Shown here in pieces: positions 1 through 64,000 of a DNA stretch of 64,000 nucleotides (the stretch's first letter is position 1; every line of letters starts with the position of its first letter). The position numbers were made by a program, and so were the translations under genes. The notes beneath the pieces are model-generated. The model was not told the origin of the DNA. It did not search any database and saw nothing but the letters and a program-made list of their open reading frames with translations. Origin of the DNA: Microvirga lotononidis (GTDB taxonomy: Bacteria; Pseudomonadota; Alphaproteobacteria; Rhizobiales; Beijerinckiaceae); contig NZ_CP141048.1 of the NCBI RefSeq assembly GCF_034627025.1, positions 2,616,001 to 2,680,000 on the forward strand. Reading direction: 5' to 3'.

Positions 1-400
1 TGTCCGAAGAGCGCGGCTCAATGAAGATGGGGTTTGAGTCCTGCGAATGCAAGGTTCTCGGGATCAGCGGAACGGGGTTCGATCGCCGCCTGGACTCCCT
101 CGCAACCTTCGGCCAGGGCGAGATCTCGCAGCGCGCCAACTTGAAAGTTCGCGCCAGCTCCGCGCCTGCCGGGACACCATAGACGGAGGCTGCGCAGGAG
201 AACGCCTCGGAGAACGGCTCGATGGCGCACCAGCTCTTCTCCGCCATGTGCAGCGGCCACGTCCATAGGCCGTCCTCGCGCCGCTGGCCGACGCTGTCAC
301 GGTCGATGAAATAGCCCGTTCGCTTGTGCTCCAGACCGCTCTCGACCACGAGCCATTCCTCGTTCTCGAAAATCGGTCTCTCGTCCGTCATAGCGGTCAT
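1..400 (-). CDS. Hypothetical protein, 3' part missing at window edge
   Basis: An open minus-strand frame starts at ATG 400 and runs without a stop for 133 codons off the left edge. The start is supported by AAAGGAT about six bases upstream. The visible protein is soluble-looking and acidic at first (MTAMTDERPIFENEEW), has several Trp and Cys, and becomes Arg/Pro-rich. I recognise no family. A possible promoter (TTGACA at 507-512, TATGTT at 485-490, 16-base spacer) overlaps a perfect LexA box at 473-487, so SOS control is likely. A second in-frame ATG lies at 391. The gene diverges from the coiled-coil/Rad50/Mre11 operon and may belong to the same damage response. Confidence 0.6.
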   Translation of the reverse strand, partial: MTAMTDERPIFENEEWLVVESGLEHKRTGYFIDRDSVGQRREDGLWTWPLHMAEKSWCAIEPFSEAFSCAASVYGVPAGAELARTFKLARCEISPWPKVARESRRRSNPVPLIPRTLHSQDSNPIFIEPRSSD

Positions 401-472
401 CGCAGGATCCTTTGCGGCGGTGAGGCGCGGCTGCCCTAATGGCGTCACATCCACGACGCATACACAGGATGC

Positions 473-487
473 GAACAAACCAAGAAC
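473..487. promoter_or_regulatory. LexA (SOS) box 1
   Basis: GAAC at 473-476 and GAAC at 484-487 are separated by exactly 7 bases, the alphaproteobacterial LexA operator. It lies between divergent genes (ATG 400 minus, ATG 691 plus) and overlaps the proposed minus-strand -10 (485-490; -35 at 507-512). Whether the rightward operon is also repressed cannot be read directly. The rest of 401-690 holds no gene I can support. Confidence 0.8.
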
Positions 488-690
488 ATACTCCCGATGT
501 CCGCCGTGTCAAGCAAAGTCGGCGCTGTGGGACTGTAATCTCGGAGTAACCGATACTATGTGGAGGGTCAGATGGCAGGATTGAAGAGATCGCTCCGGAT
601 CCCGCTCAAAAAGTGGCAAAGTCGTTGCGGCGAAATATCGCTGGCGATAACTGAAGCTCGACCATTCCAACGCAGTGGATTCGCCACCCC

Positions 691-987
691 ATGACCAACC
701 CGACACGCTTCGAGACGGACCAGCTCCGGCGCCTGGAGGACATGCGCAAGACCTTCGATAAACTGCGGGCGGAGCGGATACGCGCGGAAGGCGAGGTCGA
801 GCGTCTCACGCGCGAACTGGAAGAGGCGCGGGCTCTCGCCCTGTCGGAATTCGGCACCGACGACGAAGGACAGCTTCAGGGACTGATCGAGGATGCGCAG
901 GCGCGCAATGCCAAGCTCGCAGACGAATTCGCCGCCGCCCTGCGCGATGTCGAAGCGCGCCTCAAGCAGCTCGGAGACGAGCGTTGA
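691..987 (+). CDS. Small coiled-coil protein coupled to Rad50-like ATPase
   Basis: This 98-residue protein is almost wholly heptad-like and charged: repeated Arg/Glu/Leu from residue 10 to 55 and again from 65 to 95, with no membrane segment and no Cys. Its TGA (985-987) overlaps the TTG start of the ATPase (984), so the two are translationally coupled. No family is recognised. Since the downstream ATPase carries only about 50 residues of coil on its N-terminal lobe, I infer this protein may pair with the ATPase coiled coil as the missing strand. An alternative is a simple regulator or chaperone of the complex. The LexA box at 473-487 lies upstream. Confidence 0.75.
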   Translation: MTNPTRFETDQLRRLEDMRKTFDKLRAERIRAEGEVERLTRELEEARALALSEFGTDDEGQLQGLIEDAQARNAKLADEFAAALRDVEARLKQLGDER

Positions 988-2819
988 TCGGTCCTGATAT
1001 CGATCATGACGTCGCACGGGCGCAAGCGTCCCTGGCGCGACTGGAAGGGCGACGCGATGCCCTGCGCAGCCGCCGCCAGGAGCTGACGCGCGAGATCGAA
1101 CTCGCCAAGGGCCGCCTTGCCGTCAAGGATGAGGTGGAGGCCTTCATCGAGGCCGTGCACGGCTCTGCAAGCCGCCGCAGCCTGTCCGCGTTCGAGACGC
1201 TGCTCACCGCTCTGGTTCAGGAGGTTCTGCCGGGCGAAAAACCCGCGGCCCTCGACCTCTCGACGGAGCGCGGCCTCGCTTCGCTCGACATCTGCGTGCG
1301 TCGCGCCGACGGCACGCTCGAGGACGTCCTGGAGGACAATGGCGGCGCACTGACGAACGTGATCGGAATGGCGCTGCGGCTGATCGCCGTGGTCAAGGCG
1401 GATGTCGCCCGCTTTCTTGCTCTCGACGAAGCGGATTGCTGGATTGCGCCGGACCGCGTCTCGTCCTTCTACAAGGTGCTGGAGGATGGTGCCGCGCGCC
1501 TCGGCGTGCAATGTCTGGCCGTCTCGCATCACGACCTGTCGCAGTTCTCGGGCTCGTTCCACATCGCCCGGATTGTCGGCGATCCCGTCTCCGGCGTCGA
1601 TGTACAATCCACCGACACCAGCGCTGCATGGAGCGAATCTCAGCCGGGTCTGCGCTTCATCCGGCTCGTGAACGTGCAAGCCTACGAGGATGCGACGCTC
1701 CACTTGAGCCCCGGCGTGAATGCGCTGATCGGGCCGAACAACCGCGGCAAGTCCACTTTCATTCGGGCGCTGCGCGCAGTGTTCTACGGCGAAGCCAGGG
1801 ACAGTCTCGTGCGCGCGGGGGCGAAGGCCGCGACCGTCGAGATCGGTGTGGCGGGGCGTCGGACATTGCGCTTCACGCGCCAGCCGCGCCGTTCGCCCAT
1901 CAACGTCTGGTCCTTGCACGAAGCGGACGGTTCCGTCGTCGAGGAGCAGGGCATGCGCTACGAGACGGGCGGCCGCAATGTGGCGGATTGGGTCGCCGAC
2001 CTCATCCGCATCCGCAAGGTAGAGGATCTCGACGTTCACATCGCGCATCAGAAGTTCCCCGTCTTCCTTCTCGGAGAGACGCCGTCCCGCCGATCCGCCG
2101 TTCTCTCGATCGGCCAGGAGGCGGGCTACATCCGCGACATGCTCGTCATTCATCGCGAACGCTGCCGACGCGACAACGATCTCGTGCGCAACGGCGAGCG
2201 GGAGCTGATCGCACTCGGCGAAACGCTCGACGGGATGAATGACCTCGATGCGCTCAAGGACAAGCTGTCGGCGATCCGCAGCCAGGCCGGCGAGCTCAAG
2301 GAGGTCTCGGGGCGGCTGCACGGGCTGCGACAGCGCGCAACGCAACTCACCGAGCTCCACCGGCGCTTGGAGAAAGCGCGGGCACGCACCGATGTCACGG
2401 CAACGCTGCCTGAAGCCGAGCGGCTGATGGACATCACGCGCCGGGTGGAGCGCTCGCGTGAGCACCGGCGGATCGCGGAGCGGGTCATCGGTCTCGGCCG
2501 CGATCTTGCCCGGAGCAGGGCCCGGGTTGCGGCATTGAGAAGCCTCCCGGAGGCTGTTCCAAGTCTTGAAAACACGGCCTCGGCACAAAACATGCTGAGG
2601 CACATGGCGGATCTTCGGAATGGTGCTCGGATTGCGCAAAGCCGCATCGCGCAGGTCGACGAGGGGCTCGCATCCTTGCAGGCGGAGATGGCGGAGCTCA
2701 TGGAAGAGACTGGCGGGCTCTGCCCCACCTGCGGCTCGCCCGTGAAGCCCGAGAACCTGCTGGACCATCACGCCCACGCCACCCACTCTACCACGCCGTC
2801 GGAGAGGCTGACCGCATGA
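984..2819 (+). CDS. SbcC/Rad50-like ATPase with circularly permuted lobes
   Basis: This 611-residue ABC/SMC-type ATPase probably works with the adjacent Mre11-like nuclease on DNA ends. Order seen: short coiled coil (about 10-55), signature-like GGALTNVIGMALRL (120-133), Walker B FLALDEAD (144-151), H-loop HH (182-183), then Walker A GPNNRGKS (250-257), a Q-loop-like stretch near 355, long coiled coil (about 385-575) and a zinc-hook CPTC (580-583) near the C-terminus. In canonical SbcC/Rad50 the Walker A lobe comes first and the hook lies in the middle, so this protein looks cut at the hook with its halves swapped. Start TTG 984 overlaps the upstream stop; its own stop overlaps the nuclease start at 2816. 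Size is well below SbcC (about 1000 aa), consistent with one coil strand being absent. Confidence 0.85.
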   Translation: MIGPDIDHDVARAQASLARLEGRRDALRSRRQELTREIELAKGRLAVKDEVEAFIEAVHGSASRRSLSAFETLLTALVQEVLPGEKPAALDLSTERGLASLDICVRRADGTLEDVLEDNGGALTNVIGMALRLIAVVKADVARFLALDEADCWIAPDRVSSFYKVLEDGAARLGVQCLAVSHHDLSQFSGSFHIARIVGDPVSGVDVQSTDTSAAWSESQPGLRFIRLVNVQAYEDATLHLSPGVNALIGPNNRGKSTFIRALRAVFYGEARDSLVRAGAKAATVEIGVAGRRTLRFTRQPRRSPINVWSLHEADGSVVEEQGMRYETGGRNVADWVADLIRIRKVEDLDVHIAHQKFPVFLLGETPSRRSAVLSIGQEAGYIRDMLVIHRERCRRDNDLVRNGERELIALGETLDGMNDLDALKDKLSAIRSQAGELKEVSGRLHGLRQRATQLTELHRRLEKARARTDVTATLPEAERLMDITRRVERSREHRRIAERVIGLGRDLARSRARVAALRSLPEAVPSLENTASAQNMLRHMADLRNGARIAQSRIAQVDEGLASLQAEMAELMEETGGLCPTCGSPVKPENLLDHHAHATHSTTPSERLTA

Positions 2820-3817
2820 TCCTGTCCGGAGATCGTCTTCCCCCCGTCGCCTGCAACGGCATCCTGGTGATCGGGGATCCTCATGTGGGCTCGAGACGCC
2901 CTGGCCGACGCAAGGATGTCGTGTGGCCCCAGGCCGTGCTCGGCAAGCTGGAGCATTGCGTGTCCATCGCCAACGAGCGGGGGCTCGCCGTCGTGATCCT
3001 GGGTGATCTGTTCGACCGGCCGGTCGAAACCGACATGGCTCTCAAGAACCAGCTCATCCGTGTCCTGAAGGGCTTCAGGCAGCGGCCCATCGTCAATGTG
3101 GGCAATCACGACATCCAGCACATGACGCTGACGGACAGCGACTCGCTCGCCTTGCTGGGCCTGTGCGACGTGGTCGACGTGGTGGCCACATCGGCGCCGG
3201 TGACGGAATTCCAGATCGATGCGCGCCGGATCGGCATCGGCATGACCCCTTACGGCCAGACGATCCCGACCGATGCGCGGGGCTCCTTCACGGGCGTCGA
3301 TCTGCACGCATGGTTCACGCATCACGACATCGCCTTCGACGGCGGGTATCCGGGCGCGGTGCCGCCTTTCGCGGTCGAAGGCTGCGACGTCCTCATCAAC
3401 GGGCACATCCACAAGACGCAGAAGTCCATTTTGGCCGGACGGACCCGCTGGATGAATCCCGGCAACATCACGCGGCAATCCGTCGATCTCGTCGATCACG
3501 TGCCGCGCGCCTGGATCCTGGACGGAAGCGGTGCCTTGGAGCCGCATGCCCTGCCTTATGAGAGCAACGTATTCGATCTGACCGGGCGCGTCGTCGATGC
3601 GGCGGATGGAGCCGTCGTGGCGCGGGAGGTGGAAAGCGCCTTCGTCACGTTGCTGCAGGCGGAATCCGCCACGGAACTGAAGCGGAGCGGCGACGGCTCG
3701 ATCGTCCGTGACGAGATCGAAGCGAAGTTCAACGCCGACAACACGTCGGATGCCGTGCGCGCCATCGTGCGCTCGCTCCTCGGCGAGGCGGTGGAGCGCC
3801 ACGCGGCGCAGTCTTAG
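2816..3817 (+). CDS. Mre11/SbcD-type metallophosphoesterase nuclease
   Basis: This 333-residue protein carries the calcineurin-like nuclease motifs in order: GDPHVG (D21, H23), GDLFDRP (D64), VGNHD (N97, H98), THHD (H169/H170) and NGHIH (H197, H199). These bind two Mn/Mg ions in Mre11, SbcD and phage T4 gp47. The C-terminal third (after about 240) is variable and may be the ATPase-binding part. The start overlaps the ATPase stop (ATGA, 2816-2819), which supports an obligate Mre11-Rad50-like pair. The stop TAG (3815-3817) is the first triplet of a palindromic repeat. It is closer in size to gp47-like proteins than to E. coli SbcD (about 400 aa). Confidence 0.88.
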   Translation: MILSGDRLPPVACNGILVIGDPHVGSRRPGRRKDVVWPQAVLGKLEHCVSIANERGLAVVILGDLFDRPVETDMALKNQLIRVLKGFRQRPIVNVGNHDIQHMTLTDSDSLALLGLCDVVDVVATSAPVTEFQIDARRIGIGMTPYGQTIPTDARGSFTGVDLHAWFTHHDIAFDGGYPGAVPPFAVEGCDVLINGHIHKTQKSILAGRTRWMNPGNITRQSVDLVDHVPRAWILDGSGALEPHALPYESNVFDLTGRVVDAADGAVVAREVESAFVTLLQAESATELKRSGDGSIVRDEIEAKFNADNTSDAVRAIVRSLLGEAVERHAAQS

Positions 3818-3856
3818 AGCATCGGACGTAGAAGCGAACTCACGTTCGATGCTTTA
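3815..3856. repeat. Palindromic repeat (TAGAGCATCG family) between convergent genes
   Basis: A 42-base element with ends TAGAGCATCG and CGATGCTTTA forms a hairpin. Its left triplet is the TAG stop of the nuclease gene and its right end supplies the TAA stop (3854-3856) of the convergent gene. It may act as a bidirectional terminator. Confidence 0.75.
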
Positions 3857-4504
3857 GAAGGCGAATGGATCGCTATAGGCCAGGCGGCGCCGGCGTACCT
3901 GCGTCTCCGGGAGGATCGGGCGGCTGATGTCGACAGCGACCAGCCCCTCGCAGGCGAGCGCGAGAACGGCCGCGACGCCGTCCTGCGTGTTCATGACGGC
4001 GCTGGCGCAATCCACCAGCCGCATGGTTCCGACCTCATCGAGCTGATGCAGGACCCGCACCCGGTCGCCTGCCGTCACGGGCGTGCGCTTGCAGGCCAGG
4101 ATCAGGCGCATGGTCGTGAAACGCGGCTCGGCCCGGATGCTCGCGGCGGTTTCGATCGCGAATGAGCGCCCATCCGACGAGGCGATGCCGTGGATAGCGG
4201 CAGCCCGCAGCGGATGCTTCAGCAAGTCTTCGTCGGTCACCACGTCGACCAGATAGGCAGTGCCGTCCCTGACGATCTCGAAATCCGCCAGGTGCTCGAG
4301 AGTCTCGTCGCCGACGGCGAACTCCGCCGGATCGGCCGGAGCGCGCAGGGATTCCACCTCGGCGTCGAGTTCGCAGAGCGCCAGGTAATCGGCGATCAGG
4401 GCGTTGCGCGTGAGCGGCGTGGACGGGCGCTTCTGGGCCCGGCGGGTTCCCGAGCGGCGGGCAGGGCGCCTGTCCGAAAGGTCGAGGAGCGCTTGCGCGG
4501 ACAT
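3854..4504 (-). CDS. Hypothetical protein with TnsA-like segment, SOS-controlled
   Basis: The protein has 216 residues from ATG 4504, chosen because GGAGG sits five bases before it; an upstream in-frame ATG at 4516 lacks a site. After a basic N-terminus (about 10-30), the segment E70-H71-L-A-D74-F...G-T-A-Y-L-V-D87-V resembles the PDFxV...YLVEVK core of TnsA/VRR-type nucleases, but the usual Lys is replaced, so catalysis is doubtful. The C-terminal part (130-216) is unrecognised. The upstream promoter (TTGACC 4591-4596, TATATG 4568-4573, 17-base spacer) overlaps a perfect LexA box. I am confident it is a gene and unsure of its function. Confidence 0.65.
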   Translation of the reverse strand: MSAQALLDLSDRRPARRSGTRRAQKRPSTPLTRNALIADYLALCELDAEVESLRAPADPAEFAVGDETLEHLADFEIVRDGTAYLVDVVTDEDLLKHPLRAAAIHGIASSDGRSFAIETAASIRAEPRFTTMRLILACKRTPVTAGDRVRVLHQLDEVGTMRLVDCASAVMNTQDGVAAVLALACEGLVAVDISRPILPETQVRRRRLAYSDPFAF

Positions 4505-4564
4505 CGGGGCCTCCATCTTGGCTTTTTGTAAGGATGGGCTGTCCTTTGCCCATGACGGTCACGA

Positions 4565-4579
4565 GAACATATATAGAAC
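4565..4579. promoter_or_regulatory. LexA (SOS) box 2
   Basis: GAAC (4565-4568), seven bases ATATATA, GAAC (4576-4579). It overlaps the -10 of the predicted minus-strand promoter of the 3854-4504 gene and lies 61 bases from its start, so repression of that gene is the natural reading. Confidence 0.85.
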
Positions 4580-4759
4580 ATAAGTCGATGGGTCAAACTT
4601 TGCGTGGCCGTCGGAGGATAGAGTTGCCCAGCGTTGCGATACGCTGCCATCCGGCAGGATTGGGACAAAATGGCACATGGTATAAAGTATTGTGATATAA
4701 AGCTTTATTGGCCGATTCAGATAGTTTGAAAGTGGACCGGGCGGCTCAAATTTGCTATA

Positions 4760-4774
4760 GAACAAATACCGAAC
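4760..4774. promoter_or_regulatory. LexA (SOS) box 3
   Basis: GAAC (4760-4763), seven bases AAATACC, GAAC (4771-4774), 74 bases before the ATG of the plus-strand gene at 4848. The 4580-4760 interval between boxes 2 and 3 is AT-rich for this genome and contains several TATAAA-like strings but no gene I can support. Confidence 0.85.
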
Positions 4775-4847
4775 GCGCTGGCCGGGACAAGGCTGCGACA
4801 AGAGCGCGTCACCGATTTGCGGGCTCCTGAGAACGTTAGGATCGAGG

Positions 4848-5513
4848 ATGAATACGACGGACAAGAAGATTTCAGAGGTGCTTGCGAAATTCGGCGAGCC
4901 GATGGCCGGGAACGTCTGGCGCGTCCAGGGAACGGCGGTCATCTATCACAAGACCCTGGAGCGCATCGCCGCCCAGGCGAAAGTCGTCTTCGACGAGCCC
5001 AAGATCATTCGCGCCGAGCGCGACGAGGCCGTCATCCAGGTGACCGGCCGCATGGGCGACCGGGTGGAGTGGTCCATCGGCGAGGCGCTGATCGGCGTGA
5101 ACTATCGGGTCTCCGGCAAGCAGGCCGCCTATGTCTACGCCATGGCGGAGAAGCGCGCGAAAGACCGCGTGATCCTCAAGCTCATCGAGCTGCACGGCTA
5201 TGTCTATTCCGAGGAGGAGGCCGACGAGTTCAAGCAGGGCCGTCCGGGCTATGCCGACCCGCATGTTGAGCTCGAGAAGACCGAGCCGCAGAAGGGAAAG
5301 GTCGAAGCGGCCGCTGCCGATGCCAAGGTCGAGGACGATCTGAAGGCGAAGATCAAGAAGGCCAAGACCATCAATGCGGTCACGGACCTGATGCTTCACG
5401 CCGACACCCAGAAGACGCTCGCCGATCTGCCGGAAGGCATCCGCGACGAGATCCGCGACTTCGCCAAGGCGCGCCTCGTCGAACTCGGCTGGCCGACCAA
5501 AAAGGCAGCCTAA
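4848..5513 (+). CDS. Prophage-type hypothetical protein (possible recombination accessory)
   Basis: The 221-residue protein has two parts. Residues 1-130 include NVWRVQGTAVIYHKTLERIA and the core YAMAEKRAKDRVILKL followed by HGYVYSEEEADEF; I associate this pattern with uncharacterised phage and plasmid proteins, possibly related to single-strand annealing/Rad52-type proteins, but that link is only recollection. After a Lys/Ala-rich linker (about 145-170), a small helical C-terminal domain ends in ARLVELGW. The LexA box at 4760-4774 and the context of nuclease and helicase genes support a DNA-damage role. A hairpin terminator follows at 5528-5567, so it is mainly monocistronic. Confidence 0.7.
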   Translation: MNTTDKKISEVLAKFGEPMAGNVWRVQGTAVIYHKTLERIAAQAKVVFDEPKIIRAERDEAVIQVTGRMGDRVEWSIGEALIGVNYRVSGKQAAYVYAMAEKRAKDRVILKLIELHGYVYSEEEADEFKQGRPGYADPHVELEKTEPQKGKVEAAAADAKVEDDLKAKIKKAKTINAVTDLMLHADTQKTLADLPEGIRDEIRDFAKARLVELGWPTKKAA

Positions 5514-5527
5514 CTTTCGCTGCGATC

Positions 5528-5567
5528 ATGGACGAGATGATCTGACAATCGTCTCGTCCATTTTTCT
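5528..5567 (+). terminator. Rho-independent terminator
   Basis: Stem ATGGACGAGA (5528-5537) pairs perfectly with TCTCGTCCAT (5552-5561) and is followed by TTTTTC. It separates the 4848 gene from the RecD2-like gene, arguing against a simple shared operon. Confidence 0.8.
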
Positions 5568-5607
5568 TCCCGCGGTAGCGTTCCGGCGCTCCTGGTCTTT
5601 TTGATCG

Positions 5608-7797
5608 ATGCCGAAATCATCCGCCCTTCCTGCCCTTCGGCAGGACGCCCTATCCCTCTCCGAGCATCTCGTCGGCTCCATCGAGCGGGTGACGTTCCAC
5701 AACGACGAGACTGGTTTCTGCGTGCTGCGCGTCAAGGCACGCGGCCACCGCAGGCCCGTTGCCGTCGTCGGTCATGCGCCGTCGGTCGCCATCGGCGAAG
5801 TGATCGAGGCGAGCGGCGAGTGGCTGCATGATCGCAATCACGGGGTTCAGTTCCGCGCCGCCGAGCTGAAGACCTCGGCGCCGACGACCGCGGAAGACCT
5901 GCAGCGGTTTCTCGGATCGGGCCTGCTGAAGGGCGTCGGCCCTGCCGTCGCGCAACGGCTCATCGCCTCCTTCGGATCGCGCATTCTCGATGTCATCGAG
6001 AAGAAGCCGCACGAGCTGACGCGCGTGCACGGCATCGGCATGGCGAAGGCACTCGGCATCGGCGAAGCCTGGGCCGAGCACCGCGCCTTGAAGGACATCG
6101 CCGCCTTCCTCAATGCCCACGGCATCGGCGGCTTCCTGCTCACGCGCATCTATCGCGCCTATGGCGTCGGGGCCATCGACATCATTTCGGCCAATCCCTA
6201 CCGGCTTGCGCTCGACATTCCCGGTTTCGAATTCGCGCTGGCCGACCACGTGGCCATGCAGCTTGCCGTCGAGCCGACGGCTGAGATCCGGCTCCAGGCC
6301 GGTCTCGCCAACGTCCTGTCCGAAGCCGTGAAGGACGGGCATTCCGGCTTGCCGGCCGATGAACTCCTGCAGCAGGCGAGCGCGCTCCTCGATGTCCGGA
6401 CGAGTGAACTCTCTCCCGTGCTCGACGCCCAATGTTCCGCGGGTCAGCTTGTGGCCGATGAGCTCGACGGCCGTCGCTGCATCTTTCTCAAGAGCCTCTA
6501 CGGCGCCGAGATCTTCATCGCGCAGCGCCTTAAGGAGATCGCCCAGGGCTTCCATCCCTGGCGCGGTCTCGACACCGCACAGGTGATCGCCGAGGCGGAG
6601 AAGGTCGCTGGCGTCTCCTACTCGGCAAGCCAGCGCGACGCGCTCATCGCCTCCTGCCAGGCGAAAGTGCTTGTCGTCACGGGCGGTCCCGGCGTCGGCA
6701 AGACCACGCTCATTCGCAGCCTCACGCATCTCTGCGCGAAGCACGAATTGCAGGTGGCCCTCTGCGCGCCCACGGGGCGTGCGGCGAAGCGGCTCGCCGA
6801 GAGCACGGGGTTTCCGGCCAAGACCGTGCACAGGCTTCTCGAAGCGTCCGAGGGCGGGTTCCGGCGCAACGCCAAAGCGCCGCTCGATTGCAATCTCCTC
6901 GTGGTGGACGAGGCTTCCATGCTCGATATCCGGCTCATGGCGGCTCTCTTGCGTGCCTTGCCCAACGAGGCTTGCCTGCTCCTCGTCGGCGACGTGGACC
7001 AGCTTCCTTCCATCGGGCCCGGACAGATCCTGTCCGACATCATCGCGTCCGGTGGCATTCCAGTGGTGCATCTTCGGGAGGTGTTCCGGCAGGAGCGGGA
7101 AAGCCGCATCATCACCGTGGCGCACGCCATCAATCGCGGGCTCGTGCCCGATCTCTCGCACCGGCCGGATTCGGATCTCTATTTCATCGAGGCCGATACG
7201 CCGGGCGATGCCATGGCCAAGATGACGATCCTTATGCGCGATCGCATCCCGCGAAAGTTCGGCCTCGATCCCGTGCGCGATGTTCAGGTGTTATGCCCCA
7301 TGAACCGAGGGCGGCTCGGCACGCATATGCTGAACGGGGAATTGCAGCAGATCTTCAATCCGCCTGGGCCCGACAGTCTGCACCGCGCCGGATGGGTCTA
7401 TGGTCCCGGCGACAAGGTCATGCAGGTCCGGAACGATTACGAGCGCGACGTCTATAACGGCGAGGTCGGCATCGTGCGTGAGGTGAACCGGGAATACGGC
7501 GAACTCACGGTCGCGTTCGACGACAGGCTCGTCGTCTATACATTGAAGGAACTCGACGAGCTTGCGCTCGCTTATGCGGTGACGATTCACAAGGCTCAAG
7601 GATCGGAATATCCGGCGGTGATCGTTCCCGTGGCGCTGCAGCAGGCCTCCATGCTGCGACGCAAGCTGCTCTATACGGGTGTAACGCGCGCCAGCCGCCT
7701 CGTCGTCCTGGTTGGAAGCCGAGCCGCGCTCGCTCAAGCCGTTGCCCAGGAAGAGGAACCTCGCCTCTCCCGATTGCGGAACTGGCTCGAGGCCTGA
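5608..7797 (+). CDS. recD2: RecD2-type ATP-dependent DNA helicase
   Basis: This 729-residue superfamily 1B 5'-3' helicase matches RecD2 (RecD of bacteria lacking RecBC). The N-terminal OB-like segment begins LVGSIERVTFHN and contains helix-hairpin-helix elements (about 110-210; GVGPAVAQRL and VHGIGMAKAL). Walker A GGPGVGKT lies near 360, motif II VVDEASM near 432, motif III GDVDQLPSIGPG near 460, and the UvrD-C motif TIHKAQGSEYP near 657. The start ATG 5608 has only a weak ribosome site. RecD2 proteins act in repair and fork processing; here the gene ends the damage island. No LexA box immediately precedes it. Confidence 0.92.
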   Translation: MPKSSALPALRQDALSLSEHLVGSIERVTFHNDETGFCVLRVKARGHRRPVAVVGHAPSVAIGEVIEASGEWLHDRNHGVQFRAAELKTSAPTTAEDLQRFLGSGLLKGVGPAVAQRLIASFGSRILDVIEKKPHELTRVHGIGMAKALGIGEAWAEHRALKDIAAFLNAHGIGGFLLTRIYRAYGVGAIDIISANPYRLALDIPGFEFALADHVAMQLAVEPTAEIRLQAGLANVLSEAVKDGHSGLPADELLQQASALLDVRTSELSPVLDAQCSAGQLVADELDGRRCIFLKSLYGAEIFIAQRLKEIAQGFHPWRGLDTAQVIAEAEKVAGVSYSASQRDALIASCQAKVLVVTGGPGVGKTTLIRSLTHLCAKHELQVALCAPTGRAAKRLAESTGFPAKTVHRLLEASEGGFRRNAKAPLDCNLLVVDEASMLDIRLMAALLRALPNEACLLLVGDVDQLPSIGPGQILSDIIASGGIPVVHLREVFRQERESRIITVAHAINRGLVPDLSHRPDSDLYFIEADTPGDAMAKMTILMRDRIPRKFGLDPVRDVQVLCPMNRGRLGTHMLNGELQQIFNPPGPDSLHRAGWVYGPGDKVMQVRNDYERDVYNGEVGIVREVNREYGELTVAFDDRLVVYTLKELDELALAYAVTIHKAQGSEYPAVIVPVALQQASMLRRKLLYTGVTRASRLVVLVGSRAALAQAVAQEEEPRLSRLRNWLEA

Positions 7798-7861
7798 TCC
7801 CTTTCCCTTGGAGGGGCTGCCATCTATAGTGGTTGTTCCAGTGTCTTGTGGGATCGCGGAG

Positions 7862-8029
7862 ATGAATGTCGATACCGGACAGATCAACCAGCAGGAACGG
7901 CGGGTCCGCACAGGCCTTCTCGCCGGGACGATCCTGTGCCTGGTTGCCTCCGGCGGGATCCTCTGGTGGCGCTATGGAGGCGCCGTGTTCAATGATCTCG
8001 TGCTGACCACTCTCGCCTGGTGCTTCTGA
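7862..8029 (+). CDS. Small single-pass membrane protein
   Basis: The predicted 55-residue peptide has a polar N-terminus (MNVDTGQINQQERRVRTG), one hydrophobic helix (about 19-37, LLAGTILCLVASGGILWW) and a short C-terminal tail. GGAG precedes the ATG, although the spacing is short. Its 3' end overlaps the convergent glycosyltransferase gene by 41 bases. No function is recognised. The composition and charge asymmetry favour a real membrane miniprotein, but it could be spurious. Confidence 0.5.
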   Translation: MNVDTGQINQQERRVRTGLLAGTILCLVASGGILWWRYGGAVFNDLVLTTLAWCF

Positions 8030-9857
8030 GAACCAATCCGGCGCGCGACGTCCTGGCGTGGCCATGGCTCGTCTTGTTCCATCGGAACGTCGCCGTCGCC
8101 AATTCCCACAATCCCCGCCATGCCGCGATGCTCACGAGACCGTAATAGAACGGCAGCAGCGGCAGCCACGGCCAAAGCCGCCAGAGCCTGCGGCTGTGCA
8201 AGGCGACCAAGGCCGGGATCATGATCGCCGCCGTACCGGAGAGGAAAAGCGTCAGGCTGTAGAACCAGGCGACGGTGTCCCAGCGCGAGGCATAAAGCCT
8301 GGTCGTTCCGGAAAACCACTCTGCCAGGAACAGCACGGAGAAAAGCGGGTAGAACAAGGCGCTGAGCACGATACCCCAGGTCAGGACGAGAGCGCCGTAA
8401 CAGCGCCAGACGCCCAATTGCCGGAGCAGGACCCACGGCCTGCGCGAATGGGTCGTGGCGGTCTGGACGAAACCTTTCATCCACCGGGTCCGTTGCCGCA
8501 TCCAGGAGCCCAGGGTGACCGGCGCCTCCTCCAGCGTCGATGAGGGAAGATCCCTGACCTCATAGCCCAGCCGTGCTAGGCGAAGGCCGAGATCCGCATC
8601 CTCTGTCACGTTCCAGGCATCCCACCCATGGACTGCCTTGAGAACCGAGGTGCGGAAATGGTTCGAGGTGCCGCCCAGGGGAATGGGGCTCCCGATCTCG
8701 GCCAGACCCGGGTTGAACACATCGAACAACGCCGCGTATTCGATGGTGAAAAGGCGCGTGAGCCAGGAATCGTCCGTGTTGTCGATGGTGAGTCGCGCCT
8801 GGAGACAGGCGACCTGCGGCGGCAGGCGGGCGAACCGGGCAACGGCGAGGCGCAGCTGACCGGGATCCGGGACGTCCTCGGCATCGTAGATGACCGTGAA
8901 GCGTCCCCGCGCCAGGGGCAGGGCAACATTGAGAGCTCGTGGTTTGGTGCGCGGCTCCCCTTTGGGCGCGACGACGATCTCCATATTGCCCGGCAGGTCG
9001 ACGGCCCGAAGGGCATCGAGCGTTTCCCTATCGTCGGATTCGAGAACGAGCTTGATGTCGAGCTTGGCCGCCGGATAATCGAGCCGCGACAGGGCCTGGA
9101 TGAGCGTGGCGGCCACCCGCTTCTCCCGATAGAGGGCCGCGATGATCGTGTAGACCGGCAGCGCGGCGTCCTCGGTACGGGGAGCCTCGTCGTTCGGTTC
9201 GAGGGAGTTTTTGAGCACCGATGCCGCGAGCCTCAGGACGATCATGCCCAGAAAGAGCGGCCCCAGAGCAGCCCCGATGATCGCCAGCGTCGGCCCTGGA
9301 GCGTGGCCAATGCCGAACGCGGTGACGGTCAGGACGACGAACAGGACGGTGATTTGCCCGTAGCCGAGGTCGGTCGCCAGCTCGGGCGCCCACCGGGCCA
9401 GATCCGAGGCGGCCCGATCGGCGATCCACGGGCCCTGCCTGCGAAAGACCGCTTCTCTCAGGCGCGACGGAGATGTGATGGCAAGCGTACGGCTGCGGAG
9501 CCTCGTGCCAAGGAGACGGGCGAGCGCGGCACCGCGAGGGGCCGTTACGAACCCTGCCTGAAGTCCGGCCAAAGGGGCGATGCCCGCCAGAATGCTGTCC
9601 GGGTAAAGGGCGGCCTGCGACAGGGGAGGGGCGGACAGGAACGGTAGCCGGAGCTCGGCCGCGAGGGCGCGATAGAAGTCGTCCTCGCCTACGAGGTTGT
9701 GTTTCAGCAGAAACTCATCGGCCGAAATCCCGGCGAAACGGGCGAGGATTGCGGCTTGGCGCAGCGTTTCCGGGGCGTGGCCATGATGTGCCAGGAACCC
9801 GATCTCGACCGGCAGTGCTGTTGACTGTGGGCTCGGCTCCGCTAGACCCTGCCTCAT
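7989..9857 (-). CDS. Family 2 membrane glycosyltransferase with GspE-N-like domain
   Basis: In this 622-residue processive-type GT2 protein, residues about 25-95 resemble the type II secretion GspE N-terminal domain (ISADEFLLKHNLVGEDDFY). Hydrophobic helices lie at about 165-210, then the catalytic region: YREKRV, DDRET, the acidic YDAEDVPDPG, EDADLGLRL and QRTRW (the QxxRW motif). Three or more C-terminal helices follow. It should make or export a beta-linked polysaccharide or cyclic glucan at the inner membrane; the sugar cannot be read. The GspE-N/GT2 combination recurs in Rhizobiales and its role is unclear. No pathway genes adjoin. The 5' end overlaps the divergent region of the next gene. 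Confidence 0.88.
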   Translation of the reverse strand: MRQGLAEPSPQSTALPVEIGFLAHHGHAPETLRQAAILARFAGISADEFLLKHNLVGEDDFYRALAAELRLPFLSAPPLSQAALYPDSILAGIAPLAGLQAGFVTAPRGAALARLLGTRLRSRTLAITSPSRLREAVFRRQGPWIADRAASDLARWAPELATDLGYGQITVLFVVLTVTAFGIGHAPGPTLAIIGAALGPLFLGMIVLRLAASVLKNSLEPNDEAPRTEDAALPVYTIIAALYREKRVAATLIQALSRLDYPAAKLDIKLVLESDDRETLDALRAVDLPGNMEIVVAPKGEPRTKPRALNVALPLARGRFTVIYDAEDVPDPGQLRLAVARFARLPPQVACLQARLTIDNTDDSWLTRLFTIEYAALFDVFNPGLAEIGSPIPLGGTSNHFRTSVLKAVHGWDAWNVTEDADLGLRLARLGYEVRDLPSSTLEEAPVTLGSWMRQRTRWMKGFVQTATTHSRRPWVLLRQLGVWRCYGALVLTWGIVLSALFYPLFSVLFLAEWFSGTTRLYASRWDTVAWFYSLTLFLSGTAAIMIPALVALHSRRLWRLWPWLPLLPFYYGLVSIAAWRGLWELATATFRWNKTSHGHARTSRAGLVLRSTRREWSARDH

Positions 9858-9885
9858 GAGCAGACGCTTTCACGGAGCGCTGTTG

Positions 9886-10806
9886 ATGTGTGCCAAGTTG
9901 CGTGCAAGAGATGATCGATTGATGCTTCGAGATATTGTTACATTGGTTGCGCGCTTCCTTCCCAAGATCAACCCCCTCGGATGCCTCCGGGCCTTGCCGG
10001 TGCTCCTGCTGATGTCGGTATCGGGTCTGGCACGAGCCGAGGGCGTGACGATCCCGAACTTCTGGGATCCCAGGGCACTGCTCGAGCGTCCCGACCTGCC
10101 GACGAACCGCACAATCCGCTTTCTCGTCGACGACGATTTCCCGCCGCTGCATTTCCCGGGGCTGGACGGCAATCCGACCGGCTTGTCGGTGGAGCTCGCC
10201 CGTGCCGCCTGTGAGCGGCTGAGCCTCACCTGCACCGTCCAGGTCCGCCGCTTCGACACGCTGCTCGACGCTTTGCAGGAGCGCCAAGGCGATGTGGTGG
10301 CCGCAGCCATTCCCATCACGACGGATCTGCGGAGCCGCTTTGCCGTCACGGCTCCCTATTTCAAGCTTCCGGCGCGGTTCGCCGTGCGCAAGGACCGCAA
10401 TCAGCCGGCACCCGAAGCCAGAGCGCTGCAGGGCAAGACCATCGGGGTCGTTGGGGGCACGGCCCACGAGGCCTTCGCCAAGGCCTTCGCGGCGGGAAGC
10501 AATCTCAAGCCCTTCCCGGATCTGGCCGCCGCTCAGGCTGCCCTCAAGGCCGGCGAAATCGATTACCTGTTCGCCGATGGTCTCGGTCTCGCCCTCTGGA
10601 TCGGGGGAGAGGAGGCGGGCGGCTGCTGCGACTTCTCGGGAGGGCCTTACCTGGAGAGCCGCTTCTTCGGCGAGGGCATCGGCTTCGTCACCCGGACCGA
10701 GGATGAACCCTTGCGCCGTGCCCTGGATTTCGCCCTGCAGCAGCTTTGGAAGGAAGGAAAGTACGCCGAACTTTATCTCCGCTTCTTCCCGATCAGCCCG
10801 TTTTGA
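9886..10806 (+). CDS. Periplasmic amino-acid-type substrate-binding protein (SBP_bac_3)
   Basis: The protein has 306 residues from ATG 9886, preceded by GGAG nine bases upstream; ATG 9922 is an alternative. A hydrophobic signal segment (CLRALPVLLLMSVSGLARA) ends near residue 50. The mature part begins with IRFLVDDDFPPLHF and has the family 3 solute-binding fold signature NPTGLSVELARAACERL, then GKTIGVVGGTAHEAF. Such proteins deliver amino acids or similar solutes to an ABC permease, or act as a sensor domain. No permease or ATPase gene is adjacent, so its partner is elsewhere. A CC pair (GGCCDF) may form a disulfide. Confidence 0.8.
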   Translation: MCAKLRARDDRLMLRDIVTLVARFLPKINPLGCLRALPVLLLMSVSGLARAEGVTIPNFWDPRALLERPDLPTNRTIRFLVDDDFPPLHFPGLDGNPTGLSVELARAACERLSLTCTVQVRRFDTLLDALQERQGDVVAAAIPITTDLRSRFAVTAPYFKLPARFAVRKDRNQPAPEARALQGKTIGVVGGTAHEAFAKAFAAGSNLKPFPDLAAAQAALKAGEIDYLFADGLGLALWIGGEEAGGCCDFSGGPYLESRFFGEGIGFVTRTEDEPLRRALDFALQQLWKEGKYAELYLRFFPISPF

Positions 10807-10910
10807 AGCCATCTCCGCTGAGATGAAGACGGGTTTACCGCATTGACCCTCGCGGGTCTGATCCCTAGTGTGCCGCGCTTCTGGAAGCATTTCCTGCAAG
10901 CACTAGGCCC

Positions 10911-12632
10911 ATGTCTCACCCTCTGACCCTTGATCCTGCCCTGATTGAAGCCGCCCAGACCGCCAATGCCTGGCCTTTCGAGGAGGCGCGCAAGCTCGTC
11001 GAGCGGCTCAAACGGACGGGGAAGAAGGAGGCTCTGTTCGAGACGGGCTACGGTCCCTCGGGGCTGCCGCATATCGGCACCTTCGGCGAGGTGGCGCGCA
11101 CCAGCATGGTGCGTCATGCCTTCCGGGTCTTGACCGGCGACAGCATCCCGACGCGCCTCGTCGCCTTCTCGGACGACATGGACGGCCTGCGCAAGGTGCC
11201 GGACAACATCCCCAATAAGGAGCTCGTGGCCTCGGCGCTGGGCAAGCCGCTGACCCAGGTGCCCGACCCCTTCGGCACCCATGAGAGCTTCGCGCACCAC
11301 AACAATGCGCGCCTGCGCGAGTTCCTCGATGCCTTCGGGTTCGATTACGAGTTCATGTCCGCGACCGAGTGCTACAAGGCCGGCCGCTTCGACAAGACCC
11401 TGCTCACGGTGCTCGAGCGCTACGATGCCGTGATGGCGATCATGCTGCCGTCGCTGCGCGAGGAGCGCCAGCAATCCTACTCGCCCTTCCTGCCCGTCCA
11501 CCCGAAGACCGGCATCGTCATGCAGGTGCCGATCGACGAGCGCAAGCTGGATGCCGGCACCATCGTGTGGCGCGATCCCGATACGGGCGAGCGTTTCGAG
11601 ACGCCCGTGACCGGCGGCCATGCCAAGCTGCAGTGGAAGCCCGACTGGGCCATGCGCTGGGTCGCGCTCGGCGTCGACTACGAGATGGCCGGCAAGGACC
11701 TGATCGACAGCGTGAAGCTGTCGGGCGAGATCGCCAAGGCGCTCGGCGGCTTGCCCCCGGACGGGTTCAACTACGAGCTCTTCCTGGACGAGAAGGGCCA
11801 GAAGATCTCCAAGTCGAAGGGCAACGGACTCACCATCGACGAGTGGCTGACCTATGGCACGCCGGACAGCCTTCGGCTGTTCATGTTCAACAAGCCGCGC
11901 GAGGCGAAGAAGCTCTATTTCGACGTGATCCCGCGGCAGGTGGACGATTATCTGACCTTCCTGGAGAAGTACCCGGCGCAGGATGCCAAGGCACGCCTGA
12001 TGAATCCGGTCTGGCATCTCCATTCAGGCGAACCGCCGGCGCCCGAGTTGGTCTCGTCCGGCGGCGGCAACCAGCCTGGCACGACGATTTCCTTCTCCAT
12101 GCTGCTCAATCTGGTGGCCGTGGCGAATTCCGAGGATCCCAATGTGCTTTGGGGCTTCATCCGCCGGTACGCGCCGGGCGTTTCGCCCGAGACGCATCCC
12201 CGACTCGACAGCCTCGTGAAGCGCGCCGTGCGCTACTTCGAGGATTTCGTGAAGCCGCAGAAGGCCTATCGCCTGGCCGACGAGGTCGAAGCCGCTTCGC
12301 TGAGGCGCCTGGAAGAGGCGCTCGGCTCCTTCGAGACCGGGGAGAGGCCCGCGACGGCGGAAGCGATCCAGGAAGAGATCTACAATGTAGGCCGGGCCGA
12401 GCCGCGCTATCAGGACCTCAAGGCCAAGGGCGCGACGCCCGACCGTCCGGGCGTGTCCATCGAATGGTTCAACACGATCTATCAGGTGCTGCTGGGCGAA
12501 CCCCGCGGTCCACGCTTCGGCTCGTTCATCGCTCTCTACGGGGTGAAGGAGACGCGGGCGCTGATTCAAAAAGCGCTGAACGGCGACCTCGTGCGCGAGC
12601 ACGAGGCGTTCCTGAAGGAACGTGCCGCGTGA
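10911..12632 (+). CDS. lysS: Lysyl-tRNA synthetase, class I
   Basis: This 573-residue enzyme charges tRNA-Lys. The class I signatures are present: the HIGH-like [10 protein letters not shown] (about 48-57) and the KMSKS-like KISKSKGN (about 298-305), with the long C-terminal helical anticodon-binding part. Class I LysRS is the usual form in alphaproteobacteria and archaea, unlike the class II enzyme of E. coli. Length fits the family (about 520-590). It stands alone between an unrelated binding-protein gene and a convergent repressor gene. Confidence 0.95.
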
Positions 12633-12639
12633 GCTCCGC

Positions 12640-13272
12640 CTATTGCCGGGCCCACATGATCCGGGCCGACCAGGAGACCTCCTCGGCCGGGATCACCTGA
12701 TCTTCCTGGTCCTTGGCGAGGGACGCCATCTCCAGGGTCTTGGCCGAGCGGCGCTTGAGCTCCTTGGCCAGGATACCTCCGGTGGTCGTGCAGACGACGA
12801 TCCGGTCACCCTTGCGGGTGCTGGCCGTCGGCGAGACGATGAGAATATCGCCGTCGCGGTAGAGAGGAGCGAGGGTGTCGCCCGTGACCTCGAGGGCGAA
12901 AACCTTTTCCTGCCCGAAATCGGGAAACTCGATCTCGTCCCAGCCGGGGCCTTCGTTGGGCATGCCTTCTTCGTTGAAGACTTTGCCGGCGGCCGCATCC
13001 TCCATGCCGATCAACGGGATCATGGAGCGGCGCAAGGAGCCGGAGGGCTCGACGAGGCGGAGGAAATCCTCCAGGGTCGCGCCGGTTGCCTTCAGGATCT
13101 TCGAGATGGATTCCGTGGAGGGCCATCGCTCCCGGCCCTCGGGACTCACGCGCTTCGACTTGTTGAAGCTAGTCGCGTCGAGACCGGCCTTGCGCGCCAG
13201 TCCTGATGCGGTCATGCCATGACGTGATGCCAATGCATCGATAGCAGCCCACACGCGCTCGTGAGATAACAT
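12640..13272 (-). CDS. XRE/S24-type transcriptional repressor, catalytic Ser replaced
   Basis: The 210-residue regulator has an N-terminal helix-turn-helix (about 15-75, GMTASGLARKAGLDATSFNKSKR) and a C-terminal LexA/CI-like S24 fold. The usual GDSM serine motif reads EVTGDTLAPLYRDGD, with Thr in place of Ser, while the Lys region (GGILAKEL) is kept, so self-cleavage is probably lost or altered. This pattern recurs in a rhizobial repressor group; the effector is not known to me. A palindrome TTCGCT-AAG-AGCGAA with a third half-site lies just upstream and suggests autoregulation. Confidence 0.82.
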   Translation of the reverse strand: MLSHERVWAAIDALASRHGMTASGLARKAGLDATSFNKSKRVSPEGRERWPSTESISKILKATGATLEDFLRLVEPSGSLRRSMIPLIGMEDAAAGKVFNEEGMPNEGPGWDEIEFPDFGQEKVFALEVTGDTLAPLYRDGDILIVSPTASTRKGDRIVVCTTTGGILAKELKRRSAKTLEMASLAKDQEDQVIPAEEVSWSARIMWARQ

Positions 13273-13282
13273 TGTACGAACC

Positions 13283-13313
13283 TTCGCTAAGAGCGAAATC
13301 TAATGAAAGCGAA
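13283..13313. promoter_or_regulatory. Candidate operator of the S24-like repressor
   Basis: Half-sites TTCGCT (13283-13288), AGCGAA (13292-13297) and AGCGAA (13308-13313) form an inverted repeat plus a direct copy starting 16 bases after the second half-site. It begins 11 bases before the repressor start at 13272. Autoregulation is inferred. Confidence 0.5.
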
Positions 13314-13427
13314 CCTACAATTAGGAATTAAATGTGACCGAAAAGTTAGCCGCTTGGCAACAGACTATTGAGACAATATGTCTAATTTGGGTTGCTCCCG
13401 ATGTGACGCGCGGATACTCAAATCTTC

Positions 13428-13772
13428 ATGCGCATTATTTATAAAATTTGCCCTGCTTTGCTTTGGCAGGAGGCGGAAAGCGCCGGTTCCTTCGAAGGAG
13501 CACCCGTCGATATCCAAGATGGGTACATCCATTTTTCAACGGAAAAACAGGTCCACGAAACGGCCAAAAGGCATTTTGCGGATCAGAACGATCTGCTGCT
13601 GATCGCCATCGATGGCGATTCGCTCGGCGAGGCTCTTCGTTATGAGCCGTCCCGAGGGGGAGATCTGTTCCCGCATCTCTACGCGCCGCTGCCCTTGTCT
13701 GCGGTCCGATGGGTGAAGCCGCTGCCGCTCGGCGCGGATGGTCAGCACATTTTTCCGGATCTTTCCCGATGA
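13428..13772 (+). CDS. DUF952 family protein
   Basis: This 114-residue protein matches DUF952 ([14 protein letters not shown]..., DGYIHFST near 33-40, [20 protein letters not shown]). These small proteins are structurally similar to glutathione-S-transferase-like or ADP-ribosyl-type folds, but no activity is established. The stop overlaps the ATG of pyrD (ATGA, 13769-13772), a pairing often kept in Rhizobiales, so the two are co-translated. Confidence 0.85.
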
Positions 13773-14854
13773 TCGGTACGCTCTTTTCCTTTGCCAAACC
13801 CGCTCTTCACGCGCTCGATGCGGAGACGGCCCACCAGTTGACGATCCGTGGATTGTCGCTGATGCCGATTTCGCCCGCGCCTGCGGACGATGCGCGTCTC
13901 TCCACCGACGTTTTCGGCCGGCGCTTCCCCAATCCCGTCGGCCTTGCGGCAGGCTTCGACAAGCAATGCGAGGTTCCCGACCAGCTCCTCGGACTGGGCT
14001 TCGGCTTCGTCGAGCTCGGCGGCGTCGTGCCGAAGCCCCAAGCCGGCAATCCGCGCCCACGCGTCTTTCGTCTGGCGCGCGACGAGGCCGTGATCAATCG
14101 GTTCGGCCTCAACAGCGAAGGGCTCGATGCCGCCCGCCGGCGGCTTGCCGGCCGTCGCGGACGCCCGGGCATCGTCGGAGTCAATATCGGGGCGAACAAG
14201 GACTCGACGGATCGCATCGCCGATTACGTTCTGTGCATCGAGCGTCTGTGCGGGTTGGCGGATTTCCTGACGATCAACGTATCCTCACCCAACACGCCGG
14301 GCTTGCGCGACCTGCAGGGCGAGGCGTTCCTCGATGACCTTCTTGCCCGCAGCATGGAGGCCCGCGACAGGGCAGACCAGGGCAGGCGCAAGACGATCGT
14401 CCTGTTGAAGATCGCGCCCGATATTTCCCTCGATACGCTCGATGCGATCGTCGCCACGGCTCTCAAGCGCGGAATCGACGGGCTGACCGTGTCCAACACC
14501 ACCATTGCCCGGCCCGACAGCCTGAAGGAAAAGGCGCTTGCATCCGAAACGGGCGGCCTGTCCGGCAAGCCTCTCTTCATGCCGTCCACGAAGCTCCTGG
14601 CCGAGACGTTCCTGCGGGTGGAGCGGAAGATTCCGCTCGTCGGCGTCGGCGGCGTCGATTCCGCCGAGGCGGCTTGGGGCAAGATCCGCGCAGGGGCAAG
14701 CCTGGTGCAGCTCTATTCGGCCATGGTCTACAAGGGCCCCGGTCTCATCGGCGACATCAAGCGCGGCCTGCTGCAGGTTCTCGGAACGGAGAGGACGACC
14801 CTGGCGCAAGCCGTTGGCCGTGATGCATCGGCGATCGCTCAGGGACGATTCTGA
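13769..14854 (+). CDS. pyrD: Dihydroorotate dehydrogenase (quinone), class 2
   Basis: This 361-residue membrane-associated flavoenzyme oxidises dihydroorotate to orotate in pyrimidine synthesis. The N-terminal amphipathic membrane-binding stretch ([20 protein letters not shown]) is typical of class 2. Conserved FMN and substrate motifs follow: [37 protein letters not shown] with its catalytic Ser, KIAPD, SNTT, and [12 protein letters not shown]. Length fits the family (about 335-370). ATG 13769 overlaps the DUF952 stop. Confidence 0.95.
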
Positions 14855-14864
14855 CGATCCCCAT

Positions 14865-16202
14865 TCAGGACATGCTGGCGAAGGTCTTCTTCGCCAGCCG
14901 CGGATAGAGGATGAACTGCCCGAGGCCGCGCGCGCTCAGGAACGTGAGGAGCGCAATCCATAAGGCCGTGTTGCCGAGATCGTGGGCCACCAGAAGAATG
15001 GCTCCGTAAGCGATGAGGGCGATGACCATCAGGTCGCGCATGGACCGGGTCCAGGTGGCTCCGGTGTAGATGCCGTCGAACGCGAAGGCGGCGGCGCCGA
15101 AGAACGGGGTCAGGGCGGCGAAGACCAGATATTCCCGTGCATAGGCGCGCACGTCCGGATTCGTCGACACGAAGTCGATGAACACGCCGCCGCCGATGAG
15201 GAACAGGCTCGAGACGGCGAACCCGAAGCCGATGCACCAGCCCAGGCTCAGGCGGATGGCGCGCCGGAAGCCGCGTTCGTCCCGGGCGCCGATGCATTGG
15301 CCGCACAGGGTCTCTGCGGCGGTAGCGAAGCCGTCGAGGAAATAGCCGCCGATCAGGAACATGTTGTAGAGCACCGCATTCGCCGCGAGCGTGACGTCGC
15401 CCGAGCGCGCGCCGAGCGCGCTGAAGATCGAGAAGGCGAGGATCAGCGCCACGTTGCGGATCATGATGTCCCGATTCATGGCGAGCGTCTGCACCATCGC
15501 CGTCCGGTTGAGGACCTCATGCCGTGTGACGGCCAGCGGGTTCGAGCCGAGGCGGCGCAGAACCACGATGCCGAGGCCGACACCCACCACTTCGGCCAGG
15601 GCCGTGCCGATGGCCGCGCCCGCGATGCCGAGACCGAAGCCGAGGACCAGCGCCATCGTGAACACGATGTTCGCCACATTGATGGCCACCTGAAGCAACA
15701 GCCCGAGATCCGTTCGCCCGCGCCCCAGGGTGGACCCGAGGATCACGTAATTCGCCAAAGTGAAGGGTGCGGCCCAGATGCGAATGAAGAAATAGGTCGA
15801 GAGCGCTTCCGTGACGGCCGGGCTCGCGCCCGCCATGGAGAAGGCCAGCGTCGCGATGGGCCATTGCAGCAGGATCAGCAGGACACCCGTCACGCCCGCC
15901 ACCAGGAAGGCCCGGGCGAGCGTCAGGTCGACCTCATGCCGGTTCCCGGCCCCGGTCGCCTGCGCGGTCAGGCCCGCAGTCGCCATGCGCAGGGAGCCGA
16001 AGCTCCAGAACACGAAGTCGAAGATCACGGCGCCCAAGGCCACCGCTCCGAGCAGATGCGCCTCGCCGAGCCGCCCGATCACCGTCGCGTCGACGAGCCC
16101 GAGGAGGGGCGTCGTCACGTGCGACAGGGTCATCGGAAGGGCGAGTAACAGGATGCGCCGATGGGAGATGTCCAGGCGCCTTGGGTTCGTCGATCCGTCC
16201 AT
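14865..16202 (-). CDS. MATE family multidrug/toxin efflux protein
   Basis: This 445-residue protein has twelve predicted membrane helices in two halves and matches the MATE family (LPMTLSHVTTPLLGLVDATVIGRLG near the N-terminus; NAVLYNMFLIGGYFLDGFATAAETLCGQ in the second half). It is closest to the DinF-type branch of cation-coupled exporters. The start ATG 16202 has GAGG six bases upstream. It lies 10 bases from the convergent pyrD stop and 17 bases after the small membrane-protein gene, with which it may form an operon. The substrate is unknown. Confidence 0.92.
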   Translation of the reverse strand: MDGSTNPRRLDISHRRILLLALPMTLSHVTTPLLGLVDATVIGRLGEAHLLGAVALGAVIFDFVFWSFGSLRMATAGLTAQATGAGNRHEVDLTLARAFLVAGVTGVLLILLQWPIATLAFSMAGASPAVTEALSTYFFIRIWAAPFTLANYVILGSTLGRGRTDLGLLLQVAINVANIVFTMALVLGFGLGIAGAAIGTALAEVVGVGLGIVVLRRLGSNPLAVTRHEVLNRTAMVQTLAMNRDIMIRNVALILAFSIFSALGARSGDVTLAANAVLYNMFLIGGYFLDGFATAAETLCGQCIGARDERGFRRAIRLSLGWCIGFGFAVSSLFLIGGGVFIDFVSTNPDVRAYAREYLVFAALTPFFGAAAFAFDGIYTGATWTRSMRDLMVIALIAYGAILLVAHDLGNTALWIALLTFLSARGLGQFILYPRLAKKTFASMS

Positions 16203-16219
16203 GATCAGCCTCGAACGCC

Positions 16220-16483
16220 TCAGCGGCGGCTGCCGAACAGCCGGGAGAGGAGCCAGAGCGGCACGACGATGATCGCGCCGTAGAGGATCCAGCGGCCGAC
16301 CTCGAGAACTGTCTCAAAGCTGAGATTGAAAATGGAGGCGAGCCAATTGAACAGGCGCTCGATCAGTTCGAACGGCGTGATCTCGTAAAAGGCCAGGAAG
16401 GCGCCGACGAGGAGAGACAGGAAAATCAGCTTCACCAGCACCGAGCCGGGGGAGCCGCCGAGAAAGCGGTTCAGGTTGGACAT
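16220..16483 (-). CDS. Small two-helix membrane protein (DUF6460-like)
   Basis: The 87-residue protein has hydrophobic helices at about 15-35 (VLVKLIFLSLLVGAFLAFYEI) and 60-82, separated by an amphipathic segment, and a basic C-terminus. Its start has GAGG five bases upstream. The layout and the N-terminal LNRFLGGSPGSVLVKL recall the small Rhizobiales family DUF6460, but I assign that name from memory. It lies directly upstream of the MATE gene on the same strand. Confidence 0.75.
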   Translation of the reverse strand: MSNLNRFLGGSPGSVLVKLIFLSLLVGAFLAFYEITPFELIERLFNWLASIFNLSFETVLEVGRWILYGAIIVVPLWLLSRLFGSRR

Positions 16484-16592
16484 GTCCTCATCTCGTCAGA
16501 AGCGTCACTGGAAGAAAGCGTAATAGACCTGGGGCGTCGCCTGTGCTTCATCGCAAGGGCCGGCGACGAACGCAACCCAAACCGAGCTTCGC

Positions 16593-17534
16593 ATGATCGA
16601 TCCAGCCGTTTTCGACCCCTCCGCCATCAGCGACGAGATCCGTGCCCAGAATGCCGAGATCGTGGCAAAGCTCGCGGCCCTGCCGGACCCCATGTCGGTT
16701 CCTCCGGCGCTGGTGCGGGAGCGGCGCCGTCAGGGCCTGGGGCCGTTTCCCCTGATGCCGCTGAGCAGCAAGGCCAGGACGATTGCCATCGATGGTCCCG
16801 CAGGCCCCATTCCCTTGCGGATCATCGCGCCCGAGAATCCTCGCGGCGTCTATCTTCACATTCATGGCGGTGGCTGGACCTGGGGCACGGCGGACGAGCA
16901 GGACCCTTGGCTCGACCGGCTGGCGGATCGCTGCGGCTTGGCGGTCGTCTCGGTCGAATACCGCCTGGCGCCTGAAAATCCCTATCCGGCCCCGCTCGAC
17001 GATTGCGAGGCGGCGGCCCTCTGGGTGATCCGGGAGATGGAGAGCCGGTTCGGCACCTCGCGCCTGTTCATCGGCGGCGAGTCGGCGGGGGCCCATCTGT
17101 CGGCCGTCACGATCCTGCGTCTTCGGGACAAGCACGGACTGAAGCCTTTCCGGGGCGCGAACCTGTTCGCGGGCTGCTACGATCTCAGGCTGACGCCCAG
17201 CGTCCGGCACTGGGGACCTGAGCGGTTGATCCTCAACACGAACGACGTGAGGGTCTTTGCCGAGAATTTCGTCGGCCATGTGGGCGATCGGACCGATCCG
17301 GATATTTCCCCTCTCCACGCCGACCTCAATGGCCTGCCCCCGGCGCTGTTCTCCGTGGGGACGAAGGACATGCTCCTCGACGACACGCTCTTCATGGCGT
17401 CCCGCTGGGCGGCTGCCGGGAATACGACCGAACTCGCCGTCTGGCCCGGCGGCTGCCACGTGTTCATCCGCTTCGACAGCGTGCTCTCGGAACAGGCGCT
17501 GGCGCGGATCGACGGTTTCATCGAGGGGCTTTAG
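16593..17534 (+). CDS. Alpha/beta hydrolase, hormone-sensitive-lipase-like esterase
   Basis: This 313-residue esterase/lipase of the HSL family has the oxyanion motif HIHGGGW (about 89-95), the nucleophile motif GGESAGAHL (about 160), a later acidic SVGTKDMLLDD, and the catalytic His in GGCHVFIRF near the C-terminus. It should hydrolyse short acyl esters or a related xenobiotic; no signal peptide is seen. Its TAG stop is the first triplet of a palindromic repeat that also supplies the stop of the convergent response-regulator gene. Confidence 0.88.
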   Translation: MIDPAVFDPSAISDEIRAQNAEIVAKLAALPDPMSVPPALVRERRRQGLGPFPLMPLSSKARTIAIDGPAGPIPLRIIAPENPRGVYLHIHGGGWTWGTADEQDPWLDRLADRCGLAVVSVEYRLAPENPYPAPLDDCEAAALWVIREMESRFGTSRLFIGGESAGAHLSAVTILRLRDKHGLKPFRGANLFAGCYDLRLTPSVRHWGPERLILNTNDVRVFAENFVGHVGDRTDPDISPLHADLNGLPPALFSVGTKDMLLDDTLFMASRWAAAGNTTELAVWPGGCHVFIRFDSVLSEQALARIDGFIEGL

Positions 17535-17586
17535 AGCATCGGACCCAAAAGTGGACTTGCACTTTTGGGATCCATCCAATGCGCTA
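17532..17586. repeat. Palindromic repeat (TAGAGCATCG family) between convergent stops
   Basis: Ends TAGAGCATCGGA and TCCAATGCGCTA enclose a hairpin CCCAAAAGT...ACTTTTGGG (17544-17569). The left TAG is the stop of the esterase, and the right CTA is the complement of the TAG stop of the response regulator. It probably terminates both transcripts. Confidence 0.8.
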
Positions 17587-18255
17587 GTCGGCGCCTGCCG
17601 GGGAGGGGCGCTGGGTGACGCCGATCTTCGATGCGGCAATGACGGCCTGCGTGCGGCTGTCGACGCCGAGCTTGTCGAGGATGGCCGAGACATGGGCCTT
17701 CACGGTGGCTTCCGAGACGCCGAGCTCGTAGGCGATCTGCTTGTTGAGCAATCCTTCGGACAGCATGGTCAGGACGCGGACCTGCTGCGGCGTCAGTGTG
17801 CCGAGGCGGCGGACGAGGTCGGCGGTTTCGGCATCCTCCGACGCGGACAGGTCCACATCGGGCGGGGTCCAGGTGTCGCCCGCGAGCACCGCCTGGATGG
17901 CGCCGCCGATGCTGTCGGTGTCGATGGATTTCGGGATGAAGCCGGAGGCGCCGAAATCCATGGCGCGGCGGATCACGGTCGGCTCTTCCGTTGCGGAAAC
18001 GATCACGACCGGCAGTTCCGGGTATTGAGCCCGGAGCGACATCAGCCCGGAGAAGCCCTGCACGCCCGGCATCGTCAGGTCGAGCAGGATCAGGTCGACA
18101 TCCCTCTCCTGGGTCAGCGTCGTGTTCAGGTCATCCATGCCGCTCGCCTCGACGACCCTGGCCTGAGGCATCGTGGAGGCGACGGCCTGCCTCAACGCCC
18201 CGCGAAACAACGGATGGTCATCGGCAATGATGATCGTGGTGGTTTGACTCTGCAC
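17584..18255 (-). CDS. LuxR/NarL-type response regulator
   Basis: The 223-residue protein starts at GTG 18255, preceded by GGAGAA. The receiver domain begins IIIADDHPLFRGAL, with the phospho-acceptor in LILLDLTMPG (about residue 55), followed by a LuxR helix-turn-helix (LTPQQVRVLTMLSEGLLNKQIAYELGVSEATVKAHV, about 145-205). It should respond to a sensor kinase; none is adjacent, so it is an orphan here. Upstream reading to an earlier ATG at 18324 gives an unlikely Arg/Pro-rich extension. Confidence 0.9.
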   Translation of the reverse strand: MQSQTTTIIIADDHPLFRGALRQAVASTMPQARVVEASGMDDLNTTLTQERDVDLILLDLTMPGVQGFSGLMSLRAQYPELPVVIVSATEEPTVIRRAMDFGASGFIPKSIDTDSIGGAIQAVLAGDTWTPPDVDLSASEDAETADLVRRLGTLTPQQVRVLTMLSEGLLNKQIAYELGVSEATVKAHVSAILDKLGVDSRTQAVIAASKIGVTQRPSPAGAD

Positions 18256-18382
18256 GTTCCGTCTTCTCCCACGAGAGCTTTCCTGAGCCTTATCCGCATC
18301 CTTCGCAGGATGGCAAGGCGGCAAACGTTGATCTCGGCTATTCTAAGGCAATCTGCGGGGGCGTCATATCCAATCATGTGGA

Positions 18383-18832
18383 TTAAGTCCCGATCAGGTG
18401 AAATATAAGGTCGCGGCGCTGGGGGCTGTCCCGGTGTTCGGCGATGTAGATCCCCTGCCAGGTCCCTAGAGTCATCTGACCTTCCGTTACGGGAATGCTC
18501 AGGGATACGCCCGAGAGCACGGTGCGGATATGGGCCGGCATATCGTCCGGACCCTCGGTGGTGTGGACATAGCCCGCGTTGCGGGGCGCCAGCCGGTCGA
18601 AGGCCGCCAGCAGATCCCGGCGGACGTCCGGGTCGGCATTCTCCTGGATCAGGAGCGAGGCCGAGGTGTGGCGGCAGAAGACGGTCAACAGGCCACTCCG
18701 GATCCCGGTGCCGGACACCCACTCGGCCACCGCGTCGGTGATCTCGGTCAAGCCCGGCCCCCGCGTCCCGACGCTCGTCCGGCCGCTGGCCTGCCGCCTG
18801 ATCTCGCCCTCGGACAGGGTCTCGATCCTCAT
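18383..18832 (-). CDS. yjbQ: YjbQ/UPF0047 family protein
   Basis: The 149-residue protein is of the YjbQ family (TEITDAVAEWV..., LLTVFCRHTSASLLIQENADPDV, LGTWQGIYIAEHRD), with the conserved His/Glu cluster seen in all members. Thiamine-phosphate-synthase-like side activity has been reported for some; the physiological role is not settled. Its ATG (18830-18832) overlaps the TGA of the ligase (18829-18831), so it is the third gene of the exonuclease-ligase-yjbQ operon. Confidence 0.9.
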   Translation of the reverse strand: MRIETLSEGEIRRQASGRTSVGTRGPGLTEITDAVAEWVSGTGIRSGLLTVFCRHTSASLLIQENADPDVRRDLLAAFDRLAPRNAGYVHTTEGPDDMPAHIRTVLSGVSLSIPVTEGQMTLGTWQGIYIAEHRDSPQRRDLIFHLIGT

Positions 18833-20562
18833 CCCTTTTTCCTCTTCGCTTCCTTGTCCTGCAGGGGATAGACCTCCTCCTCGCCGCGCTCCAGGATCTT
18901 TTCCAAGGTCTCGATCCGATCCGCCTCCCCGGCGGGCTTGTCCCACCGAATCCGGTTGATGCGGGGAAAGCGCATCGCGACGCCGGATTTGTGCCGGGTC
19001 GAGCGCTGCAGCCCCTCGAAGGCGACCTCGAGCACGAGGCCCCGGTCCTTGCCGTATTCCACCTCCCGCACCGGGCCGAAGCGGTTGACCGTGTGGTTGC
19101 GGACATAGCGGTCGAGCTTCACGAGCTCCTCGTCGGTGAAGCCGTGATAGGCCTTGCCGACCGGCACCAGCTCGTCCCCGCCCGGCCCGTCGCGCCAGAC
19201 GCCGAACGTGTAATCGGAATAGAAGGACGAGCGCTTTCCGTGCCCCCGCTGGCCGTACATCATCACGGCATCGACGAGGTAGGGATCGCGCTTCCACTTG
19301 TACCAATAGCCCTTCGGCCGGCCGGGCAGGTAGGGGCTGTCCGCCCGCTTCACCATGCAGCCCTCGATGGCGTCCGCGTCCAGACCGGCCCCCACGGAAG
19401 CCGGGTCGGCGCGGGCCGCGGCGAGATCGTCCCAGGTCGCGAACGGCACCATGGGCGAGAGGTCGATGCGCGGATCGCCGATGCGGGCGACGAGCGCCTC
19501 CAGGCGCTTGCGCCTTTCGGCAAAGGGGAGGCCGCGCAGGTCTTCCTCGCCCTCGAACAGGATGTCGTAGACGCGCAAATGCGCCGGAAACTCCGCGATG
19601 AGCTTGGGCGTCACGGCCTTCCGGTTCAGGCGTTGCTGGAGCACGTTGAAGCTCTGGACGCGCCCCTCGCGCACGATCAGCAATTCGCCGTCGATGGCAC
19701 CCTCGAAGGTCAGCGCCTCCACGAGATCCGGAAAGGCCCGGGACACGTCCTCTCCGGTGCGGGAATAGATTCGTTTCACCGGCCGCCCGTCGCTGCCGTG
19801 GCCGGCGGCGGCCTGGAGGCGGATGCCGTCCCATTTCCACTCGGCCAGGAACGCGGAGGCGTCGAGCTTTTCGAAATCCTCGTCCTCCAGGGGATGGGAG
19901 AGCATGGACGGGCGAAAGGGCGCGGGATTGCCGGATTCGGGCTTGGGTCCGCGACCCTCGACCCAGGCGAAAAGATCCTCGTAGGGCGCCTCCAGGCCGT
20001 GCCAGACCAGCTCGACCTCGTCCGGCTCGATCTCGCCGAGCTGGGCGACGGCGGTCTTGGCGAGCCGTGCCGAGACGCCGACGCGCAGCTCCCTGGTGAT
20101 GAGCTTGATCAGCGCCCAGCGCCCGGTCTCGTCCAGGGCGTCCATCCACTCGGCCACTTTGCCGGGCAGGTCGCTCTTGCCGGTCGTCGCGAGCGTCTCG
20201 ATCACCTCGGTGAGGGTCGGGACATGGGGCGGCGGGTTGTTGTGGCCGATGGCCGGAGCGTCTGAGGCAGGAGCCACGCTCTCATGCCCCGGTGAGGGCC
20301 AGATCAGGGCCACGGTCTCCGCGAGATCGCCCACATAATGATAGGACATGCGGAACAGCTCCGGGTCGGTCCGCTCCTCGACGAGGCCGCGGATCAGGCC
20401 GGGCTTGGCCTCCTTGAACATGAGCGCGCCGGTCATGGCCGCGAGGGCATAGCCGCGTTCCGGATCCGGCGTGTGGCGGAAGTAATCGGTGAGGAGCCGC
20501 AGCTTCGCGTTGCGGCGGGGCTCGTAGCCGAGGCGATCGAGGAGGGCGGCGAAGCGATTCAT
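18829..20562 (-). CDS. ATP-dependent DNA ligase (Lhr-Core/ligase-associated type)
   Basis: In this 577-residue ligase an N-terminal DNA-binding domain (1-200) precedes the nucleotidyltransferase with active-site Lys in EWKWDG (K243), motif III-like FEGAIDGELLI, motif IV EGCMVKRADS, motif V KGYWYKWKRD and an OB-fold. It lacks the LigD polymerase and nuclease modules, matching the ligase found with an MBL exonuclease, Lhr-Core helicase and PdeM phosphoesterase. ATG 20562 has GGGAGG six bases upstream and overlaps the exonuclease stop; its stop overlaps yjbQ. It should seal nicks in a DNA-repair pathway. Confidence 0.93.
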   Translation of the reverse strand: MNRFAALLDRLGYEPRRNAKLRLLTDYFRHTPDPERGYALAAMTGALMFKEAKPGLIRGLVEERTDPELFRMSYHYVGDLAETVALIWPSPGHESVAPASDAPAIGHNNPPPHVPTLTEVIETLATTGKSDLPGKVAEWMDALDETGRWALIKLITRELRVGVSARLAKTAVAQLGEIEPDEVELVWHGLEAPYEDLFAWVEGRGPKPESGNPAPFRPSMLSHPLEDEDFEKLDASAFLAEWKWDGIRLQAAAGHGSDGRPVKRIYSRTGEDVSRAFPDLVEALTFEGAIDGELLIVREGRVQSFNVLQQRLNRKAVTPKLIAEFPAHLRVYDILFEGEEDLRGLPFAERRKRLEALVARIGDPRIDLSPMVPFATWDDLAAARADPASVGAGLDADAIEGCMVKRADSPYLPGRPKGYWYKWKRDPYLVDAVMMYGQRGHGKRSSFYSDYTFGVWRDGPGGDELVPVGKAYHGFTDEELVKLDRYVRNHTVNRFGPVREVEYGKDRGLVLEVAFEGLQRSTRHKSGVAMRFPRINRIRWDKPAGEADRIETLEKILERGEEEVYPLQDKEAKRKKG

Positions 20563-21614
20563 GCGGAGCCTCCCGCATCCGCGGGGGTGGGCTGGGCCTC
20601 CTCCGCCTCGCCCTCGTCGCCATAGCCCAGCATGTGCAGGGGGCGCGCCCGGATGCCGTGGGTGGTGCACCAATGGACCAAGGCGTCCTCCTGCCCATGC
20701 GTGACCCAGACCTCGCCGGCCCCGGTCTCGCGGATCGTGCGGCACAGATCGTCCCAATCGGAATGGTCGGAAATCACCAGCGGCAGCTCGACGCCCTTCT
20801 GGCGGGCGTGGGCCCGCACCCGCATCCAGCCGGAGGCGAAGCAGGTGACCGGGTCGGGAAAGCGGCGGGACCACAGGTCCTGGATCGACGAGGGCGGGCA
20901 GATCACGATGGCGCCGGTGAGCTTCGACCGCTCGGAGGCCACGACCTTCGGGGTCTCGCCCAACGGGACACCTTCCGACTTGTAGAATTCGGTGAGGCGC
21001 TCCATGGCGCCGTGGAGATGGATCGGCCTGTCGTAGCCCTCCTCGCGCAGCAGGGCCATGACCCTCTGCGCCTTTCCCAGCGCATACGCGCCGACGATAT
21101 GGGCACGCTCCGGGAACAGGGCGACCGAATCCAGGAGCTTGCGAACCTCTGCCCGCGTGTCGGGATGGCGGAAGACCGGCAGGCCGAAGGTCGCCTCGGT
21201 GATGAAGACGTCGCAGGGCACGACCTCGTAGGGCAGGCAGGTCGGGTCCTCCGCGCGCTTGTAGTCGCCCGAGACCACGACCCGGGTGCCGCCGGCCTCG
21301 ATGGCGATCTGGGCCGAGCCCAGCACGTGGCCGGCGGGCGTGAAGCGCACGGTCACGTCGCCGATCCGCAGGCCCTCGCCCAAGGGCGCCTCCTGGGTCG
21401 AGCCGGCGAAATCCTCGCCGTAGCGCACGGCCATGATGAGCAGGGTTTCCCGGGTCGCCAGGACGGATCGATGGCCCGACCGCGCGTGATCCGAGTGCCC
21501 ATGGGTAATCAGCGCCCGTTTGACGGGTCGGACCGGGTCGATGTGGAAGTCGCCGAGGGGGCAGTAGAGCCCTTGCGGGGTCTGGGTGAGGATGTCGGTG
21601 GAACGCAGCGCCAT
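20559..21614 (-). CDS. Ligase-associated DNA exonuclease (metallo-beta-lactamase fold)
   Basis: The 351-residue beta-CASP/MBL protein belongs to the ligase-associated exonuclease family. The metal site THGHSDHARSGH (about 39-50), AGHVLGSAQI, VSGDYKRAED and the late VISDHSDWDD and WVTHGQED motifs are present. It is related to Artemis/SNM1-type nucleases and is expected to trim DNA ends for the ligase encoded next. Start ATG 21614 fits a conserved N-terminus; the stop overlaps the ligase ATG. A strong SOS-type promoter lies some 650 bases upstream and could feed the operon. Confidence 0.92.
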   Translation of the reverse strand: MALRSTDILTQTPQGLYCPLGDFHIDPVRPVKRALITHGHSDHARSGHRSVLATRETLLIMAVRYGEDFAGSTQEAPLGEGLRIGDVTVRFTPAGHVLGSAQIAIEAGGTRVVVSGDYKRAEDPTCLPYEVVPCDVFITEATFGLPVFRHPDTRAEVRKLLDSVALFPERAHIVGAYALGKAQRVMALLREEGYDRPIHLHGAMERLTEFYKSEGVPLGETPKVVASERSKLTGAIVICPPSSIQDLWSRRFPDPVTCFASGWMRVRAHARQKGVELPLVISDHSDWDDLCRTIRETGAGEVWVTHGQEDALVHWCTTHGIRARPLHMLGYGDEGEAEEAQPTPADAGGSA

Positions 21615-21878
21615 GGGTTGAGAATATAGGGTTCGCCCGGTCGAAATCAGGTTCAGGGATAATGCCGTCCGGGCCGATGGGCTCCATCGGTGACCGGACG
21701 GTCGCGCCGATCGGGTTTCTTCGGCAGGATCGGGCACCGGCACCTCGAAGCTGTCATTCCCGCGCAGGCGGCTCCCCGTACCTGCGGAGGAGGCCGGGCG
21801 CGGCGAGCGGCGTCGCACCGCGCTCGCCATGGTCGGAGGGGATGGCACCCTTGCCATCACAGCCAGGGACATCCGCGA

Positions 21879-21969
21879 CGTCATCACCGGCCTCGTGCCG
21901 GTGATCCCGATTTCTTGAAACGCCGAGCCTCACCGGACCGGGATGGCCGGGACAGGCCCGGCCATGACG
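21879..21969. repeat. 90-base double-hairpin repeat, copy 1
   Basis: Arms CGTCATCACCGG...GTGATCCCGA and CCGGGATGGCCGG...GGCCATGACG are inverted copies of one another, each itself a hairpin, with a short variable middle. It lies in the 940-base gap upstream of the exonuclease gene. The flanking 21615-21878 holds other repeat-like GC-rich sequence and no credible gene. Confidence 0.7.
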
Positions 21970-22269
21970 GGCGGGTGGTGGTTATGTCTGTCAAAGAGCC
22001 AGCACCTGTGGGCCCGCAGCTTGCGCTGCGAGCCTTTACAGGAGATCGAGGGTGGCGCGACGGGCCGTCCGGCTCGCTGTGTTAAGTTAGCTAGAAGAGC
22101 CGGAAGGCCGCTTCGCGCACGGTTCTTTTAGGCGTTTCGACTTGGACCAGCACAGGGCTGCCAAGGGCCTCCTGCCGCCGGCTGCGTGACCGTCGGACAG
22201 GACCGTGCCTGCTCCCACACCGTGCGACGCCTCGCGAAGCGCGCCCCTCGTCGGATCAGGCTGTGCAAC

Positions 22270-22313
22270 GATATAGCCAAGGTTCATCCCCCTGTCAAGA
22301 ACAAAGTGAGAAC
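22270..22313 (-). promoter_or_regulatory. LexA box 4 with consensus minus-strand promoter
   Basis: GAAC-N7-GAAC at 22299-22313 directly abuts, on the minus strand, TTGACA (22298-22293), a 17-base spacer and TATATC (22275-22270). This is the strongest sigma-70-type promoter I see in the window. Transcription would start near 22262 and run leftward to the exonuclease-ligase-yjbQ operon, whose first ATG is at 21614. Between them I find no convincing coding sequence: a short frame opening at ATG 22284 begins inside the promoter. Confidence 0.75.
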
Positions 22314-22339
22314 ATAACGTTGCCCTCGCCACCTCTTTA

Positions 22340-22429
22340 CGTCATGGCCGGGCTTGTCCCGGTGATCCCGATCGGACAAGCGCGGCGCTTCACACAAGCG
22401 GGATGGCCGGCACAAGGCCGGCCATGACG
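22340..22429. repeat. 90-base double-hairpin repeat, copy 2
   Basis: CGTCATGGCCGGGCTTGTCC at the left and its inverted counterpart ending GGCCGGCCATGACG at the right flank a GGCGCTT middle. Same family as copies at 21879, 27917, 34953 and 43261. Confidence 0.75.
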
Positions 22430-22553
22430 TGGCCGGGGGCGTGCCCTTCTTCCAATCGCAATGACCGCCCCGCGATCCGGCCCGTGCCTCCGGCACGCGT
22501 GCCGCAGCTGGCGCGCCATTGACAGCCCTTCGGCTCTCCCGCATCCAAAGGCC

Positions 22554-23483
22554 ATGTCATCGACCTCCTCCGTTCGATCCTCCGGCGACTTTCTGGCCGA
22601 CCGTCGCTACGAATATGCCCGCGGGGCTTTCGACGAGCGCGACTTCGCGGCCGCTGCCGATCTCGCCCGGCAGGTGCTCGAGCTTGCTCCGGATTTTGCG
22701 GCCGCCCACGCGATGCTGGGGCGCTCTCTCGCCGAATTGGGGGCACGGGAGGAGGCGGTCGAGGCTCTGCATCGGGCTCTTGCCCTGGAGCCCGAGGATG
22801 CGCTGGGCGTGCGCCTCGATCTCGCCAGGCTCGGCGCGGTGGCGCCCGACGAGGCGATCACCGACGGCTATGTGCGGGCGCTCTTCGACGATTACGCGCC
22901 GAAGTTCGACCGCCATCTGACCGGGAGTCTCGCCTATCGAGGTCCGGCACTGATCGCTGAGGCCCTGCGCCGGACCCGTTCCAGGCAGATCCGGGATTTC
23001 CGGTTCGGGCTCACCTTCGATCTGGGCTGCGGCACCGGGCTGATGGCGCAGGAAATCGCCGGCCTCTGCGCCGGGATCGTCGGCGTCGATCTCTCACCGC
23101 GCATGCTGGAGAAGGCCGAAAGGACGAAGCTCTACGATGCCCTGCACGAAGGGGAGCTCGTTGCCTTCCTGAGCGGGCGTGAGACGTACGAGGCCGATCT
23201 CGTCGTGGCGGCCGACGTGTTCGTCTACATGGCAGCGCTCGATGGGGTTTTCCGGCAGGCGCATCGGGTGCTGAAGCCCGAGGGCCTCTTCGCCTTCACG
23301 GTTCAGGCCCATGAAGGCGACGGCTATATTCTCGGCGACGATGCCCGGTACGCGCACAGCGAGCCTTACCTTCGCCGGCTCGCGGACAGCCTGGGGTTCA
23401 CGCCCATCGTCTTCGAACGCGCCTCGACGCGGGAGGATCGTGGCGTGCCGGTGCCCGGGTTTCTGGTGGTGCTGCAGCGTTAA
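22554..23483 (+). CDS. TPR-containing SAM-dependent methyltransferase
   Basis: In this 309-residue protein the N-terminal tetratricopeptide repeats (about 20-95, AADLARQVLELAPDFAAAHAML...) precede a class I methyltransferase core with motif I FDLGCGTGLMAQ (about 158-169), GVDLSPRML and the motif IV region ADVFVYMAAL. The FDDYAPKFDRHL segment is typical of this predicted methyltransferase (TPR) group; the substrate is unknown. ATG 22554 gives the conserved start. Transcription ends at a hairpin (23513-23539) shared with the convergent SDR gene. Confidence 0.85.
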   Translation: MSSTSSVRSSGDFLADRRYEYARGAFDERDFAAAADLARQVLELAPDFAAAHAMLGRSLAELGAREEAVEALHRALALEPEDALGVRLDLARLGAVAPDEAITDGYVRALFDDYAPKFDRHLTGSLAYRGPALIAEALRRTRSRQIRDFRFGLTFDLGCGTGLMAQEIAGLCAGIVGVDLSPRMLEKAERTKLYDALHEGELVAFLSGRETYEADLVVAADVFVYMAALDGVFRQAHRVLKPEGLFAFTVQAHEGDGYILGDDARYAHSEPYLRRLADSLGFTPIVFERASTREDRGVPVPGFLVVLQR

Positions 23484-23512
23484 GAAACGACAGGGCGACC
23501 TGCTTCGGCACG

Positions 23513-23539
23513 CTCACCTCTCCCTGAGGGAGAGGTGAG
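23513..23539. terminator. Hairpin between convergent genes
   Basis: CTCACCTCTCCC and GGGAGAGGTGAG form a perfect 12-base stem with a TGA loop. No strong T-tract follows. It resembles the widespread CTCTCCCT-GAGGGAG repeats and may serve both convergent transcripts. Confidence 0.6.
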
Positions 23540-23560
23540 CCGATGTCTCATCCGGTCGGT

Positions 23561-24379
23561 CTACTGCGCCGGCGTCGAGGGATGCGGGGCGCTCTCGTAG
23601 CAGCCCATCACCGACTGGTCGAAATCGATCACCGAGCCGGTCATCATGCCGGATTCCGAACTGCACAGGAAAGCCACGGCGCGGGCCACTTCCTTCGGCT
23701 CGAGAAGGCGGCCGAATGGCTGTTCCTTCATGGCCTTCTCCAGCCATCCGTCCTGGGCGCCGTGATAAAGCCGTATGATCCGGTCCTCGCCCGGCGTGTT
23801 CATCCAGCCGATGTTCAGGGCGTTCACGCGGATGCGCCAGGGCATGAGGCTGAAGGCGGCGTTCTTGGTGAGGGTGGCGAGCGCGCCCTTCGAGCCGCTA
23901 TAGGCCGTGATGAAGGGCTGGCCCCCATGGGCCGACATGGACAGGATGTTGACCATGGCGCCCTCGATCTTCTCGCGCCGCATGATCTTGGCGGCCTCCT
24001 GCATCAGGAAGAACGGCGCACGCACATTGACCGCGAACATGCGGTCGAACAGCTCCGGGCTGGTGTCGAAGATCGTGCCGCGGTCGGTGATGCCGGCGGC
24101 GTTCACCAGCGCGTCGACGCGCCCGAACACGCTGTCCGCCCGCGCGGTGACCTGGCGCGCCTCCTCGACGCTTTCGAGATCGGCCTGCACGAACTCCGTG
24201 TGGCATCCCTGGCCCGAAATCTCCCGCGCGACGGCGTGTCCGCGCTCCGCGTTGCGGCCGCAGATCACGAGCCCCTTGGCGCCGCGTTCGGCGAAGGTGC
24301 GGGCGATGGCCTCGCCGAGCCCTTGCGTACCTCCCGTGACGACGGCGACGGCATTCTGGAATTGGAAGTCGTCCGACAT
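23561..24379 (-). CDS. Short-chain dehydrogenase/reductase
   Basis: The 272-residue classical SDR has the NAD(P)-binding TGGTQGLG (15-22), NNAG-equivalent VNAAG (92-96), catalytic Ser in NILSMSA (147/149) and YSGSK (Y160, K164). It should oxidise or reduce a hydroxyl/keto group on an unidentified substrate. The start ATG 24379 is preferred because it fits the usual short N-terminus before the first beta strand; an ATG 21 bases upstream is possible. It is convergent to the methyltransferase and divergent from the helicase gene. Confidence 0.88.
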   Translation of the reverse strand: MSDDFQFQNAVAVVTGGTQGLGEAIARTFAERGAKGLVICGRNAERGHAVAREISGQGCHTEFVQADLESVEEARQVTARADSVFGRVDALVNAAGITDRGTIFDTSPELFDRMFAVNVRAPFFLMQEAAKIMRREKIEGAMVNILSMSAHGGQPFITAYSGSKGALATLTKNAAFSLMPWRIRVNALNIGWMNTPGEDRIIRLYHGAQDGWLEKAMKEQPFGRLLEPKEVARAVAFLCSSESGMMTGSVIDFDQSVMGCYESAPHPSTPAQ

Positions 24380-24557
24380 GGCATTCTGCCTTTTCATTCT
24401 CGTTGTTGGCGTCGTCCCAGCTGAAAGGATCCGACGGACGATGGCAAGCGGCCATTGGTCGGCGTTCACACCAAGGCCCGTGGCTGATATGTAACTTTAT
24501 TTCTTTGACTCGGGAAGTCACTGGCGAAAGGCCCGTCGCACCTTATGTTCAGGACCC

Positions 24558-27194
24558 ATGTCGCAAGCGTCCCTTCTCCCGAAAATCTTCCGTGACTGGT
24601 TCAAGAGCCGAGGCTGGGCGCCGCGCGAGCACCAGCTTGAACTGCTCGCCAAGGCCCGGCAGGGACGGTCCGTGCTGCTCGTGGCGCCCACGGGAGCGGG
24701 CAAGACGCTCGCCGGGTTCCTGCCGAGCCTCGTGGAGCTGGCCGAGAGGGGGCCGGGGCGGGGCACGGCGAAGGACAGGCGAGGGCTCCACACCCTCTAC
24801 ATCTCGCCGCTCAAGGCGCTTGCCACCGACGTCGCCCGCAATCTCGAAACGCCCGTGCAGGAGATGGGGCTGCCCATCCGCATCGAGACGCGCACGGGCG
24901 ATACGCCCTCCCACAAGCGCGCCCGGCAGATCGAGCGTCCGCCGGACATCCTGCTGACCACCCCGGAGCAGCTCGCGCTCCTGCTCGCCCATGCGGAGGC
25001 GCGGGAGTTTTTCAAGGACCTGCGCCGCGTGGTGCTGGACGAGCTGCACTCGCTGGTCACTTCGAAGCGCGGCGACCTGCTGTCGCTGGGATTGGCAAGG
25101 CTCATGGCCATTGCCCCGGAGGCGACGGCGGTGGGGCTCTCGGCGACGGTGCGCGAACCGGACGATCTGCGGCGTTATCTGGTGCCGCAGCATTCCGCCT
25201 CCCCCTTGAGGGGAGAGGCCGCAACGCAGGTGCGGGAGGGGGTGGGAGGCGCGACCTTATCGGCGTTGGCGCTTCCATCCCATCCCGGAGCGCCTATGCA
25301 CTCCGACCCTCCTCCTCAAGGGGAGGATGAAGAGCTGCTCGCCGACCTCGTCGTGGTCCAGGGCGGCGCGCAGCCCGATATCCGCATGCTCGCACTCGAC
25401 GAGCGCCTGCCGCTCGCCGGCCACACGGCCTCCCTGTCGATGCCCGCGATCTACGATCTGATCCGTGCGCACAAGACCACCCTCGTGTTCGTCAACACGC
25501 GGCTGCAGGCGGAATACACGTTCCAGGAGCTCTGGAAGCTCAACGACGACAACCTCGCCATCGCGCTCCATCACGGCTCCCTCGACGTGTCGCAGCGCCG
25601 CCGCGTCGAAGAGGCGATGGCGGCGGGAAGGCTGAAGGCGGTGGTGTGCACCGCGACGCTGGATCTCGGCATCGACTGGGGTGACGTGGATCTCGTGGTG
25701 AATGTGGGCGCCCCGAAGGGGGCGTCTCGCATCATGCAGCGCATCGGCCGCTCGAACCACCGCATGGACGAGCCGTCGGAAGCCTATCTGGTGCCGGCGA
25801 ACCGCTTCGAGATCCTCGAATGCCGGGCGGCGCTCGACGCGGTGCACGAGGCCGCCCAGGATACGCCGGATGCGCGCACCGGCGCCCTCGACGTTCTCTG
25901 CCAGCATATCCTCGGCATGGCCTGCGCCGAGCCGTTCAGGCTCGACGCGCTCTACGACGAGGTGCGCTCCGCCGCGCCCTATGCGGGCCTGACCTGGGAG
26001 GATTTCGAAGCCTGCGTCGCCTTCGTGGCGACGGGGGGATACGCGCTTCGCGCCTATGAACGCTTCGCCAAGATCGTGAAGGGCAAGGACGATCTCTGGC
26101 GCGTGCGCGACGCGAAGGTCGCGCAGCAATACCGGCTGAATGTGGGCACCATCGTCGAATCCAGCATGATCAAGGTGCGGCTCGGCAAGAGCGCGCGCTC
26201 GCGTCCGGGAACGGTGCTGCCGCGCGGACGAATCCTCGGCGAGATCGAGGAATACTTCGCCGAGACGCTCACCCCGGGCGACACGTTCCTGTTCGCCGGC
26301 GAGGTGCTGCGCTTCGAGGGCATCTCCGAGGACGAGGTCCTGGTGACGCGGGCAGGCTCCGGCACCGATCCGATGATCCCGTCCTACGAGGGCGGCAAGT
26401 TCCCGCTCTCGACCTTTCTCGCCGCGCGGGTGCGGGCGATCCTGGCCGATCCGTTCGAATGGGACCGCCTGCCGCCGCAGATGACCGAGTGGCTCCTGCA
26501 GCAGCGCCGCCGCTCGATCGTGCCCGGGCCGCGCGACCTCCTGGTCGAGACCTTCCCGCGCGGCAACCGCTTCTACATGACCTGCTTTCCCTTCGAGGGA
26601 CGGCTCGCGCACCAGACGCTCGGCATGCTGCTGACCCGCCGGCTGGAGCGGGCGAAGCTCAAGCCGCTCGGCTTCGTGGCCAATGATTACGGCATCGCCG
26701 TGTATGCCTCGGGCGACGTCGCGGCCCGCGCCGGGCGCGACCCGACCTTCATGGACGACCTCTTCTCCGAGGACATGCTCGGCGACGACCTGGAGGACTG
26801 GCTTGCCGAATCGGCCCTCATGAAGCGAACCTTCCGCCAATGCGCCGTGATCGCGGGCTTGATCGAGCGCCGCTTTCCAGGGGAGAAGAAGACCGGCCGG
26901 CAGGTCACGATCTCGACCGATCTCGTCTACGACGTGCTGCGCAAGCACGAGCCCGACCACGTGCTGCTGCGCGCCGCGCGGGCGGATGCGGCAACGGGAC
27001 TCCTCGACGTGCGGCGCCTCGGCATGATGTTAGAGCGCATCCGGGGGCGAATCATCCACAAGCCGCTCGACCGGGTTTCTCCTTTGAGCGTGTCCGTCAT
27101 GCTGGAGATCGGCCGCGAGCGCGTCTATAGCGACAACGCGGACGAAATTCTGGCCGAGGCGGAAGCGGCGCTTCTCGACGAGGCTTTGGCGTGA
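24558..27194 (+). CDS. Lhr-Core (ligase-associated) DEXH helicase with repeat insertion
   Basis: This 878-residue superfamily 2 helicase has Q-motif region PREHQLELL, Walker A APTGAGKT (about 43-50), DELH (about 160-163), SATVREP, TTLVFVNTR, QRIGRSNH and the Lhr-Core C-terminal winged-helix and core domain. It translocates 3'-5' on single-stranded DNA in the repair set with the ligase, MBL exonuclease and PdeM. Between YLVPQ and LLADLVVVQGG there are about 45 extra low-complexity residues (about 211-258) encoded by a palindromic repeat inserted in frame. Its stop overlaps the GTG start of the PdeM gene. Confidence 0.93.
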   Translation: MSQASLLPKIFRDWFKSRGWAPREHQLELLAKARQGRSVLLVAPTGAGKTLAGFLPSLVELAERGPGRGTAKDRRGLHTLYISPLKALATDVARNLETPVQEMGLPIRIETRTGDTPSHKRARQIERPPDILLTTPEQLALLLAHAEAREFFKDLRRVVLDELHSLVTSKRGDLLSLGLARLMAIAPEATAVGLSATVREPDDLRRYLVPQHSASPLRGEAATQVREGVGGATLSALALPSHPGAPMHSDPPPQGEDEELLADLVVVQGGAQPDIRMLALDERLPLAGHTASLSMPAIYDLIRAHKTTLVFVNTRLQAEYTFQELWKLNDDNLAIALHHGSLDVSQRRRVEEAMAAGRLKAVVCTATLDLGIDWGDVDLVVNVGAPKGASRIMQRIGRSNHRMDEPSEAYLVPANRFEILECRAALDAVHEAAQDTPDARTGALDVLCQHILGMACAEPFRLDALYDEVRSAAPYAGLTWEDFEACVAFVATGGYALRAYERFAKIVKGKDDLWRVRDAKVAQQYRLNVGTIVESSMIKVRLGKSARSRPGTVLPRGRILGEIEEYFAETLTPGDTFLFAGEVLRFEGISEDEVLVTRAGSGTDPMIPSYEGGKFPLSTFLAARVRAILADPFEWDRLPPQMTEWLLQQRRRSIVPGPRDLLVETFPRGNRFYMTCFPFEGRLAHQTLGMLLTRRLERAKLKPLGFVANDYGIAVYASGDVAARAGRDPTFMDDLFSEDMLGDDLEDWLAESALMKRTFRQCAVIAGLIERRFPGEKKTGRQVTISTDLVYDVLRKHEPDHVLLRAARADAATGLLDVRRLGMMLERIRGRIIHKPLDRVSPLSVSVMLEIGRERVYSDNADEILAEAEAALLDEALA
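25195..25335. repeat. Palindromic repeat inserted in frame in the helicase gene
   Basis: The left end CCGCCTCCCCCTTGAGGGG and right end CCTCCTCAAGGGGAGGATGA are near-inverted copies about 140 bases apart, the pattern of an intergenic GC-rich repeat. The reading frame stays open across it and adds Pro/Gly/Ser-rich residues that helicases of this family normally lack at this loop. Confidence 0.65.
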
Positions 27195-27892
27195 CGGCAT
27201 TGCGCAAGAACAAACAGACAACACACGAGATCGAGCTGGCCGGTCAGCTGGCGCTCCTCGACCTGACCGGCGCGATGGTCCTGCCGGCGCACCACGCCAT
27301 GCTTGTGGCCGACCTCCATTTCGAGAAGGGCTCGTCGTTCGCCCGGCGTGGCATGATGCTGCCGCCCTACGACACCCGCGAGACCCTGATCGCGCTCTCC
27401 GACGCGGTGTTTCGCTTCAATCCCAAGACCGTCATCGCCCTTGGCGACAGCTTCCACGACATCGGTGGGCCGGATCGGCTCGGGACCGAGGAGCGCGCCA
27501 CCCTGGCCGAGGTGCAGAAGGGGCGCGAGTGGATCTGGGTGACGGGCAATCACGACCGCATCCTGCCCGACAGCATCGGGGGACAGGTGGTCGAGGAGAT
27601 GGCGCTCGGGTCTCTCACCCTGCGCCATGAGCCGGCCCCAGGGGAGCAGGCGGAAATCGCCGGCCATCTGCATCCGGTCGGCAAGGTGGTGATGCGCGGG
27701 CGCGCCACCCGGAGGCGCTGCTTCCTCACGGACGGCCGGCGCTGCGTGATGCCCGCGCTCGGCGCCTATGCGGGCGGGCTGAACGCCTGCGATGCCGCCT
27801 TCCGACCGCTGTTCCCGCAGGGCTTCACCGCGCATCTCATCGGCACCGAGCGCATTTTCGCGATTGCCCGGACGATGCTCTGCCGGGATTGA
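27191..27892 (+). CDS. pdeM: Ligase-associated DNA damage response phosphoesterase PdeM
   Basis: The 233-residue calcineurin-like phosphoesterase has motifs VADLHFEKG, LGDSFHD, TGNHDR and AGHLHP. It matches the PdeM family encoded with Lhr-Core helicase and the ATP-dependent ligase; Mn-dependent phosphodiesterase activity is known for the family. GTG 27191 overlaps the helicase TGA (27192-27194), so both are co-translated. Confidence 0.92.
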   Translation: MTALRKNKQTTHEIELAGQLALLDLTGAMVLPAHHAMLVADLHFEKGSSFARRGMMLPPYDTRETLIALSDAVFRFNPKTVIALGDSFHDIGGPDRLGTEERATLAEVQKGREWIWVTGNHDRILPDSIGGQVVEEMALGSLTLRHEPAPGEQAEIAGHLHPVGKVVMRGRATRRRCFLTDGRRCVMPALGAYAGGLNACDAAFRPLFPQGFTAHLIGTERIFAIARTMLCRD

Positions 27893-27916
27893 GCAGAGCA
27901 GTTGTCGTCCTTTGCT

Positions 27917-28003
27917 GTCATGGCCGGGCTTGTCCTGACCACCTCGATTTGAAAAGCGCTGTGCTTCACTCGGTCGGGATCACCGGCCTTGTGCCGATGA
28001 TGA
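27917..28003. repeat. 90-base double-hairpin repeat, copy 3
   Basis: GTCATGGCCGGGCTTGTCCTG...GAAAAGCGCT...GGGATCACCGGCCTTGTGCCGATGATGAC fills the gap between the convergent pdeM and nitrilase genes. The arms have drifted from perfect symmetry. Confidence 0.65.
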
Positions 28004-28018
28004 CAATGTGCCGTTGGC

Positions 28019-28996
28019 TTACCCAGTCTTCTTCACCACGGGCGCCTCGGAGAAGCGCGCCTGTCGCGGTGCGAGTTCGTGGCCCTGCGGCTGAGTGAGA
28101 AGGCCGTAAAGATCCGGCCGACGGCCGCGAATCCAGCGCCGGCCCGTGGCGAGCGGCAGAAGGCCGAGGTCGAGATCGGCTACCACGAGGGCGTCCTGCG
28201 CCTTCCAGGTCTCGTTGATGATGCGGCCGTAGCAATCGATGATCATGGCGTTGCCGGTGCGGACCTCGCCGTCGTCTTCGCCGACGCCGTTGGAAAAGAG
28301 CAGGAAATACCCGTTGTCGTGGGCACGGGCAGGGAGCCAGCGCAGCAGCCATTCGCGCCCTTTCGGTCCGCGGAATTCGGCTTCGATGGCTTCAGGGTCG
28401 TGATGGCGATTGTCCCATAAGGCAGGGTCGATGAGACCCATGGCCTGGGGGCTACGCGAGTGGCAGCCGCCGGTCTGGTGAGGGGCCATGACGATGTCGG
28501 CGCCCAGGAGAGCGGTGGCCCGGGCGTTCTCCACGAGGTTGTTGTCCCAGCAGATGAGAACCCCGACCTTCACGCCGAAAGGCGTGTCGAACACCGTATA
28601 GCTGTCGCCGCTGGCGATGGCGTCGTTCTCGAAGGCATGAAGCTTGCGGTGGCGGTGGACCTGCCCGTCAGGCAGGCAGACGACATAGGTGTTGAACAGG
28701 CGCCCGTCGTCCCCGCGCTCGATCAGGCCGACGCCGATGGCCATGTCGTAGCGGCCCGCGAGTTCAAGGACGGCTCGGGTCGAGGGGCCTGCGGGCACGG
28801 GCTCCGCAAGCTGTTCCAGCCTCTCGCGTCCCAGATTGCGGACATGCCAGTACCCGGTGAGGCACATCTCCGGAAAGGCCAGGACCTTGACCTGCGCCTC
28901 GGCGGCTTCCCGGACGAAGCGCTCCACCACCGACATGTTGTAGTCCTTGTCGTCGGCCTTGTGATGAAATTGAACCGTTCCACACCGGAGCATCAT
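28019..28996 (-). CDS. Carbon-nitrogen hydrolase (nitrilase superfamily)
   Basis: The 325-residue enzyme has the Glu-Lys-Cys triad in context: FPEMCLTG (Glu near 46), RKLHAFEND (Lys near 124) and GVLICWDNN (Cys near 158), with the GCHSRSPQAMG loop typical of one amidase branch. It hydrolyses an amide, carbamoyl or nitrile compound; the substrate is not evident. The start ATG 28996 (two adjacent ATGs) has GAGGGA seven bases upstream. It lies 74 bases downstream of the TIGR02186 gene on the same strand, with no clear link in function. Confidence 0.85.
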   Translation of the reverse strand: MMLRCGTVQFHHKADDKDYNMSVVERFVREAAEAQVKVLAFPEMCLTGYWHVRNLGRERLEQLAEPVPAGPSTRAVLELAGRYDMAIGVGLIERGDDGRLFNTYVVCLPDGQVHRHRKLHAFENDAIASGDSYTVFDTPFGVKVGVLICWDNNLVENARATALLGADIVMAPHQTGGCHSRSPQAMGLIDPALWDNRHHDPEAIEAEFRGPKGREWLLRWLPARAHDNGYFLLFSNGVGEDDGEVRTGNAMIIDCYGRIINETWKAQDALVVADLDLGLLPLATGRRWIRGRRPDLYGLLTQPQGHELAPRQARFSEAPVVKKTG

Positions 28997-29070
28997 GGTC
29001 TGTCCCTCGTTCCTGCCGGCAGCAGGATTGCCCGCCTGTTCTGCCGCGTAAAGGGGGATGAAGGTGCCTT

Positions 29071-29832
29071 TCAATCCCGCCGGAAGATCGTGCTGGCGAG
29101 CCAGCCGAAGAGGAGCGCGATGAAGGCTGTGGTCAGGCCGTAGGCCAGGGACCAGTCGCGGGCGATGACGCCGATCTGTTCCTCGAAGCCGGTCTTGACC
29201 AGCTCGAAATGGGTCTGCGTGCGGGCCAGGATCACGGTGTCGGCAAAGAGCGTCACGTCGACGTCGTAATTGCCGGGCGGGGCGGTCGCCGGCAGCGCGA
29301 TGGCGGCGCGGAAGATTTCGGGCGTCAGGAAGGTCACGCCGCGCTCGTCTTCCAGATACAGGCCTTCCTCGGATTTGAGCCGGTACAGCGCATCCCGGAA
29401 CGGCTGGTCCGCGCCACCGCGCGCCAGCGTGAAATCGCCGGAATTGATGATTGCGCTCAGGCCGATCTTCTGGCGCTGGCGCAGCTGATCGCTCGTGATC
29501 TCCTCGATGGGCCGGGAGCTGAGCACGTTCAGGTAGGACGGAGCCGTCGGGAACTTCTGCTGATCCTGGTTGATCCAGACGGGGCCGAGCCGCTCCTTCT
29601 CGCGCACGGTGAGGAACTGGCGCGGGCCGCGAACGGTCACGACGATGTCGTAGCCCGTGGCCCGGGCGATCGTCTGCGCGTCCCGCTCGATGGCGCCGAA
29701 CACGGCGATCTGCGTTCCCGTATAGTTCGAGTTGATCAGGACCCGGTGGTTCGACAGGGATGTGATGAGGGTTTCCGCGTGGGCGCAGACCATCGTGCCG
29801 AGAAGGATCAGGATGGCAGCGGCGAGCCTCAC
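29071..29832 (-). CDS. TIGR02186 family membrane-anchored periplasmic protein
   Basis: The 253-residue protein has a signal peptide (MRLAAAILILLGTMVCAHA), a periplasmic domain beginning ETLITSLSNHRVLINSNYTG and containing VTVRGPRQFLTVREKERLGPVW, and a C-terminal membrane helix (about 228-250). These are hallmarks of TIGR02186, routinely encoded beside TauE/SafE exporters in alphaproteobacteria. Its ATG overlaps the exporter stop (29829-29832). It is presumed to assist export of a sulfur-containing anion. Confidence 0.88.
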   Translation of the reverse strand: MRLAAAILILLGTMVCAHAETLITSLSNHRVLINSNYTGTQIAVFGAIERDAQTIARATGYDIVVTVRGPRQFLTVREKERLGPVWINQDQQKFPTAPSYLNVLSSRPIEEITSDQLRQRQKIGLSAIINSGDFTLARGGADQPFRDALYRLKSEEGLYLEDERGVTFLTPEIFRAAIALPATAPPGNYDVDVTLFADTVILARTQTHFELVKTGFEEQIGVIARDWSLAYGLTTAFIALLFGWLASTIFRRD

Positions 29833-30788
29833 GTGCGCACCTCCTGCACCGTGATGGAGAACGGCTCATCCGGCTTCATCACGAGTTCGAGGCCGAAGCG
29901 CAGGCCGACGGCCAGCAGCAGGATGGCGAGCAGGAAGCGAAAGAGTTCCGCCCGCAGATGGCGGCCCATGCGCGCGCCGAACTGCGCGCCGAACACGCCG
30001 CCGACGATGAGCAGGATCGCCAGCACCATGTCGACGGCCTGGTTCGTCACCGCATGAAGGATGAGGGCGACGAGGGTGGTGCAGACGATCTGGAACTGGG
30101 AGGTCCCGACGACCACGTTGGTCGGCACCCGGAAGATGTAGAGCAGGGCCGGCACCACGATGAAGCCGCCGCCGATGCCCAGCAGCGCGCCGGCAAAGCC
30201 GATGAACAGCGACAGCCCGACGATCGGGATGATGCTCACATAAAGCTTGGACCGGTAGAAGCGCATGCGCAGGGGCCAGCCGAGATAGGGCGCATGCTCG
30301 CCGGCCCTGCGCCGCGGGCGCACGGCGCCGCCCTTTCGGCGGCTCCAGAATTCCCGGATGCTCTCCTTGAGCATCAGGCTGCCCACGATGGTGAACAGCG
30401 TCACGTAGGAGACGACGATGACGAGATCGAGCTGGCCGGCCCGCCGCGCGGCCGCGAAGAACCATACGCCCAGCGCCGAGCCGACGAATCCTCCCGCGAC
30501 CAGGATGGCGCCGAGCTTATGATCGAGGGCGTTGCGGCGCAGCGCGCCGAGCACGCTCGTGGTCGAGGAGGCGACGATCTGCGCCGATTGAGTCGCCACA
30601 GCGACGGCCGGGGGAATGCCGAGGAAGATCAGGAGCGGGGTCATCAGAAAGCCGCCGCCGATCCCGAAAAGCCCTGAAATGAAACCGACGGCCGCACCCA
30701 TCCCAAGGATGAGAAGAACGCTCACGGGCATCTCGGCGATCGGCAAATAGATTTGCACCCCGGTTCCCCCAATGGCCGGTGCAGCCAT
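29829..30788 (-). CDS. Sulfite/sulfonate exporter, TauE/SafE (TSUP) family
   Basis: The 319-residue protein has about eight membrane helices and the duplicated TSUP motif: MGAAVGFISGLFGIGGGFLMTP near the N-terminus and LLGIGGGFIVVPALLYIF in the second half. A basic loop (RRKGGAVRPRRRAGEH, about 155-170) separates the halves. Such proteins export sulfite, sulfoacetate or related anions. It is coupled to the TIGR02186 gene downstream. The region 30789-30861 before it is promoter-sized but shows no clear operator. Confidence 0.9.
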   Translation of the reverse strand: MAAPAIGGTGVQIYLPIAEMPVSVLLILGMGAAVGFISGLFGIGGGFLMTPLLIFLGIPPAVAVATQSAQIVASSTTSVLGALRRNALDHKLGAILVAGGFVGSALGVWFFAAARRAGQLDLVIVVSYVTLFTIVGSLMLKESIREFWSRRKGGAVRPRRRAGEHAPYLGWPLRMRFYRSKLYVSIIPIVGLSLFIGFAGALLGIGGGFIVVPALLYIFRVPTNVVVGTSQFQIVCTTLVALILHAVTNQAVDMVLAILLIVGGVFGAQFGARMGRHLRAELFRFLLAILLLAVGLRFGLELVMKPDEPFSITVQEVRT

Positions 30789-30861
30789 GTCGTTGTTACA
30801 GCATCATACAGGCCATGTAACGGTCATGTTCTGAACGGAAGATGACAAAGCCCGCGTGCCG

Positions 30862-33800
30862 TCAACTCCGGTTGCCCTGCGTCCGATCCAGGACCGCGGT
30901 CTGGCCCTGCAGCGCGGCCGGCGGCTTGTTCGCGACGGGGTCGGCGGCCCTCGGGCGCCAGAGTTCGACGGCAACCTTGGCGGCCTTCAGCTCCGCCTGG
31001 CTCATGAACACGGCGATCTCTTCGCGCTTCTGGACGGCTTCCGTGTCGCCCTGATCAGCCGCGAGGGAGAACCACTGATAGGCCTTGGAGCGATCGGGCT
31101 TCGCCCCGATCCCGCGGGCGAGCAGGATGCCCAGGTTGTACTGGCTGTCCCGCAGGCCGTATTCCGCAGCCTCCGCGTACCAGCGAAGGGCGGCGGCATA
31201 GTCCGGCTTGCCGTTCTTGCCCGAAGCGAGAACGGTGGCGAGGTTGTGCATGGAGCGGATGTTGCCGCCCAGCGCCGCCCGCTCGTACCAGAAGGCCGCC
31301 TGCTTGAGGTCGAGCGGAATGCCTTCCCCCTTCTCATGCATCATGGCAAGCCGTTCCTGGGCCGGAGGCAGGCCGGCCTGGGCGACACGCTCGAACAGAC
31401 GGGCGGCGGCTTTCGTGTCCCTCGCCATGCCGCGTCCTTCCGCGGCCCGCGACGCGATCTCGTAGAGCGCCGCCGCATCGCCGGACAAGGCCGCGTGCTG
31501 CAACGATGCCGGGGTATCGACCGGGATGCCGTCGATGGTCGCCGGATCGACGAGGAATTGCCCGGCCGGCACGGGAGCCGCAGGAATGGATCCCGTGGCG
31601 AGGCTCGACGACTGGAAGAGATTCGTCTCTTCGACCGGAGGGATCTTGCGTGCCTCGTCGGCGCGCTTCGCCAGCGCGGGTTGAGCCTGCTCCTCCAGGC
31701 TTGCCGGCGTCATCGACAGGTCCTGCAGATTCCCGGTGACGGAGAGGATCTGGTACGTGCCTGCGGCCAGGATCAGGAAGGCGAGCCCGAAGAGAAGGGG
31801 ACGGCGCCGGCTGTCGAGGGTCCGGCGCAGGCGCTCGAAGAAGGACCCGGGAGGGGACAGAGGATCGTCGGATTCCTGCTCGTCCGTCTCCACGAACTCC
31901 ACCCCCCAGGACGAGGAGGCGCCTTCGGCCGGTGGCAGTTCCGGTGCCGTATTCTGGACGGCCCGGCGCGCCGCCGCGATGAAGTTGGCACGCACGTGCC
32001 CGAGATCGGGTTCGGGAGCCGCGTCGGGACCCTGCGCCGTGGAGGGATCCCGGACGGCGATGTCCAGGGTCGGCGGAGCGGTCTCCTCGATCTGGGTGAG
32101 GGTGGCTGTATGGAGCCTGCGCACGGCGGCTTCCAGGCGGTCCGCCGGGGGCAGCGCTTCGACCGCCGGGACGGGTGTCGTTCGGCCTGCACCGGCGATG
32201 GAGGCCGCGTTCTCGTTCGGCATGCGGGAGACGAGAGCCTCGAGCGCGTCGTGAACGGCGCGCAGGGTTTCCTGCGTCTTCTTGTCGGAACGGCTGTGCA
32301 GCGCCTTCAGCTCGACGAAGCCATGCTTGAGCGCATCGAAGTCGTCCGCCGCCGGCAGGGAGGGCCGGAGGTCGTTGAGCACCGTTCGGGCGGCGCGCTC
32401 GGCGATGCCGACCGCTTCGTCCTGAAGCGTCCTGAGATGGCCGGTGGCCTCGGCCAGGACCGTGTGCAGGGTCTCCCCGGGCATCTGCTCGAAACGCTCG
32501 GTCAGGGTTCTGATCTGCTGCTCGAGGGAATCGAGCCCCGCCGGTTGAGACGGTATCCGTCCGAGCCTCTCGTCGATGGAACGGAGCGTCTGCGCCATGT
32601 CGGCGGTGTCGGCGGGCCGGCCGAGTTCGCGCAGCTCCTGCTCGATGCGGTCGAACCGCCGCATCAGGGGCTCGTAGGAAGAGGTCTCCCGTTCGGCGAC
32701 GGCTTCGATCCGCGAGGACAGCCGCTCGATGGTTCCGGTGAGCGCATCGCCACCGTCGACGCGGCTCTCCGACAGGCTCGCCATGCGCTCGGTCAGCAGC
32801 GCGAGCTGTGCGCTGATCGGGGTGAGATCGGTCGACACGGGATCCGGGCGGCGGACGAGAGCGTCGATGCGCCGGCTCAAGGTCTCCAGCTGCTCGGGAA
32901 CCTTGCTCGTCTCCTGCGCGGTGGCGGTGACGTAGAGAGCCGAGCAGACATCGTCGAGGGATGTCTTCAGAGCGGTGAAATCGCTCTTGCTCACCTGGTG
33001 GAGGCGAAGCTCCGAAACCTGGCGGCTGATCATCCCGATCTCGTCGGACAGGCGGGATATCTGCTGCGGTTCGGCCCGATGGGCCAGATCCTGACGCAGG
33101 TCGACGATCTGGCCGCTGAGGAAGTCGACGACGGACCGGTCCACCCCGGTGGCGGCCAGGGTATCGACTTTGCCCTTGATGTGATCGATCTCGCGGCCGA
33201 TGCGCCGGTGCAGGCCGTCGCTGACGTCCTCCGAAAGGGACTGGACCTGTTCGTAGAGCACGCTGATCGAGCTGGCGAGCGTTCGCAGATCCTTGGTCGT
33301 CGGACCCTGTTCGAGCTCCTTGCCGATGGAGCCGAGTGCGGCGCCGAGAGCCGCGATCTCGTCGCGGGTGGCCAAGCTTTCGATGCCGCTGCGCAATCCG
33401 TCGATCTCGTTCCGGATGCCTTCGACGGCCGGGGCCCAGAGGGACTGGGGCTGCTCGAGCTGCGCCGCGAGGCGGGACATGTCTGCCCGCAGGCCGGTCA
33501 GCGTCTCGGACACGGGGGCAAGCGCCTTGAGCGCTTCCTCCATGGGGAATTCGATCCGCGCCGGCGCCGCGCGTTCCGAGATCACCTGGCGCTCGACCGA
33601 GTCGAGGCGGTTCTTCAACGATGACAGGGCCTGGGACAGCACGCCGGCGATCCGGTCCTGCTGATCCACGGAGCTGCGGGTCGCCTCGTTGAGACGGATC
33701 TCGGCCTGCTCGATCCAGTTGGCCATGGATTCGAGGGCGATCGCGGTTTGCGCGGCCTGGTCCTTGGCCTGGCGCTCGCTCTCCTGCGCCACGGTCGCCA

Positions 33801-34083
33801 TCAGGGTGTCATAATCCCGCCCGGGTGGGGAGCGGAGCGGAGGAGACACCCGGGGGATCAGGCTGTCGAGGTCGCTCCCGGCCTTCCGGTTTGGTGACGC
33901 CGGCGGGGCTTTCGTCTTTTCGAGCACGGCGGCGGTCCATTCCTCAAGGCTCATGCCGGCCCGGCGGGCCGCGGCGGCGATCAGCTCGCGGGCTTTGAGG
34001 TCCAGGTCGTCAGGTCTCGAGAGGACGGGTCGTCTCATGATGGGACTCGCGGGGGGATACTCGTGAACTGGTGTGGCTGGCAT
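30862..34083 (-). CDS. PodJ-like polarity protein with coiled coils and Sel1 repeats
   Basis: The protein has 1073 residues (ATG 34038, MRRPVLSRPDD, would give 1058). The conserved N-terminal LDLKARELIAAAARRAGMSLEEW motif is followed by a very long coiled coil (about 95-650), a Pro/Glu-rich stretch, one membrane helix (about 757-778, LLFGLAFLILAAGTYQIL) and four Sel1/TPR-like repeats (about 870-1020). This is the layout of PodJ-type localization factors that organise a cell pole in Caulobacter and Rhizobiales. The C-terminal Sel1 part would be periplasmic. Expressed alone, divergent from the MerR gene. Confidence 0.85.
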   Translation of the reverse strand: MPATPVHEYPPASPIMRRPVLSRPDDLDLKARELIAAAARRAGMSLEEWTAAVLEKTKAPPASPNRKAGSDLDSLIPRVSPPLRSPPGRDYDTLMATVAQESERQAKDQAAQTAIALESMANWIEQAEIRLNEATRSSVDQQDRIAGVLSQALSSLKNRLDSVERQVISERAAPARIEFPMEEALKALAPVSETLTGLRADMSRLAAQLEQPQSLWAPAVEGIRNEIDGLRSGIESLATRDEIAALGAALGSIGKELEQGPTTKDLRTLASSISVLYEQVQSLSEDVSDGLHRRIGREIDHIKGKVDTLAATGVDRSVVDFLSGQIVDLRQDLAHRAEPQQISRLSDEIGMISRQVSELRLHQVSKSDFTALKTSLDDVCSALYVTATAQETSKVPEQLETLSRRIDALVRRPDPVSTDLTPISAQLALLTERMASLSESRVDGGDALTGTIERLSSRIEAVAERETSSYEPLMRRFDRIEQELRELGRPADTADMAQTLRSIDERLGRIPSQPAGLDSLEQQIRTLTERFEQMPGETLHTVLAEATGHLRTLQDEAVGIAERAARTVLNDLRPSLPAADDFDALKHGFVELKALHSRSDKKTQETLRAVHDALEALVSRMPNENAASIAGAGRTTPVPAVEALPPADRLEAAVRRLHTATLTQIEETAPPTLDIAVRDPSTAQGPDAAPEPDLGHVRANFIAAARRAVQNTAPELPPAEGASSSWGVEFVETDEQESDDPLSPPGSFFERLRRTLDSRRRPLLFGLAFLILAAGTYQILSVTGNLQDLSMTPASLEEQAQPALAKRADEARKIPPVEETNLFQSSSLATGSIPAAPVPAGQFLVDPATIDGIPVDTPASLQHAALSGDAAALYEIASRAAEGRGMARDTKAAARLFERVAQAGLPPAQERLAMMHEKGEGIPLDLKQAAFWYERAALGGNIRSMHNLATVLASGKNGKPDYAAALRWYAEAAEYGLRDSQYNLGILLARGIGAKPDRSKAYQWFSLAADQGDTEAVQKREEIAVFMSQAELKAAKVAVELWRPRAADPVANKPPAALQGQTAVLDRTQGNRS

Positions 34084-34308
34084 GGCCCCGTGCCGCTGCC
34101 CGCCTGACGGATCCGGGACATGAAGGGGCGAATCACGCCACTTCCAAACCCTTCGCCCGACGCCGCAACTTTTGTCCGGCGTAGTAAAAAACTCGTTAAG
34201 GGAAGAGGAGTTAGCGGCAACGATATCCGGATCTTAGCCGGCTGCCGTTGCGTCATCAGACCGGACGAGCGCCCTTTGCCTCTGCGGAACAACCGAGTTG
34301 CAATACTC

Positions 34309-34338
34309 TTGCAAGATGACGCGAATATGTTCTATTAT
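34309..34338 (+). promoter_or_regulatory. Promoter of the MerR-family gene
   Basis: TTGCAA (34309-34314), an 18-base spacer and TATTAT (34333-34338) stand 64 bases before ATG 34403. A longer spacer is common for promoters controlled by MerR-type activators. The rest of 34084-34402 shows no gene. Confidence 0.5.
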
Positions 34339-34402
34339 TGCATTACCAAAGGATAGGTGCCAGGCACGGATCCTCCGACAATAACAATCGATGGGACGTT
34401 CC

Positions 34403-34813
34403 ATGAATCAGTTTACCGTCACTCCCGATGCCGGCGAGGCCGGAGAGGGTGCCAAATTCTACACGATCGGCGATCTCGCACGCGAGTTCGGCGTAACGCT
34501 GCGGACCCTGCGCTTCTACGAGGATCGCGGCCTCCTGTCTCCGCGCCGGGACGGCACGGCGCGCATCTATGATGCCCGCGACCGCGAGCGTCTTTCCGTT
34601 ATCCTCAAGGGAAAGCAGCTCGGCTTCACGCTCACCGAGATCCGCGCCATGGTGGCGGAGGAGAGGGCGGGGAGCGGTCCGGCCATGAACCTCAAGCTCT
34701 CTCTCGATCAGATCGAGAGCCAGATCCAGCACCTCGAACAGCAGAAGAAGGAAATCGAGGAAGCCCTGGCCGAGCTCCAGACGCGCCGCGCCGGTCTCGC
34801 GGCCGCCGCCTGA
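34403..34813 (+). CDS. MerR-family transcriptional regulator
   Basis: This 136-residue regulator has the MerR helix-turn-helix (about 20-85, KFYTIGDLAREFGVTLRTLRFYEDRGLLSPRRDG) and a C-terminal dimerising coiled coil (about 100-130). It lacks metal-binding Cys residues, as in regulators of branched-chain or fatty acyl-CoA catabolism. ATG 34403 has GGGA six bases upstream; ATG 34391 has none. It precedes the acyl-CoA dehydrogenase/thiolase/FadB genes and likely controls them, perhaps through the palindrome at 35177-35200. Confidence 0.85.
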   Translation: MNQFTVTPDAGEAGEGAKFYTIGDLAREFGVTLRTLRFYEDRGLLSPRRDGTARIYDARDRERLSVILKGKQLGFTLTEIRAMVAEERAGSGPAMNLKLSLDQIESQIQHLEQQKKEIEEALAELQTRRAGLAAAA

Positions 34814-34952
34814 ACGGCAGCGTTTCCGTCCCGGTTCAATTTCCTGCAAAGACGTCCATTCGAGAGCAGGTCGAGGCCTGCTGCCGGGTGGGCGTTACTG
34901 TTCGTCTGGGGTGAGTCTGCGCTGCCTCGCCCGGACTGAGGGTGCTCCGCCA

Positions 34953-35040
34953 TGTCACGGCCGGCTTGTCCGGCTATCCCGCGTCGGTGAAGCGCTGCGC
35001 TTTCCCGATCGTCATCATCGGCGCGAGGCCGATGATGACG
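34953..35040. repeat. 90-base double-hairpin repeat, copy 4
   Basis: TGTCACGGCCGGCTTGTCCGGC...GAAGCGCTGCGCTTTCC...GGCGCGAGGCCGATGATGACG, between the MerR and acyl-CoA dehydrogenase genes. The 448-base gap 34814-35261 otherwise holds only regulatory sequence near its right end. Confidence 0.65.
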
Positions 35041-35176
35041 GGACAGGGGCGGACAGGGCGCTGTCCATCATCCATCAGCCAGCGGGCCTCCGAGGCGCCA
35101 GGGTCGCAGCTTGGCTGAAAACTCGACCCCTCGCTTCCACCAAAGATATTCCACCCTACCTCTTTCCAAAACGGGG

Positions 35177-35200
35177 ATATAGTTTATATGTGAACTATAT
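35177..35200. promoter_or_regulatory. AT-rich palindromic operator candidate
   Basis: ATATAGTT (35177-35184) and AACTATAT (35193-35200) form a perfect 8-base inverted repeat around TATATGTG, 62 bases before the acyl-CoA dehydrogenase start. It stands out in GC-rich surroundings and is a plausible binding site for the MerR regulator encoded upstream. Confidence 0.5.
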
Positions 35201-35261
35201 CTTTGCCCGGTGCGAATTCCTTTGGGTATTCGGCACCGGAAACCGATCTGGGAGAGTCCGA

Positions 35262-37055
35262 ATGCCGGTCTACAAGGCCCCCGTCGAAGACGTCATGTTC
35301 CTCCTGAACGACGTGTTCCCGATTGAGCGGTACAACAATCTTCCCGGTTTTGCCGATGCGACGCCCGACATGGTGGAGGCTATTCTCGGCGAAGGCGCCA
35401 AGCTGTGCGAGGAGGCGTTCGCGCCCCTGAACCTGTCAGGCGACCAGGAGGGCTGCACTCGCAATCCGGACGGATCGGTGACGACGCCGAAGGGCTTCAA
35501 GGCGGCCTACGATGCCTATGCGGCCGGCGGCTGGATGGGGCTGGCAGCGCCCGAGGACTATGGCGGGCAGGGGCTTCCCTCCGTCCTCAATACCATCATG
35601 CAGGAATTCATCTCCTCGGCGAATCTGGCGCTCGGCATGTATCCGGGGCTGACCCAGGGAGCCATCGCGGCGCTCCTCGTGCACGGGACCGAGGAGCAGA
35701 AGAGGACTTATCTGCCGAAGATGGTGGAGGGGGCCTGGACCGGCACCATGAACCTCACCGAGCCCCATTGCGGCACGGATCTCGGCCTGCTCAAGTCCAA
35801 GGCAGTGCCGAACGGCGACGGCTCCTACGCGATCTCCGGCACCAAGATCTTCATCTCGGCCGGCGAGCACGACATGGCGGAGAACATCGTCCATCTGGTG
35901 CTCGCCCGCATCGAAGGAGCGCCGGCCGGCACCAAGGGCATCTCGCTCTTCGTCGTGCCGAAATTCCTCGTCAACGCCGACGGCTCGCTCGGTGACCGCA
36001 ACGGCGTCTCCTGCGGCTCCCTCGAGCACAAGATGGGCATCCACGGCAACGCTACCTGCGTGATGAATTACGATGGCGCCAAGGGCTGGCTCGTCGGCGA
36101 GGCGAACCGCGGCCTCAACGCGATGTTCGTGATGATGAACGAGGCGCGGCTCGCGGTCGGCGTCCAGGGATTGTCGCAGTCCGAGGTCGCCTATCAGAAC
36201 GCCGTGGCCTACGCGAAGGATCGCCTGCAGGGCCGCTCGCTCACGGGTGCGAAGTTCCCCGACAAGCCGGCCGATCCGATCATCGTGCATCCGGATGTGC
36301 GCCGCACGCTTCTCTCGATCAAGGCGTTCAATGAGGCGGCACGCGCGCTCGTCGTCTGGACGGGGCTCAACAGCGACATCGCGCATCGCTCGTCGGACGA
36401 CGCGCAGCGCCAGACCGCCGAGGATTACATGGGCCTGATGACGCCCGTGGTGAAAGGCGTGCTGACCGATCTCGGCTTCGACAATGCCGTCAAGGCGCAG
36501 CAGATGTTCGGCGGCCACGGCTATATCGAGGAATGGGGCATGTCGCAGTTCGTGCGCGATGCCCGCATCGCCATGATCTACGAGGGCGCCAACGGCATTC
36601 AGGCCATGGATCTCGTCGGCCGCAAGCTCGGCAAGGACGGCGGACGCGCCGTCATGGCCTTCTTCAACGAGGTCGGCGCCTTCTGCCAGGAGAATGCCGG
36701 CGACGAGACCCTGAAAGCCTACATCGCTCCCCTGCAGCAGGGGCTCGGCCATCTGCAGCAGGCGACCATGTGGTTCATGCAGAACGCCATGGCGAAGCCC
36801 GACAATGCGGGTGCGGGCGCCACCGACTACATGCACCTCTTCGGCCTCGTGGTGCTGGGCTACATGTGGGCCAAGATGGCAAAGGCCGCACAGGCGAAGA
36901 AGGCGCAAGGCAACGGCGTCGCCGACAGGATGGATGCGAAGCTTCTCACGGGACGCTTCTTCATGGAGCGCATGATGCCCGAGACCGGGATGCGCCTCGC
37001 GCGCATTTCCGCCGGTGCGGACACCACCATGGCGCTGCCGATGGAGGCCTTCTAA
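35262..37055 (+). CDS. Acyl-CoA dehydrogenase, long form
   Basis: The 597-residue FAD enzyme catalyses the first step of fatty acyl-CoA beta-oxidation. The N-terminal helical domain starts MPVYKAPVEDVMFLLNDVF; the middle domain has NLTEPHCGTDLG (about 165-176) and ISGTKIFISAGEHD; the catalytic Glu lies in IYEGANGIQAMDL (about 445); and a C-terminal extension typical of the roughly 600-residue class follows. ATG 35262 has GGGAGAG upstream. The enzyme is followed by thiolase and FadB-type genes, giving a full beta-oxidation cycle. Confidence 0.93.
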   Translation: MPVYKAPVEDVMFLLNDVFPIERYNNLPGFADATPDMVEAILGEGAKLCEEAFAPLNLSGDQEGCTRNPDGSVTTPKGFKAAYDAYAAGGWMGLAAPEDYGGQGLPSVLNTIMQEFISSANLALGMYPGLTQGAIAALLVHGTEEQKRTYLPKMVEGAWTGTMNLTEPHCGTDLGLLKSKAVPNGDGSYAISGTKIFISAGEHDMAENIVHLVLARIEGAPAGTKGISLFVVPKFLVNADGSLGDRNGVSCGSLEHKMGIHGNATCVMNYDGAKGWLVGEANRGLNAMFVMMNEARLAVGVQGLSQSEVAYQNAVAYAKDRLQGRSLTGAKFPDKPADPIIVHPDVRRTLLSIKAFNEAARALVVWTGLNSDIAHRSSDDAQRQTAEDYMGLMTPVVKGVLTDLGFDNAVKAQQMFGGHGYIEEWGMSQFVRDARIAMIYEGANGIQAMDLVGRKLGKDGGRAVMAFFNEVGAFCQENAGDETLKAYIAPLQQGLGHLQQATMWFMQNAMAKPDNAGAGATDYMHLFGLVVLGYMWAKMAKAAQAKKAQGNGVADRMDAKLLTGRFFMERMMPETGMRLARISAGADTTMALPMEAF

Positions 37056-37065
37056 CCGACATATA

Positions 37066-37168
37066 TCATCCCGGCCGGAGCATGAGCGAAGAGCCGGGAT
37101 CGCATGACGAGTATAGTGCCTAATTCTGACAACGATCCCGAGCCGCGCTTCGCTTGCCCGGGATGACG
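37066..37168. repeat. Inverted repeat between dehydrogenase and thiolase genes
   Basis: TCATCCCGGCCGGAGCATGA at the left and GCCCGGGATGACG at the right are inverted, with further GCCGGGATCG/CGATCCCGAGC arms inside (103 bases). It falls within the operon and could modulate read-through or RNA stability. Confidence 0.55.
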
Positions 37169-37192
37169 CCGAAACAAATCTGGGAGGCCGCC

Positions 37193-38401
37193 ATGGCTGA
37201 AGCCTATATCTACGACGCCGTTCGCACGCCGCGCGGACGCGGCAAGCCGGATGGGTCATTGCACGAGGTTCCGGCGGTCGATCTCGCCGTGACGGCGCTC
37301 GACGCGATCCGCAAGCGCAACGAGATCGATCCGATGCTGGTGGAAGACGTGGTGCTCGGCTGCGTCGATCCCGTCGGCGAGGCCGGCGGCGACATTGCGC
37401 GTGCGGCCGCTTTGAAGGCAGGCTTCGGCAAGGAGGTGCCGGGCGTGCAGATCAACCGCTTCTGCGCCTCGGGCCTGGATGCGGTGAACTTCGCCGCCGC
37501 GCAGGTCATGTCCGGCATGAAGGACATCGCCATCGGCGGCGGCGTCGAATCCATGAGCCGCATCGGCATGGGCGCATCGGGCGGCGCATGGCCGGTCGAT
37601 CCCGGCATTGCCATTCCGACCTACTTCCTGCCCCAGGGCATCTCGGCGGATCTGATCGCGACGAAATACGGCTTCTCGCGCGATGACGTCGACGCCTATG
37701 CGGTCGAGTCGCAAAAGCGTGCCGCGAAGGCATGGGACGAAGGGCGGTTCGCCAAATCGATCGTGCCGGTGAAGGACGTCAACGGCATCACGATCCTGTC
37801 GAAGGACGAGCACATGCGGCCGCAGACCGACATGCAGTCGCTCGGCCAGCTGAAAGCCGCCTTCGTCCAGATGGGCGAAATGGGCGGTTTCGACGCCGTC
37901 GCCATCGCGGCTCATCCGGACGTGGAATTCGTCAACCATGTGCATCACGCGGGCAATTCGTCGGGCATCGTAGACGGTGCGGCGGCCGTGCTCGTGGGCT
38001 CGAAGCAGGGCGGCGAGAAGATGGGCATGAAGCCGCGCGCGCGCCTCAAGGGCTTTGCCTCCATCGGCTCCGACCTCGCGCTGATGCTCACCGGCCCCAT
38101 CGACGTGTCGGAACTCGCCTTGCGCAAGGCCGGCATGACCAAGGACGACATCGATCTCTTCGAGATCAACGAGGCCTTCTCGTCGGTAGTGCTGCGCTAC
38201 ATGCAGGCCATGGATCTCGACCCAGCGAAGGTCAACGTGAACGGCGGCGCCATCGCCATGGGCCATCCGCTCGGCGCCACCGGCGCCATGATCCTGGGCA
38301 CGGTGCTCGATGAGCTCGAGCGCACGAACAAGCAGACGGCCCTGATCACGCTGTGCGTCGCCGCCGGCATGGGCACGGCTGCGATCATCGAGCGGGTTTG
38401 A
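37193..38401 (+). CDS. Acetyl-CoA C-acyltransferase (thiolase)
   Basis: The 402-residue thiolase has the nucleophilic Cys in [14 protein letters not shown] (about 88-101), NEAFSS (about 327), the His in [15 protein letters not shown] (about 355-369) and the second Cys in [11 protein letters not shown] near the C-terminus. It cleaves 3-ketoacyl-CoA to acetyl-CoA. ATG 37193 is preceded by GGGAGG; upstream extension into the repeat is unlikely. It lies 24 bases before the FadB-type gene. Confidence 0.94.
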
Positions 38402-38425
38402 GAAAGCGGGAAGGGGAGAAATACC

Positions 38426-40633
38426 ATGACGAACGTCACCAATTTCCGCTTCGAGGTCGATGCCGACGGAATTGCGCTTGCGACCTGGGACATGCCCGGC
38501 CGCTCCATGAACGTGATCACGCCCGAGGTGATGGGCGAGCTGGAGCAGATCATCGAAAAGGTCGCTGGCGACGAAGCGATCAAGGGCTGCGTCATCACCT
38601 CGGGCAAGGAGGCTTTCTCCGGCGGCGCGGACCTGACCATGCTCCAGGGCCTCGGCGCCGAATACGGGCGCCTCGCGAAGGAGAAGGGCGAAGAGACCGC
38701 CATGCAGTTCTTCTTCGAGGAATCGCGCAAGCTCTCGCTGCTCTATCGCCGTCTCGAAACGAGCGGCAAGCCTTTCGCGGCTGCCGTTCATGGCGTGTGT
38801 CTCGGCGGCGCCTTCGAGCTGGCGCTCGCCTGCCACTTCCGGGTTCTCTCCGACGTGGATTCCACCCGCGTCGGATTGCCGGAGGTGAAGGTCGGGCTGT
38901 TCCCCGGCGCCGGCGGCACGCAGCGCGTGGCACGTCTCATGCAGACCGGCGACGCTTTGCAGATGCTGTTCAAGGGCGAGCAGATCCGTCCGCTCATGGC
39001 GCGCAACATGGGGCTCGTTCATGCGGTCGCGCCACGTGATGCGATCGTTCAGACGGCAAGGGACTGGATCAAGCAAGGTGGCTCTGCCGTCGCCCCCTGG
39101 GATCAGAAGGGCTACAAGCTGCCCTCCAACAAGGTCTATTCCGCGGCCGGCATGCAGATCTGGCCGCCGGCGAACGCCATCTATCGCCGCGAGACGCAGG
39201 ACAATTACCCGGCGATCCGCGCGATCCTCGAATCCGTGTATCAGGGTTTGCAGCTGCCGATGGATCTTGCCCTGAAAGTGGAATCGCGCTGGTTTGCCAA
39301 GATCCTGCGCTCGAAGGAAGCGGCGGCGATGATCCGCACGCTCTTCATCTCCATGCAGGATCTCAACAAGGGCGCCCGTCGCCCCAAGGACGTGCCGCCG
39401 TCCAGCCTGAAGAAGGTGGGTGTCGTCGGCGCAGGCTTCATGGGCGCCAGCGTGGCCTACGTCACGGCCAATGCCGGACTCAACGTCGTGCTCATCGACC
39501 GCGACATTGAAGCGGCCGAGAAGGGCAAGGCGCATTCGCACAAGCTCATGTCGGACCAGATCATGAAGGGCCGCGCCAAGACGGCGGATCGCGATGCGCT
39601 GTTATCCCGCATCAAGGCGTCCGCCGATTACGGCGATCTCGCCGATTGCGATCTCGTCATCGAGGCCGTGTTCGAGGACCCCAAGGTCAAGGCCGAGGTG
39701 ATCGGAAAGGTGGAGGCCGCGATCCGGCCGGATTGCATCTTCGCGTCCAACACCTCGACCCTACCGATCTCCGGTCTCGCCAAGCAGTCGAAGAGGCCGG
39801 ACCAGTTCATCGGCATTCATTTCTTCTCGCCCGTCGAGAAGATGATGCTGGTGGAGATCATCATGGGCAAGGAAACCGGTGACAAGGCGCTCGCCACCGC
39901 ACTCGACTATGTGCGGCTGATCAAGAAGACGCCGATCGTGGTCAACGATTCCCGCGGCTTCTTCGCGAACCGTTGCGTGCTGGCCTATATTCTCGAAGGC
40001 CACCTCATGTTCACCGAGGGGCTGCCTGCGGCCATGATCGAGCAGGCGGGCAAGCAGGCCGGCATGCCGGTCGGCCCGCTCTCGCTCAACGACGAGGTGG
40101 GCGTCGATCTCGGCCTCAAGATCCTGCGCGCCACGAAGGCCCAGCTGGGCGAAACGTCCATCGTGCCGGAGCAGGAAGAACTGCTCACGACCCTGGTGGA
40201 GAAGGAAGGCCGTCTCGGCCGCAAGAACCGGAAAGGCTTCTACGATTATCCGGAAGGCGGGCAGAAGCGCCTCTGGCCGGGCCTGACGGATCTTCAGGCG
40301 AAGCATGTGGAGGCCGAACTGGTCGACATGCAGGAGCTGAAACAGCGCCTGCTCGTCACGCAGGCCCTGGAGGCCGCGCGCACCTTCGAGGAGGGGGTGA
40401 TCACCGATCCGCGCGAGGCGGATGTGGGCTCCATCCTGGGCTTCGGTTTCGCGCCTTATACGGGCGGCGCCCTGTCCTACATCGACTTCATGGGCGCGAA
40501 GGCCTTCGTGGACTTGTGCCGGAGCCTGCAGGCCAAGCACGGCGACCGCTTCGCCCCGCCGAGGATCCTGCTCGACATGGCCGCCTCCGGCGACACGTTC
40601 TACGGCCGCGCCGGAGCAAAGAAGGCGGCTTGA
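38426..40633 (+). CDS. Bifunctional enoyl-CoA hydratase/3-hydroxyacyl-CoA dehydrogenase
   Basis: The 735-residue FadB/FadJ-type alpha subunit begins with a crotonase domain (1-about 200: [47 protein letters not shown]). An NAD-binding dehydrogenase follows (about 330-510: [47 protein letters not shown]), then two C-terminal 3HCDH domains. With the upstream thiolase it forms the trifunctional complex of beta-oxidation. GGGGAGA precedes ATG 38426. Confidence 0.94.
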
Positions 40634-40673
40634 TCAAATACGCTGGATCGTTTCCAGAACATGGCGCGACCGG

Positions 40674-40759
40674 CCCTCTCCCCCCCAAGGGGGAGGGGAC
40701 ATCCGCGCTACTCTCGTCCGACGATCCGGGATCTTCGCTGCGCTTCGGCCGGGATGACG
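40674..40759. repeat. Mixed palindromic repeats downstream of fadB-like gene
   Basis: CCCTCTCCCCCCCAAGGGGGAGGGG (40674-40698) is a hairpin of the same kind found inside the helicase gene. It is followed by GATCCGGGATC...GGCCGGGATGACG (about 40724-40759), resembling the arms at 37066-37168. Probably non-coding and terminator-like. Confidence 0.55.
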
Positions 40760-40804
40760 ATAAGGTGTCGCTTCAACATCGGGACGATCTGAAGGAGCCT
40801 TTCC

Positions 40805-41314
40805 ATGAAACCGCACTTTGCCATGATGGCGGGCTACAATGCATGGTGCAACGAGCGCGTCTACGATGCCGCCGCGCAGCTTTCCGACGCCGACTACCGC
40901 GCGGATCGCGGCGCTTTCTTCAAATCGGTCCACGGCACCCTGAACCACCTCCTCGCCACGGACCGGATCTGGCTGAAGCGCTTTACGGCGCAGGGCGAGG
41001 CGCCGAACCGGCTCGATGCGGTCCTGTTCGAGAATTTCGATGATCTTCGGGACGCGCGCCGGAAGGAAGACGAGCGGATCGTCGCCTATATCGAGGGGCT
41101 CTCCGAGGCCGATCTCGCAGGCCGCATCCGCTACAAGACGATCACGAACCCGGCGGAGATCGAGCAGCCCCTCGCGCCGGCCCTGATCCATCTCTTCAAT
41201 CATCAGACGCACCACCGCGGGCAGGTGCATTGCCTGTTGACGGGCTTCGGCCTCGATGCGCCTGCTCTCGACCTGATCCTGTTCCAGCGCCAGACCGGAA
41301 TGGGCCTCGCATGA
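40805..41314 (+). CDS. DinB family protein
   Basis: The 169-residue four-helix-bundle protein has the DinB metal-binding histidines: H44 in SVHGTLNHLLATDRIW and the HLFNHQTHHRGQ motif (about 134-145). DinB/YfiT proteins include metal-dependent thiol transferases and many of unknown role; the name comes from damage-inducible Bacillus members, but no LexA box lies here. GGAG precedes ATG 40805. The stop overlaps the thioesterase start (41311-41314). Confidence 0.88.
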   Translation: MKPHFAMMAGYNAWCNERVYDAAAQLSDADYRADRGAFFKSVHGTLNHLLATDRIWLKRFTAQGEAPNRLDAVLFENFDDLRDARRKEDERIVAYIEGLSEADLAGRIRYKTITNPAEIEQPLAPALIHLFNHQTHHRGQVHCLLTGFGLDAPALDLILFQRQTGMGLA

Positions 41315-41859
41315 ACCTGTGGCTGCGCGTCCTTCAGCTGATCGTCGCCTCGTTCTTCCGGCCGAGGCTCGATCCGGTGCGGGACGTGTCACGCCTGGCC
41401 TTCCGGGTGTGGCCGCATGACCTCGACACCTCGCTCCACATGAACAACGGGCGCTACTGGACCCTCATGGATCTCGGCCGTTCCGACATCATGATCCGCT
41501 CCGGTCTGTGGCGGCCCATCTTCAGGCACGGCTGGGTGCCCGTGGTGGCGGCGGGGCAGATCCGGTTCAGGCGGGAGCTCAGGCTCTTCCGGTCCTTCAC
41601 CCTTGAAACCCGTATCCTCACCTGGTCCGACAGCCATGTGGTGATGGAGCATCGGCTGGTCTCGACGGCCAGGGACGGCAGCCCGATCCTCAACGCCATC
41701 GCCCTCGTCAGGGCCGGGGTCTACGACCGCCGCAAGAAGAGCTTCGTGCCCATGAGCCGCCTGCTCGAAGAGGTCGGCATTCAGGAGAAGGCGCCTGCGG
41801 CGTCGCCCGAGGTCGAGGCTTTCCTCAGGGCCGAAGAGGCGTTGAAGAGCGCCGCCTGA
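41311..41859 (+). CDS. Acyl-CoA thioesterase-like hotdog protein
   Basis: The 182-residue hotdog-fold protein has the 4HBT-type region VWPHDLDTSLHMNNGRYWTLMDLGR (about 30-55), where the Asp/Asn pair forms the active site, and later QIRFRRELRLFRSFTLETR. An N-terminal hydrophobic stretch (LWLRVLQLIVASFF) may associate with membranes. It may hydrolyse acyl-CoA esters, in keeping with the nearby beta-oxidation genes, though the operon is shared only with DinB. Confidence 0.82.
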   Translation: MNLWLRVLQLIVASFFRPRLDPVRDVSRLAFRVWPHDLDTSLHMNNGRYWTLMDLGRSDIMIRSGLWRPIFRHGWVPVVAAGQIRFRRELRLFRSFTLETRILTWSDSHVVMEHRLVSTARDGSPILNAIALVRAGVYDRRKKSFVPMSRLLEEVGIQEKAPAASPEVEAFLRAEEALKSAA

Positions 41860-41905
41860 TGGTCCAAGGTGGGGGCACCGTTTCAGCTACCGGCGAACCG
41901 AACCC

Positions 41906-42529
41906 ATGCCCCGCACCATCGATTACTACTTCTCCCTCGTGAGCCCCTGGGCCTATATCGGCCACGCGCCCTTCATGGAGGTCGCGCAGAAGCACGGGGT
42001 CGAGGTCAATTACAAGCCTGTCTTTCTCGGGCGGGTCTTCTCGGAAACCGGGGGCCTGCCGCTCGCTCAGCGTCATCCGGCGCGCCAGCGTTATAGGATC
42101 GTCGAACTGCAGCGCTGGCGCGAGAAGCGTGGCTTGACCTTCAATATCAATCCGAAGCACTGGCCCTTCGACGTGAACCTCGCCGACCGCTTCGTCATTG
42201 CGATCACGGCCTCCGGCAGGAGCCCGGATGCTTTCCTGCGCCGAGCCTTCGCGGCCATCTGGGAGGAGGAGCGGGACCTGGGTGATCCGCTCGTCCTGTC
42301 CGAGCTGGCGGAACAGGCGGGACTCGACTCGTCCGCGCTCATGGACGTGGTGACCGGCAGCACCACGGAGGCGATCTATGCCCTCAACCTGGAGAATGCC
42401 GTCGCGGGCGACGTCTTCGGGTCGCCGGCCTATGTGCTCGACGGCGAGGTGTTCTGGGGCCAGGACCGGCTCGAACTTCTCGACGACGCGCTGAGCTCCG
42501 GGCGCTCGCCCTATACGCCGAACCCCTGA
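41906..42529 (+). CDS. 2-hydroxychromene-2-carboxylate isomerase-like DsbA-family protein
   Basis: The 207-residue thioredoxin-fold protein of the kappa-GST/HCCA isomerase group begins RTIDYYFSLVSPWAYIGH, with the Ser that binds glutathione in place of CxxC, and contains VNYKPVFLGRVF, RIVELQRWREKRGL and VFGSPAYVLDGEVFWGQDRLE. It likely acts as a glutathione-dependent isomerase or transferase on an aromatic or other electrophile. It lies seven bases before the racemase gene. Confidence 0.87.
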   Translation: MPRTIDYYFSLVSPWAYIGHAPFMEVAQKHGVEVNYKPVFLGRVFSETGGLPLAQRHPARQRYRIVELQRWREKRGLTFNINPKHWPFDVNLADRFVIAITASGRSPDAFLRRAFAAIWEEERDLGDPLVLSELAEQAGLDSSALMDVVTGSTTEAIYALNLENAVAGDVFGSPAYVLDGEVFWGQDRLELLDDALSSGRSPYTPNP

Positions 42530-42536
42530 TCTCGCC

Positions 42537-43235
42537 ATGCAGACCATCGGACTTATCGGCGGCATGAGCTGGGAAAGCTCGGCCGAGTATTACCGCATCA
42601 TCAATCAGGAGGCGAACCGGCGGCTCGGCGGGGTGCGCTCGGCGCAATGCCTGATGTATTCCGTCGATTTCGAGGACATCAAGCGGATGCAGCACGAGGG
42701 TGACTGGGACAGCCTCGCACAAGCGATGCAGGAGGCAGCATCGCGCCTGGAGCGCGGCGGGGCGGATTTCATCGTCCTGTGCACCAACACCATGCACCGG
42801 GTCGCCAATGCGATTTCATCGGCCGTGAGCCTTCCGTTGCTTCACATCGCGGATCCCACGGCCGACAGGATCAGGGCTGCCGGATTCAATCGGATCGGCC
42901 TTCTCGGAACCGCTTTCACGATGGAGCAGGATTTCTACAAGGGCCGCCTGCACGAGCGTCATGGGCTCGACGTGATCGTGCCGGACGAAGAGGATCGGCG
43001 GATCGTGCACGAGATCATCTACAAGGAACTCGTGCTTGGGGTCATCAAGCCGGAATCGCGCCACGCCTACCGGGATATCATCGCGCGCCTGATCGAACGT
43101 GGCGCGCAGGGCATCATCCTCGGCTGCACGGAGATCATGCTGCTGGTCTCCGACGAGGACAGCGCTGTGCCCCTCTTCGACACGACGACGATCCACGCGG
43201 TTGCGGCAGTGGACCGGGCGTTGACGGTGGGTTGA
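42537..43235 (+). CDS. Aspartate/glutamate racemase family protein
   Basis: In this 232-residue protein the two catalytic Cys motifs are present: FIVLCTNTMHRVA (Cys about 81) and GIILGCTEIMLL (Cys about 197), with the N-terminal IGLIGGMSWESSAEYYR typical of the YgeA/RacX group. Cofactor-independent racemisation of an amino acid is expected; the specificity is unknown. It follows the isomerase-like gene by seven bases and ends before a dispersed repeat. Confidence 0.9.
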   Translation: MQTIGLIGGMSWESSAEYYRIINQEANRRLGGVRSAQCLMYSVDFEDIKRMQHEGDWDSLAQAMQEAASRLERGGADFIVLCTNTMHRVANAISSAVSLPLLHIADPTADRIRAAGFNRIGLLGTAFTMEQDFYKGRLHERHGLDVIVPDEEDRRIVHEIIYKELVLGVIKPESRHAYRDIIARLIERGAQGIILGCTEIMLLVSDEDSAVPLFDTTTIHAVAAVDRALTVG

Positions 43236-43260
43236 AGCGCCCCGCTGTCAGCGCCAGCCA

Positions 43261-43351
43261 CGTCATGGCCGGCCTTGTGCCGACCATCCCGATTTTGTGA
43301 GACGCAGCGCTTCAAACGATCGAGATCACCGGCACAAGGCCGGTGACGACG
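43261..43351. repeat. 90-base double-hairpin repeat, copy 5
   Basis: CGTCATGGCCGGCCTTGTGCC...GACGCAGCGCTTC...GATCACCGGCACAAGGCCGGTGACGACG, between the convergent racemase and hybrid-kinase genes. Arms are well matched. Confidence 0.75.
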
Positions 43352-43363
43352 TGCGTTGTCGGC

Positions 43364-46300
43364 TTATTCAGCCGCTGCCCGCGTTGCGCGCCACTGCGTC
43401 AACAGGGCCCGCAGGGCCGCCGGTTTCAGCGGCTTGTTGAGCACGTGGATATTCATGGCCGCGGCGGCGTCGCGCACGGCCGGCGTGCGGTCGGCGGTCA
43501 CGAGAACGGCCGGCGTATCGACCTGGGTCTTCCAGCGCAGGGCCTTGATGAGCTCGAGCCCGTCCGTGTCGTCCAGGTGATAATCGGCGATGATGACCTC
43601 GGGCAGAGCCTTGTGGGTTCTCAGGGCTTGGTGCGCCGTGTCGAGATCGGATGCCGTCCAGGTATCGCAGCCCCAGCCCGAGAGCAGCAGTCGCATGCCC
43701 TCGAGGATGGCGGGCTCGTTGTCGATGACGAGGACGCGCAGGCCCGAAAGCACCGTCGCGGCCGGTTTCGGCGCCTCGGGCGCGGCCGCCGTCGCCGGAA
43801 GAGCCGCCACCACCGGCACCTCGACCCGGAACACGGAACCGGTGCCCACTTCCGAGTTCAGTGTGATCGGGTGCTTGAGCACGCGACCGATGCGCTCGAC
43901 GATGGAGAGCCCGAGCCCTAGGCCCCGCGCGGCCTTCACGCCCTGGTCGAGGCGCTGGAATTCGCGGAACACGATGCGCTGCTTCGAGGCCGGAATGCCG
44001 AGGCCCGTGTCCCACACCTCCAGCACGAGATGGCCGCCGCGCCGACGCCCGCCGACGATCACGCGGCCCGATGGCGTGTACTTGATCGCGTTGGAGATCA
44101 GGTTCTGGAGCAGGCGCCGCATGAGGCGACGGTCCGAGCGGACGGTCAGGGACGAGGGCACGAAGGTGAGCTTCAGGCCCTTGTTGCGGGCGACGGGCTC
44201 GAACTCGCGCTGCAGCTGACGGAACAATTCGTCGATGCGGAAGCTAGACCATTGCGGCTTCATGGCGCCGGTGTCGAGGCGCGAGATGTCGAGGATGGCG
44301 GTCAGGATTTCCTCGACCGCGTCGAGCGAGGCGTCGATGTTCTCGGCCAGCGTCCCGTCGCCGGCTTCGCGATCCCGCTCCACGAGGGAGACCGCGTAGA
44401 GACGCGCCGCATTGAGCGGCTGGAGAATGTCGTGCGAGGCGGCGGCCAGGAAGCGCGTCTTGGAAATGTTCGCCTCATCGGCCTCGGCCTTCGCGCTTCG
44501 CAAGGCCTCGTTGAGGCGCGTCAATTCCTCGGTGCGCTCGCGGACCCGCTGCTCCAGCGTCTCGTTCGCGCGGCGGCTCGCCTCTTCCGCCAGAACGGTT
44601 TCGGTGACGTCCGTATAGGTCGTCACGTGGCCGCCGTCGGGCAGCAGGTTCGAGCGGATCTCGATGACCTTGCCGGACGGATAGAGCTTGAGGCGCACCG
44701 GCTCCACGTCGTGGCGGAAGGAGTGCAGGCGAGCTTCGACGAGTTCTTCGATCCTGCCTGGTCCATAGGATCCGCGCGAGGCGTTGTAGTGAACGATGCG
44801 CTCCATGCTGATGCCCACATGCACGAAGTTGGGCGGCATGTCGTACAGATCGATGAAGGCCTGGTTCCAGGCCAGCAGGCGCAAGTCGCTGTCGAGCACG
44901 GTGATGCCCTGCTTGGCATAGTTGAGCGCGTGCTGGAGAAGGTCGCGGCTGTGCTGGATGGCCGCGGAGGCGTCGTCGAGCAGCTTGAGCGCCGCTTCAG
45001 TCGACACGGTGCGGCGGCGCAGCAGAAGGGACAGCGCGAGGCGCGACGATGCCGTGCCGATGGCGGAAGCCAGCAGGTGTTCCGCATAGCGCAGAAGATG
45101 GACGTCGGCTTCGGCGCGGGGTTCGAGGTTCTGTCCTCGGCTATGGGTGAAGCCCTCGAAGGAACGGGTCGTGCGCTCCTCGCCGAGATAGCGCGCGACG
45201 GTGGCGCGCAGCTCGCCGACGGTGACGCTGGCACGAAACAGGCGGAAACTCGGCGTCGCGGAGGCGGCGGCTTCGCCCAGGAAGATATTGGCCTGGATCT
45301 GCTCCATCGCCGTCACCGGCCGCCAGAGCGAGAAGCCGATATAGCAGAGAATGTTCAGCGTCAGACTCCAGACGACGCCATGGGTGAGCTGCGGCAGGTC
45401 GACCCCGAACAGGGCCGTCGGCTTGAGAGCCGTGATGCCGAAGGGGCCGGTGACGACCACGTCGGACCAGAACACGCCGTCCCAGACGAGGCTGGGAAGG
45501 AGAAGCGTATAGGCCCAGGTGAGAAAGCCGACGATCAGCCCGATGCTGGCACCGAGCGCCGTGCCGCGGGACCAGATGAGCCCGCCGAGAAAGGCCGGCG
45601 CGACCTGCGCGATGGCGGCGAAGGACAGAAGGCCGATGGCCGCGAGCGCCGCTTCGCCGGAGGCCCGGTAATAGGCATAGCCGAGGAGGATGACCAGGAC
45701 GATGGAGATGCGCCTCACGCCGATCACGAAATTGCCGGGATCGATCCCTGCGAAGGCGCGCCGCCGCAGGACGATCGGCATGACGAGATGGTTCGAGATC
45801 ATCACCGCCACGGCGACGGAATCGACGATGACCATCGCCGTGGCTGCCGAGAAGCCGCCGAGGAAGGCGAGAACCGCGATGGTGCCCGCCTTGTCCGCGA
45901 GCGGCAGCGCAAGCAGGGTCATGTCGCGGTCGACGGTGCCTTCGGCGAACGACGCAAGTCCCGCAAGAGCGATCGGGAGCACGAAAAGGTTGATGAGCAC
46001 CAGATAAAGTGGAAACAGCCACGCGGCGCGCTTCAGGTCCGCGATGTCGTGGTTCTCGACCACCGTCACATGGAACTGGCGCGGCAGGAGAAGCGCGGCA
46101 CAGCTCGAGAGCAGGATGAGCGTGACGTAACTGCCGAACCCCGAGGTCCGGCTCATCAGGTCCGCGGTGGTGCCCTGTTCGTGGAGGCGCTGCACGATGG
46201 CGTCGTAGCCGTCGAACACCACGAAGGTGATGTAGCCGCCGACCACCAGGAAGGCGACGAGCTTCACCACCGATTCCAGGGAGATCGCCAGCAGGAGGCC

Positions 46301-46873
46301 GTTCTGGTGCTCGGTCGCGTCGGTGTGGCGGGTGCCGAAGGCGACGGCGAAGCCCGCCAGCACGAGAGCAACCACGAGAGCGAGGTCGCCGATGAAGGGA
46401 GGCTTCATCAGGAAGGTCTCGTTGGCGGCCGTCAGGAATACGTCGAGCGAGGACGAGACGGCTTTCAGCTGCAGGGCGATGTAGGGAATGGAGCCGACAA
46501 GCGCGATCAGGCTGACGAGGGCCGCAACCCGCTCGCTCTTGCCGTAACGGGCCGCGACGAAATCGGCGATGGAGGAGATGTTCTGCGTCTTCGCCACCCG
46601 CACGATCCGGGCGACCAGCGGATAGGCCAGTCCGATCACCAGGATCGGGCCGATATAGATCGCCAGGAAGTCGAAGCCGGAATGGCTCGCCAAGCCCACC
46701 GATCCGAAGAAGGTCCAGGACGTGCAATAGACCGCGAGGGCAAGGGCCGCGATGGTGGAACGGGCAGGACCCTGTATGAAGCGCCGCCCGCCATTGTCGC
46801 CCCAATGGGCCACGGTGAACAGGAAGCAGAGATAGACCAGCGCGGACAGTATGACGGCCCAGGTGGCGACCAT
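43364..46873 (-). CDS. Solute-symporter/histidine kinase hybrid (CbrA-like) with receiver
   Basis: This 1169-residue sensor starts with about thirteen helices of sodium:solute symporter type (1-about 490), then a linker (about 500-620, possibly STAC), a PAS-like domain (about 645-760), a coiled coil, HisKA AASHDILQPLNAARLY (His near 810), an ATPase domain with NLISNAIKYTP and LGLGLSIVERI, and a C-terminal receiver with VIIADYHLDDTDG (Asp near 1095). It resembles CbrA-type sensors that couple transport to carbon/nitrogen regulation. ATG 46873 has GAGGG upstream; ATG 46894 is less likely. No separate response-regulator gene adjoins. Confidence 0.92.
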   Translation of the reverse strand: MVATWAVILSALVYLCFLFTVAHWGDNGGRRFIQGPARSTIAALALAVYCTSWTFFGSVGLASHSGFDFLAIYIGPILVIGLAYPLVARIVRVAKTQNISSIADFVAARYGKSERVAALVSLIALVGSIPYIALQLKAVSSSLDVFLTAANETFLMKPPFIGDLALVVALVLAGFAVAFGTRHTDATEHQNGLLLAISLESVVKLVAFLVVGGYITFVVFDGYDAIVQRLHEQGTTADLMSRTSGFGSYVTLILLSSCAALLLPRQFHVTVVENHDIADLKRAAWLFPLYLVLINLFVLPIALAGLASFAEGTVDRDMTLLALPLADKAGTIAVLAFLGGFSAATAMVIVDSVAVAVMISNHLVMPIVLRRRAFAGIDPGNFVIGVRRISIVLVILLGYAYYRASGEAALAAIGLLSFAAIAQVAPAFLGGLIWSRGTALGASIGLIVGFLTWAYTLLLPSLVWDGVFWSDVVVTGPFGITALKPTALFGVDLPQLTHGVVWSLTLNILCYIGFSLWRPVTAMEQIQANIFLGEAAASATPSFRLFRASVTVGELRATVARYLGEERTTRSFEGFTHSRGQNLEPRAEADVHLLRYAEHLLASAIGTASSRLALSLLLRRRTVSTEAALKLLDDASAAIQHSRDLLQHALNYAKQGITVLDSDLRLLAWNQAFIDLYDMPPNFVHVGISMERIVHYNASRGSYGPGRIEELVEARLHSFRHDVEPVRLKLYPSGKVIEIRSNLLPDGGHVTTYTDVTETVLAEEASRRANETLEQRVRERTEELTRLNEALRSAKAEADEANISKTRFLAAASHDILQPLNAARLYAVSLVERDREAGDGTLAENIDASLDAVEEILTAILDISRLDTGAMKPQWSSFRIDELFRQLQREFEPVARNKGLKLTFVPSSLTVRSDRRLMRRLLQNLISNAIKYTPSGRVIVGGRRRGGHLVLEVWDTGLGIPASKQRIVFREFQRLDQGVKAARGLGLGLSIVERIGRVLKHPITLNSEVGTGSVFRVEVPVVAALPATAAAPEAPKPAATVLSGLRVLVIDNEPAILEGMRLLLSGWGCDTWTASDLDTAHQALRTHKALPEVIIADYHLDDTDGLELIKALRWKTQVDTPAVLVTADRTPAVRDAAAAMNIHVLNKPLKPAALRALLTQWRATRAAAE

Positions 46874-46945
46874 AGGCTCAACCCTCGAAAGCAAACACGA
46901 AACAGCTTTAGCGACTTACGAATGTGAACGCCACCACGGCAGGCG

Positions 46946-47860
46946 TCACAGGTCGCGGTCCCATTCAGGCTCCGGCCCGAAACGTTCGGCCAGGAACGCC
47001 ACGAAGGCGCGGACCTTGGCCGGAGCCTGCCGGGCCGAGGGCAGGACGGCATGGATGGCGGGTTCGTAGGTCGGATAGGCGGTCAGGACCGGAACGAGAC
47101 TGCCGTCGCGCAGGCTGTCGCCGACGATGAAGGTGGGCTGATAGATCAGGCCCTGTCCGGCAACGGCCGCCGCCAGGAGGGCATCGCCGTTATTGGCCCG
47201 CAGGTTGCCCTGGATCGACACCACGATGTCGCCGTCGAGGCCGAAGGCCCAGCGGCTCGCCCCGATGGCGCTCGGCAGGGTATAGCCAAGGCAGTTGTGC
47301 CGGGCGAGATCCTCCAGGGTCTGCGGGGTTCCATGGTCCTTCAGATAGGCCGGAGCGGCGCAGACGGTGGTCCTGCAGGCGGCGAGCCGCCGCGCCACCA
47401 GGCTCGAATCCTTCAGGCGCCCGATCCGGATCGCGAGGTCCCACCCTTCCTCGATGAGATCGACATAGCGGTCCGCAAGCCCGAGGTCGAACGAGACGGC
47501 GGGATAAAGCCGGCTGAATTCCGTCAGGGCCGGAACGACCTGCCGGAAGCCGAAGGTGAGGGGAACGTTGAGCCGCAGCGTTCCCCGGGGCTCGATGCGG
47601 TCGAGGCTGGCGGAGACCTCCGCCTCCTCGATCTCGGCGAGGATCCGCTCGCAGGCGGCGAGATAGGCCCGGCCCTCTTCGGTCAGCACCAGCTTGCGGG
47701 TGGACCGGTGCAGCAGCTTGACCCCGAGCCGCTCCTCGAGAGCCGCGACGTGCTTCGTCACCATGGTCTGCGACAGGTGGAGCGCCCGTGCCGCCGCCGA
47801 GAAGCTGCCGAGCGTCGCGACGCGAACGAAAACCTGCATGCCCGTGATGCGGTCAAGCAT
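46946..47860 (-). CDS. LysR-family transcriptional regulator
   Basis: The 304-residue protein has an N-terminal winged helix-turn-helix (1-60, MLDRITGMQVFVRVATLGSFSAAARALHLSQTMVTKHVAALEE) and a periplasmic-binding-like effector domain (about 90-295). It is divergent from the DoxX/VOC genes 101 bases away, which are its likely targets; the inducer is unknown. The group often represses quinone- or stress-related genes. Confidence 0.92.
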   Translation of the reverse strand: MLDRITGMQVFVRVATLGSFSAAARALHLSQTMVTKHVAALEERLGVKLLHRSTRKLVLTEEGRAYLAACERILAEIEEAEVSASLDRIEPRGTLRLNVPLTFGFRQVVPALTEFSRLYPAVSFDLGLADRYVDLIEEGWDLAIRIGRLKDSSLVARRLAACRTTVCAAPAYLKDHGTPQTLEDLARHNCLGYTLPSAIGASRWAFGLDGDIVVSIQGNLRANNGDALLAAAVAGQGLIYQPTFIVGDSLRDGSLVPVLTAYPTYEPAIHAVLPSARQAPAKVRAFVAFLAERFGPEPEWDRDL

Positions 47861-47961
47861 CCGATGATCTCACTCTCGCCGTGTGAACTGATATTCTAAT
47901 CGCAGGCTTATCACATTGGCAGTTTGAAGTCATATGGAAGGATCATCCCAGGAGATCCTTC

Positions 47962-48396
47962 ATGATCGATACCCGCACCGCTCCCTACGCCGCCCTGATC
48001 CTGCGCGTCACGCTCGGCCTCGTGTTCCTTGCCCATGCCGGATTGAAAGTGTTCGTGTTCACGCCGGCCGGCGCGGCCCAGTTCTTCGGCAGCCTCGGCC
48101 TGCCCCCGGCCCTGGCCTACCTGACCATCGCGGCCGAGACCGCCGGCGGCATCGCCCTCATCCTGGGCCTCTACACCCGCTGGGTCTCCCTGGCCCTGAT
48201 CCCGATCCTGCTCGGCGCCATCGCGTTCGTCCACGGCCCTGCGGGCTTCTTCTTCAACAATCCGAATGGCGGCTGGGAATATCTGGCGTTCTGGATCGCG
48301 GCACTCTTGGCGCAGGCTCTCCTGGGCGACGGCGCTCTTGCGGTGCGGGCCGGATCGGCCAAGACTGCTCCCACTTTCTCCACGCGCTCAGCCTGA
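47962..48396 (+). CDS. DoxX family membrane protein
   Basis: The 144-residue protein has four helices and the DoxX pattern (ILRVTLGLVFLAHAGLKVF..., FFGSLGLPPALAYLTIAAETAGGIALILGLYTRW). DoxX-like proteins act in redox or quinone-linked membrane processes. GGAGATCC precedes ATG 47962. It is followed ten bases later by the VOC gene and is divergent from the LysR gene, a common regulator-target arrangement. Confidence 0.88.
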   Translation: MIDTRTAPYAALILRVTLGLVFLAHAGLKVFVFTPAGAAQFFGSLGLPPALAYLTIAAETAGGIALILGLYTRWVSLALIPILLGAIAFVHGPAGFFFNNPNGGWEYLAFWIAALLAQALLGDGALAVRAGSAKTAPTFSTRSA

Positions 48397-48405
48397 GGCA
48401 AAGCC

Positions 48406-48933
48406 ATGGTCAAGCCCCTTCACCAGGATGCCACCGGAGTACCGGTGGCCCGTCCCATCGATCCCGGCGTCAGGATCGGCCATGTCCACCTGAAGGTGGC
48501 CGATCTCGATCGTGCGCTCGCCTTCTATTGCGGGGTGCTCGGTTTCGAGCTGATCCAGCGCTACGGGACCCAGGCCGCCTTCGTCTCGGCGGGCGGCTAC
48601 CACCACCACATCGGCCTGAACACCTGGGAGAGCAAGGGTGGCTCCCCGCCGCCTCCCGGCACGACAGGGCTCTACCATGTGGCGATCCTCTATCCGACAC
48701 GGGCGGCCCTCGCGGATGCGCTCTACCGTCTGGCCGAGGCCGGCATTCCGCTGCAGGGCGCGAGCGATCACGGGGTCAGCGAAGCGCTTTATCTGAGCGA
48801 TCCGGACGGCAACGGCATCGAGCTCTATGTCGACCGGCCGGAGGACCAGTGGCCCAAGACCGCGAACGGCGAGCTTGCCATGGTCACGCAACGCCTCGAC
48901 CTGCAGGACCTGCTGGCGGCCCGCGAAGCTTGA
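48406..48933 (+). CDS. VOC family (glyoxalase/extradiol dioxygenase-like) protein
   Basis: This 175-residue protein has vicinal-oxygen-chelate metal ligands in IGHVHLKVADLDRALAFY (His about 27), GLYHVAILYP (His about 87) and NGIELYVDRP (Glu about 139). It resembles the N-terminal half of CatE-type catechol 2,3-dioxygenases (full length about 280). As a half-length protein it may work as a dimer, as a dioxygenase or a thiol transferase. It is co-transcribed with doxX. Confidence 0.82.
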   Translation: MVKPLHQDATGVPVARPIDPGVRIGHVHLKVADLDRALAFYCGVLGFELIQRYGTQAAFVSAGGYHHHIGLNTWESKGGSPPPPGTTGLYHVAILYPTRAALADALYRLAEAGIPLQGASDHGVSEALYLSDPDGNGIELYVDRPEDQWPKTANGELAMVTQRLDLQDLLAAREA

Positions 48934-48987
48934 CGAAATTCCCAGATCGGGCAGCTTTAGCTTAGGGGTAAAGCAAAGGGGTCCGTC

Positions 48988-49422
48988 ATGTGGAATGAGT
49001 TCAAGCAGTTCGCCCTGCGCGGCAATGTGATCGATCTCGCCATCGGCATCATCATCGGTGCCGCCTTCGGCAGGATCGTCGATTCCCTCGTCGGGGACAT
49101 CTTCATGCCCATCATCGGGGCCGTCACCGGCGGCCTCGATTTTTCGAACTACTTCACGGCCCTGTCGGGCAACGTCACGGCCGGGTCCCTCGACGAGGCG
49201 AAGAAGCAGGGTGCGGTGCTCGGCTGGGGGCACTTCATCACGGTCGCCATCAACTTCGCCATCATCGCCTGGATCCTCTTCCTTCTGGTCAAGGGTATGA
49301 ACCGCCTGCGCCGCACGGAGGATGCGAAGACCGGGACCGCCGAAAAGCCCCCGGAAATCCCGGCCGACGTGAAGCTGCTGACGGAAATCCGCGATCTCCT
49401 GAAGACGGGCCGGACGACCTGA
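48988..49422 (+). CDS. mscL: Large-conductance mechanosensitive channel
   Basis: The 144-residue protein matches Msc[38 protein letters not shown] (N-terminal helix and TM1), a periplasmic loop containing DFSNYF, TM2 (about 83-105), then a charged C-terminal bundle. It opens under membrane tension to protect from hypo-osmotic shock. Length is typical (about 130-150). Probably monocistronic; a hairpin follows at 49493-49524. Confidence 0.95.
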
Positions 49423-49492
49423 CATCCATCACGGGTTTCGATCGGATCCTTCGTCTTTTGTCATGAGCCCTATTCCGGACTTGCCTTGAACC

Positions 49493-49524
49493 GGCGAACA
49501 GGCCATCCCTGTTCGCCTCTTTTC
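49493..49524 (+). terminator. Hairpin with T-rich tail, mscL terminator or leader structure
   Basis: GGCGAACAGG (49493-49502) pairs perfectly with CCTGTTCGCC (49508-49517) around a five-base loop and is followed by TCTTTTC. It ends 14 bases before the aminotransferase ATG, so it could equally be a leader structure of that gene. Confidence 0.65.
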
Positions 49525-49537
49525 GAGGAAGTTCTCC

Positions 49538-50740
49538 ATGAATATGCCCGTGCCGGTTCCGTCCGCTCTCAACCTGCGTCCCGAGGCGGAGCAGGCGCCG
49601 ACCAGCGGCATCGTCGACGTGTTCAGCTACGGGCGGCTGAAGCCGGGAATCATCCCGCTCTGGGTCGGGGAGGGCGATCTGCCGACCCCGTCCTTCATCT
49701 GCGAGGCCGCGGCCCAGTCGCTGGCGAAGGGCGAGACCTTCTACACCTATCAGCGCGGCATTCCGGAACTCCGTCAGGCCATCGCCGGCTATCATGAGCG
49801 GGTCTATGGCAAGGCGTTCGATCCGGAGCGCTTCTTCGTGACCTCCGGCGGTATGCCCGCGATGCAGATCGCCTTCCGCATGCTGGGCGGCAACGGCGAC
49901 GAGGTCCTGGTCCCGACGCCGGCCTGGCCGAACTTCGCCGGCGCGATCACCATCGCGGGCGCGCGCCCCGTCGGCGTGCCGATGACGATCGATGCCGAGG
50001 GCTGGCATCTCGATTTCGAGCGGCTCGAGAAGGCGATCACGCCGCGCACCCGCGTGCTCGTCATCAACTCGCCGTCCAATCCCACCGGCTGGGTCGCGAC
50101 CCATGCGGACCTGCGCACCGCGCTCGATCTCGCCCGGCGGCACGGCCTGTGGATCGTGGCCGACGAGATCTACGGACGCTTCGTCCATGATCCTGCCCTC
50201 ACGATCGACGGACGCACGCCCTCCTTCCGCGATGTGATGGAGCCGGAGGACAAGGTCATCTTCGTCCAGACCTTCTCGAAGAATTGGGCGATGACCGGCT
50301 GGCGCCTCGGCTGGCTGGAGGCACCGTCCTCCCTCGGGCAGGTGATCGAGAACCTCGTGCAGTATCAGACCTCCGGCACGCCGGTCTTCATCCAGCGCGC
50401 GGGCGTGGCGGCCATCGAGCAGGGCGAGGACTTCCTGGCCGACCAGATCGCCAAGGCCCGTCACGGCCGCGAGGTGGTCGGACGCCTCGCGGAAACCGGG
50501 CTCGTGGAACTGCCGCCGCCGAGCGGCGCCTTCTACGCGTTCCTGAAGATCAAGGGCGCGACGGACTCGAAGGACATCGCCTTCCGGCTCATCGACGAGG
50601 CCAATGTCGGCCTCGCGCCGGGCTCCGCCTTCGGCGAGGCCGGCGAAGGCTATCTGCGTCTGTGCTACCTGCGCAAGCCCGAGGATGTGGAGGAGGCGGT
50701 CCGCCGCATCAGCGAAGCCCTGCCGAGGCTGGTGGCCTGA
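49538..50740 (+). CDS. PLP-dependent aminotransferase, class I/II
   Basis: The 400-residue fold-type I aminotransferase has NSPSNPTG (about 171-178), the cofactor-binding Asp/Tyr in VADEIYGRF (about 208-216) and the Schiff-base Lys in QTFSKNWAMTGWRLGW (about 248). It resembles aspartate aminotransferase-like enzymes of branch I gamma. The exact amino donor cannot be read. GAGGAAG precedes ATG 49538. Confidence 0.92.
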   Translation: MNMPVPVPSALNLRPEAEQAPTSGIVDVFSYGRLKPGIIPLWVGEGDLPTPSFICEAAAQSLAKGETFYTYQRGIPELRQAIAGYHERVYGKAFDPERFFVTSGGMPAMQIAFRMLGGNGDEVLVPTPAWPNFAGAITIAGARPVGVPMTIDAEGWHLDFERLEKAITPRTRVLVINSPSNPTGWVATHADLRTALDLARRHGLWIVADEIYGRFVHDPALTIDGRTPSFRDVMEPEDKVIFVQTFSKNWAMTGWRLGWLEAPSSLGQVIENLVQYQTSGTPVFIQRAGVAAIEQGEDFLADQIAKARHGREVVGRLAETGLVELPPPSGAFYAFLKIKGATDSKDIAFRLIDEANVGLAPGSAFGEAGEGYLRLCYLRKPEDVEEAVRRISEALPRLVA

Positions 50741-50755
50741 AGAGAGGATGCCGTC

Positions 50756-50860
50756 TAGAGCATCGGACGTGAAATCGAACGCATGTCCAATGCTCTCAGG
50801 TTTTGTCGTGTTGCATCTTTCCACGCAAAACAGGTTCCCGCTTTTGCTCTCGATGCTCTA
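50756..50860. repeat. Palindromic repeat (TAGAGCATCG family), long form
   Basis: Perfect 10-base terminal inverted repeats TAGAGCATCG and CGATGCTCTA bound a 105-base element containing a second TCCAATGCTCT end and GCAAAACAGGTTCCCGCTTTTGC-type hairpin. Its right CTA is the complement of the TAG stop of the RbsD/FucU gene. Confidence 0.8.
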
Positions 50861-51322
50861 GGGAGGCGGGATCACGCCTTTCTTGAGGATGAAGCAGCCG
50901 TAAAAGCGGCGCTCGCCTGTGGCCACGACGGCATAGGCATTCTTGGCGCGCTCGTAGAATGCGAAACGTTCGACGGACCCCATTGGCCAGCTGTCGCGCC
51001 TGGCGTCGCGGCGCGCGACCGCGTCGATTTCGGCCTGAGCTTCCTGCTGAATGGCCGGGAGCTCGCCGGGATCGCCGACGACCTCCATGCGCTCCGCGGG
51101 ATACTCGACGAAGCTGTCGAGGGGCATCAGCGAGAGGACGGCGCGGATGGCTCGCGGCGACCCGATATTGTCCATGCGGATCACCCGGCCATAGGCGGTC
51201 TGGCGCGCGATGGAATCGGCGGGGAAATTGGCATCGCAGATCACGAGATCGTCGCCGTGCCCCATGGCCTGGAGCACATAGAGTAGATCCGCATTGAGAG
51301 CCGGGTCGATTCCGTGCAGCAC
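50858..51322 (-). CDS. RbsD/FucU family sugar mutarotase
   Basis: The 154-residue protein starts at GTG 51322, with AAGGAGG five bases upstream. It matches RbsD/FucU (MLHGIDPALNADLLYVLQAMGHGDDLVICDANFP; catalytic His near 22; C-terminal ATGERRFYGCFILKKGV). These enzymes interconvert anomers of fucose or ribose. No sugar transport genes adjoin. The stop codon is contributed by the palindromic repeat at 50756-50860. Confidence 0.92.
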   Translation of the reverse strand: MLHGIDPALNADLLYVLQAMGHGDDLVICDANFPADSIARQTAYGRVIRMDNIGSPRAIRAVLSLMPLDSFVEYPAERMEVVGDPGELPAIQQEAQAEIDAVARRDARRDSWPMGSVERFAFYERAKNAYAVVATGERRFYGCFILKKGVIPPP

Positions 51323-51481
51323 CGTTTCCTCCTTGATCCTGCCTGTATGCGCATGATCTCAGCAGGCTTTCGCGATCTTCGCAACGGTGCGCCTCGGCGC
51401 GGGCAGACCTTGGCCGCATGGCATCTGCGCATCCTGGGCATTTGACCTTAAAAGCAAGGACGTTCATTCAGCGAAGCTGTG

Positions 51482-52531
51482 ATGCGTCTCATCCTTGCCC
51501 ATCTCATACAGATCCTGGTTGCCGGCCTCGGCGGATTCGTCTTCTACTGGCTCGGCGTTCCGGCCGCATGGCTGTCCGGCTCCGCCATCGCGGCAACGCT
51601 CTGGGGGCTGACCGGCTTGGCCGTGCCCCTGCCGAAGGCGCTCGCCGATGCCGCCATGCTGACCTCGGGCGCCGCGATGGGCGCGGCGGTGACGCCCGCC
51701 GCCATCGAGGCGATGGGACGTTACCCGGGCAGTCTCCTCCTGCTGGTTCTCGGCATCGTGGCGATTTCCGCCACATCGAGCGCGTGGCTGGTGCGCATGT
51801 CGGGCTGGCGCAAGGCCGATGCGGTGCTCGCCTCCGTCCCCGGCGCGCTGTCCACCGTCCTGGCCGTCGCGGCCGACCGGAAGGCCGAGGTGGCCGCCAT
51901 CGCCATCGTGCAGAATTTCCGGCTCTTCGTGCTGATCGCGCTGCTGCCGAGCCTCGTCGTCATGACCGGAGGAGGAGGCAACACGGGTGCGCTGGTCGGC
52001 GCGGGACTTCCCGTCGAGAGCCCGGGCGGCATGGCCTTCATCCTGCTCGGCGGACTTGCATTGGGGACGGTGTTCAAGCGGTTGAAGGTCGCCGCTCCGA
52101 TCCTGCTCGGCGCGACCGTGGTCAGCTCCGTGAGCCATGGCACCGAATTCGTCACCGGCGTGATTCCCCCGGCCATCGCCACGGGCGGCCTCGTGCTGAT
52201 CGGACTCTTCATCGCCGACCGGTTCCGCAACCTCCAGCGCTCGACCCTCAGGAGGGCGCTCGTGTCCGCGCTTGGCTCCTTCACGGTCGGGATGGTGGTG
52301 GCCGCCCTCTTCGCGAGCGTGGCCGCCTGGCTTGCCGGGGTCAGCTTCGCCAACGGTCTCGTGGCCTTCGCGCCGGGCGGATTGGAGGCCATGACCGTGC
52401 TGGCTCTGATCCTCGGCCTCGACCCGCTCTATGTGGGCATCCACCACCTCGTCCGTTTCCTGGGGATCGGACTGGTGCTGCCGTTCCTCATCGGCTGGCT
52501 GCAGAGAGCCCGGCCAGAGGCTGCGGAATAG
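51482..52531 (+). CDS. AbrB-family (ammonia monooxygenase-like) membrane protein
   Basis: The 349-residue protein has ten or so helices in two similar halves and matches the AbrB/AmoA-like membrane family (LTSGAAMGAAVTPAAIEAM; GWRKADAVLASVPGALSTVLAVAADR; AFAPGGLEAMTVLALILGLDPLYVGIHHLVRFLGI). It is not a true ammonia monooxygenase; the family is probably a regulator-type or transport protein. A GTG directly before ATG 51482 is an alternative start. Confidence 0.88.
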   Translation: MRLILAHLIQILVAGLGGFVFYWLGVPAAWLSGSAIAATLWGLTGLAVPLPKALADAAMLTSGAAMGAAVTPAAIEAMGRYPGSLLLLVLGIVAISATSSAWLVRMSGWRKADAVLASVPGALSTVLAVAADRKAEVAAIAIVQNFRLFVLIALLPSLVVMTGGGGNTGALVGAGLPVESPGGMAFILLGGLALGTVFKRLKVAAPILLGATVVSSVSHGTEFVTGVIPPAIATGGLVLIGLFIADRFRNLQRSTLRRALVSALGSFTVGMVVAALFASVAAWLAGVSFANGLVAFAPGGLEAMTVLALILGLDPLYVGIHHLVRFLGIGLVLPFLIGWLQRARPEAAE

Positions 52532-52534
52532 GCC

Positions 52535-53407
52535 TTACGGCTTCCCGCCCCGCAGCCGTTCCACGGCCTCCATGCGCGGCTTGGCGGTGTCCCACAGGTG
52601 CTTGGTGACCGCCGATATGAGCGCCTCGGTCAGGAGAAGAAGGCCGGCCGAGGAATCCCAGTTCGACGGCGCCACGATATGGGCCGGCAGGACATGGCGG
52701 GCGATGCGGGCGATGGGGGAGAGCCAGGGATCCGTCAGGAGAACGACGGTCGCGCCTTGTTTCGCGGCCGTCTCGCAGAAGGCTGTCACATCCTCCTGGT
52801 AGCGTCGGATGTCGAAGACGACGATCACGTCCTTCCGCCCGATCTCGATCACCCGGTCGCGCCAGACGACGGGCTGCCCTTCGATGAAATCCACATGGCT
52901 GCGCACGATCCGGAAATGGCTCTCGGCATAGCGCGCGAGCGCCCCTGTGAACCGGCCGCCCGTGAAATGGATCCGCCGGCGCGGGTCGCTGAGAAGGGCG
53001 ACGACCGCATCGAATTCGGTCGGGGCGATGTTCTCCACCGTCGCCCGCAGGTTCCCGATCACCGCTTCGGCGAAGGAAGCCAGCGCAGGGGCGCCCTGGC
53101 CCTTGTCCGAAGGGCTCGCCTTGGCCAGGGGCGAGAGTAGTTGGGCTTCCAATTCCTCGCGCAGGTGTTTCTGGAAATCCGGAAAGCCGCTGAAGCCCAG
53201 GCGGCTTACGAAACGTAAGGCTGACGGAGCGGATATTCCGGCCCTGGAAGCGAACTCGGCTACCGTATCGAGGCCCGCAAAGGGATAATGGCTGAGCAGC
53301 AGATGCGCGGCCTTTTTCTCGCTGGGCGTGAAGCCGTCCATGTCGAGGCGGATGCGTTCGGCTAGGCTCGGCGGATCCACCGGCGGAATGGCGTTGTCAC
53401 TTTTCAT
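52535..53407 (-). CDS. MurR/RpiR-family transcriptional regulator
   Basis: The 290-residue protein has an N-terminal RpiR helix-turn-helix (about 15-90, IRLDMDGFTPSEKKAAHLLL..., TVAEFASRAGISAPSALRFVSRLGFSGFPDFQ) and a C-terminal SIS-type domain (about 125-275). It is divergent from the amidohydrolase/permease/ligase cluster with a 139-base gap that holds a palindrome at 53450-53469; it is the likely regulator of that cluster. ATG 53407 gives the usual start; extension upstream is rejected. Confidence 0.9.
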   Translation of the reverse strand: MKSDNAIPPVDPPSLAERIRLDMDGFTPSEKKAAHLLLSHYPFAGLDTVAEFASRAGISAPSALRFVSRLGFSGFPDFQKHLREELEAQLLSPLAKASPSDKGQGAPALASFAEAVIGNLRATVENIAPTEFDAVVALLSDPRRRIHFTGGRFTGALARYAESHFRIVRSHVDFIEGQPVVWRDRVIEIGRKDVIVVFDIRRYQEDVTAFCETAAKQGATVVLLTDPWLSPIARIARHVLPAHIVAPSNWDSSAGLLLLTEALISAVTKHLWDTAKPRMEAVERLRGGKP

Positions 53408-53449
53408 GTTGGAATGTTTCGTCTCCCCACCTTGACGGTTATTAAAAGC

Positions 53450-53469
53450 TGTATCAAAAATTTCATACA
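53450..53469. promoter_or_regulatory. Candidate RpiR operator
   Basis: TGTAT (53450-53454) and ATACA (53465-53469) flank CAAAAATTTC, a near-perfect 20-base palindrome in the divergent intergenic region. RpiR-family sites are often TGTA...TACA palindromes, so this is a reasonable operator for both sides. Confidence 0.5.
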
Positions 53470-53546
53470 ACAAAAATCGTCCAGAAACGTACCAAGCGTT
53501 CAAACGAGGGTTGAAAATCTGCATCCCGCAGGGAACGGAGGGTCGC

Positions 53547-54335
53547 ATGGCACATGCGAGTCGGGTGGCATTCGGTCAGGAATCTGCCGCGCAGGCGGTG
53601 GCCCCGGTTGCCAGAATCGAGAACCCGGAAGGGGGCTCGCCGATTCTGCTCATCTGCGAACATGCCTCCAATCATCTGCCGGCCCGGTATGGCACCCTGG
53701 GGCTCGGGCCTGCCGAACTGGAAAGTCATATCGCCTGGGATCCTGGAGCGCTCGGCGTGGCGAAGGAGCTCGCGCATCTCCTCGACGCCCCGCTGATCCA
53801 TGCCGCCGTTTCGCGCCTGGTTCTCGACCTCAACCGCGAGCCGTCCGCCCCGGACTCGATCTGCACGATCAGCGAACGTACGCCGATCCCGGGCAATCTC
53901 GACCTCGACGAGGCGGAGCGGACGTTCCGTGTCCGCGAGGTCTACGATGCGTTTCACGACGCGATCGACGTCTTCGCCGATGCCCGAAAGGCCGCAGGGC
54001 AACTGGCGGCTATCGTCTCCATCCACTCCTTCACGCCGGTCTACCGGGATGTTTCGCGTCCGTGGCAGATCGGCCTGATCTTCGACCGCGACGAGCGCTA
54101 TGCGCGCAGCGTCGAGGCCGGATTGAAGCGGGATCCGGCGCTCGCCGTCGGCATGAACGAACCCTATTCACCGGCGGACCGGGTGTTCCACACCCTCGAG
54201 CGCCACGCCGAGAGGCGCGGCCTTCCTCCGCTGATGATCGAAATCCGCAACGACCTGATTCGCACACAAGACGAACAGGCGTTGTGGGCTCGCCGTCTCG
54301 CGCCGCTTTTGAGGGAGGGGGCACGGACGCTCTGA
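53547..54335 (+). CDS. N-formylglutamate amidohydrolase-like protein
   Basis: The 262-residue protein of the N-formylglutamate amidohydrolase (HutG/DUF1826-like) fold contains LLICEHASNHLP (about 35-46), SRLVLDLNREP, VSIHSFTPVYRD (about 160-171), NEPYSPADRVFHTLERHA and MIEIRNDLI. Metal-dependent cleavage of an N-acylated glutamate is expected. Here it sits with a glutamine-synthetase-like ligase and two dehydrogenases, so I infer that it may hydrolyse a gamma-glutamyl amide product. GGAGGG precedes ATG 53547. Confidence 0.85.
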   Translation: MAHASRVAFGQESAAQAVAPVARIENPEGGSPILLICEHASNHLPARYGTLGLGPAELESHIAWDPGALGVAKELAHLLDAPLIHAAVSRLVLDLNREPSAPDSICTISERTPIPGNLDLDEAERTFRVREVYDAFHDAIDVFADARKAAGQLAAIVSIHSFTPVYRDVSRPWQIGLIFDRDERYARSVEAGLKRDPALAVGMNEPYSPADRVFHTLERHAERRGLPPLMIEIRNDLIRTQDEQALWARRLAPLLREGARTL

Positions 54336-54398
54336 TGACGGGCATGGCGCATGACGTGCCGTGACCCGAAAGGCAGAACTTCTTGGAGGATCAACTCA

Positions 54399-55934
54399 AT
54401 GTCAGTCGGACAAGGAAGTACAGGAGTGCACGCCCCGCCGGCCGGAGCACAAAGCGCGGCCGGAATTACCTATACGACGGTGGATGAAAGCTATTTCGAG
54501 GCGCGGCGCCTGAAGCGCCACGCCCGCGTCTGGTCGCTCTGGGCGCTCGGCGTGGGAGCGGTCATCTCGGGCCATTATTCCGGATGGAACCTGGGCCTCA
54601 CCAACGGCTTCGGCGCGATGTTCTTCGCGACCATCATCATCGCCGTCATGTATCTGGGCCTCACCTTCTCGCTCGCGGAGATGTCGCCCGCTCTGCCGCA
54701 TACGGGTGGCGCCTATTCGTTCGCGCGCACCTCCATGGGGCCATGGGCTGGCTACATCACGGGCATCGCGGAGAACATCGAGTTCGTGCTCACACCGGCC
54801 GTGATCGTGTTCTTCATCAGCTCGTACCTGTCGGCGATCTTCGAGACCGCGCCGGCCTTTCAGCCGGTCTATTGGGTTCTCTGCTACGCCCTGTTCGTCG
54901 GCCTCAACATCATCGGCGTCGAGCTCTCGTTCAAGGTCACCGTGGGCGTGACTCTGGCGGCACTCGCAGTGCTCGCTTTCTTCTACGTGTCGGTGCTGCT
55001 CTCCGGGCAGTTCGCGTTCTCGCGCTGGGCGCTGAACCTCGGTCCGGACGGAGCGGAGCTTCCGAACGGCAACGGCCCGTTCCTGCCCATGGGCGTGGGC
55101 AGTATCCTCGCGTCGTTGCCCTTCGCGGTCTGGCTGTTTCTCGCCATCGAGCAGCTTCCGCTCGCTGCCGAGGAATCGCACGATCCGCAGAACGACATGC
55201 CCAAGGGCATCATCGCCGGCATCCTGACCTTGATCGCCTCAGCTTTCCTCGTGCTCTTCCTGAACACGGGCATTGCGCCGGGTGCCGCGGGTTTGGGCAA
55301 GTCCGGCGAGCCGCTGCTCGATGGCTTCCGCACCCTGTTCGGCACGGACATCGCCAAGATTCTGGCGGCCGTTGCCGTGATCGGGCTGATCGCGTCGTTC
55401 CACACCATCATCTTCGCCTTCGGGCGGCAGATCTATTCTCTCTCGCGGGCGGGATACTTCCCGAGCTTCCTGTCGGTCACGCACGGGCAGCGTAAGACCC
55501 CCCACGTGGCCCTGATCGCGGGCGCCGCACTCGGCCTGCTGGTGATGCTGATCATCTGGTTCGCCCAAGGTGCCGAGGCGGGCGCGACCGTCATCGGCGG
55601 CACACTGCTCAACATGGCGGTCGCCGGCGCGATGCTGGCCTACTTCATGCAGGGCATGTCCTACATCGTCCTGAAGCGGAAGTTTCCGGGCCTGCATCGA
55701 CCCTACAAGAGCCCCTTCGGCATCGCCGGGGCAGTGACCTGCATGGTCATCGCGGCGGTGACGCTCTACTTCCAGCTCACCGACTCGGTCTTCCAGACGG
55801 CCGTCATCGGTGTCGCCATCTATTATGCGGTCATGATGGCCTACTTCCTGATCATCGGACGCCACAAGCTCATCCTCTCTCCGGAGGAAGAGTTCGCTCT
55901 CACCAAGGGCCAGGCGGAATACAAGACGCACTAG
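54399..55934 (+). CDS. APC-family permease, ethanolamine-type
   Basis: The 511-residue amino-acid/polyamine/organocation permease has about twelve helices. The N-terminal region (GVGAVISGHYSGWNLGL, FSLAEMSPALPHTGGAYSF, GYITGIAENIEFVLTPAVIV) closely recalls ethanolamine permeases. An N-terminal cytosolic tail of about 45 residues precedes the first helix. ATG 54399 has GGAGG nine bases upstream. The TAG stop lies at the start of a palindromic repeat. Its place before the glutamylating ligase suggests uptake of the compound that the cluster degrades. Confidence 0.88.
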   Translation: MSVGQGSTGVHAPPAGAQSAAGITYTTVDESYFEARRLKRHARVWSLWALGVGAVISGHYSGWNLGLTNGFGAMFFATIIIAVMYLGLTFSLAEMSPALPHTGGAYSFARTSMGPWAGYITGIAENIEFVLTPAVIVFFISSYLSAIFETAPAFQPVYWVLCYALFVGLNIIGVELSFKVTVGVTLAALAVLAFFYVSVLLSGQFAFSRWALNLGPDGAELPNGNGPFLPMGVGSILASLPFAVWLFLAIEQLPLAAEESHDPQNDMPKGIIAGILTLIASAFLVLFLNTGIAPGAAGLGKSGEPLLDGFRTLFGTDIAKILAAVAVIGLIASFHTIIFAFGRQIYSLSRAGYFPSFLSVTHGQRKTPHVALIAGAALGLLVMLIIWFAQGAEAGATVIGGTLLNMAVAGAMLAYFMQGMSYIVLKRKFPGLHRPYKSPFGIAGAVTCMVIAAVTLYFQLTDSVFQTAVIGVAIYYAVMMAYFLIIGRHKLILSPEEEFALTKGQAEYKTH

Positions 55935-55980
55935 CGCATCGTGCGGAAAAGTGGACCCGGTTTTCCGCAAGAACGATGCG
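55932..55980. repeat. Palindromic repeat (TAGCGCATCG variant) at permease stop
   Basis: TAGCGCATCG and CGATGCG ends enclose GCGGAAAA...TTTTCCGC. The first triplet is the TAG stop of the permease gene. Confidence 0.75.
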
Positions 55981-55994
55981 CCGCTTAAGGGATT

Positions 55995-56045
55995 GAGCAC
56001 CGGATCAATCCCAAAAGTGCAAGTCCGCTTTTGGGTCCGATGCTC
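55995..56045. repeat. Palindromic repeat, second tandem copy
   Basis: GAGCACCGGATC...CCCAAAAGT...CTTTTGGG...GGTCCGATGCTC follows 14 bases after the previous element. The tandem pair separates the permease from the ligase gene and could attenuate transcription. Confidence 0.7.
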
Positions 56046-56105
56046 GAACGATCCCAGGGGAGCGCGGCCGCCGCGCTCCCTCCCTTTCCGCTGAAGGTAT
56101 TTCGT

Positions 56106-57476
56106 ATGGACGCTCCCAAGATCAAGAATGCCGCCGAGGCCGCCGAGTATGTGCGCAGCCGCGATCTCCCCTTCGTGAAGGTCGGCGTCGTCGACGTGGA
56201 CGGCATCATGCGCGGCAAGTACATGGCCCGCGACAAGTTCGAATCCGCTCTCGATAAGGGCTTCGGCTTCTGCGACGTGGTTCTGGGTTGGGATTCCAAC
56301 GATCAGCTCTACGACAACACGAAGCTTACCGGCTGGCATACGGCCTATCCGGATGCATCCGTGCGGATCCTGCCCGAAACGATGCGACTCATCCCCTTCG
56401 AGAACGACCTGCCGTTCTTCCTCGCCGAGTTCGACGGCTATGCGGAGGCTGCCTGTCCGCGCGGCGTGCTGCGCCGCGTGCTGAAGAAGGCGGAGGATAT
56501 GGGCTTTGCCGTATCGGCCGCCGCCGAGTTCGAGTTCTTCCTGTTCGAGGAAACGCCGCATTCCGTGCGCGAGAAGAACTATCGCGATTTGAAGAACATC
56601 ACGCCGGGCTTCTTCGGCTATTCGGTGCTGCGCTCAGGCGTTCACGCGGATTTCTATCACGAGCTTCTCGATCTCGCGAACAGGATGGATTTCGAGATCG
56701 AAGGGCTGCATACCGAAACCGGGCCCGGTGTTCTGGAAGCCGCGATCCGCGTCGACGACGCGTTGAAGGCAGCCGACAAGGCCGCCCTGTTCAAGACCTA
56801 CACCAAGATCCTCGCACAGCGACGCGGCTGGATGGCCACCTTCATGGCGAAATGGTCGCGCGATTGGCCCGGCCAGTCCGGCCATCTGCACGCCTCCCTG
56901 CGCGATCTTCGCACCGGCAAGGGCGTCTTCTACGATGCGAACGGCAAGCATTCGATGTCGGAGACCATGCGCTGGTTCGTCGGCGGCCAGCAGAAGCTGA
57001 TGCCCGAGATCCTCGCCATGGTGGCCTGCACGGTGAACAGCTATACCCGGCTCATCCCCGGCTTCTGGGCTCCGACCGACTCGGCCTGGGGCGTGGAGAA
57101 CCGCACGACGGCCCTGCGCGTCATTCCCGGCTCCGAAAAGTCGCAGCGCGTGGAATACCGGGTCGCCGCCGCCGACATCAACCCGTACATCGCTCTCGCG
57201 GCTGCCATCGGCTCCGGCCTGTGGGGCATCGAGAATCGGATCGACCCGGGCGAACCCATCGAGGGTAACGCCTATGCGGTGGAGCACCCGAAGGAGCGGG
57301 CCCTTCCGCGTTCCCTCGGCGAGGCCGCCGAGCGCCTGAAGGGCTCGCAGGCGGCCCGCCAGCTCTTCGGCGATACCTTCGTCGATCATTACGCGGCCAC
57401 GCGCGAATGGGAGGAGAGGGAAGCCCGCAAGGCGATCACGGATTGGCAGCTCGCCCGTTACTTCGAGATCATTTAA
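56106..57476 (+). CDS. Glutamine synthetase-like gamma-glutamylamide synthetase
   Basis: The 456-residue protein of the GS type I fold contains KVGVVDVDGIMRGKYMARDK (N-terminal beta-grasp), SAAAEFEFFLFEET (metal site), the ETGPGVLEAAIR ligands, SGHLHASLRDL and the C-terminal VENRTTALRVIPGSEKSQRVEYRVAAADINPY. Tyr adenylylation and other true GlnA landmarks are missing, and the genes around it are catabolic, so it more likely ligates glutamate to an amine (as PuuA, GlnA4 or IpuC do). GAAGG precedes ATG 56106. Confidence 0.88.
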   Translation: MDAPKIKNAAEAAEYVRSRDLPFVKVGVVDVDGIMRGKYMARDKFESALDKGFGFCDVVLGWDSNDQLYDNTKLTGWHTAYPDASVRILPETMRLIPFENDLPFFLAEFDGYAEAACPRGVLRRVLKKAEDMGFAVSAAAEFEFFLFEETPHSVREKNYRDLKNITPGFFGYSVLRSGVHADFYHELLDLANRMDFEIEGLHTETGPGVLEAAIRVDDALKAADKAALFKTYTKILAQRRGWMATFMAKWSRDWPGQSGHLHASLRDLRTGKGVFYDANGKHSMSETMRWFVGGQQKLMPEILAMVACTVNSYTRLIPGFWAPTDSAWGVENRTTALRVIPGSEKSQRVEYRVAAADINPYIALAAAIGSGLWGIENRIDPGEPIEGNAYAVEHPKERALPRSLGEAAERLKGSQAARQLFGDTFVDHYAATREWEEREARKAITDWQLARYFEII

Positions 57477-57547
57477 AAGACTTATCCAGAACAAGCACAG
57501 GAGAAGACCATGGTCCTCGCGGGCTATGGTCTTTCGGACATCACATC

Positions 57548-58939
57548 ATGGCTGATACCGATATCGTCTGCATTTCCCCCATCGACGGGCGCGAACTCGT
57601 CCGCCGCCCCATCATGTCCGAGGCCGCCATCGACGCGGCGATCGCGGTTGCCCGCGATGCGCAGAAGGCTTGGCGCAACGTGCCGCTACCTGAGCGCGCC
57701 GCCAGGGTCTCGGCCTTTCTCGATGCGCTGCTCGCCATGAACCAGGAGGTGGTGCCGGAAATCGCCCAGCAGATGGGCCGGCCGGTGCGCTATGGCGGCG
57801 AGTTCCGCGGGGTTGAGGAGCGCACGCGCCACATGATCGCGATCGCGGAGAAGAGCCTGCAACCCATTCCGGCCGATGACGAGAAGCCTGGCTTCCGGCG
57901 TATGATCAAGCGCGAGCCCGTGGGCCTCGTTCTCGTCATCGCGCCCTGGAACTATCCCTACCTGACGGCGATCAACACCATCGTGCCGGCGCTCATGGCC
58001 GGCAATGCCGTGCTGCTGAAGCATGCGTCGCAGACGGTGCTCGCGGGCGAGCGCTTCCAGATGGCGATGGACCGCGCCGGCATGCCGAAGGGACTTTTCC
58101 AGAACATGCACCTTTCCCATGACCAGACGAGCCGCATCCTCGGCGGTGGTCTCGTCGACCATTGCAACTTCACCGGGTCCGTCGGCGGTGGCCGCGCCAT
58201 CGAGCGCGCGGCGGCCGGCACCTTCACGTCCCTTGGCCTCGAACTCGGCGGCAAGGATCCGGCCTATGTGCGCGCGGATGCGAATATCGACCATGCCATC
58301 GAGAACCTCGTCGACGGCGCGTTCTTCAATTCCGGACAGTGCTGCTGCGGCATCGAGCGCATCTATGTGCACGAGAAGCACTACGACCGCTTCGTCGAAG
58401 GGGCCGTCGATTTCGTCAACAAGTACGTGCTCGGCAACCCGCTGGAGGAGGCGACCACGCTTGGTCCGATGGCGCACAACCGCTTCGCCGATCTCGTGCG
58501 TCAGCAGAATGCCGAGGCCGTTGCCAAAGGCGCGAAGGCGCATATCGACGCGAAGGCGTTTTCTGCCGATGTGGGCGATACGGCCTATCTCGCGCCGCAG
58601 GTGCTTACCGACGTCGATCACTCCATGAGCGTGATGCGCGATGAGAGCTTCGGCCCGACCGTCGGCATCATGAAGGTGAAGGGTGACGAGGAGGCGATCC
58701 GCCTCATGAACGATTCGCCCTACGGTCTCTCCGCGGCTATCTGGACCTCCGATGTCGATGCCGCCGAGGCGATCGGCGAGAAGATCGAGACCGGAACCGT
58801 CTTCATGAACCGCTGCGATTACCTCGATCCCGCGCTAGCTTGGACCGGCGTGAAGGATACCGGCCGCGGCGCGAGCCTGTCGCGGCTGGCCTACGAGTCG
58901 CTGACCCGCCCGAAATCCTACCACCTCCGTCAGATCTGA
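57548..58939 (+). CDS. NAD(P)-dependent aldehyde dehydrogenase
   Basis: The 463-residue aldehyde dehydrogenase has VIAPWNYPYLTAINTIVPAL (oxyanion Asn), FTGSVGGGRAIE (cofactor loop), the general base Glu in LGLELGGKDPAYV (about 233) and the catalytic Cys in FFNSGQCCCGIERI (about 264-266, three consecutive Cys). It should oxidise the aldehyde made by the Fe-alcohol dehydrogenase encoded next. The real start is ATG 57548. Confidence 0.92.
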   Translation: MADTDIVCISPIDGRELVRRPIMSEAAIDAAIAVARDAQKAWRNVPLPERAARVSAFLDALLAMNQEVVPEIAQQMGRPVRYGGEFRGVEERTRHMIAIAEKSLQPIPADDEKPGFRRMIKREPVGLVLVIAPWNYPYLTAINTIVPALMAGNAVLLKHASQTVLAGERFQMAMDRAGMPKGLFQNMHLSHDQTSRILGGGLVDHCNFTGSVGGGRAIERAAAGTFTSLGLELGGKDPAYVRADANIDHAIENLVDGAFFNSGQCCCGIERIYVHEKHYDRFVEGAVDFVNKYVLGNPLEEATTLGPMAHNRFADLVRQQNAEAVAKGAKAHIDAKAFSADVGDTAYLAPQVLTDVDHSMSVMRDESFGPTVGIMKVKGDEEAIRLMNDSPYGLSAAIWTSDVDAAEAIGEKIETGTVFMNRCDYLDPALAWTGVKDTGRGASLSRLAYESLTRPKSYHLRQI

Positions 58940-58950
58940 TTGAAAGCATC

Positions 58951-60114
58951 ATGACCACGTCCCCTCGCTCCAACTGGAACTACCCCACAGCCGTGCGCTT
59001 CGGCGCAGGCCGCATCGCGGAACTGGCCGAGGCCTGCAAGGCGGTCGGCATATCCTCGCCGTTGATCGTCACGGACCCGTTCCTCGCCACGCAACCGATG
59101 ACGAAGGCGGCGCTCGACCAGCTGACGAGCGCCGGTCTCCGGGCTGCGATCTTTTCCGAGATCAAGCCGAACCCGGTCGAGACGAATGTCTACAAGGGCC
59201 TCGAGGTGCTGCGCTCCGGCAGGCATGACGGTGTCGTCGCTTTCGGCGGCGGCTCGGCGCTCGACGCAGGCAAGGTCATCGCCTTCATGGCGGGCCAGAC
59301 CCGGCCCATGTGGGATTTCGAGGATATCGGCGATTGGTGGACCCGCGCGGATCCGAAGGGCATCCTGCCGATCATCGCGGTGCCGACCACGGCCGGAACA
59401 GGCTCGGAGGTCGGACGTGCGGGCGTGATCACGCAGGAAGCGACCCATACCAAGAAGGTGATCTTCCATCCCCTCATGATGCCGAAGATCGTGATCTGCG
59501 ATCCGGAGCTGACGATGGGCATGCCGCCCCACATCACGGCCGGCACGGGCCTCGACGCGCTCGCGCATTGCATCGAGGCCTATTGCGCCCCCGGCTACCA
59601 TCCGATGGCGGACGGCATTGCGGTGGAGGGCATCCGCCTCGTGAAGGAATACCTGCCGCGCGCCTATCGGGACGGCCGGGACATCGAGGCGCGGGCGCAG
59701 CTGATGTCGGCGGCGGCCATGGGCGCGACCGCGTTCCAGAAGGGCCTGGGCGCGATCCATGCGCTCTCACACCCGACCGGCGCGCTCTACGACACGCATC
59801 ACGGCCTCACCAATGCGGTCTTCATGCCTTATGTGCTGGTCTATAACCGCAGGGCGATCGAGGAGAGGATCGAGCGCCTCGCCGCCTATATCGGCTTGCA
59901 GCCTTCGTTCCAGGCGTTCCTCGATTGGGTGCTCCAGCTGCGCAAGGATCTCGGCGTGCCGCATACGCTGGAAGGCCTGAAGGTCGATGCCGCCCGCTTC
60001 GACGAGATGTCCGAGATGGCGCCGAACGATCCCACGGCGGGCGGAAACCCCGTTCCGATCACCAAGGAGAGCTCTCGCAAGCTCTTCGAGGATGCGCTCT
60101 CCGGGCGTCTCTGA
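58951..60114 (+). CDS. Iron-containing alcohol dehydrogenase
   Basis: The 387-residue group III alcohol dehydrogenase has FGGGSALDAGKVIAFM (about 97-112), PTTAGTGSEVGRAGVIT, DALAHCIEAY (metal-binding His) and GLGAIHALSHPTGALYDTHHG with further metal His residues. It should interconvert an alcohol and aldehyde with NAD. It follows the aldehyde dehydrogenase by 11 bases and is followed by a strong terminator at 60131-60165. Confidence 0.92.
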   Translation: MTTSPRSNWNYPTAVRFGAGRIAELAEACKAVGISSPLIVTDPFLATQPMTKAALDQLTSAGLRAAIFSEIKPNPVETNVYKGLEVLRSGRHDGVVAFGGGSALDAGKVIAFMAGQTRPMWDFEDIGDWWTRADPKGILPIIAVPTTAGTGSEVGRAGVITQEATHTKKVIFHPLMMPKIVICDPELTMGMPPHITAGTGLDALAHCIEAYCAPGYHPMADGIAVEGIRLVKEYLPRAYRDGRDIEARAQLMSAAAMGATAFQKGLGAIHALSHPTGALYDTHHGLTNAVFMPYVLVYNRRAIEERIERLAAYIGLQPSFQAFLDWVLQLRKDLGVPHTLEGLKVDAARFDEMSEMAPNDPTAGGNPVPITKESSRKLFEDALSGRL

Positions 60115-60130
60115 GCGTCGCGCCATGCAA

Positions 60131-60165
60131 AAAAGGCACCGCTGTTCGTCACAGCGGTGCCTTTT
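60131..60165. terminator. Bidirectional Rho-independent terminator
   Basis: AAAAGGCACCGCTGT (60131-60145) is perfectly complementary to ACAGCGGTGCCTTTT (60151-60165) with a five-base loop. A/T tracts on both sides fit termination of the convergent alcohol dehydrogenase and FMN reductase genes. Confidence 0.9.
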
Positions 60166-60187
60166 GATTGGCCGGGACTGCTCTTGG

Positions 60188-60784
60188 TTAAGCTGCAGCC
60201 TTCAGCGGCGCCTTGCGCTCGGCGCGCAGGGACTTGAGGGCTTCCGTCCAGCGGAAGAGCTCGTCGATCATCGCAGCCGCCGAGGTCCGGTAGATCTCGG
60301 GCGCGTTGAGAGTGCCGTTCTCGTCCAGATTCTGGAATACCATCGGCATGGGCACGCCTTCCGGAATCGGCATCATCTTCAAGGTCGTGACGATCTGCTT
60401 CGCGACCTGTACCGACCGCAGGCCGCCCGAGATGCCGCCATAGCTGACGAAGCCGGCAGGGGCGTAGTTCCACTCGCGGGACAGGTAGTTGAGCGCGTTC
60501 ACGAGAGCCGGAGGCGGAGCATAGTTGTACTCCGGCGTCACGAACACGAAGGCATCGGCGGAGCTCACGCTCGCCGCCCAAGCCTTCGTGTGGGCGTGAT
60601 GATAATTCTGCTTCATCGGGTGTTCCGGCTCGTCGAAGACCGGCAGTTTGAACGACGCCAGGTCCACCAGAACCGGCTCGAACTTGCCGTGCTCCGCGGT
60701 ATAATCGCTGAACCATTGGGCGACGCTCGGACCGATCCGGCCGGGACGGGTGCTGCCGATGATGATGTGAAGCTTGGGCTTCAT
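60188..60784 (-). CDS. NADPH-dependent FMN reductase / quinone reductase
   Basis: The 198-residue flavodoxin-like reductase contains IIIGSTRPGRIGPSVAQWF (phosphate-binding loop), FVTPEYNYAPPPALVNALNYL and VSYGGISGGLRS. It reduces FMN or quinones. It is divergent from an HxlR-type regulator 103 bases away, a standard redox-responsive pair. It does not belong to the catabolic cluster on the other side of the terminator. Confidence 0.92.
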   Translation of the reverse strand: MKPKLHIIIGSTRPGRIGPSVAQWFSDYTAEHGKFEPVLVDLASFKLPVFDEPEHPMKQNYHHAHTKAWAASVSSADAFVFVTPEYNYAPPPALVNALNYLSREWNYAPAGFVSYGGISGGLRSVQVAKQIVTTLKMMPIPEGVPMPMVFQNLDENGTLNAPEIYRTSAAAMIDELFRWTEALKSLRAERKAPLKAAA

Positions 60785-60813
60785 GACATGTCCTTGGTTT
60801 GCATTCGAAGGCC

Positions 60814-60829
60814 GGAACGCTTAAGTTCC
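60814..60829. promoter_or_regulatory. Candidate HxlR operator
   Basis: GGAAC (60814-60818) and GTTCC (60825-60829) form an inverted repeat separated by six bases in the divergent spacer; a similar TTAAGTAACTTCC follows. Assignment to the HxlR regulator is by position only. Confidence 0.35.
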
Positions 60830-60887
60830 GTTTTGTAACCGAGGCTCATTAAGTAACTTCCCTAGCGTAATGCAAGGAGGCACTTTC

Positions 60888-61295
60888 ATGTCACCCAGTC
60901 ACATCCATGTGCCCACCGATTGCGGGACCGTGACCGAGATCCTGTCGCGCGTCGGCGACAAGTGGAGCGTTCAGGTCGTCGTCCAGCTCGGTGAAGGTCC
61001 TAAGAGATTCAACGAGTTACGAAGGATCGTCAGCGGGATATCGCAGCGGATGCTCACCCTGACCCTGCGCGGGTTGGAGCGGGACGGGCTCGTGACGCGC
61101 ACCGTCTACCCGACCATTCCGCCCCGGGTGGATTACCAGCTCACAGGGCTGGGTTGCTCCCTGCTCAAGACTGTCCGGGGGCTGGGCGACTGGGCGATCG
61201 CCAATCGGGACGAGATCCTGGCCGCGCGGCGCCGCTTCGACGCCGGGACCGGTGACGATCATGGGGCCGGACAGACACAGTCCGATGCTGCCTGA
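60888..61295 (+). CDS. HxlR-family transcriptional regulator
   Basis: The 135-residue winged-helix regulator contains PTDCGTVTEILSRVGDKWSVQVVVQLGEGPKRFNELRRIVSGISQRMLTLTLRGLERDGLV, with the single Cys near residue 11 typical of thiol- or quinone-sensing members. ATG 60888 is preceded by AAGGAGG; the upstream ATG 60870 is not. It likely controls the divergent FMN reductase gene. Confidence 0.92.
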   Translation: MSPSHIHVPTDCGTVTEILSRVGDKWSVQVVVQLGEGPKRFNELRRIVSGISQRMLTLTLRGLERDGLVTRTVYPTIPPRVDYQLTGLGCSLLKTVRGLGDWAIANRDEILAARRRFDAGTGDDHGAGQTQSDAA

Positions 61296-61383
61296 TCGGC
61301 CCATCCGGTGCTCCGTTCCGTCATGGAGCATCGTTCATCGCGTCATCCCCGGTTGGAGCTGACGGTGCGCAACGAGAAAAGCT

Positions 61384-62199
61384 CTAGAATCCGGCATTCC
61401 GCTGTAACCACGTGACGGCAAAGGCACAGACGGGAGCTGCGTCGACCAGGACCGAGGGAGCCAGACCGATGCAGCCCTGCGCACCCCGGCCTGTGGCGAG
61501 GAAGTCCTGCACGATCGTCGCGAAGTAATCGTCGGCCAAGCCTTCCGCGATAGGCTCGGAGGTGTCGAACTCCTCCACCATGCGCCATATGACGCCTTCA
61601 GGCGTGGCGAACGGCACCTCATAGCGGCGGATGCGCTTGCCCGGGATGGAAGCCAAGTGCTCGGCGTGGTGGAGAAGGGTCATGGTATCCAGCGGCGCCC
61701 CCACCATCAGGACCTTGCCGCCGGCTTCAACGAGCTTCGCCAAGGGCGAGCCCTCGCCATATCCGTAGTCGAGAGCGTGATCCGACGTCAGCCACTCGGC
61801 GCGGGCGCCGATGGCAGCCACGGAAGCTGCCGGGTTGCCGCTGCGTCTGGCACCGGGCGTGGTGCGGATGAACTCGGCCAGCACCCCGTTGTCGCGAATG
61901 GCCCGCGAGGCGGCGGGATCATAGGCCGGGATGTGGTCGCGCCATTCCGGCGGAACTCGTCCTGCTGAATCCAGCAACTCGTCATAGGCCGCGTCCCAAT
62001 CCGTATAGCTCATGATCGTGCCCGTGGGGCCGACCGCATCGAGAAGGGCGCCGATCAGAGCATCCGGGCCGTTGAGCAGCCGTCCGACACGGCTCATGGC
62101 GGCATGCACCATGACCGTGTCCCCTGCGGCGACACCGAGATCGATGAGGTCCCGCTTCAGAGAGGCGCAGGTGTGAAATACAGGAGGGAGACCGGACAT
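61384..62199 (-). CDS. Aminoglycoside N3-acetyltransferase (AAC(3)) family protein
   Basis: The 271-residue protein is of the AAC(3) antibiotic acetyltransferase fold: MVHAAMSRVGRLLNGPDALI (about 30-49), PTGTIMSYTDWD, NPAASVAAIGARAEWLTSDHALDYGYGEGSP and MVGAPLDTMTLLHHAEHLA (about 170-188, catalytic His). It probably transfers an acetyl group from acetyl-CoA to an amine; resistance to aminoglycosides is possible but unproven for chromosomal members. Length is usual (260-280). Confidence 0.87.
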   Translation of the reverse strand: MSGLPPVFHTCASLKRDLIDLGVAAGDTVMVHAAMSRVGRLLNGPDALIGALLDAVGPTGTIMSYTDWDAAYDELLDSAGRVPPEWRDHIPAYDPAASRAIRDNGVLAEFIRTTPGARRSGNPAASVAAIGARAEWLTSDHALDYGYGEGSPLAKLVEAGGKVLMVGAPLDTMTLLHHAEHLASIPGKRIRRYEVPFATPEGVIWRMVEEFDTSEPIAEGLADDYFATIVQDFLATGRGAQGCIGLAPSVLVDAAPVCAFAVTWLQRNAGF

Positions 62200-62253
62200 T
62201 CGCTCAGGGTCGCGAGACCCGGCAACGGTGTCAACCGGCAGCCCTGCGCCAGA

Positions 62254-62919
62254 TCACGAGCCGGAGCCGGCCCTGTGTTCCAGAATCTCCCAGAGCGCCC
62301 GGTCATGGAAGGTCACGATGGCGCCGTCGGCGCCGATCTCCCGCATCTCGTCGGCGGTCAAGCCGGTCAGCACGCCGAAGGAGAAGAGGCCTGCCGCCTT
62401 GGCGGCCCTCATGCCTGACGGGGAATCCTCGAAGGCCACGGCTTCCTCGGCCTGAATGCCGAGGCGCTCCAGGGCCGTAAGATAGGGCAGCGGATCGGGC
62501 TTGCCGCGCTCGACCTGATCGATGGTGATCTTGATCTCGAAGCGGTCGGTGATGCCCAGAATGTCGAGAACATGGGTCGCGTTCAGAAGCGGCGCATTCG
62601 TCACCAGGGCTATCTTGACGCGGTGGTCGTCCGCCCAGTCGAGCAGCTCGGTCAAGCCTTCCAGCGGCTTGAGTTCCCGTGCAAGGCGGCGGAAGGCCGC
62701 CTCCTTCCGGTCGGCATAGACTTCGTGCTCTTCGACCGGCAGATGAGGCAGGAGCGACGCGAAGATGGACTCGTTCGTGTGGCCGATGATCCTGGTGCGA
62801 TAGAGTTCGTCGTCGATGACGACCCCCTCGGGTCCCAGGACTTCCGCGAAGGCCTTGAGATGGACGGGGTCGCTGTGCACCAATGTGCCGTCCATATCGA
62901 AGATCAGTGCTTTGAGCAT
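62254..62919 (-). CDS. HAD-family phosphatase
   Basis: The 221-residue haloacid dehalogenase-superfamily hydrolase has motif I FDMDGTLVHSD (Asp 8 and 10), motif II LVTNAPL, Lys in RGKPDPLPYL and motif IV AVAFEDSPSGMRAAKAAG. The cap domain (about 15-90) is of the beta-phosphoglucomutase/phosphoglycolate type. The substrate is unknown. ATG 62919 is preceded by GAGG. Confidence 0.92.
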   Translation of the reverse strand: MLKALIFDMDGTLVHSDPVHLKAFAEVLGPEGVVIDDELYRTRIIGHTNESIFASLLPHLPVEEHEVYADRKEAAFRRLARELKPLEGLTELLDWADDHRVKIALVTNAPLLNATHVLDILGITDRFEIKITIDQVERGKPDPLPYLTALERLGIQAEEAVAFEDSPSGMRAAKAAGLFSFGVLTGLTADEMREIGADGAIVTFHDRALWEILEHRAGSGS

Positions 62920-63099
62920 GGGAACGCCTCTTAGTGAATGTCGCATCTTGGCGTACAGGAATAGAACGTTCGGCCCCGGAAGGCACCCCGTTGGAATTGC
63001 AGCCCAGCTCTATAGATAATCGAGGACCTGTGAAACTGTATAAAGCGTGATCCCACCGATGGTTCGCATTCTTTCCCGCCGCACCGACGAGATTTTCCG

Positions 63100-63867
63100 A
63101 TGCGGATGATCGACCGACTCCGGCTTTTCTACGAGGGGGACACGCCGGAGGCGCATCAGTTCCGCTACGGCCTCCTGGTGTTCGATGCGGCCACGATCCT
63201 CTTCATCGTTCTGTCGTCGTTCCTGCCGCGGTCCCCGGCCTTCGAGTGGATGGACGTGATTATCGGTCTGATCGTTCTGGCCGACTTCTCGGCTCGCATC
63301 GCCATCAGCCGGACACCCTGGCGGGATCTGGCTCATCCGACGACGCTGGCGGATGTTGCGGCCATCGTGTCCTTTCTCGCTCCGGTGGTCGGGGAAGGCA
63401 TCGGGTTCCTGAGGATTCTGCGCACGCTTCGTCTGCTGAGAACTTATCAGCTGCTTGCCCGCCTGCGGTCCGACAGCGTCTTCTTCCGGCGCAACGAGGA
63501 TCTCATCATCGCTGCCGTCAATCTCTGCGTCTTCATCTTCGTCATGACCGGCTTCGTTTATGAGACGCAGCGCTGGACGAACACGAACATCGGAAATTAC
63601 ATCGATGCGCTGTACTTCACCATCGCGGCGCTGACCACCACCGGCTTCGGCGACATCACGCTGACGGGAACGCTGGGACACCTGATTTCCGTCATCATCA
63701 TGATCTTCGGCGTCACGCTTTTCCTGCGCCTCGTGCAGGTGCTGCTCAGGCCCGACAAGGTCCGCTTCCCATGCCCCGTCTGCGCCCTTCAGCGGCACGA
63801 CCGGGATGCAGTGCACTGCAAAGCCTGCGGCACGGTCCTCAACATTCCGGATGAAGGGGCGATCTGA
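63100..63867 (+). CDS. Voltage-gated-type potassium channel with C-terminal zinc ribbon
   Basis: This 255-residue channel subunit has six helices: S1-S3 (about 25-95), an S4-like Arg repeat RILRTLRLLRTYQLLARLR (about 105-123), S5, the pore with filter TTTGFGD (179-185) and S6. After the channel it ends in a Cys4 ribbon: CPVC (225-228) and CKAC (240-243), unusual for this family. K+ selectivity is inferred from the filter. The ribbon may tether the channel or sense metal or redox state. Confidence 0.85.
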   Translation: MRMIDRLRLFYEGDTPEAHQFRYGLLVFDAATILFIVLSSFLPRSPAFEWMDVIIGLIVLADFSARIAISRTPWRDLAHPTTLADVAAIVSFLAPVVGEGIGFLRILRTLRLLRTYQLLARLRSDSVFFRRNEDLIIAAVNLCVFIFVMTGFVYETQRWTNTNIGNYIDALYFTIAALTTTGFGDITLTGTLGHLISVIIMIFGVTLFLRLVQVLLRPDKVRFPCPVCALQRHDRDAVHCKACGTVLNIPDEGAI

Positions 63868-63885
63868 ACGCTTCAAGTTTCGGCT

Positions 63886-63934
63886 TCACGCGTCGAGCGC
63901 AAAACCGGCTCCCGCTTTTGCGTTCGATGCGTCA
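63886..63934. repeat. Palindromic repeat (GCATCGAACG variant) at gene end
   Basis: TCACGCGTCGAGCGCAAAA and CTTTTGCGTTCGATGCGTCA are inverted. The last triplet is the complement of the TGA stop of the gene entering from the right edge. Confidence 0.65.
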
Positions 63935-64000
63935 CGGGTTCGGAACGATCGCGACGCCACGCAGGTTCGCGAACGAGATCGACACAGGCGTGCCCGGAGC
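63932..64000 (-). CDS. 3' end of a gene cut by the window edge
   Basis: Reading the minus strand from the right edge gives APGTPVSISFANLRGVAIVP followed by NP and TGA (63932-63934), 22 residues. Codon usage looks coding and the stop coincides with a palindromic repeat, as at other gene ends here. The sequence might be the end of a TOBE-like or other beta-rich domain, but it is too short to name. Confidence 0.4.
   Translation of the reverse strand, partial: APGTPVSISFANLRGVAIVPNP

Follow-up and report, generated by a model that had tools for sequence, protein, structure and literature searches.

A Rad50-type ATPase with reversed lobe order in a three-gene Mre11-Rad50-like locus of Microvirga lotononidis

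Introduction

In models of Rad50 and SMC proteins, opening of the head is transmitted along an unbroken arm that joins the N-lobe and the C-lobe via a hook or hinge. What becomes of such a machine when the two lobes are encoded in reverse order? This question is raised by a locus near the beginning of the window analysed here, a stretch of 64,000 nucleotides from Microvirga lotononidis. Searches of the published literature turned up no account of such a system.

The answer that we regard as probable is a Mre11-Rad50 complex of SbcCD type, specified by three genes, whose rearranged Rad50 most likely derives from a fusion of split-Rad50 genes. At the level of sequence, the reversed order, the identities of the lobes, the hook, the conserved operon, the split relatives and the single clade of permuted forms are all established.

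The locus and its operon

The locus consists of three open reading frames on the forward strand. The first (691..987) encodes a small coil-like protein of 98 aa which, by eye, has two helix-like stretches around an (F/L)GTDD turn. The second (984..2819, TTG start) encodes the permuted Rad50-type ATPase of 611 aa. The third (2816..3817, ATG start) encodes a Mre11/SbcD-like phosphoesterase of 333 aa that matches Pfam PF00149, phrog_100 and Mre11 chains. The stop of the first frame overlaps the start of the ATPase (TTGA), and the ATPase and nuclease frames overlap by ATGA.

The original prediction described a pair of genes, an ATPase and a Mre11/SbcD-type nuclease. Both frames and their overlap are where it had put them, but it missed the gene at 691-987, and the operon begins at 691, one gene before the ATPase. 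The small protein is conserved upstream of the ATPase and is a third component of the machine. The order small protein, ATPase, nuclease is common to Methylobacteriaceae and their kin and to megaplasmids; within Methylobacteriaceae the neighbours of the locus are kept as well. Across the genus, 42 of 48 genomes (this one included) have the ATPase gene, and no stops lie inside the matches. An Rfam scan of positions 1-9000 of the window found nothing.

Order of motifs in the ATPase

The 611-residue ATPase carries, in this order, a signature-like motif, Walker B, H-loop, Walker A, Q-loop and a C-terminal CPTC hook. The original prediction had already described a reversed order, and the motifs that it named lie at the positions given for them. 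The survey of homologues proposed at the time finds the same order in all 69 aligned sequences (22-93% identity), and it is conserved in Alpha-, Beta- and Gammaproteobacteria; this 69-row alignment is the basis of the invariance counts below.

The N-terminal half (residues 1-214, 984..1625) resembles a Rad50 C-lobe and matches phrog_15167. It comprises a short coil-like stretch, the signature-like motif, Walker B and the H-loop. The signature-like motif (residues 118-133, DNGGALTN...R, 1335..1382) includes GG120-121, N125 and R132, with G120 kept in 69 rows and G121 in 67. These residues agree with the motif predicted at 120-133, but the serine of an LSGGQ signature is missing from all 69 rows, the residue before GG being K, N, R, Q or L. 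Walker B (FLALDE, residues 144-149, 1413..1430) and the H-loop histidine (residue 182, 1527..1529) come next.

An N-lobe-like segment follows at about residues 223-385 (1650..2138), matching Pfam AAA_23 at 226-362 and residues 5-221 of M. jannaschii Rad50. It contains Walker A (GPNNRGKS, residues 250-257, 1731..1754) and the Q-loop glutamine (residue 356, 2049..2051), which is Q in 67 rows. Next come a coil-like arm (about residues 386-576, 2139..2711) and the zinc-hook-like motif GGLCPTC (residues 577-583, 2712..2732). The CPTC of the latter occupies 580-583, matches the Rad50 hooks 6zff and 1l8d, and is predicted to bind metal via its CxxC.

The chain ends 28 residues past the hook, a distance of 6-31 residues across the 69 rows. 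About 70 residues precede the C-lobe-like part, against 224 from Q-loop to hook; among homologues the latter length varies from 184 to 295, and arm lengths fall in clusters some 35-40 residues apart. Comparison of the arm with itself reveals a periodicity of the helical kind as well as a broad peak at 37-44 residues, but with a mean z of at most 1.6 this is suggestive only, and the idea that the arm consists of tandem repeats was rejected.

One possible explanation for such an arrangement is an artefact, whether frameshift, misassembly or chance motifs. In a metagenomic protein, P0113, the small protein and the ATPase look by eye as if a frameshift had joined them; since the linking stretch appears out of frame, P0113 was rejected as a natural fusion of the two. 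The motifs of the family are not due to chance, since D148, E149, D151, H182, G255, K256, C580 and C583 are invariant in all 69 rows. Nor is the gene a frameshift of this assembly, because its frame is open throughout the 42 genomes of the genus in which it is found; a frameshift joining parts of two genes, a danger that the original prediction had pointed out, is contradicted by the same count. We therefore give an artefact next to no credence.

Identity of the two lobes

The halves were compared with the PDB as separate profiles, as had been proposed. The N-terminal half has its top matches in 3qkr_B (E 1.8e-5) and 1ii8_B, the Rad50 C-lobe chain; the C-terminal half matches the Rad50 N-lobe 5f3w (residues 5-221, E 1e-9) and the zinc hook 6zff (E 2.7e-7). 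The original prediction had named as fatal a failure of the N-terminal 200 residues to match the Rad50 C-lobe, and the match to 3qkr_B disposes of that concern. In solved Rad50 heads, the two lobes are listed as separate chains, 1ii8_A and 1ii8_B. Therefore, formation of the head does not need covalent order.

Split relatives and the origin of the reversed order

In phages, prophages and Firmicutes plasmids, Rad50 is split into N-lobe-hook, small and C-lobe genes. All 27 viral loci have an N-lobe frame whose last 45 residues contain CPLC or CPTC, followed by the small gene and then the C-lobe gene, and an SbcD-like frame lies in the examined flank of 24 of them. Microcystis phage Mvi-JY20 and an Alkaliphilus plasmid likewise devote one gene each to N-lobe, small protein, C-lobe and nuclease, although the nuclease gene occupies a different place in the order. 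By eye, the nuclease appears to be fused to the N-lobe in Paenibacillus, Geobacillus and Aneurinibacillus.

The phage C-lobe profile aligns nearly end to end with the N-terminal half of the ATPase (prob 99.4, E 3.9e-21). Other searches among viruses were less productive. Tblastn of the window protein against phages gave no match, viral scans with profiles A1 and A4 gave no relatives, a viral scan with the Microcystis C-lobe found nothing useful, and tblastn of the N-lobe protein gp32 among phages returned its own phage only. No N-lobe gene was found in the two stretches of Magritte that were read; its genes 4 and 247, annotated as ASCE ATPases, were rejected as candidates because by eye they resemble a clamp loader and a clamp, respectively. 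In Tunturi_5, a C-lobe gene is present, and no N-lobe or small gene was recognised in the stretch read. Partial matches were kept out of the counts: 9 of 11 matches in the phylum search were not taken for the system, since they span no more than about 75 positions around Walker A, L059, which has this segment only, was left out of all counts, and three plasmid matches (H22-H24) that reach the N-lobe side only were not counted as permuted.

The small proteins of split and permuted systems are likely, though not firmly, homologous in sequence. A profile of the split-system proteins recovered the small protein of this locus at E 0.011 among 5236 frames; direct comparison by hhalign is weak (prob 18 and 15). 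Their lengths are 97-134 aa in most loci, and 176 and 213 in Alteromonas and Aeromonas. Because 97-134 aa falls short of the 184-295 residues between Q-loop and hook, the small protein is unlikely to be the full return strand of the arm in all members, and this reading was rejected.

The permuted rows form a single clade (SH-aLRT 100), and the permuted ATPase starts and ends about where the separate split proteins do. Because of these matching chain ends and the single clade, the best origin is a fusion of two split-Rad50 genes, in which the C-lobe gene would have been joined to an N-lobe-hook gene like those of phages or Firmicutes plasmids. The original prediction saw the halves as swapped, as if Rad50 had been cut at the hook. 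The swap stands; in place of a cut at the hook, two genes that phages and Firmicutes plasmids keep apart seem to have been stably fused.

A true circular permutation would give the same geometry without a split ancestor. In this model, a single-chain Rad50 was duplicated in tandem or rearranged, the ends at the head were joined and new ends arose at the hook, while the split phage forms came later or separately. The new C-terminus does lie at the hook, and a single clade of split forms is not rejected by the AU test (p-AU 0.21), which is why the split-first order is preferred and not proven. The coincidence of chain ends with those of the phage proteins argues against circular permutation, as do the free-standing small protein before the C-lobe in both split and permuted forms and the best tree, which nests the permuted clade among split forms with weak support. 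We consider circular permutation unlikely, and fusion of split genes remains the preferred origin.

The nuclease partner

The nuclease profile matches Mre11 chains (best E 0.0014). The SbcD model TIGR00619 does not match it among families at E up to 1, and a search of the genome with this model gives a match at another place only (E 3.4e-5). We take the Mre11/SbcD metal-ligand positions to be D21, H23, D64, N97, H98, H169, H197 and H199. The prediction of a nuclease with all metal motifs holds for the 333-aa protein and for 33 of 33 close homologues, in which all eight positions are invariant, but not for the wider family: in a broad set of 15 partners, the presumed ligands are kept in 10, all of the non-gammaproteobacterial ones, and lost in 5, all of the gammaproteobacterial ones examined. 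Taken as a group, the ligand-less partners can nevertheless be aligned to the nuclease across 284 columns (prob 97.5, E 8e-12). With regard to a capping domain and a Rad50-binding helix-loop-helix, which the protein may have as Mre11/SbcD does, its C-terminal residues F276, L280, I301 and L321 are conserved in the broad set.

Since ligands are lost in 5 of 15 partners, nuclease action is not general. This loss, together with the retained alignment, would suit a structural or tethering SMC-like machine that is not a nuclease complex, with the phosphoesterase acting mainly as a clamp subunit and catalysis secondary. Such a machine is possible but somewhat doubtful, given the invariance of the ligands in the close homologues and in every non-gammaproteobacterial row.

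Proposed machine

In an Mre11-Rad50 complex with a rearranged Rad50, a chain that runs from C-lobe to N-lobe would let one polypeptide form a complete ABC head, its lobes being joined head to head by a short linker, and would terminate at the zinc hook. The arm's return strand would be discontinuous, made of the short stretch at the N-terminus of the ATPase and probably the separate small protein, which may pack on the arm or neck. Two heads would sandwich ATP and the hooks would join two arms, while the nuclease would sit at the heads and trim or cut DNA ends. The function we infer is ATP-driven tethering of DNA ends, with processing where nuclease ligands remain.

Alternatively, the three genes may form a Lamassu-type defence system, in which a small accessory, an SMC-like ATPase and an effector nuclease act against phage or plasmid DNA. 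The best PADLOC match of the ATPase is indeed LmuB (E 1e-11, residues 237-589). However, among the best 25 of 49 families the LmuB stretches all lie in the N-lobe-to-hook half, and at E up to 0.01 no family in PADLOC is matched by the small protein or the nuclease, which gives no sign of LmuA or, as far as that library models it, of LmuC. The kept neighbours and the presence in 42 of 48 genus genomes are unlike a patchy defence island, and phages themselves carry the split relatives. Defence is thus quite improbable.

A broader and more tentative proposal, with somewhat less than even chances, is that these systems form an undescribed Mre11-Rad50 lineage with an interrupted arm. Rad50 would be in three chains in phages and Firmicutes plasmids, Proteobacteria would have re-fused two of the chains head to head with their order reversed, and the partner encoded on gammaproteobacterial megaplasmids would have lost its nuclease, leaving an ATP-driven DNA tether or clamp. 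If true, nature can dispense with the covalent loop from head to hook to head, which is regarded as fundamental to the SMC/Rad50 superfamily.

Significance

Soil bacteria and bacterial megaplasmids carry a Rad50-Mre11 machine whose motor has its parts in reversed order and seemingly derives from a phage-like three-gene version, which suggests that Rad50 need not have its usual single-chain layout. With natural machines whose lobes are separate or joined at the head, one can readily ask on which connection ATP gating, DNA entry and hook signalling depend. The family also offers a graded series: three chains, reversed fusion, nuclease-fused and nuclease-lost.

The permuted complex may be the only one of Mre11-Rad50 type in this genome. 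An SbcC model finds nothing better than E 3e-4 there, compared with about 1e-40 in 2 of 20 relatives; it reaches its cut-off in only 1 of 14 control genomes, so this absence is soft. The absence of other complexes is likewise soft because a genome search with PF00149 did not list the window's own nuclease. A frame of 1155 aa was rejected as a canonical SbcC, its N-terminus being by eye that of an SMC protein and its match to the SbcC model only E 4.8e-4.

Comparison with known systems

With Rad50 and SbcC, the permuted system shares N-lobe, C-lobe, Q-loop, Walker A and B, H-loop, coil, zinc hook and a Mre11-type partner. It differs in the reversed lobes, the chain that ends at the hook, the discontinuous return coil, the lack of the signature serine and the separate small protein. 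Against the ATPase, scores of the Rad50 models listed range over 9.6-40.5 bits (cut-offs 454-1087), the best being 40.5 with a cut-off of 700.

The split Rad50 proteins (PHROG 16465 for the N-lobe, PHROG 15167 for the C-lobe) agree with the permuted system in their lobes and have similar chain ends; they too have an SbcD-like nuclease and a small protein ahead of the C-lobe. Their lobes are separate proteins in the order N-lobe, small protein, C-lobe, whereas the permuted lobes are fused.

The Mre11/Rad50 fusions of Mimivirus (R555) and others likewise have rearranged gene boundaries in mobile elements, but there the nuclease is fused to Rad50, and the available part of PMC3175470 describes no reversed lobe order. 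That part, which also gives some of the Mre11/SbcD ligand motifs, reports two fusions without one NTPase segment; the missing segment would fit a split C-lobe.

The best NCBIfam score is that of the archaea-specific SMC-related protein ASRP (NF045487; 67.9 bits, cut-off 300), nearly all of it from the N-lobe-to-hook half (64.8 bits). The ASRP model differs in having the canonical order, with the Walker A segment at its start. LmuB of Lamassu likewise shares the N-lobe-to-hook segment and differs in having no match to the C-lobe half among those listed, and in its partners.

Order of the two lobes

The ATPase is a 611-residue reading frame (984-2819, forward strand) sharing an ATGA overlap with the 333-residue nuclease frame (2816-3817, forward strand). 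Re-reading it places the ATPase motifs where the original prediction had put them. A 640-position profile of the full protein was compared with solved structures. Its positions 226-440 align with residues 5-222 of M. jannaschii Rad50 (E 1.8e-11), its positions 145-213 with residues 380-446 of an SMC head construct 453 residues long (E 2.3e-7), and its positions 560-631 with a Rad50 zinc hook (E 3.9e-6).

Profiles of the N-terminal half (A10) and the C-terminal half (A11), with 19 rows each, give a clearer result. The best two A10 matches are to the C-lobe, which is chain B in the P. furiosus Rad50 heads: 3qkr_B (33-209 to 4-177, E 1.8e-5) and 1ii8_B (E 6.7e-5). On the single-chain construct 3qku, A10 is placed at 189-357, the C-terminal part. 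A11 matches Rad50 residues 5-221 (E 1e-9), which is the N-lobe, and the hook 6zff (E 2.7e-7). The order of the halves is therefore reversed relative to Rad50, as had been proposed from the motifs.

Conservation and distribution

In an alignment of 69 homologues, 22-93% identical to the window protein, residues D148, E149, D151, H182, G255, K256, C580, and C583 occur without exception, and Q356 is glutamine in 67. The closest named relatives are from Microvirga, at 93% identity. The hook lies 6-31 residues from the C-terminal end. The usual signature serine before GG is found in none of the 69; lysine stands there in 34, asparagine in 23, arginine in 5, glutamine in 5, and leucine in 2.

Within the genus, 42 of 48 genomes carry the permuted family; it also occurs in 17 of 248 sampled from the taxonomic family and at least 2 of 398 sampled from the phylum, the window's own 7.3-Mb genome being counted each time. 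The phylum figure is a lower bound because only three candidates per genome were scored; nine more matches in that sample span only the Walker A region. Plasmid records give 24 matches, 21 of them spanning parts of both halves, in Bosea, Methylorubrum, Rhizobium, Variovorax, Acidiphilium, Pseudomonas, Vibrio, Aeromonas, and Alteromonas.

Split relatives in phages and plasmids

The PHROG matches of the two halves belong to separate phage families. An example is Bacillus phage vB_BboS-125, which encodes an N-lobe-hook protein (gp32), an AP2-domain gene, a 78-residue small protein (gp34), and a C-lobe (gp35). A scan with gp35 yields 27 viral loci, which include vB_BboS-125 itself and many near-copies. 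In all 27, an N-lobe frame with CPLC or CPTC close to its end is followed by a small protein of 77-79 residues and then the C-lobe. An SbcD-like frame, 24-31% identical to the window or Microcystis nuclease, lies in the flank examined in 24 of the 27. The order in Microcystis phage Mvi-JY20 is N-lobe, nuclease, small protein, C-lobe.

Plasmids of Alkaliphilus, Paenibacillus, Geobacillus, and Aneurinibacillus carry, as read by eye, the N-lobe, then the small protein, then the C-lobe; in the last three genera the N-lobe is fused to the nuclease. Read by eye, three Firmicutes plasmids (L137, L140, L142) have nuclease and N-lobe-hook in one chain, with the small protein and C-lobe separate.

In 7 of the 27 split-system loci, the N-lobe gene is separated from the small gene by an AP2-domain gene that resembles a homing insertion; it is listed for L082 (5398-5970), and also for L110, L111, L112, L126, L128, L129, and L135. 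In Cetobacterium (L139, 2945-4040) the N-lobe consists of two overlapping frames, the second of which stops a few residues after its CPTC, and the C-lobe and nuclease genes have an IscB gene between them. In a Jeotgalibacillus plasmid (L141, 3831-4995) the C-lobe gene adjoins a dihydrofolate reductase-like gene, and no N-lobe or small protein was recognised in the stretch around it.

Probable origin by fusion

A phage C-lobe profile (five rows) aligns with the permuted N-terminal half over 9-204 to 13-206 (probability 99.4, E 3.9e-21), reaching back to the first coil of the permuted protein. The hook is the chain end in split N-lobe proteins and in the permuted protein alike. The permuted chain therefore corresponds to a C-lobe protein followed by an N-lobe-hook protein.

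There is good support for the fusion having arisen once. A C-lobe tree, built by a quick method from 35 rows and 211 columns, groups the 16 permuted rows in a single clade among the split forms (SH-aLRT 100). The tree has several very long branches and a weak canonical outgroup of three rows. That the split form came first is the better reading, though unproven; the AU test does not reject a tree in which the 16 split rows are kept as one group (p-AU 0.21).

The small protein

A coil-like protein of 98 residues (691-987, forward strand) lies immediately upstream of the ATPase and overlaps its start by TTGA. BLAST finds it in the window and in 50 of 50 homologous loci (L009-L058); of 10 plasmid loci, 3 give a match. 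All eight annotated plasmid records have a frame at the equivalent place. The positions that do not vary among 31 close homologues, trimmed to their common part, are L15, L25, I30, R31, R38, L39, A46, A50, G55, D57, D58, and L91. A broad set of 17 keeps A50 throughout and G55 almost throughout.

The small proteins of split and permuted systems are likely homologous. Profile-profile scores between them are weak (probability 18 and 15). A split-system profile of 19 sequences was run against 5236 frames from 61 permuted loci. Small proteins take ranks 1-31 (E from 0.00036 up to 0.37) and account for 35 of the 37 rows with E of 1 or less, ahead of the ATPase long coils in the same database. The one from L064 is counted by position only, and the search did not reach the small proteins of the other 26 loci. 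In the reverse search, of 1446 frames from 37 loci, ranks 1-14 are small proteins (best E 1.3e-5) and rank 15 is an unrelated frame (E 0.0077). Many rows in these searches are near-copies of each other.

The nuclease and its apparently degenerate relatives

The metal motifs claimed for the nuclease hold up: eight positions, presumably metal ligands (D21, H23, D64, N97, H98, H169, H197, H199), do not vary in any of the 33 close homologues. A broad set keeps all eight in 10 of 15; the others are gammaproteobacterial partners from Pseudomonas (two), Vibrio, Aeromonas, and Alteromonas. Their loci (L061, L062, L063, L067, L068) encode a degenerate-looking phosphoesterase without metal ligands. NCBIfam gives these five no family, or stray unrelated matches at E 0.02 or worse, and Pfam no family for the three run. 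Taken together, their alignment to the nuclease spans 284 columns (probability 97.5, E 8e-12). They look like degenerate nuclease relatives that may retain the partner surface.

A PF00149 search of the window's genome listed 13 other places and missed the window's own nuclease (2618816-2619817 of the contig), and a negative result from a genome search therefore carries little weight here.

Proposed mechanism and role

In solved Rad50 heads each lobe has a chain of its own (1ii8_A, 1ii8_B), and a head joined head-to-head is therefore plausible. One permuted chain would form a complete head, and ATP would close two heads together. The arms would terminate in hooks, which pair, and the nuclease would attach at the arm base. 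The small protein may complete the arm or neck. Since most loci have small proteins of 97-134 residues and the stretch from Q-loop to hook measures 184 to 295, it cannot correspond to the full arm in every member.

The lengths from Q-loop to hook cluster near 184-188, 214-224, 250-268, and 284-295. The arm (2139-2711, and homologues) has length clusters about 35-40 residues apart; together with LPxxPxL breaks noticed by eye, these give it a modular look.

Homology, carriage on phages and megaplasmids, and neighbouring genes suggest a role in DNA-end work. These neighbours are RecD2 in the window and RecJ, RecQ, UvrD-type helicases, or a topoisomerase on plasmids. Among 61 loci, several of which end early at contig ends, two downstream genes without a Pfam family keep their place near the operon in 44 each (3854-4516, reverse strand; 4848-5513, forward strand) and the RecD2 helicase gene (5608-7797, forward strand) in 27. 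The 4848-5513 gene resembles, by eye only, a single-strand annealing protein.

Comparison with described systems

Among the matches listed by full-text search of mostly non-subscription literature, and in passages of PMC3175470 and PMC12153180, there is no account of a reversed or three-gene Rad50. PMC3175470 reports nuclease-Rad50 fusions. It also describes one NTPase segment as unobserved in a Bacillus phage and in Anaerostipes, and this missing segment would fit a split C-lobe.
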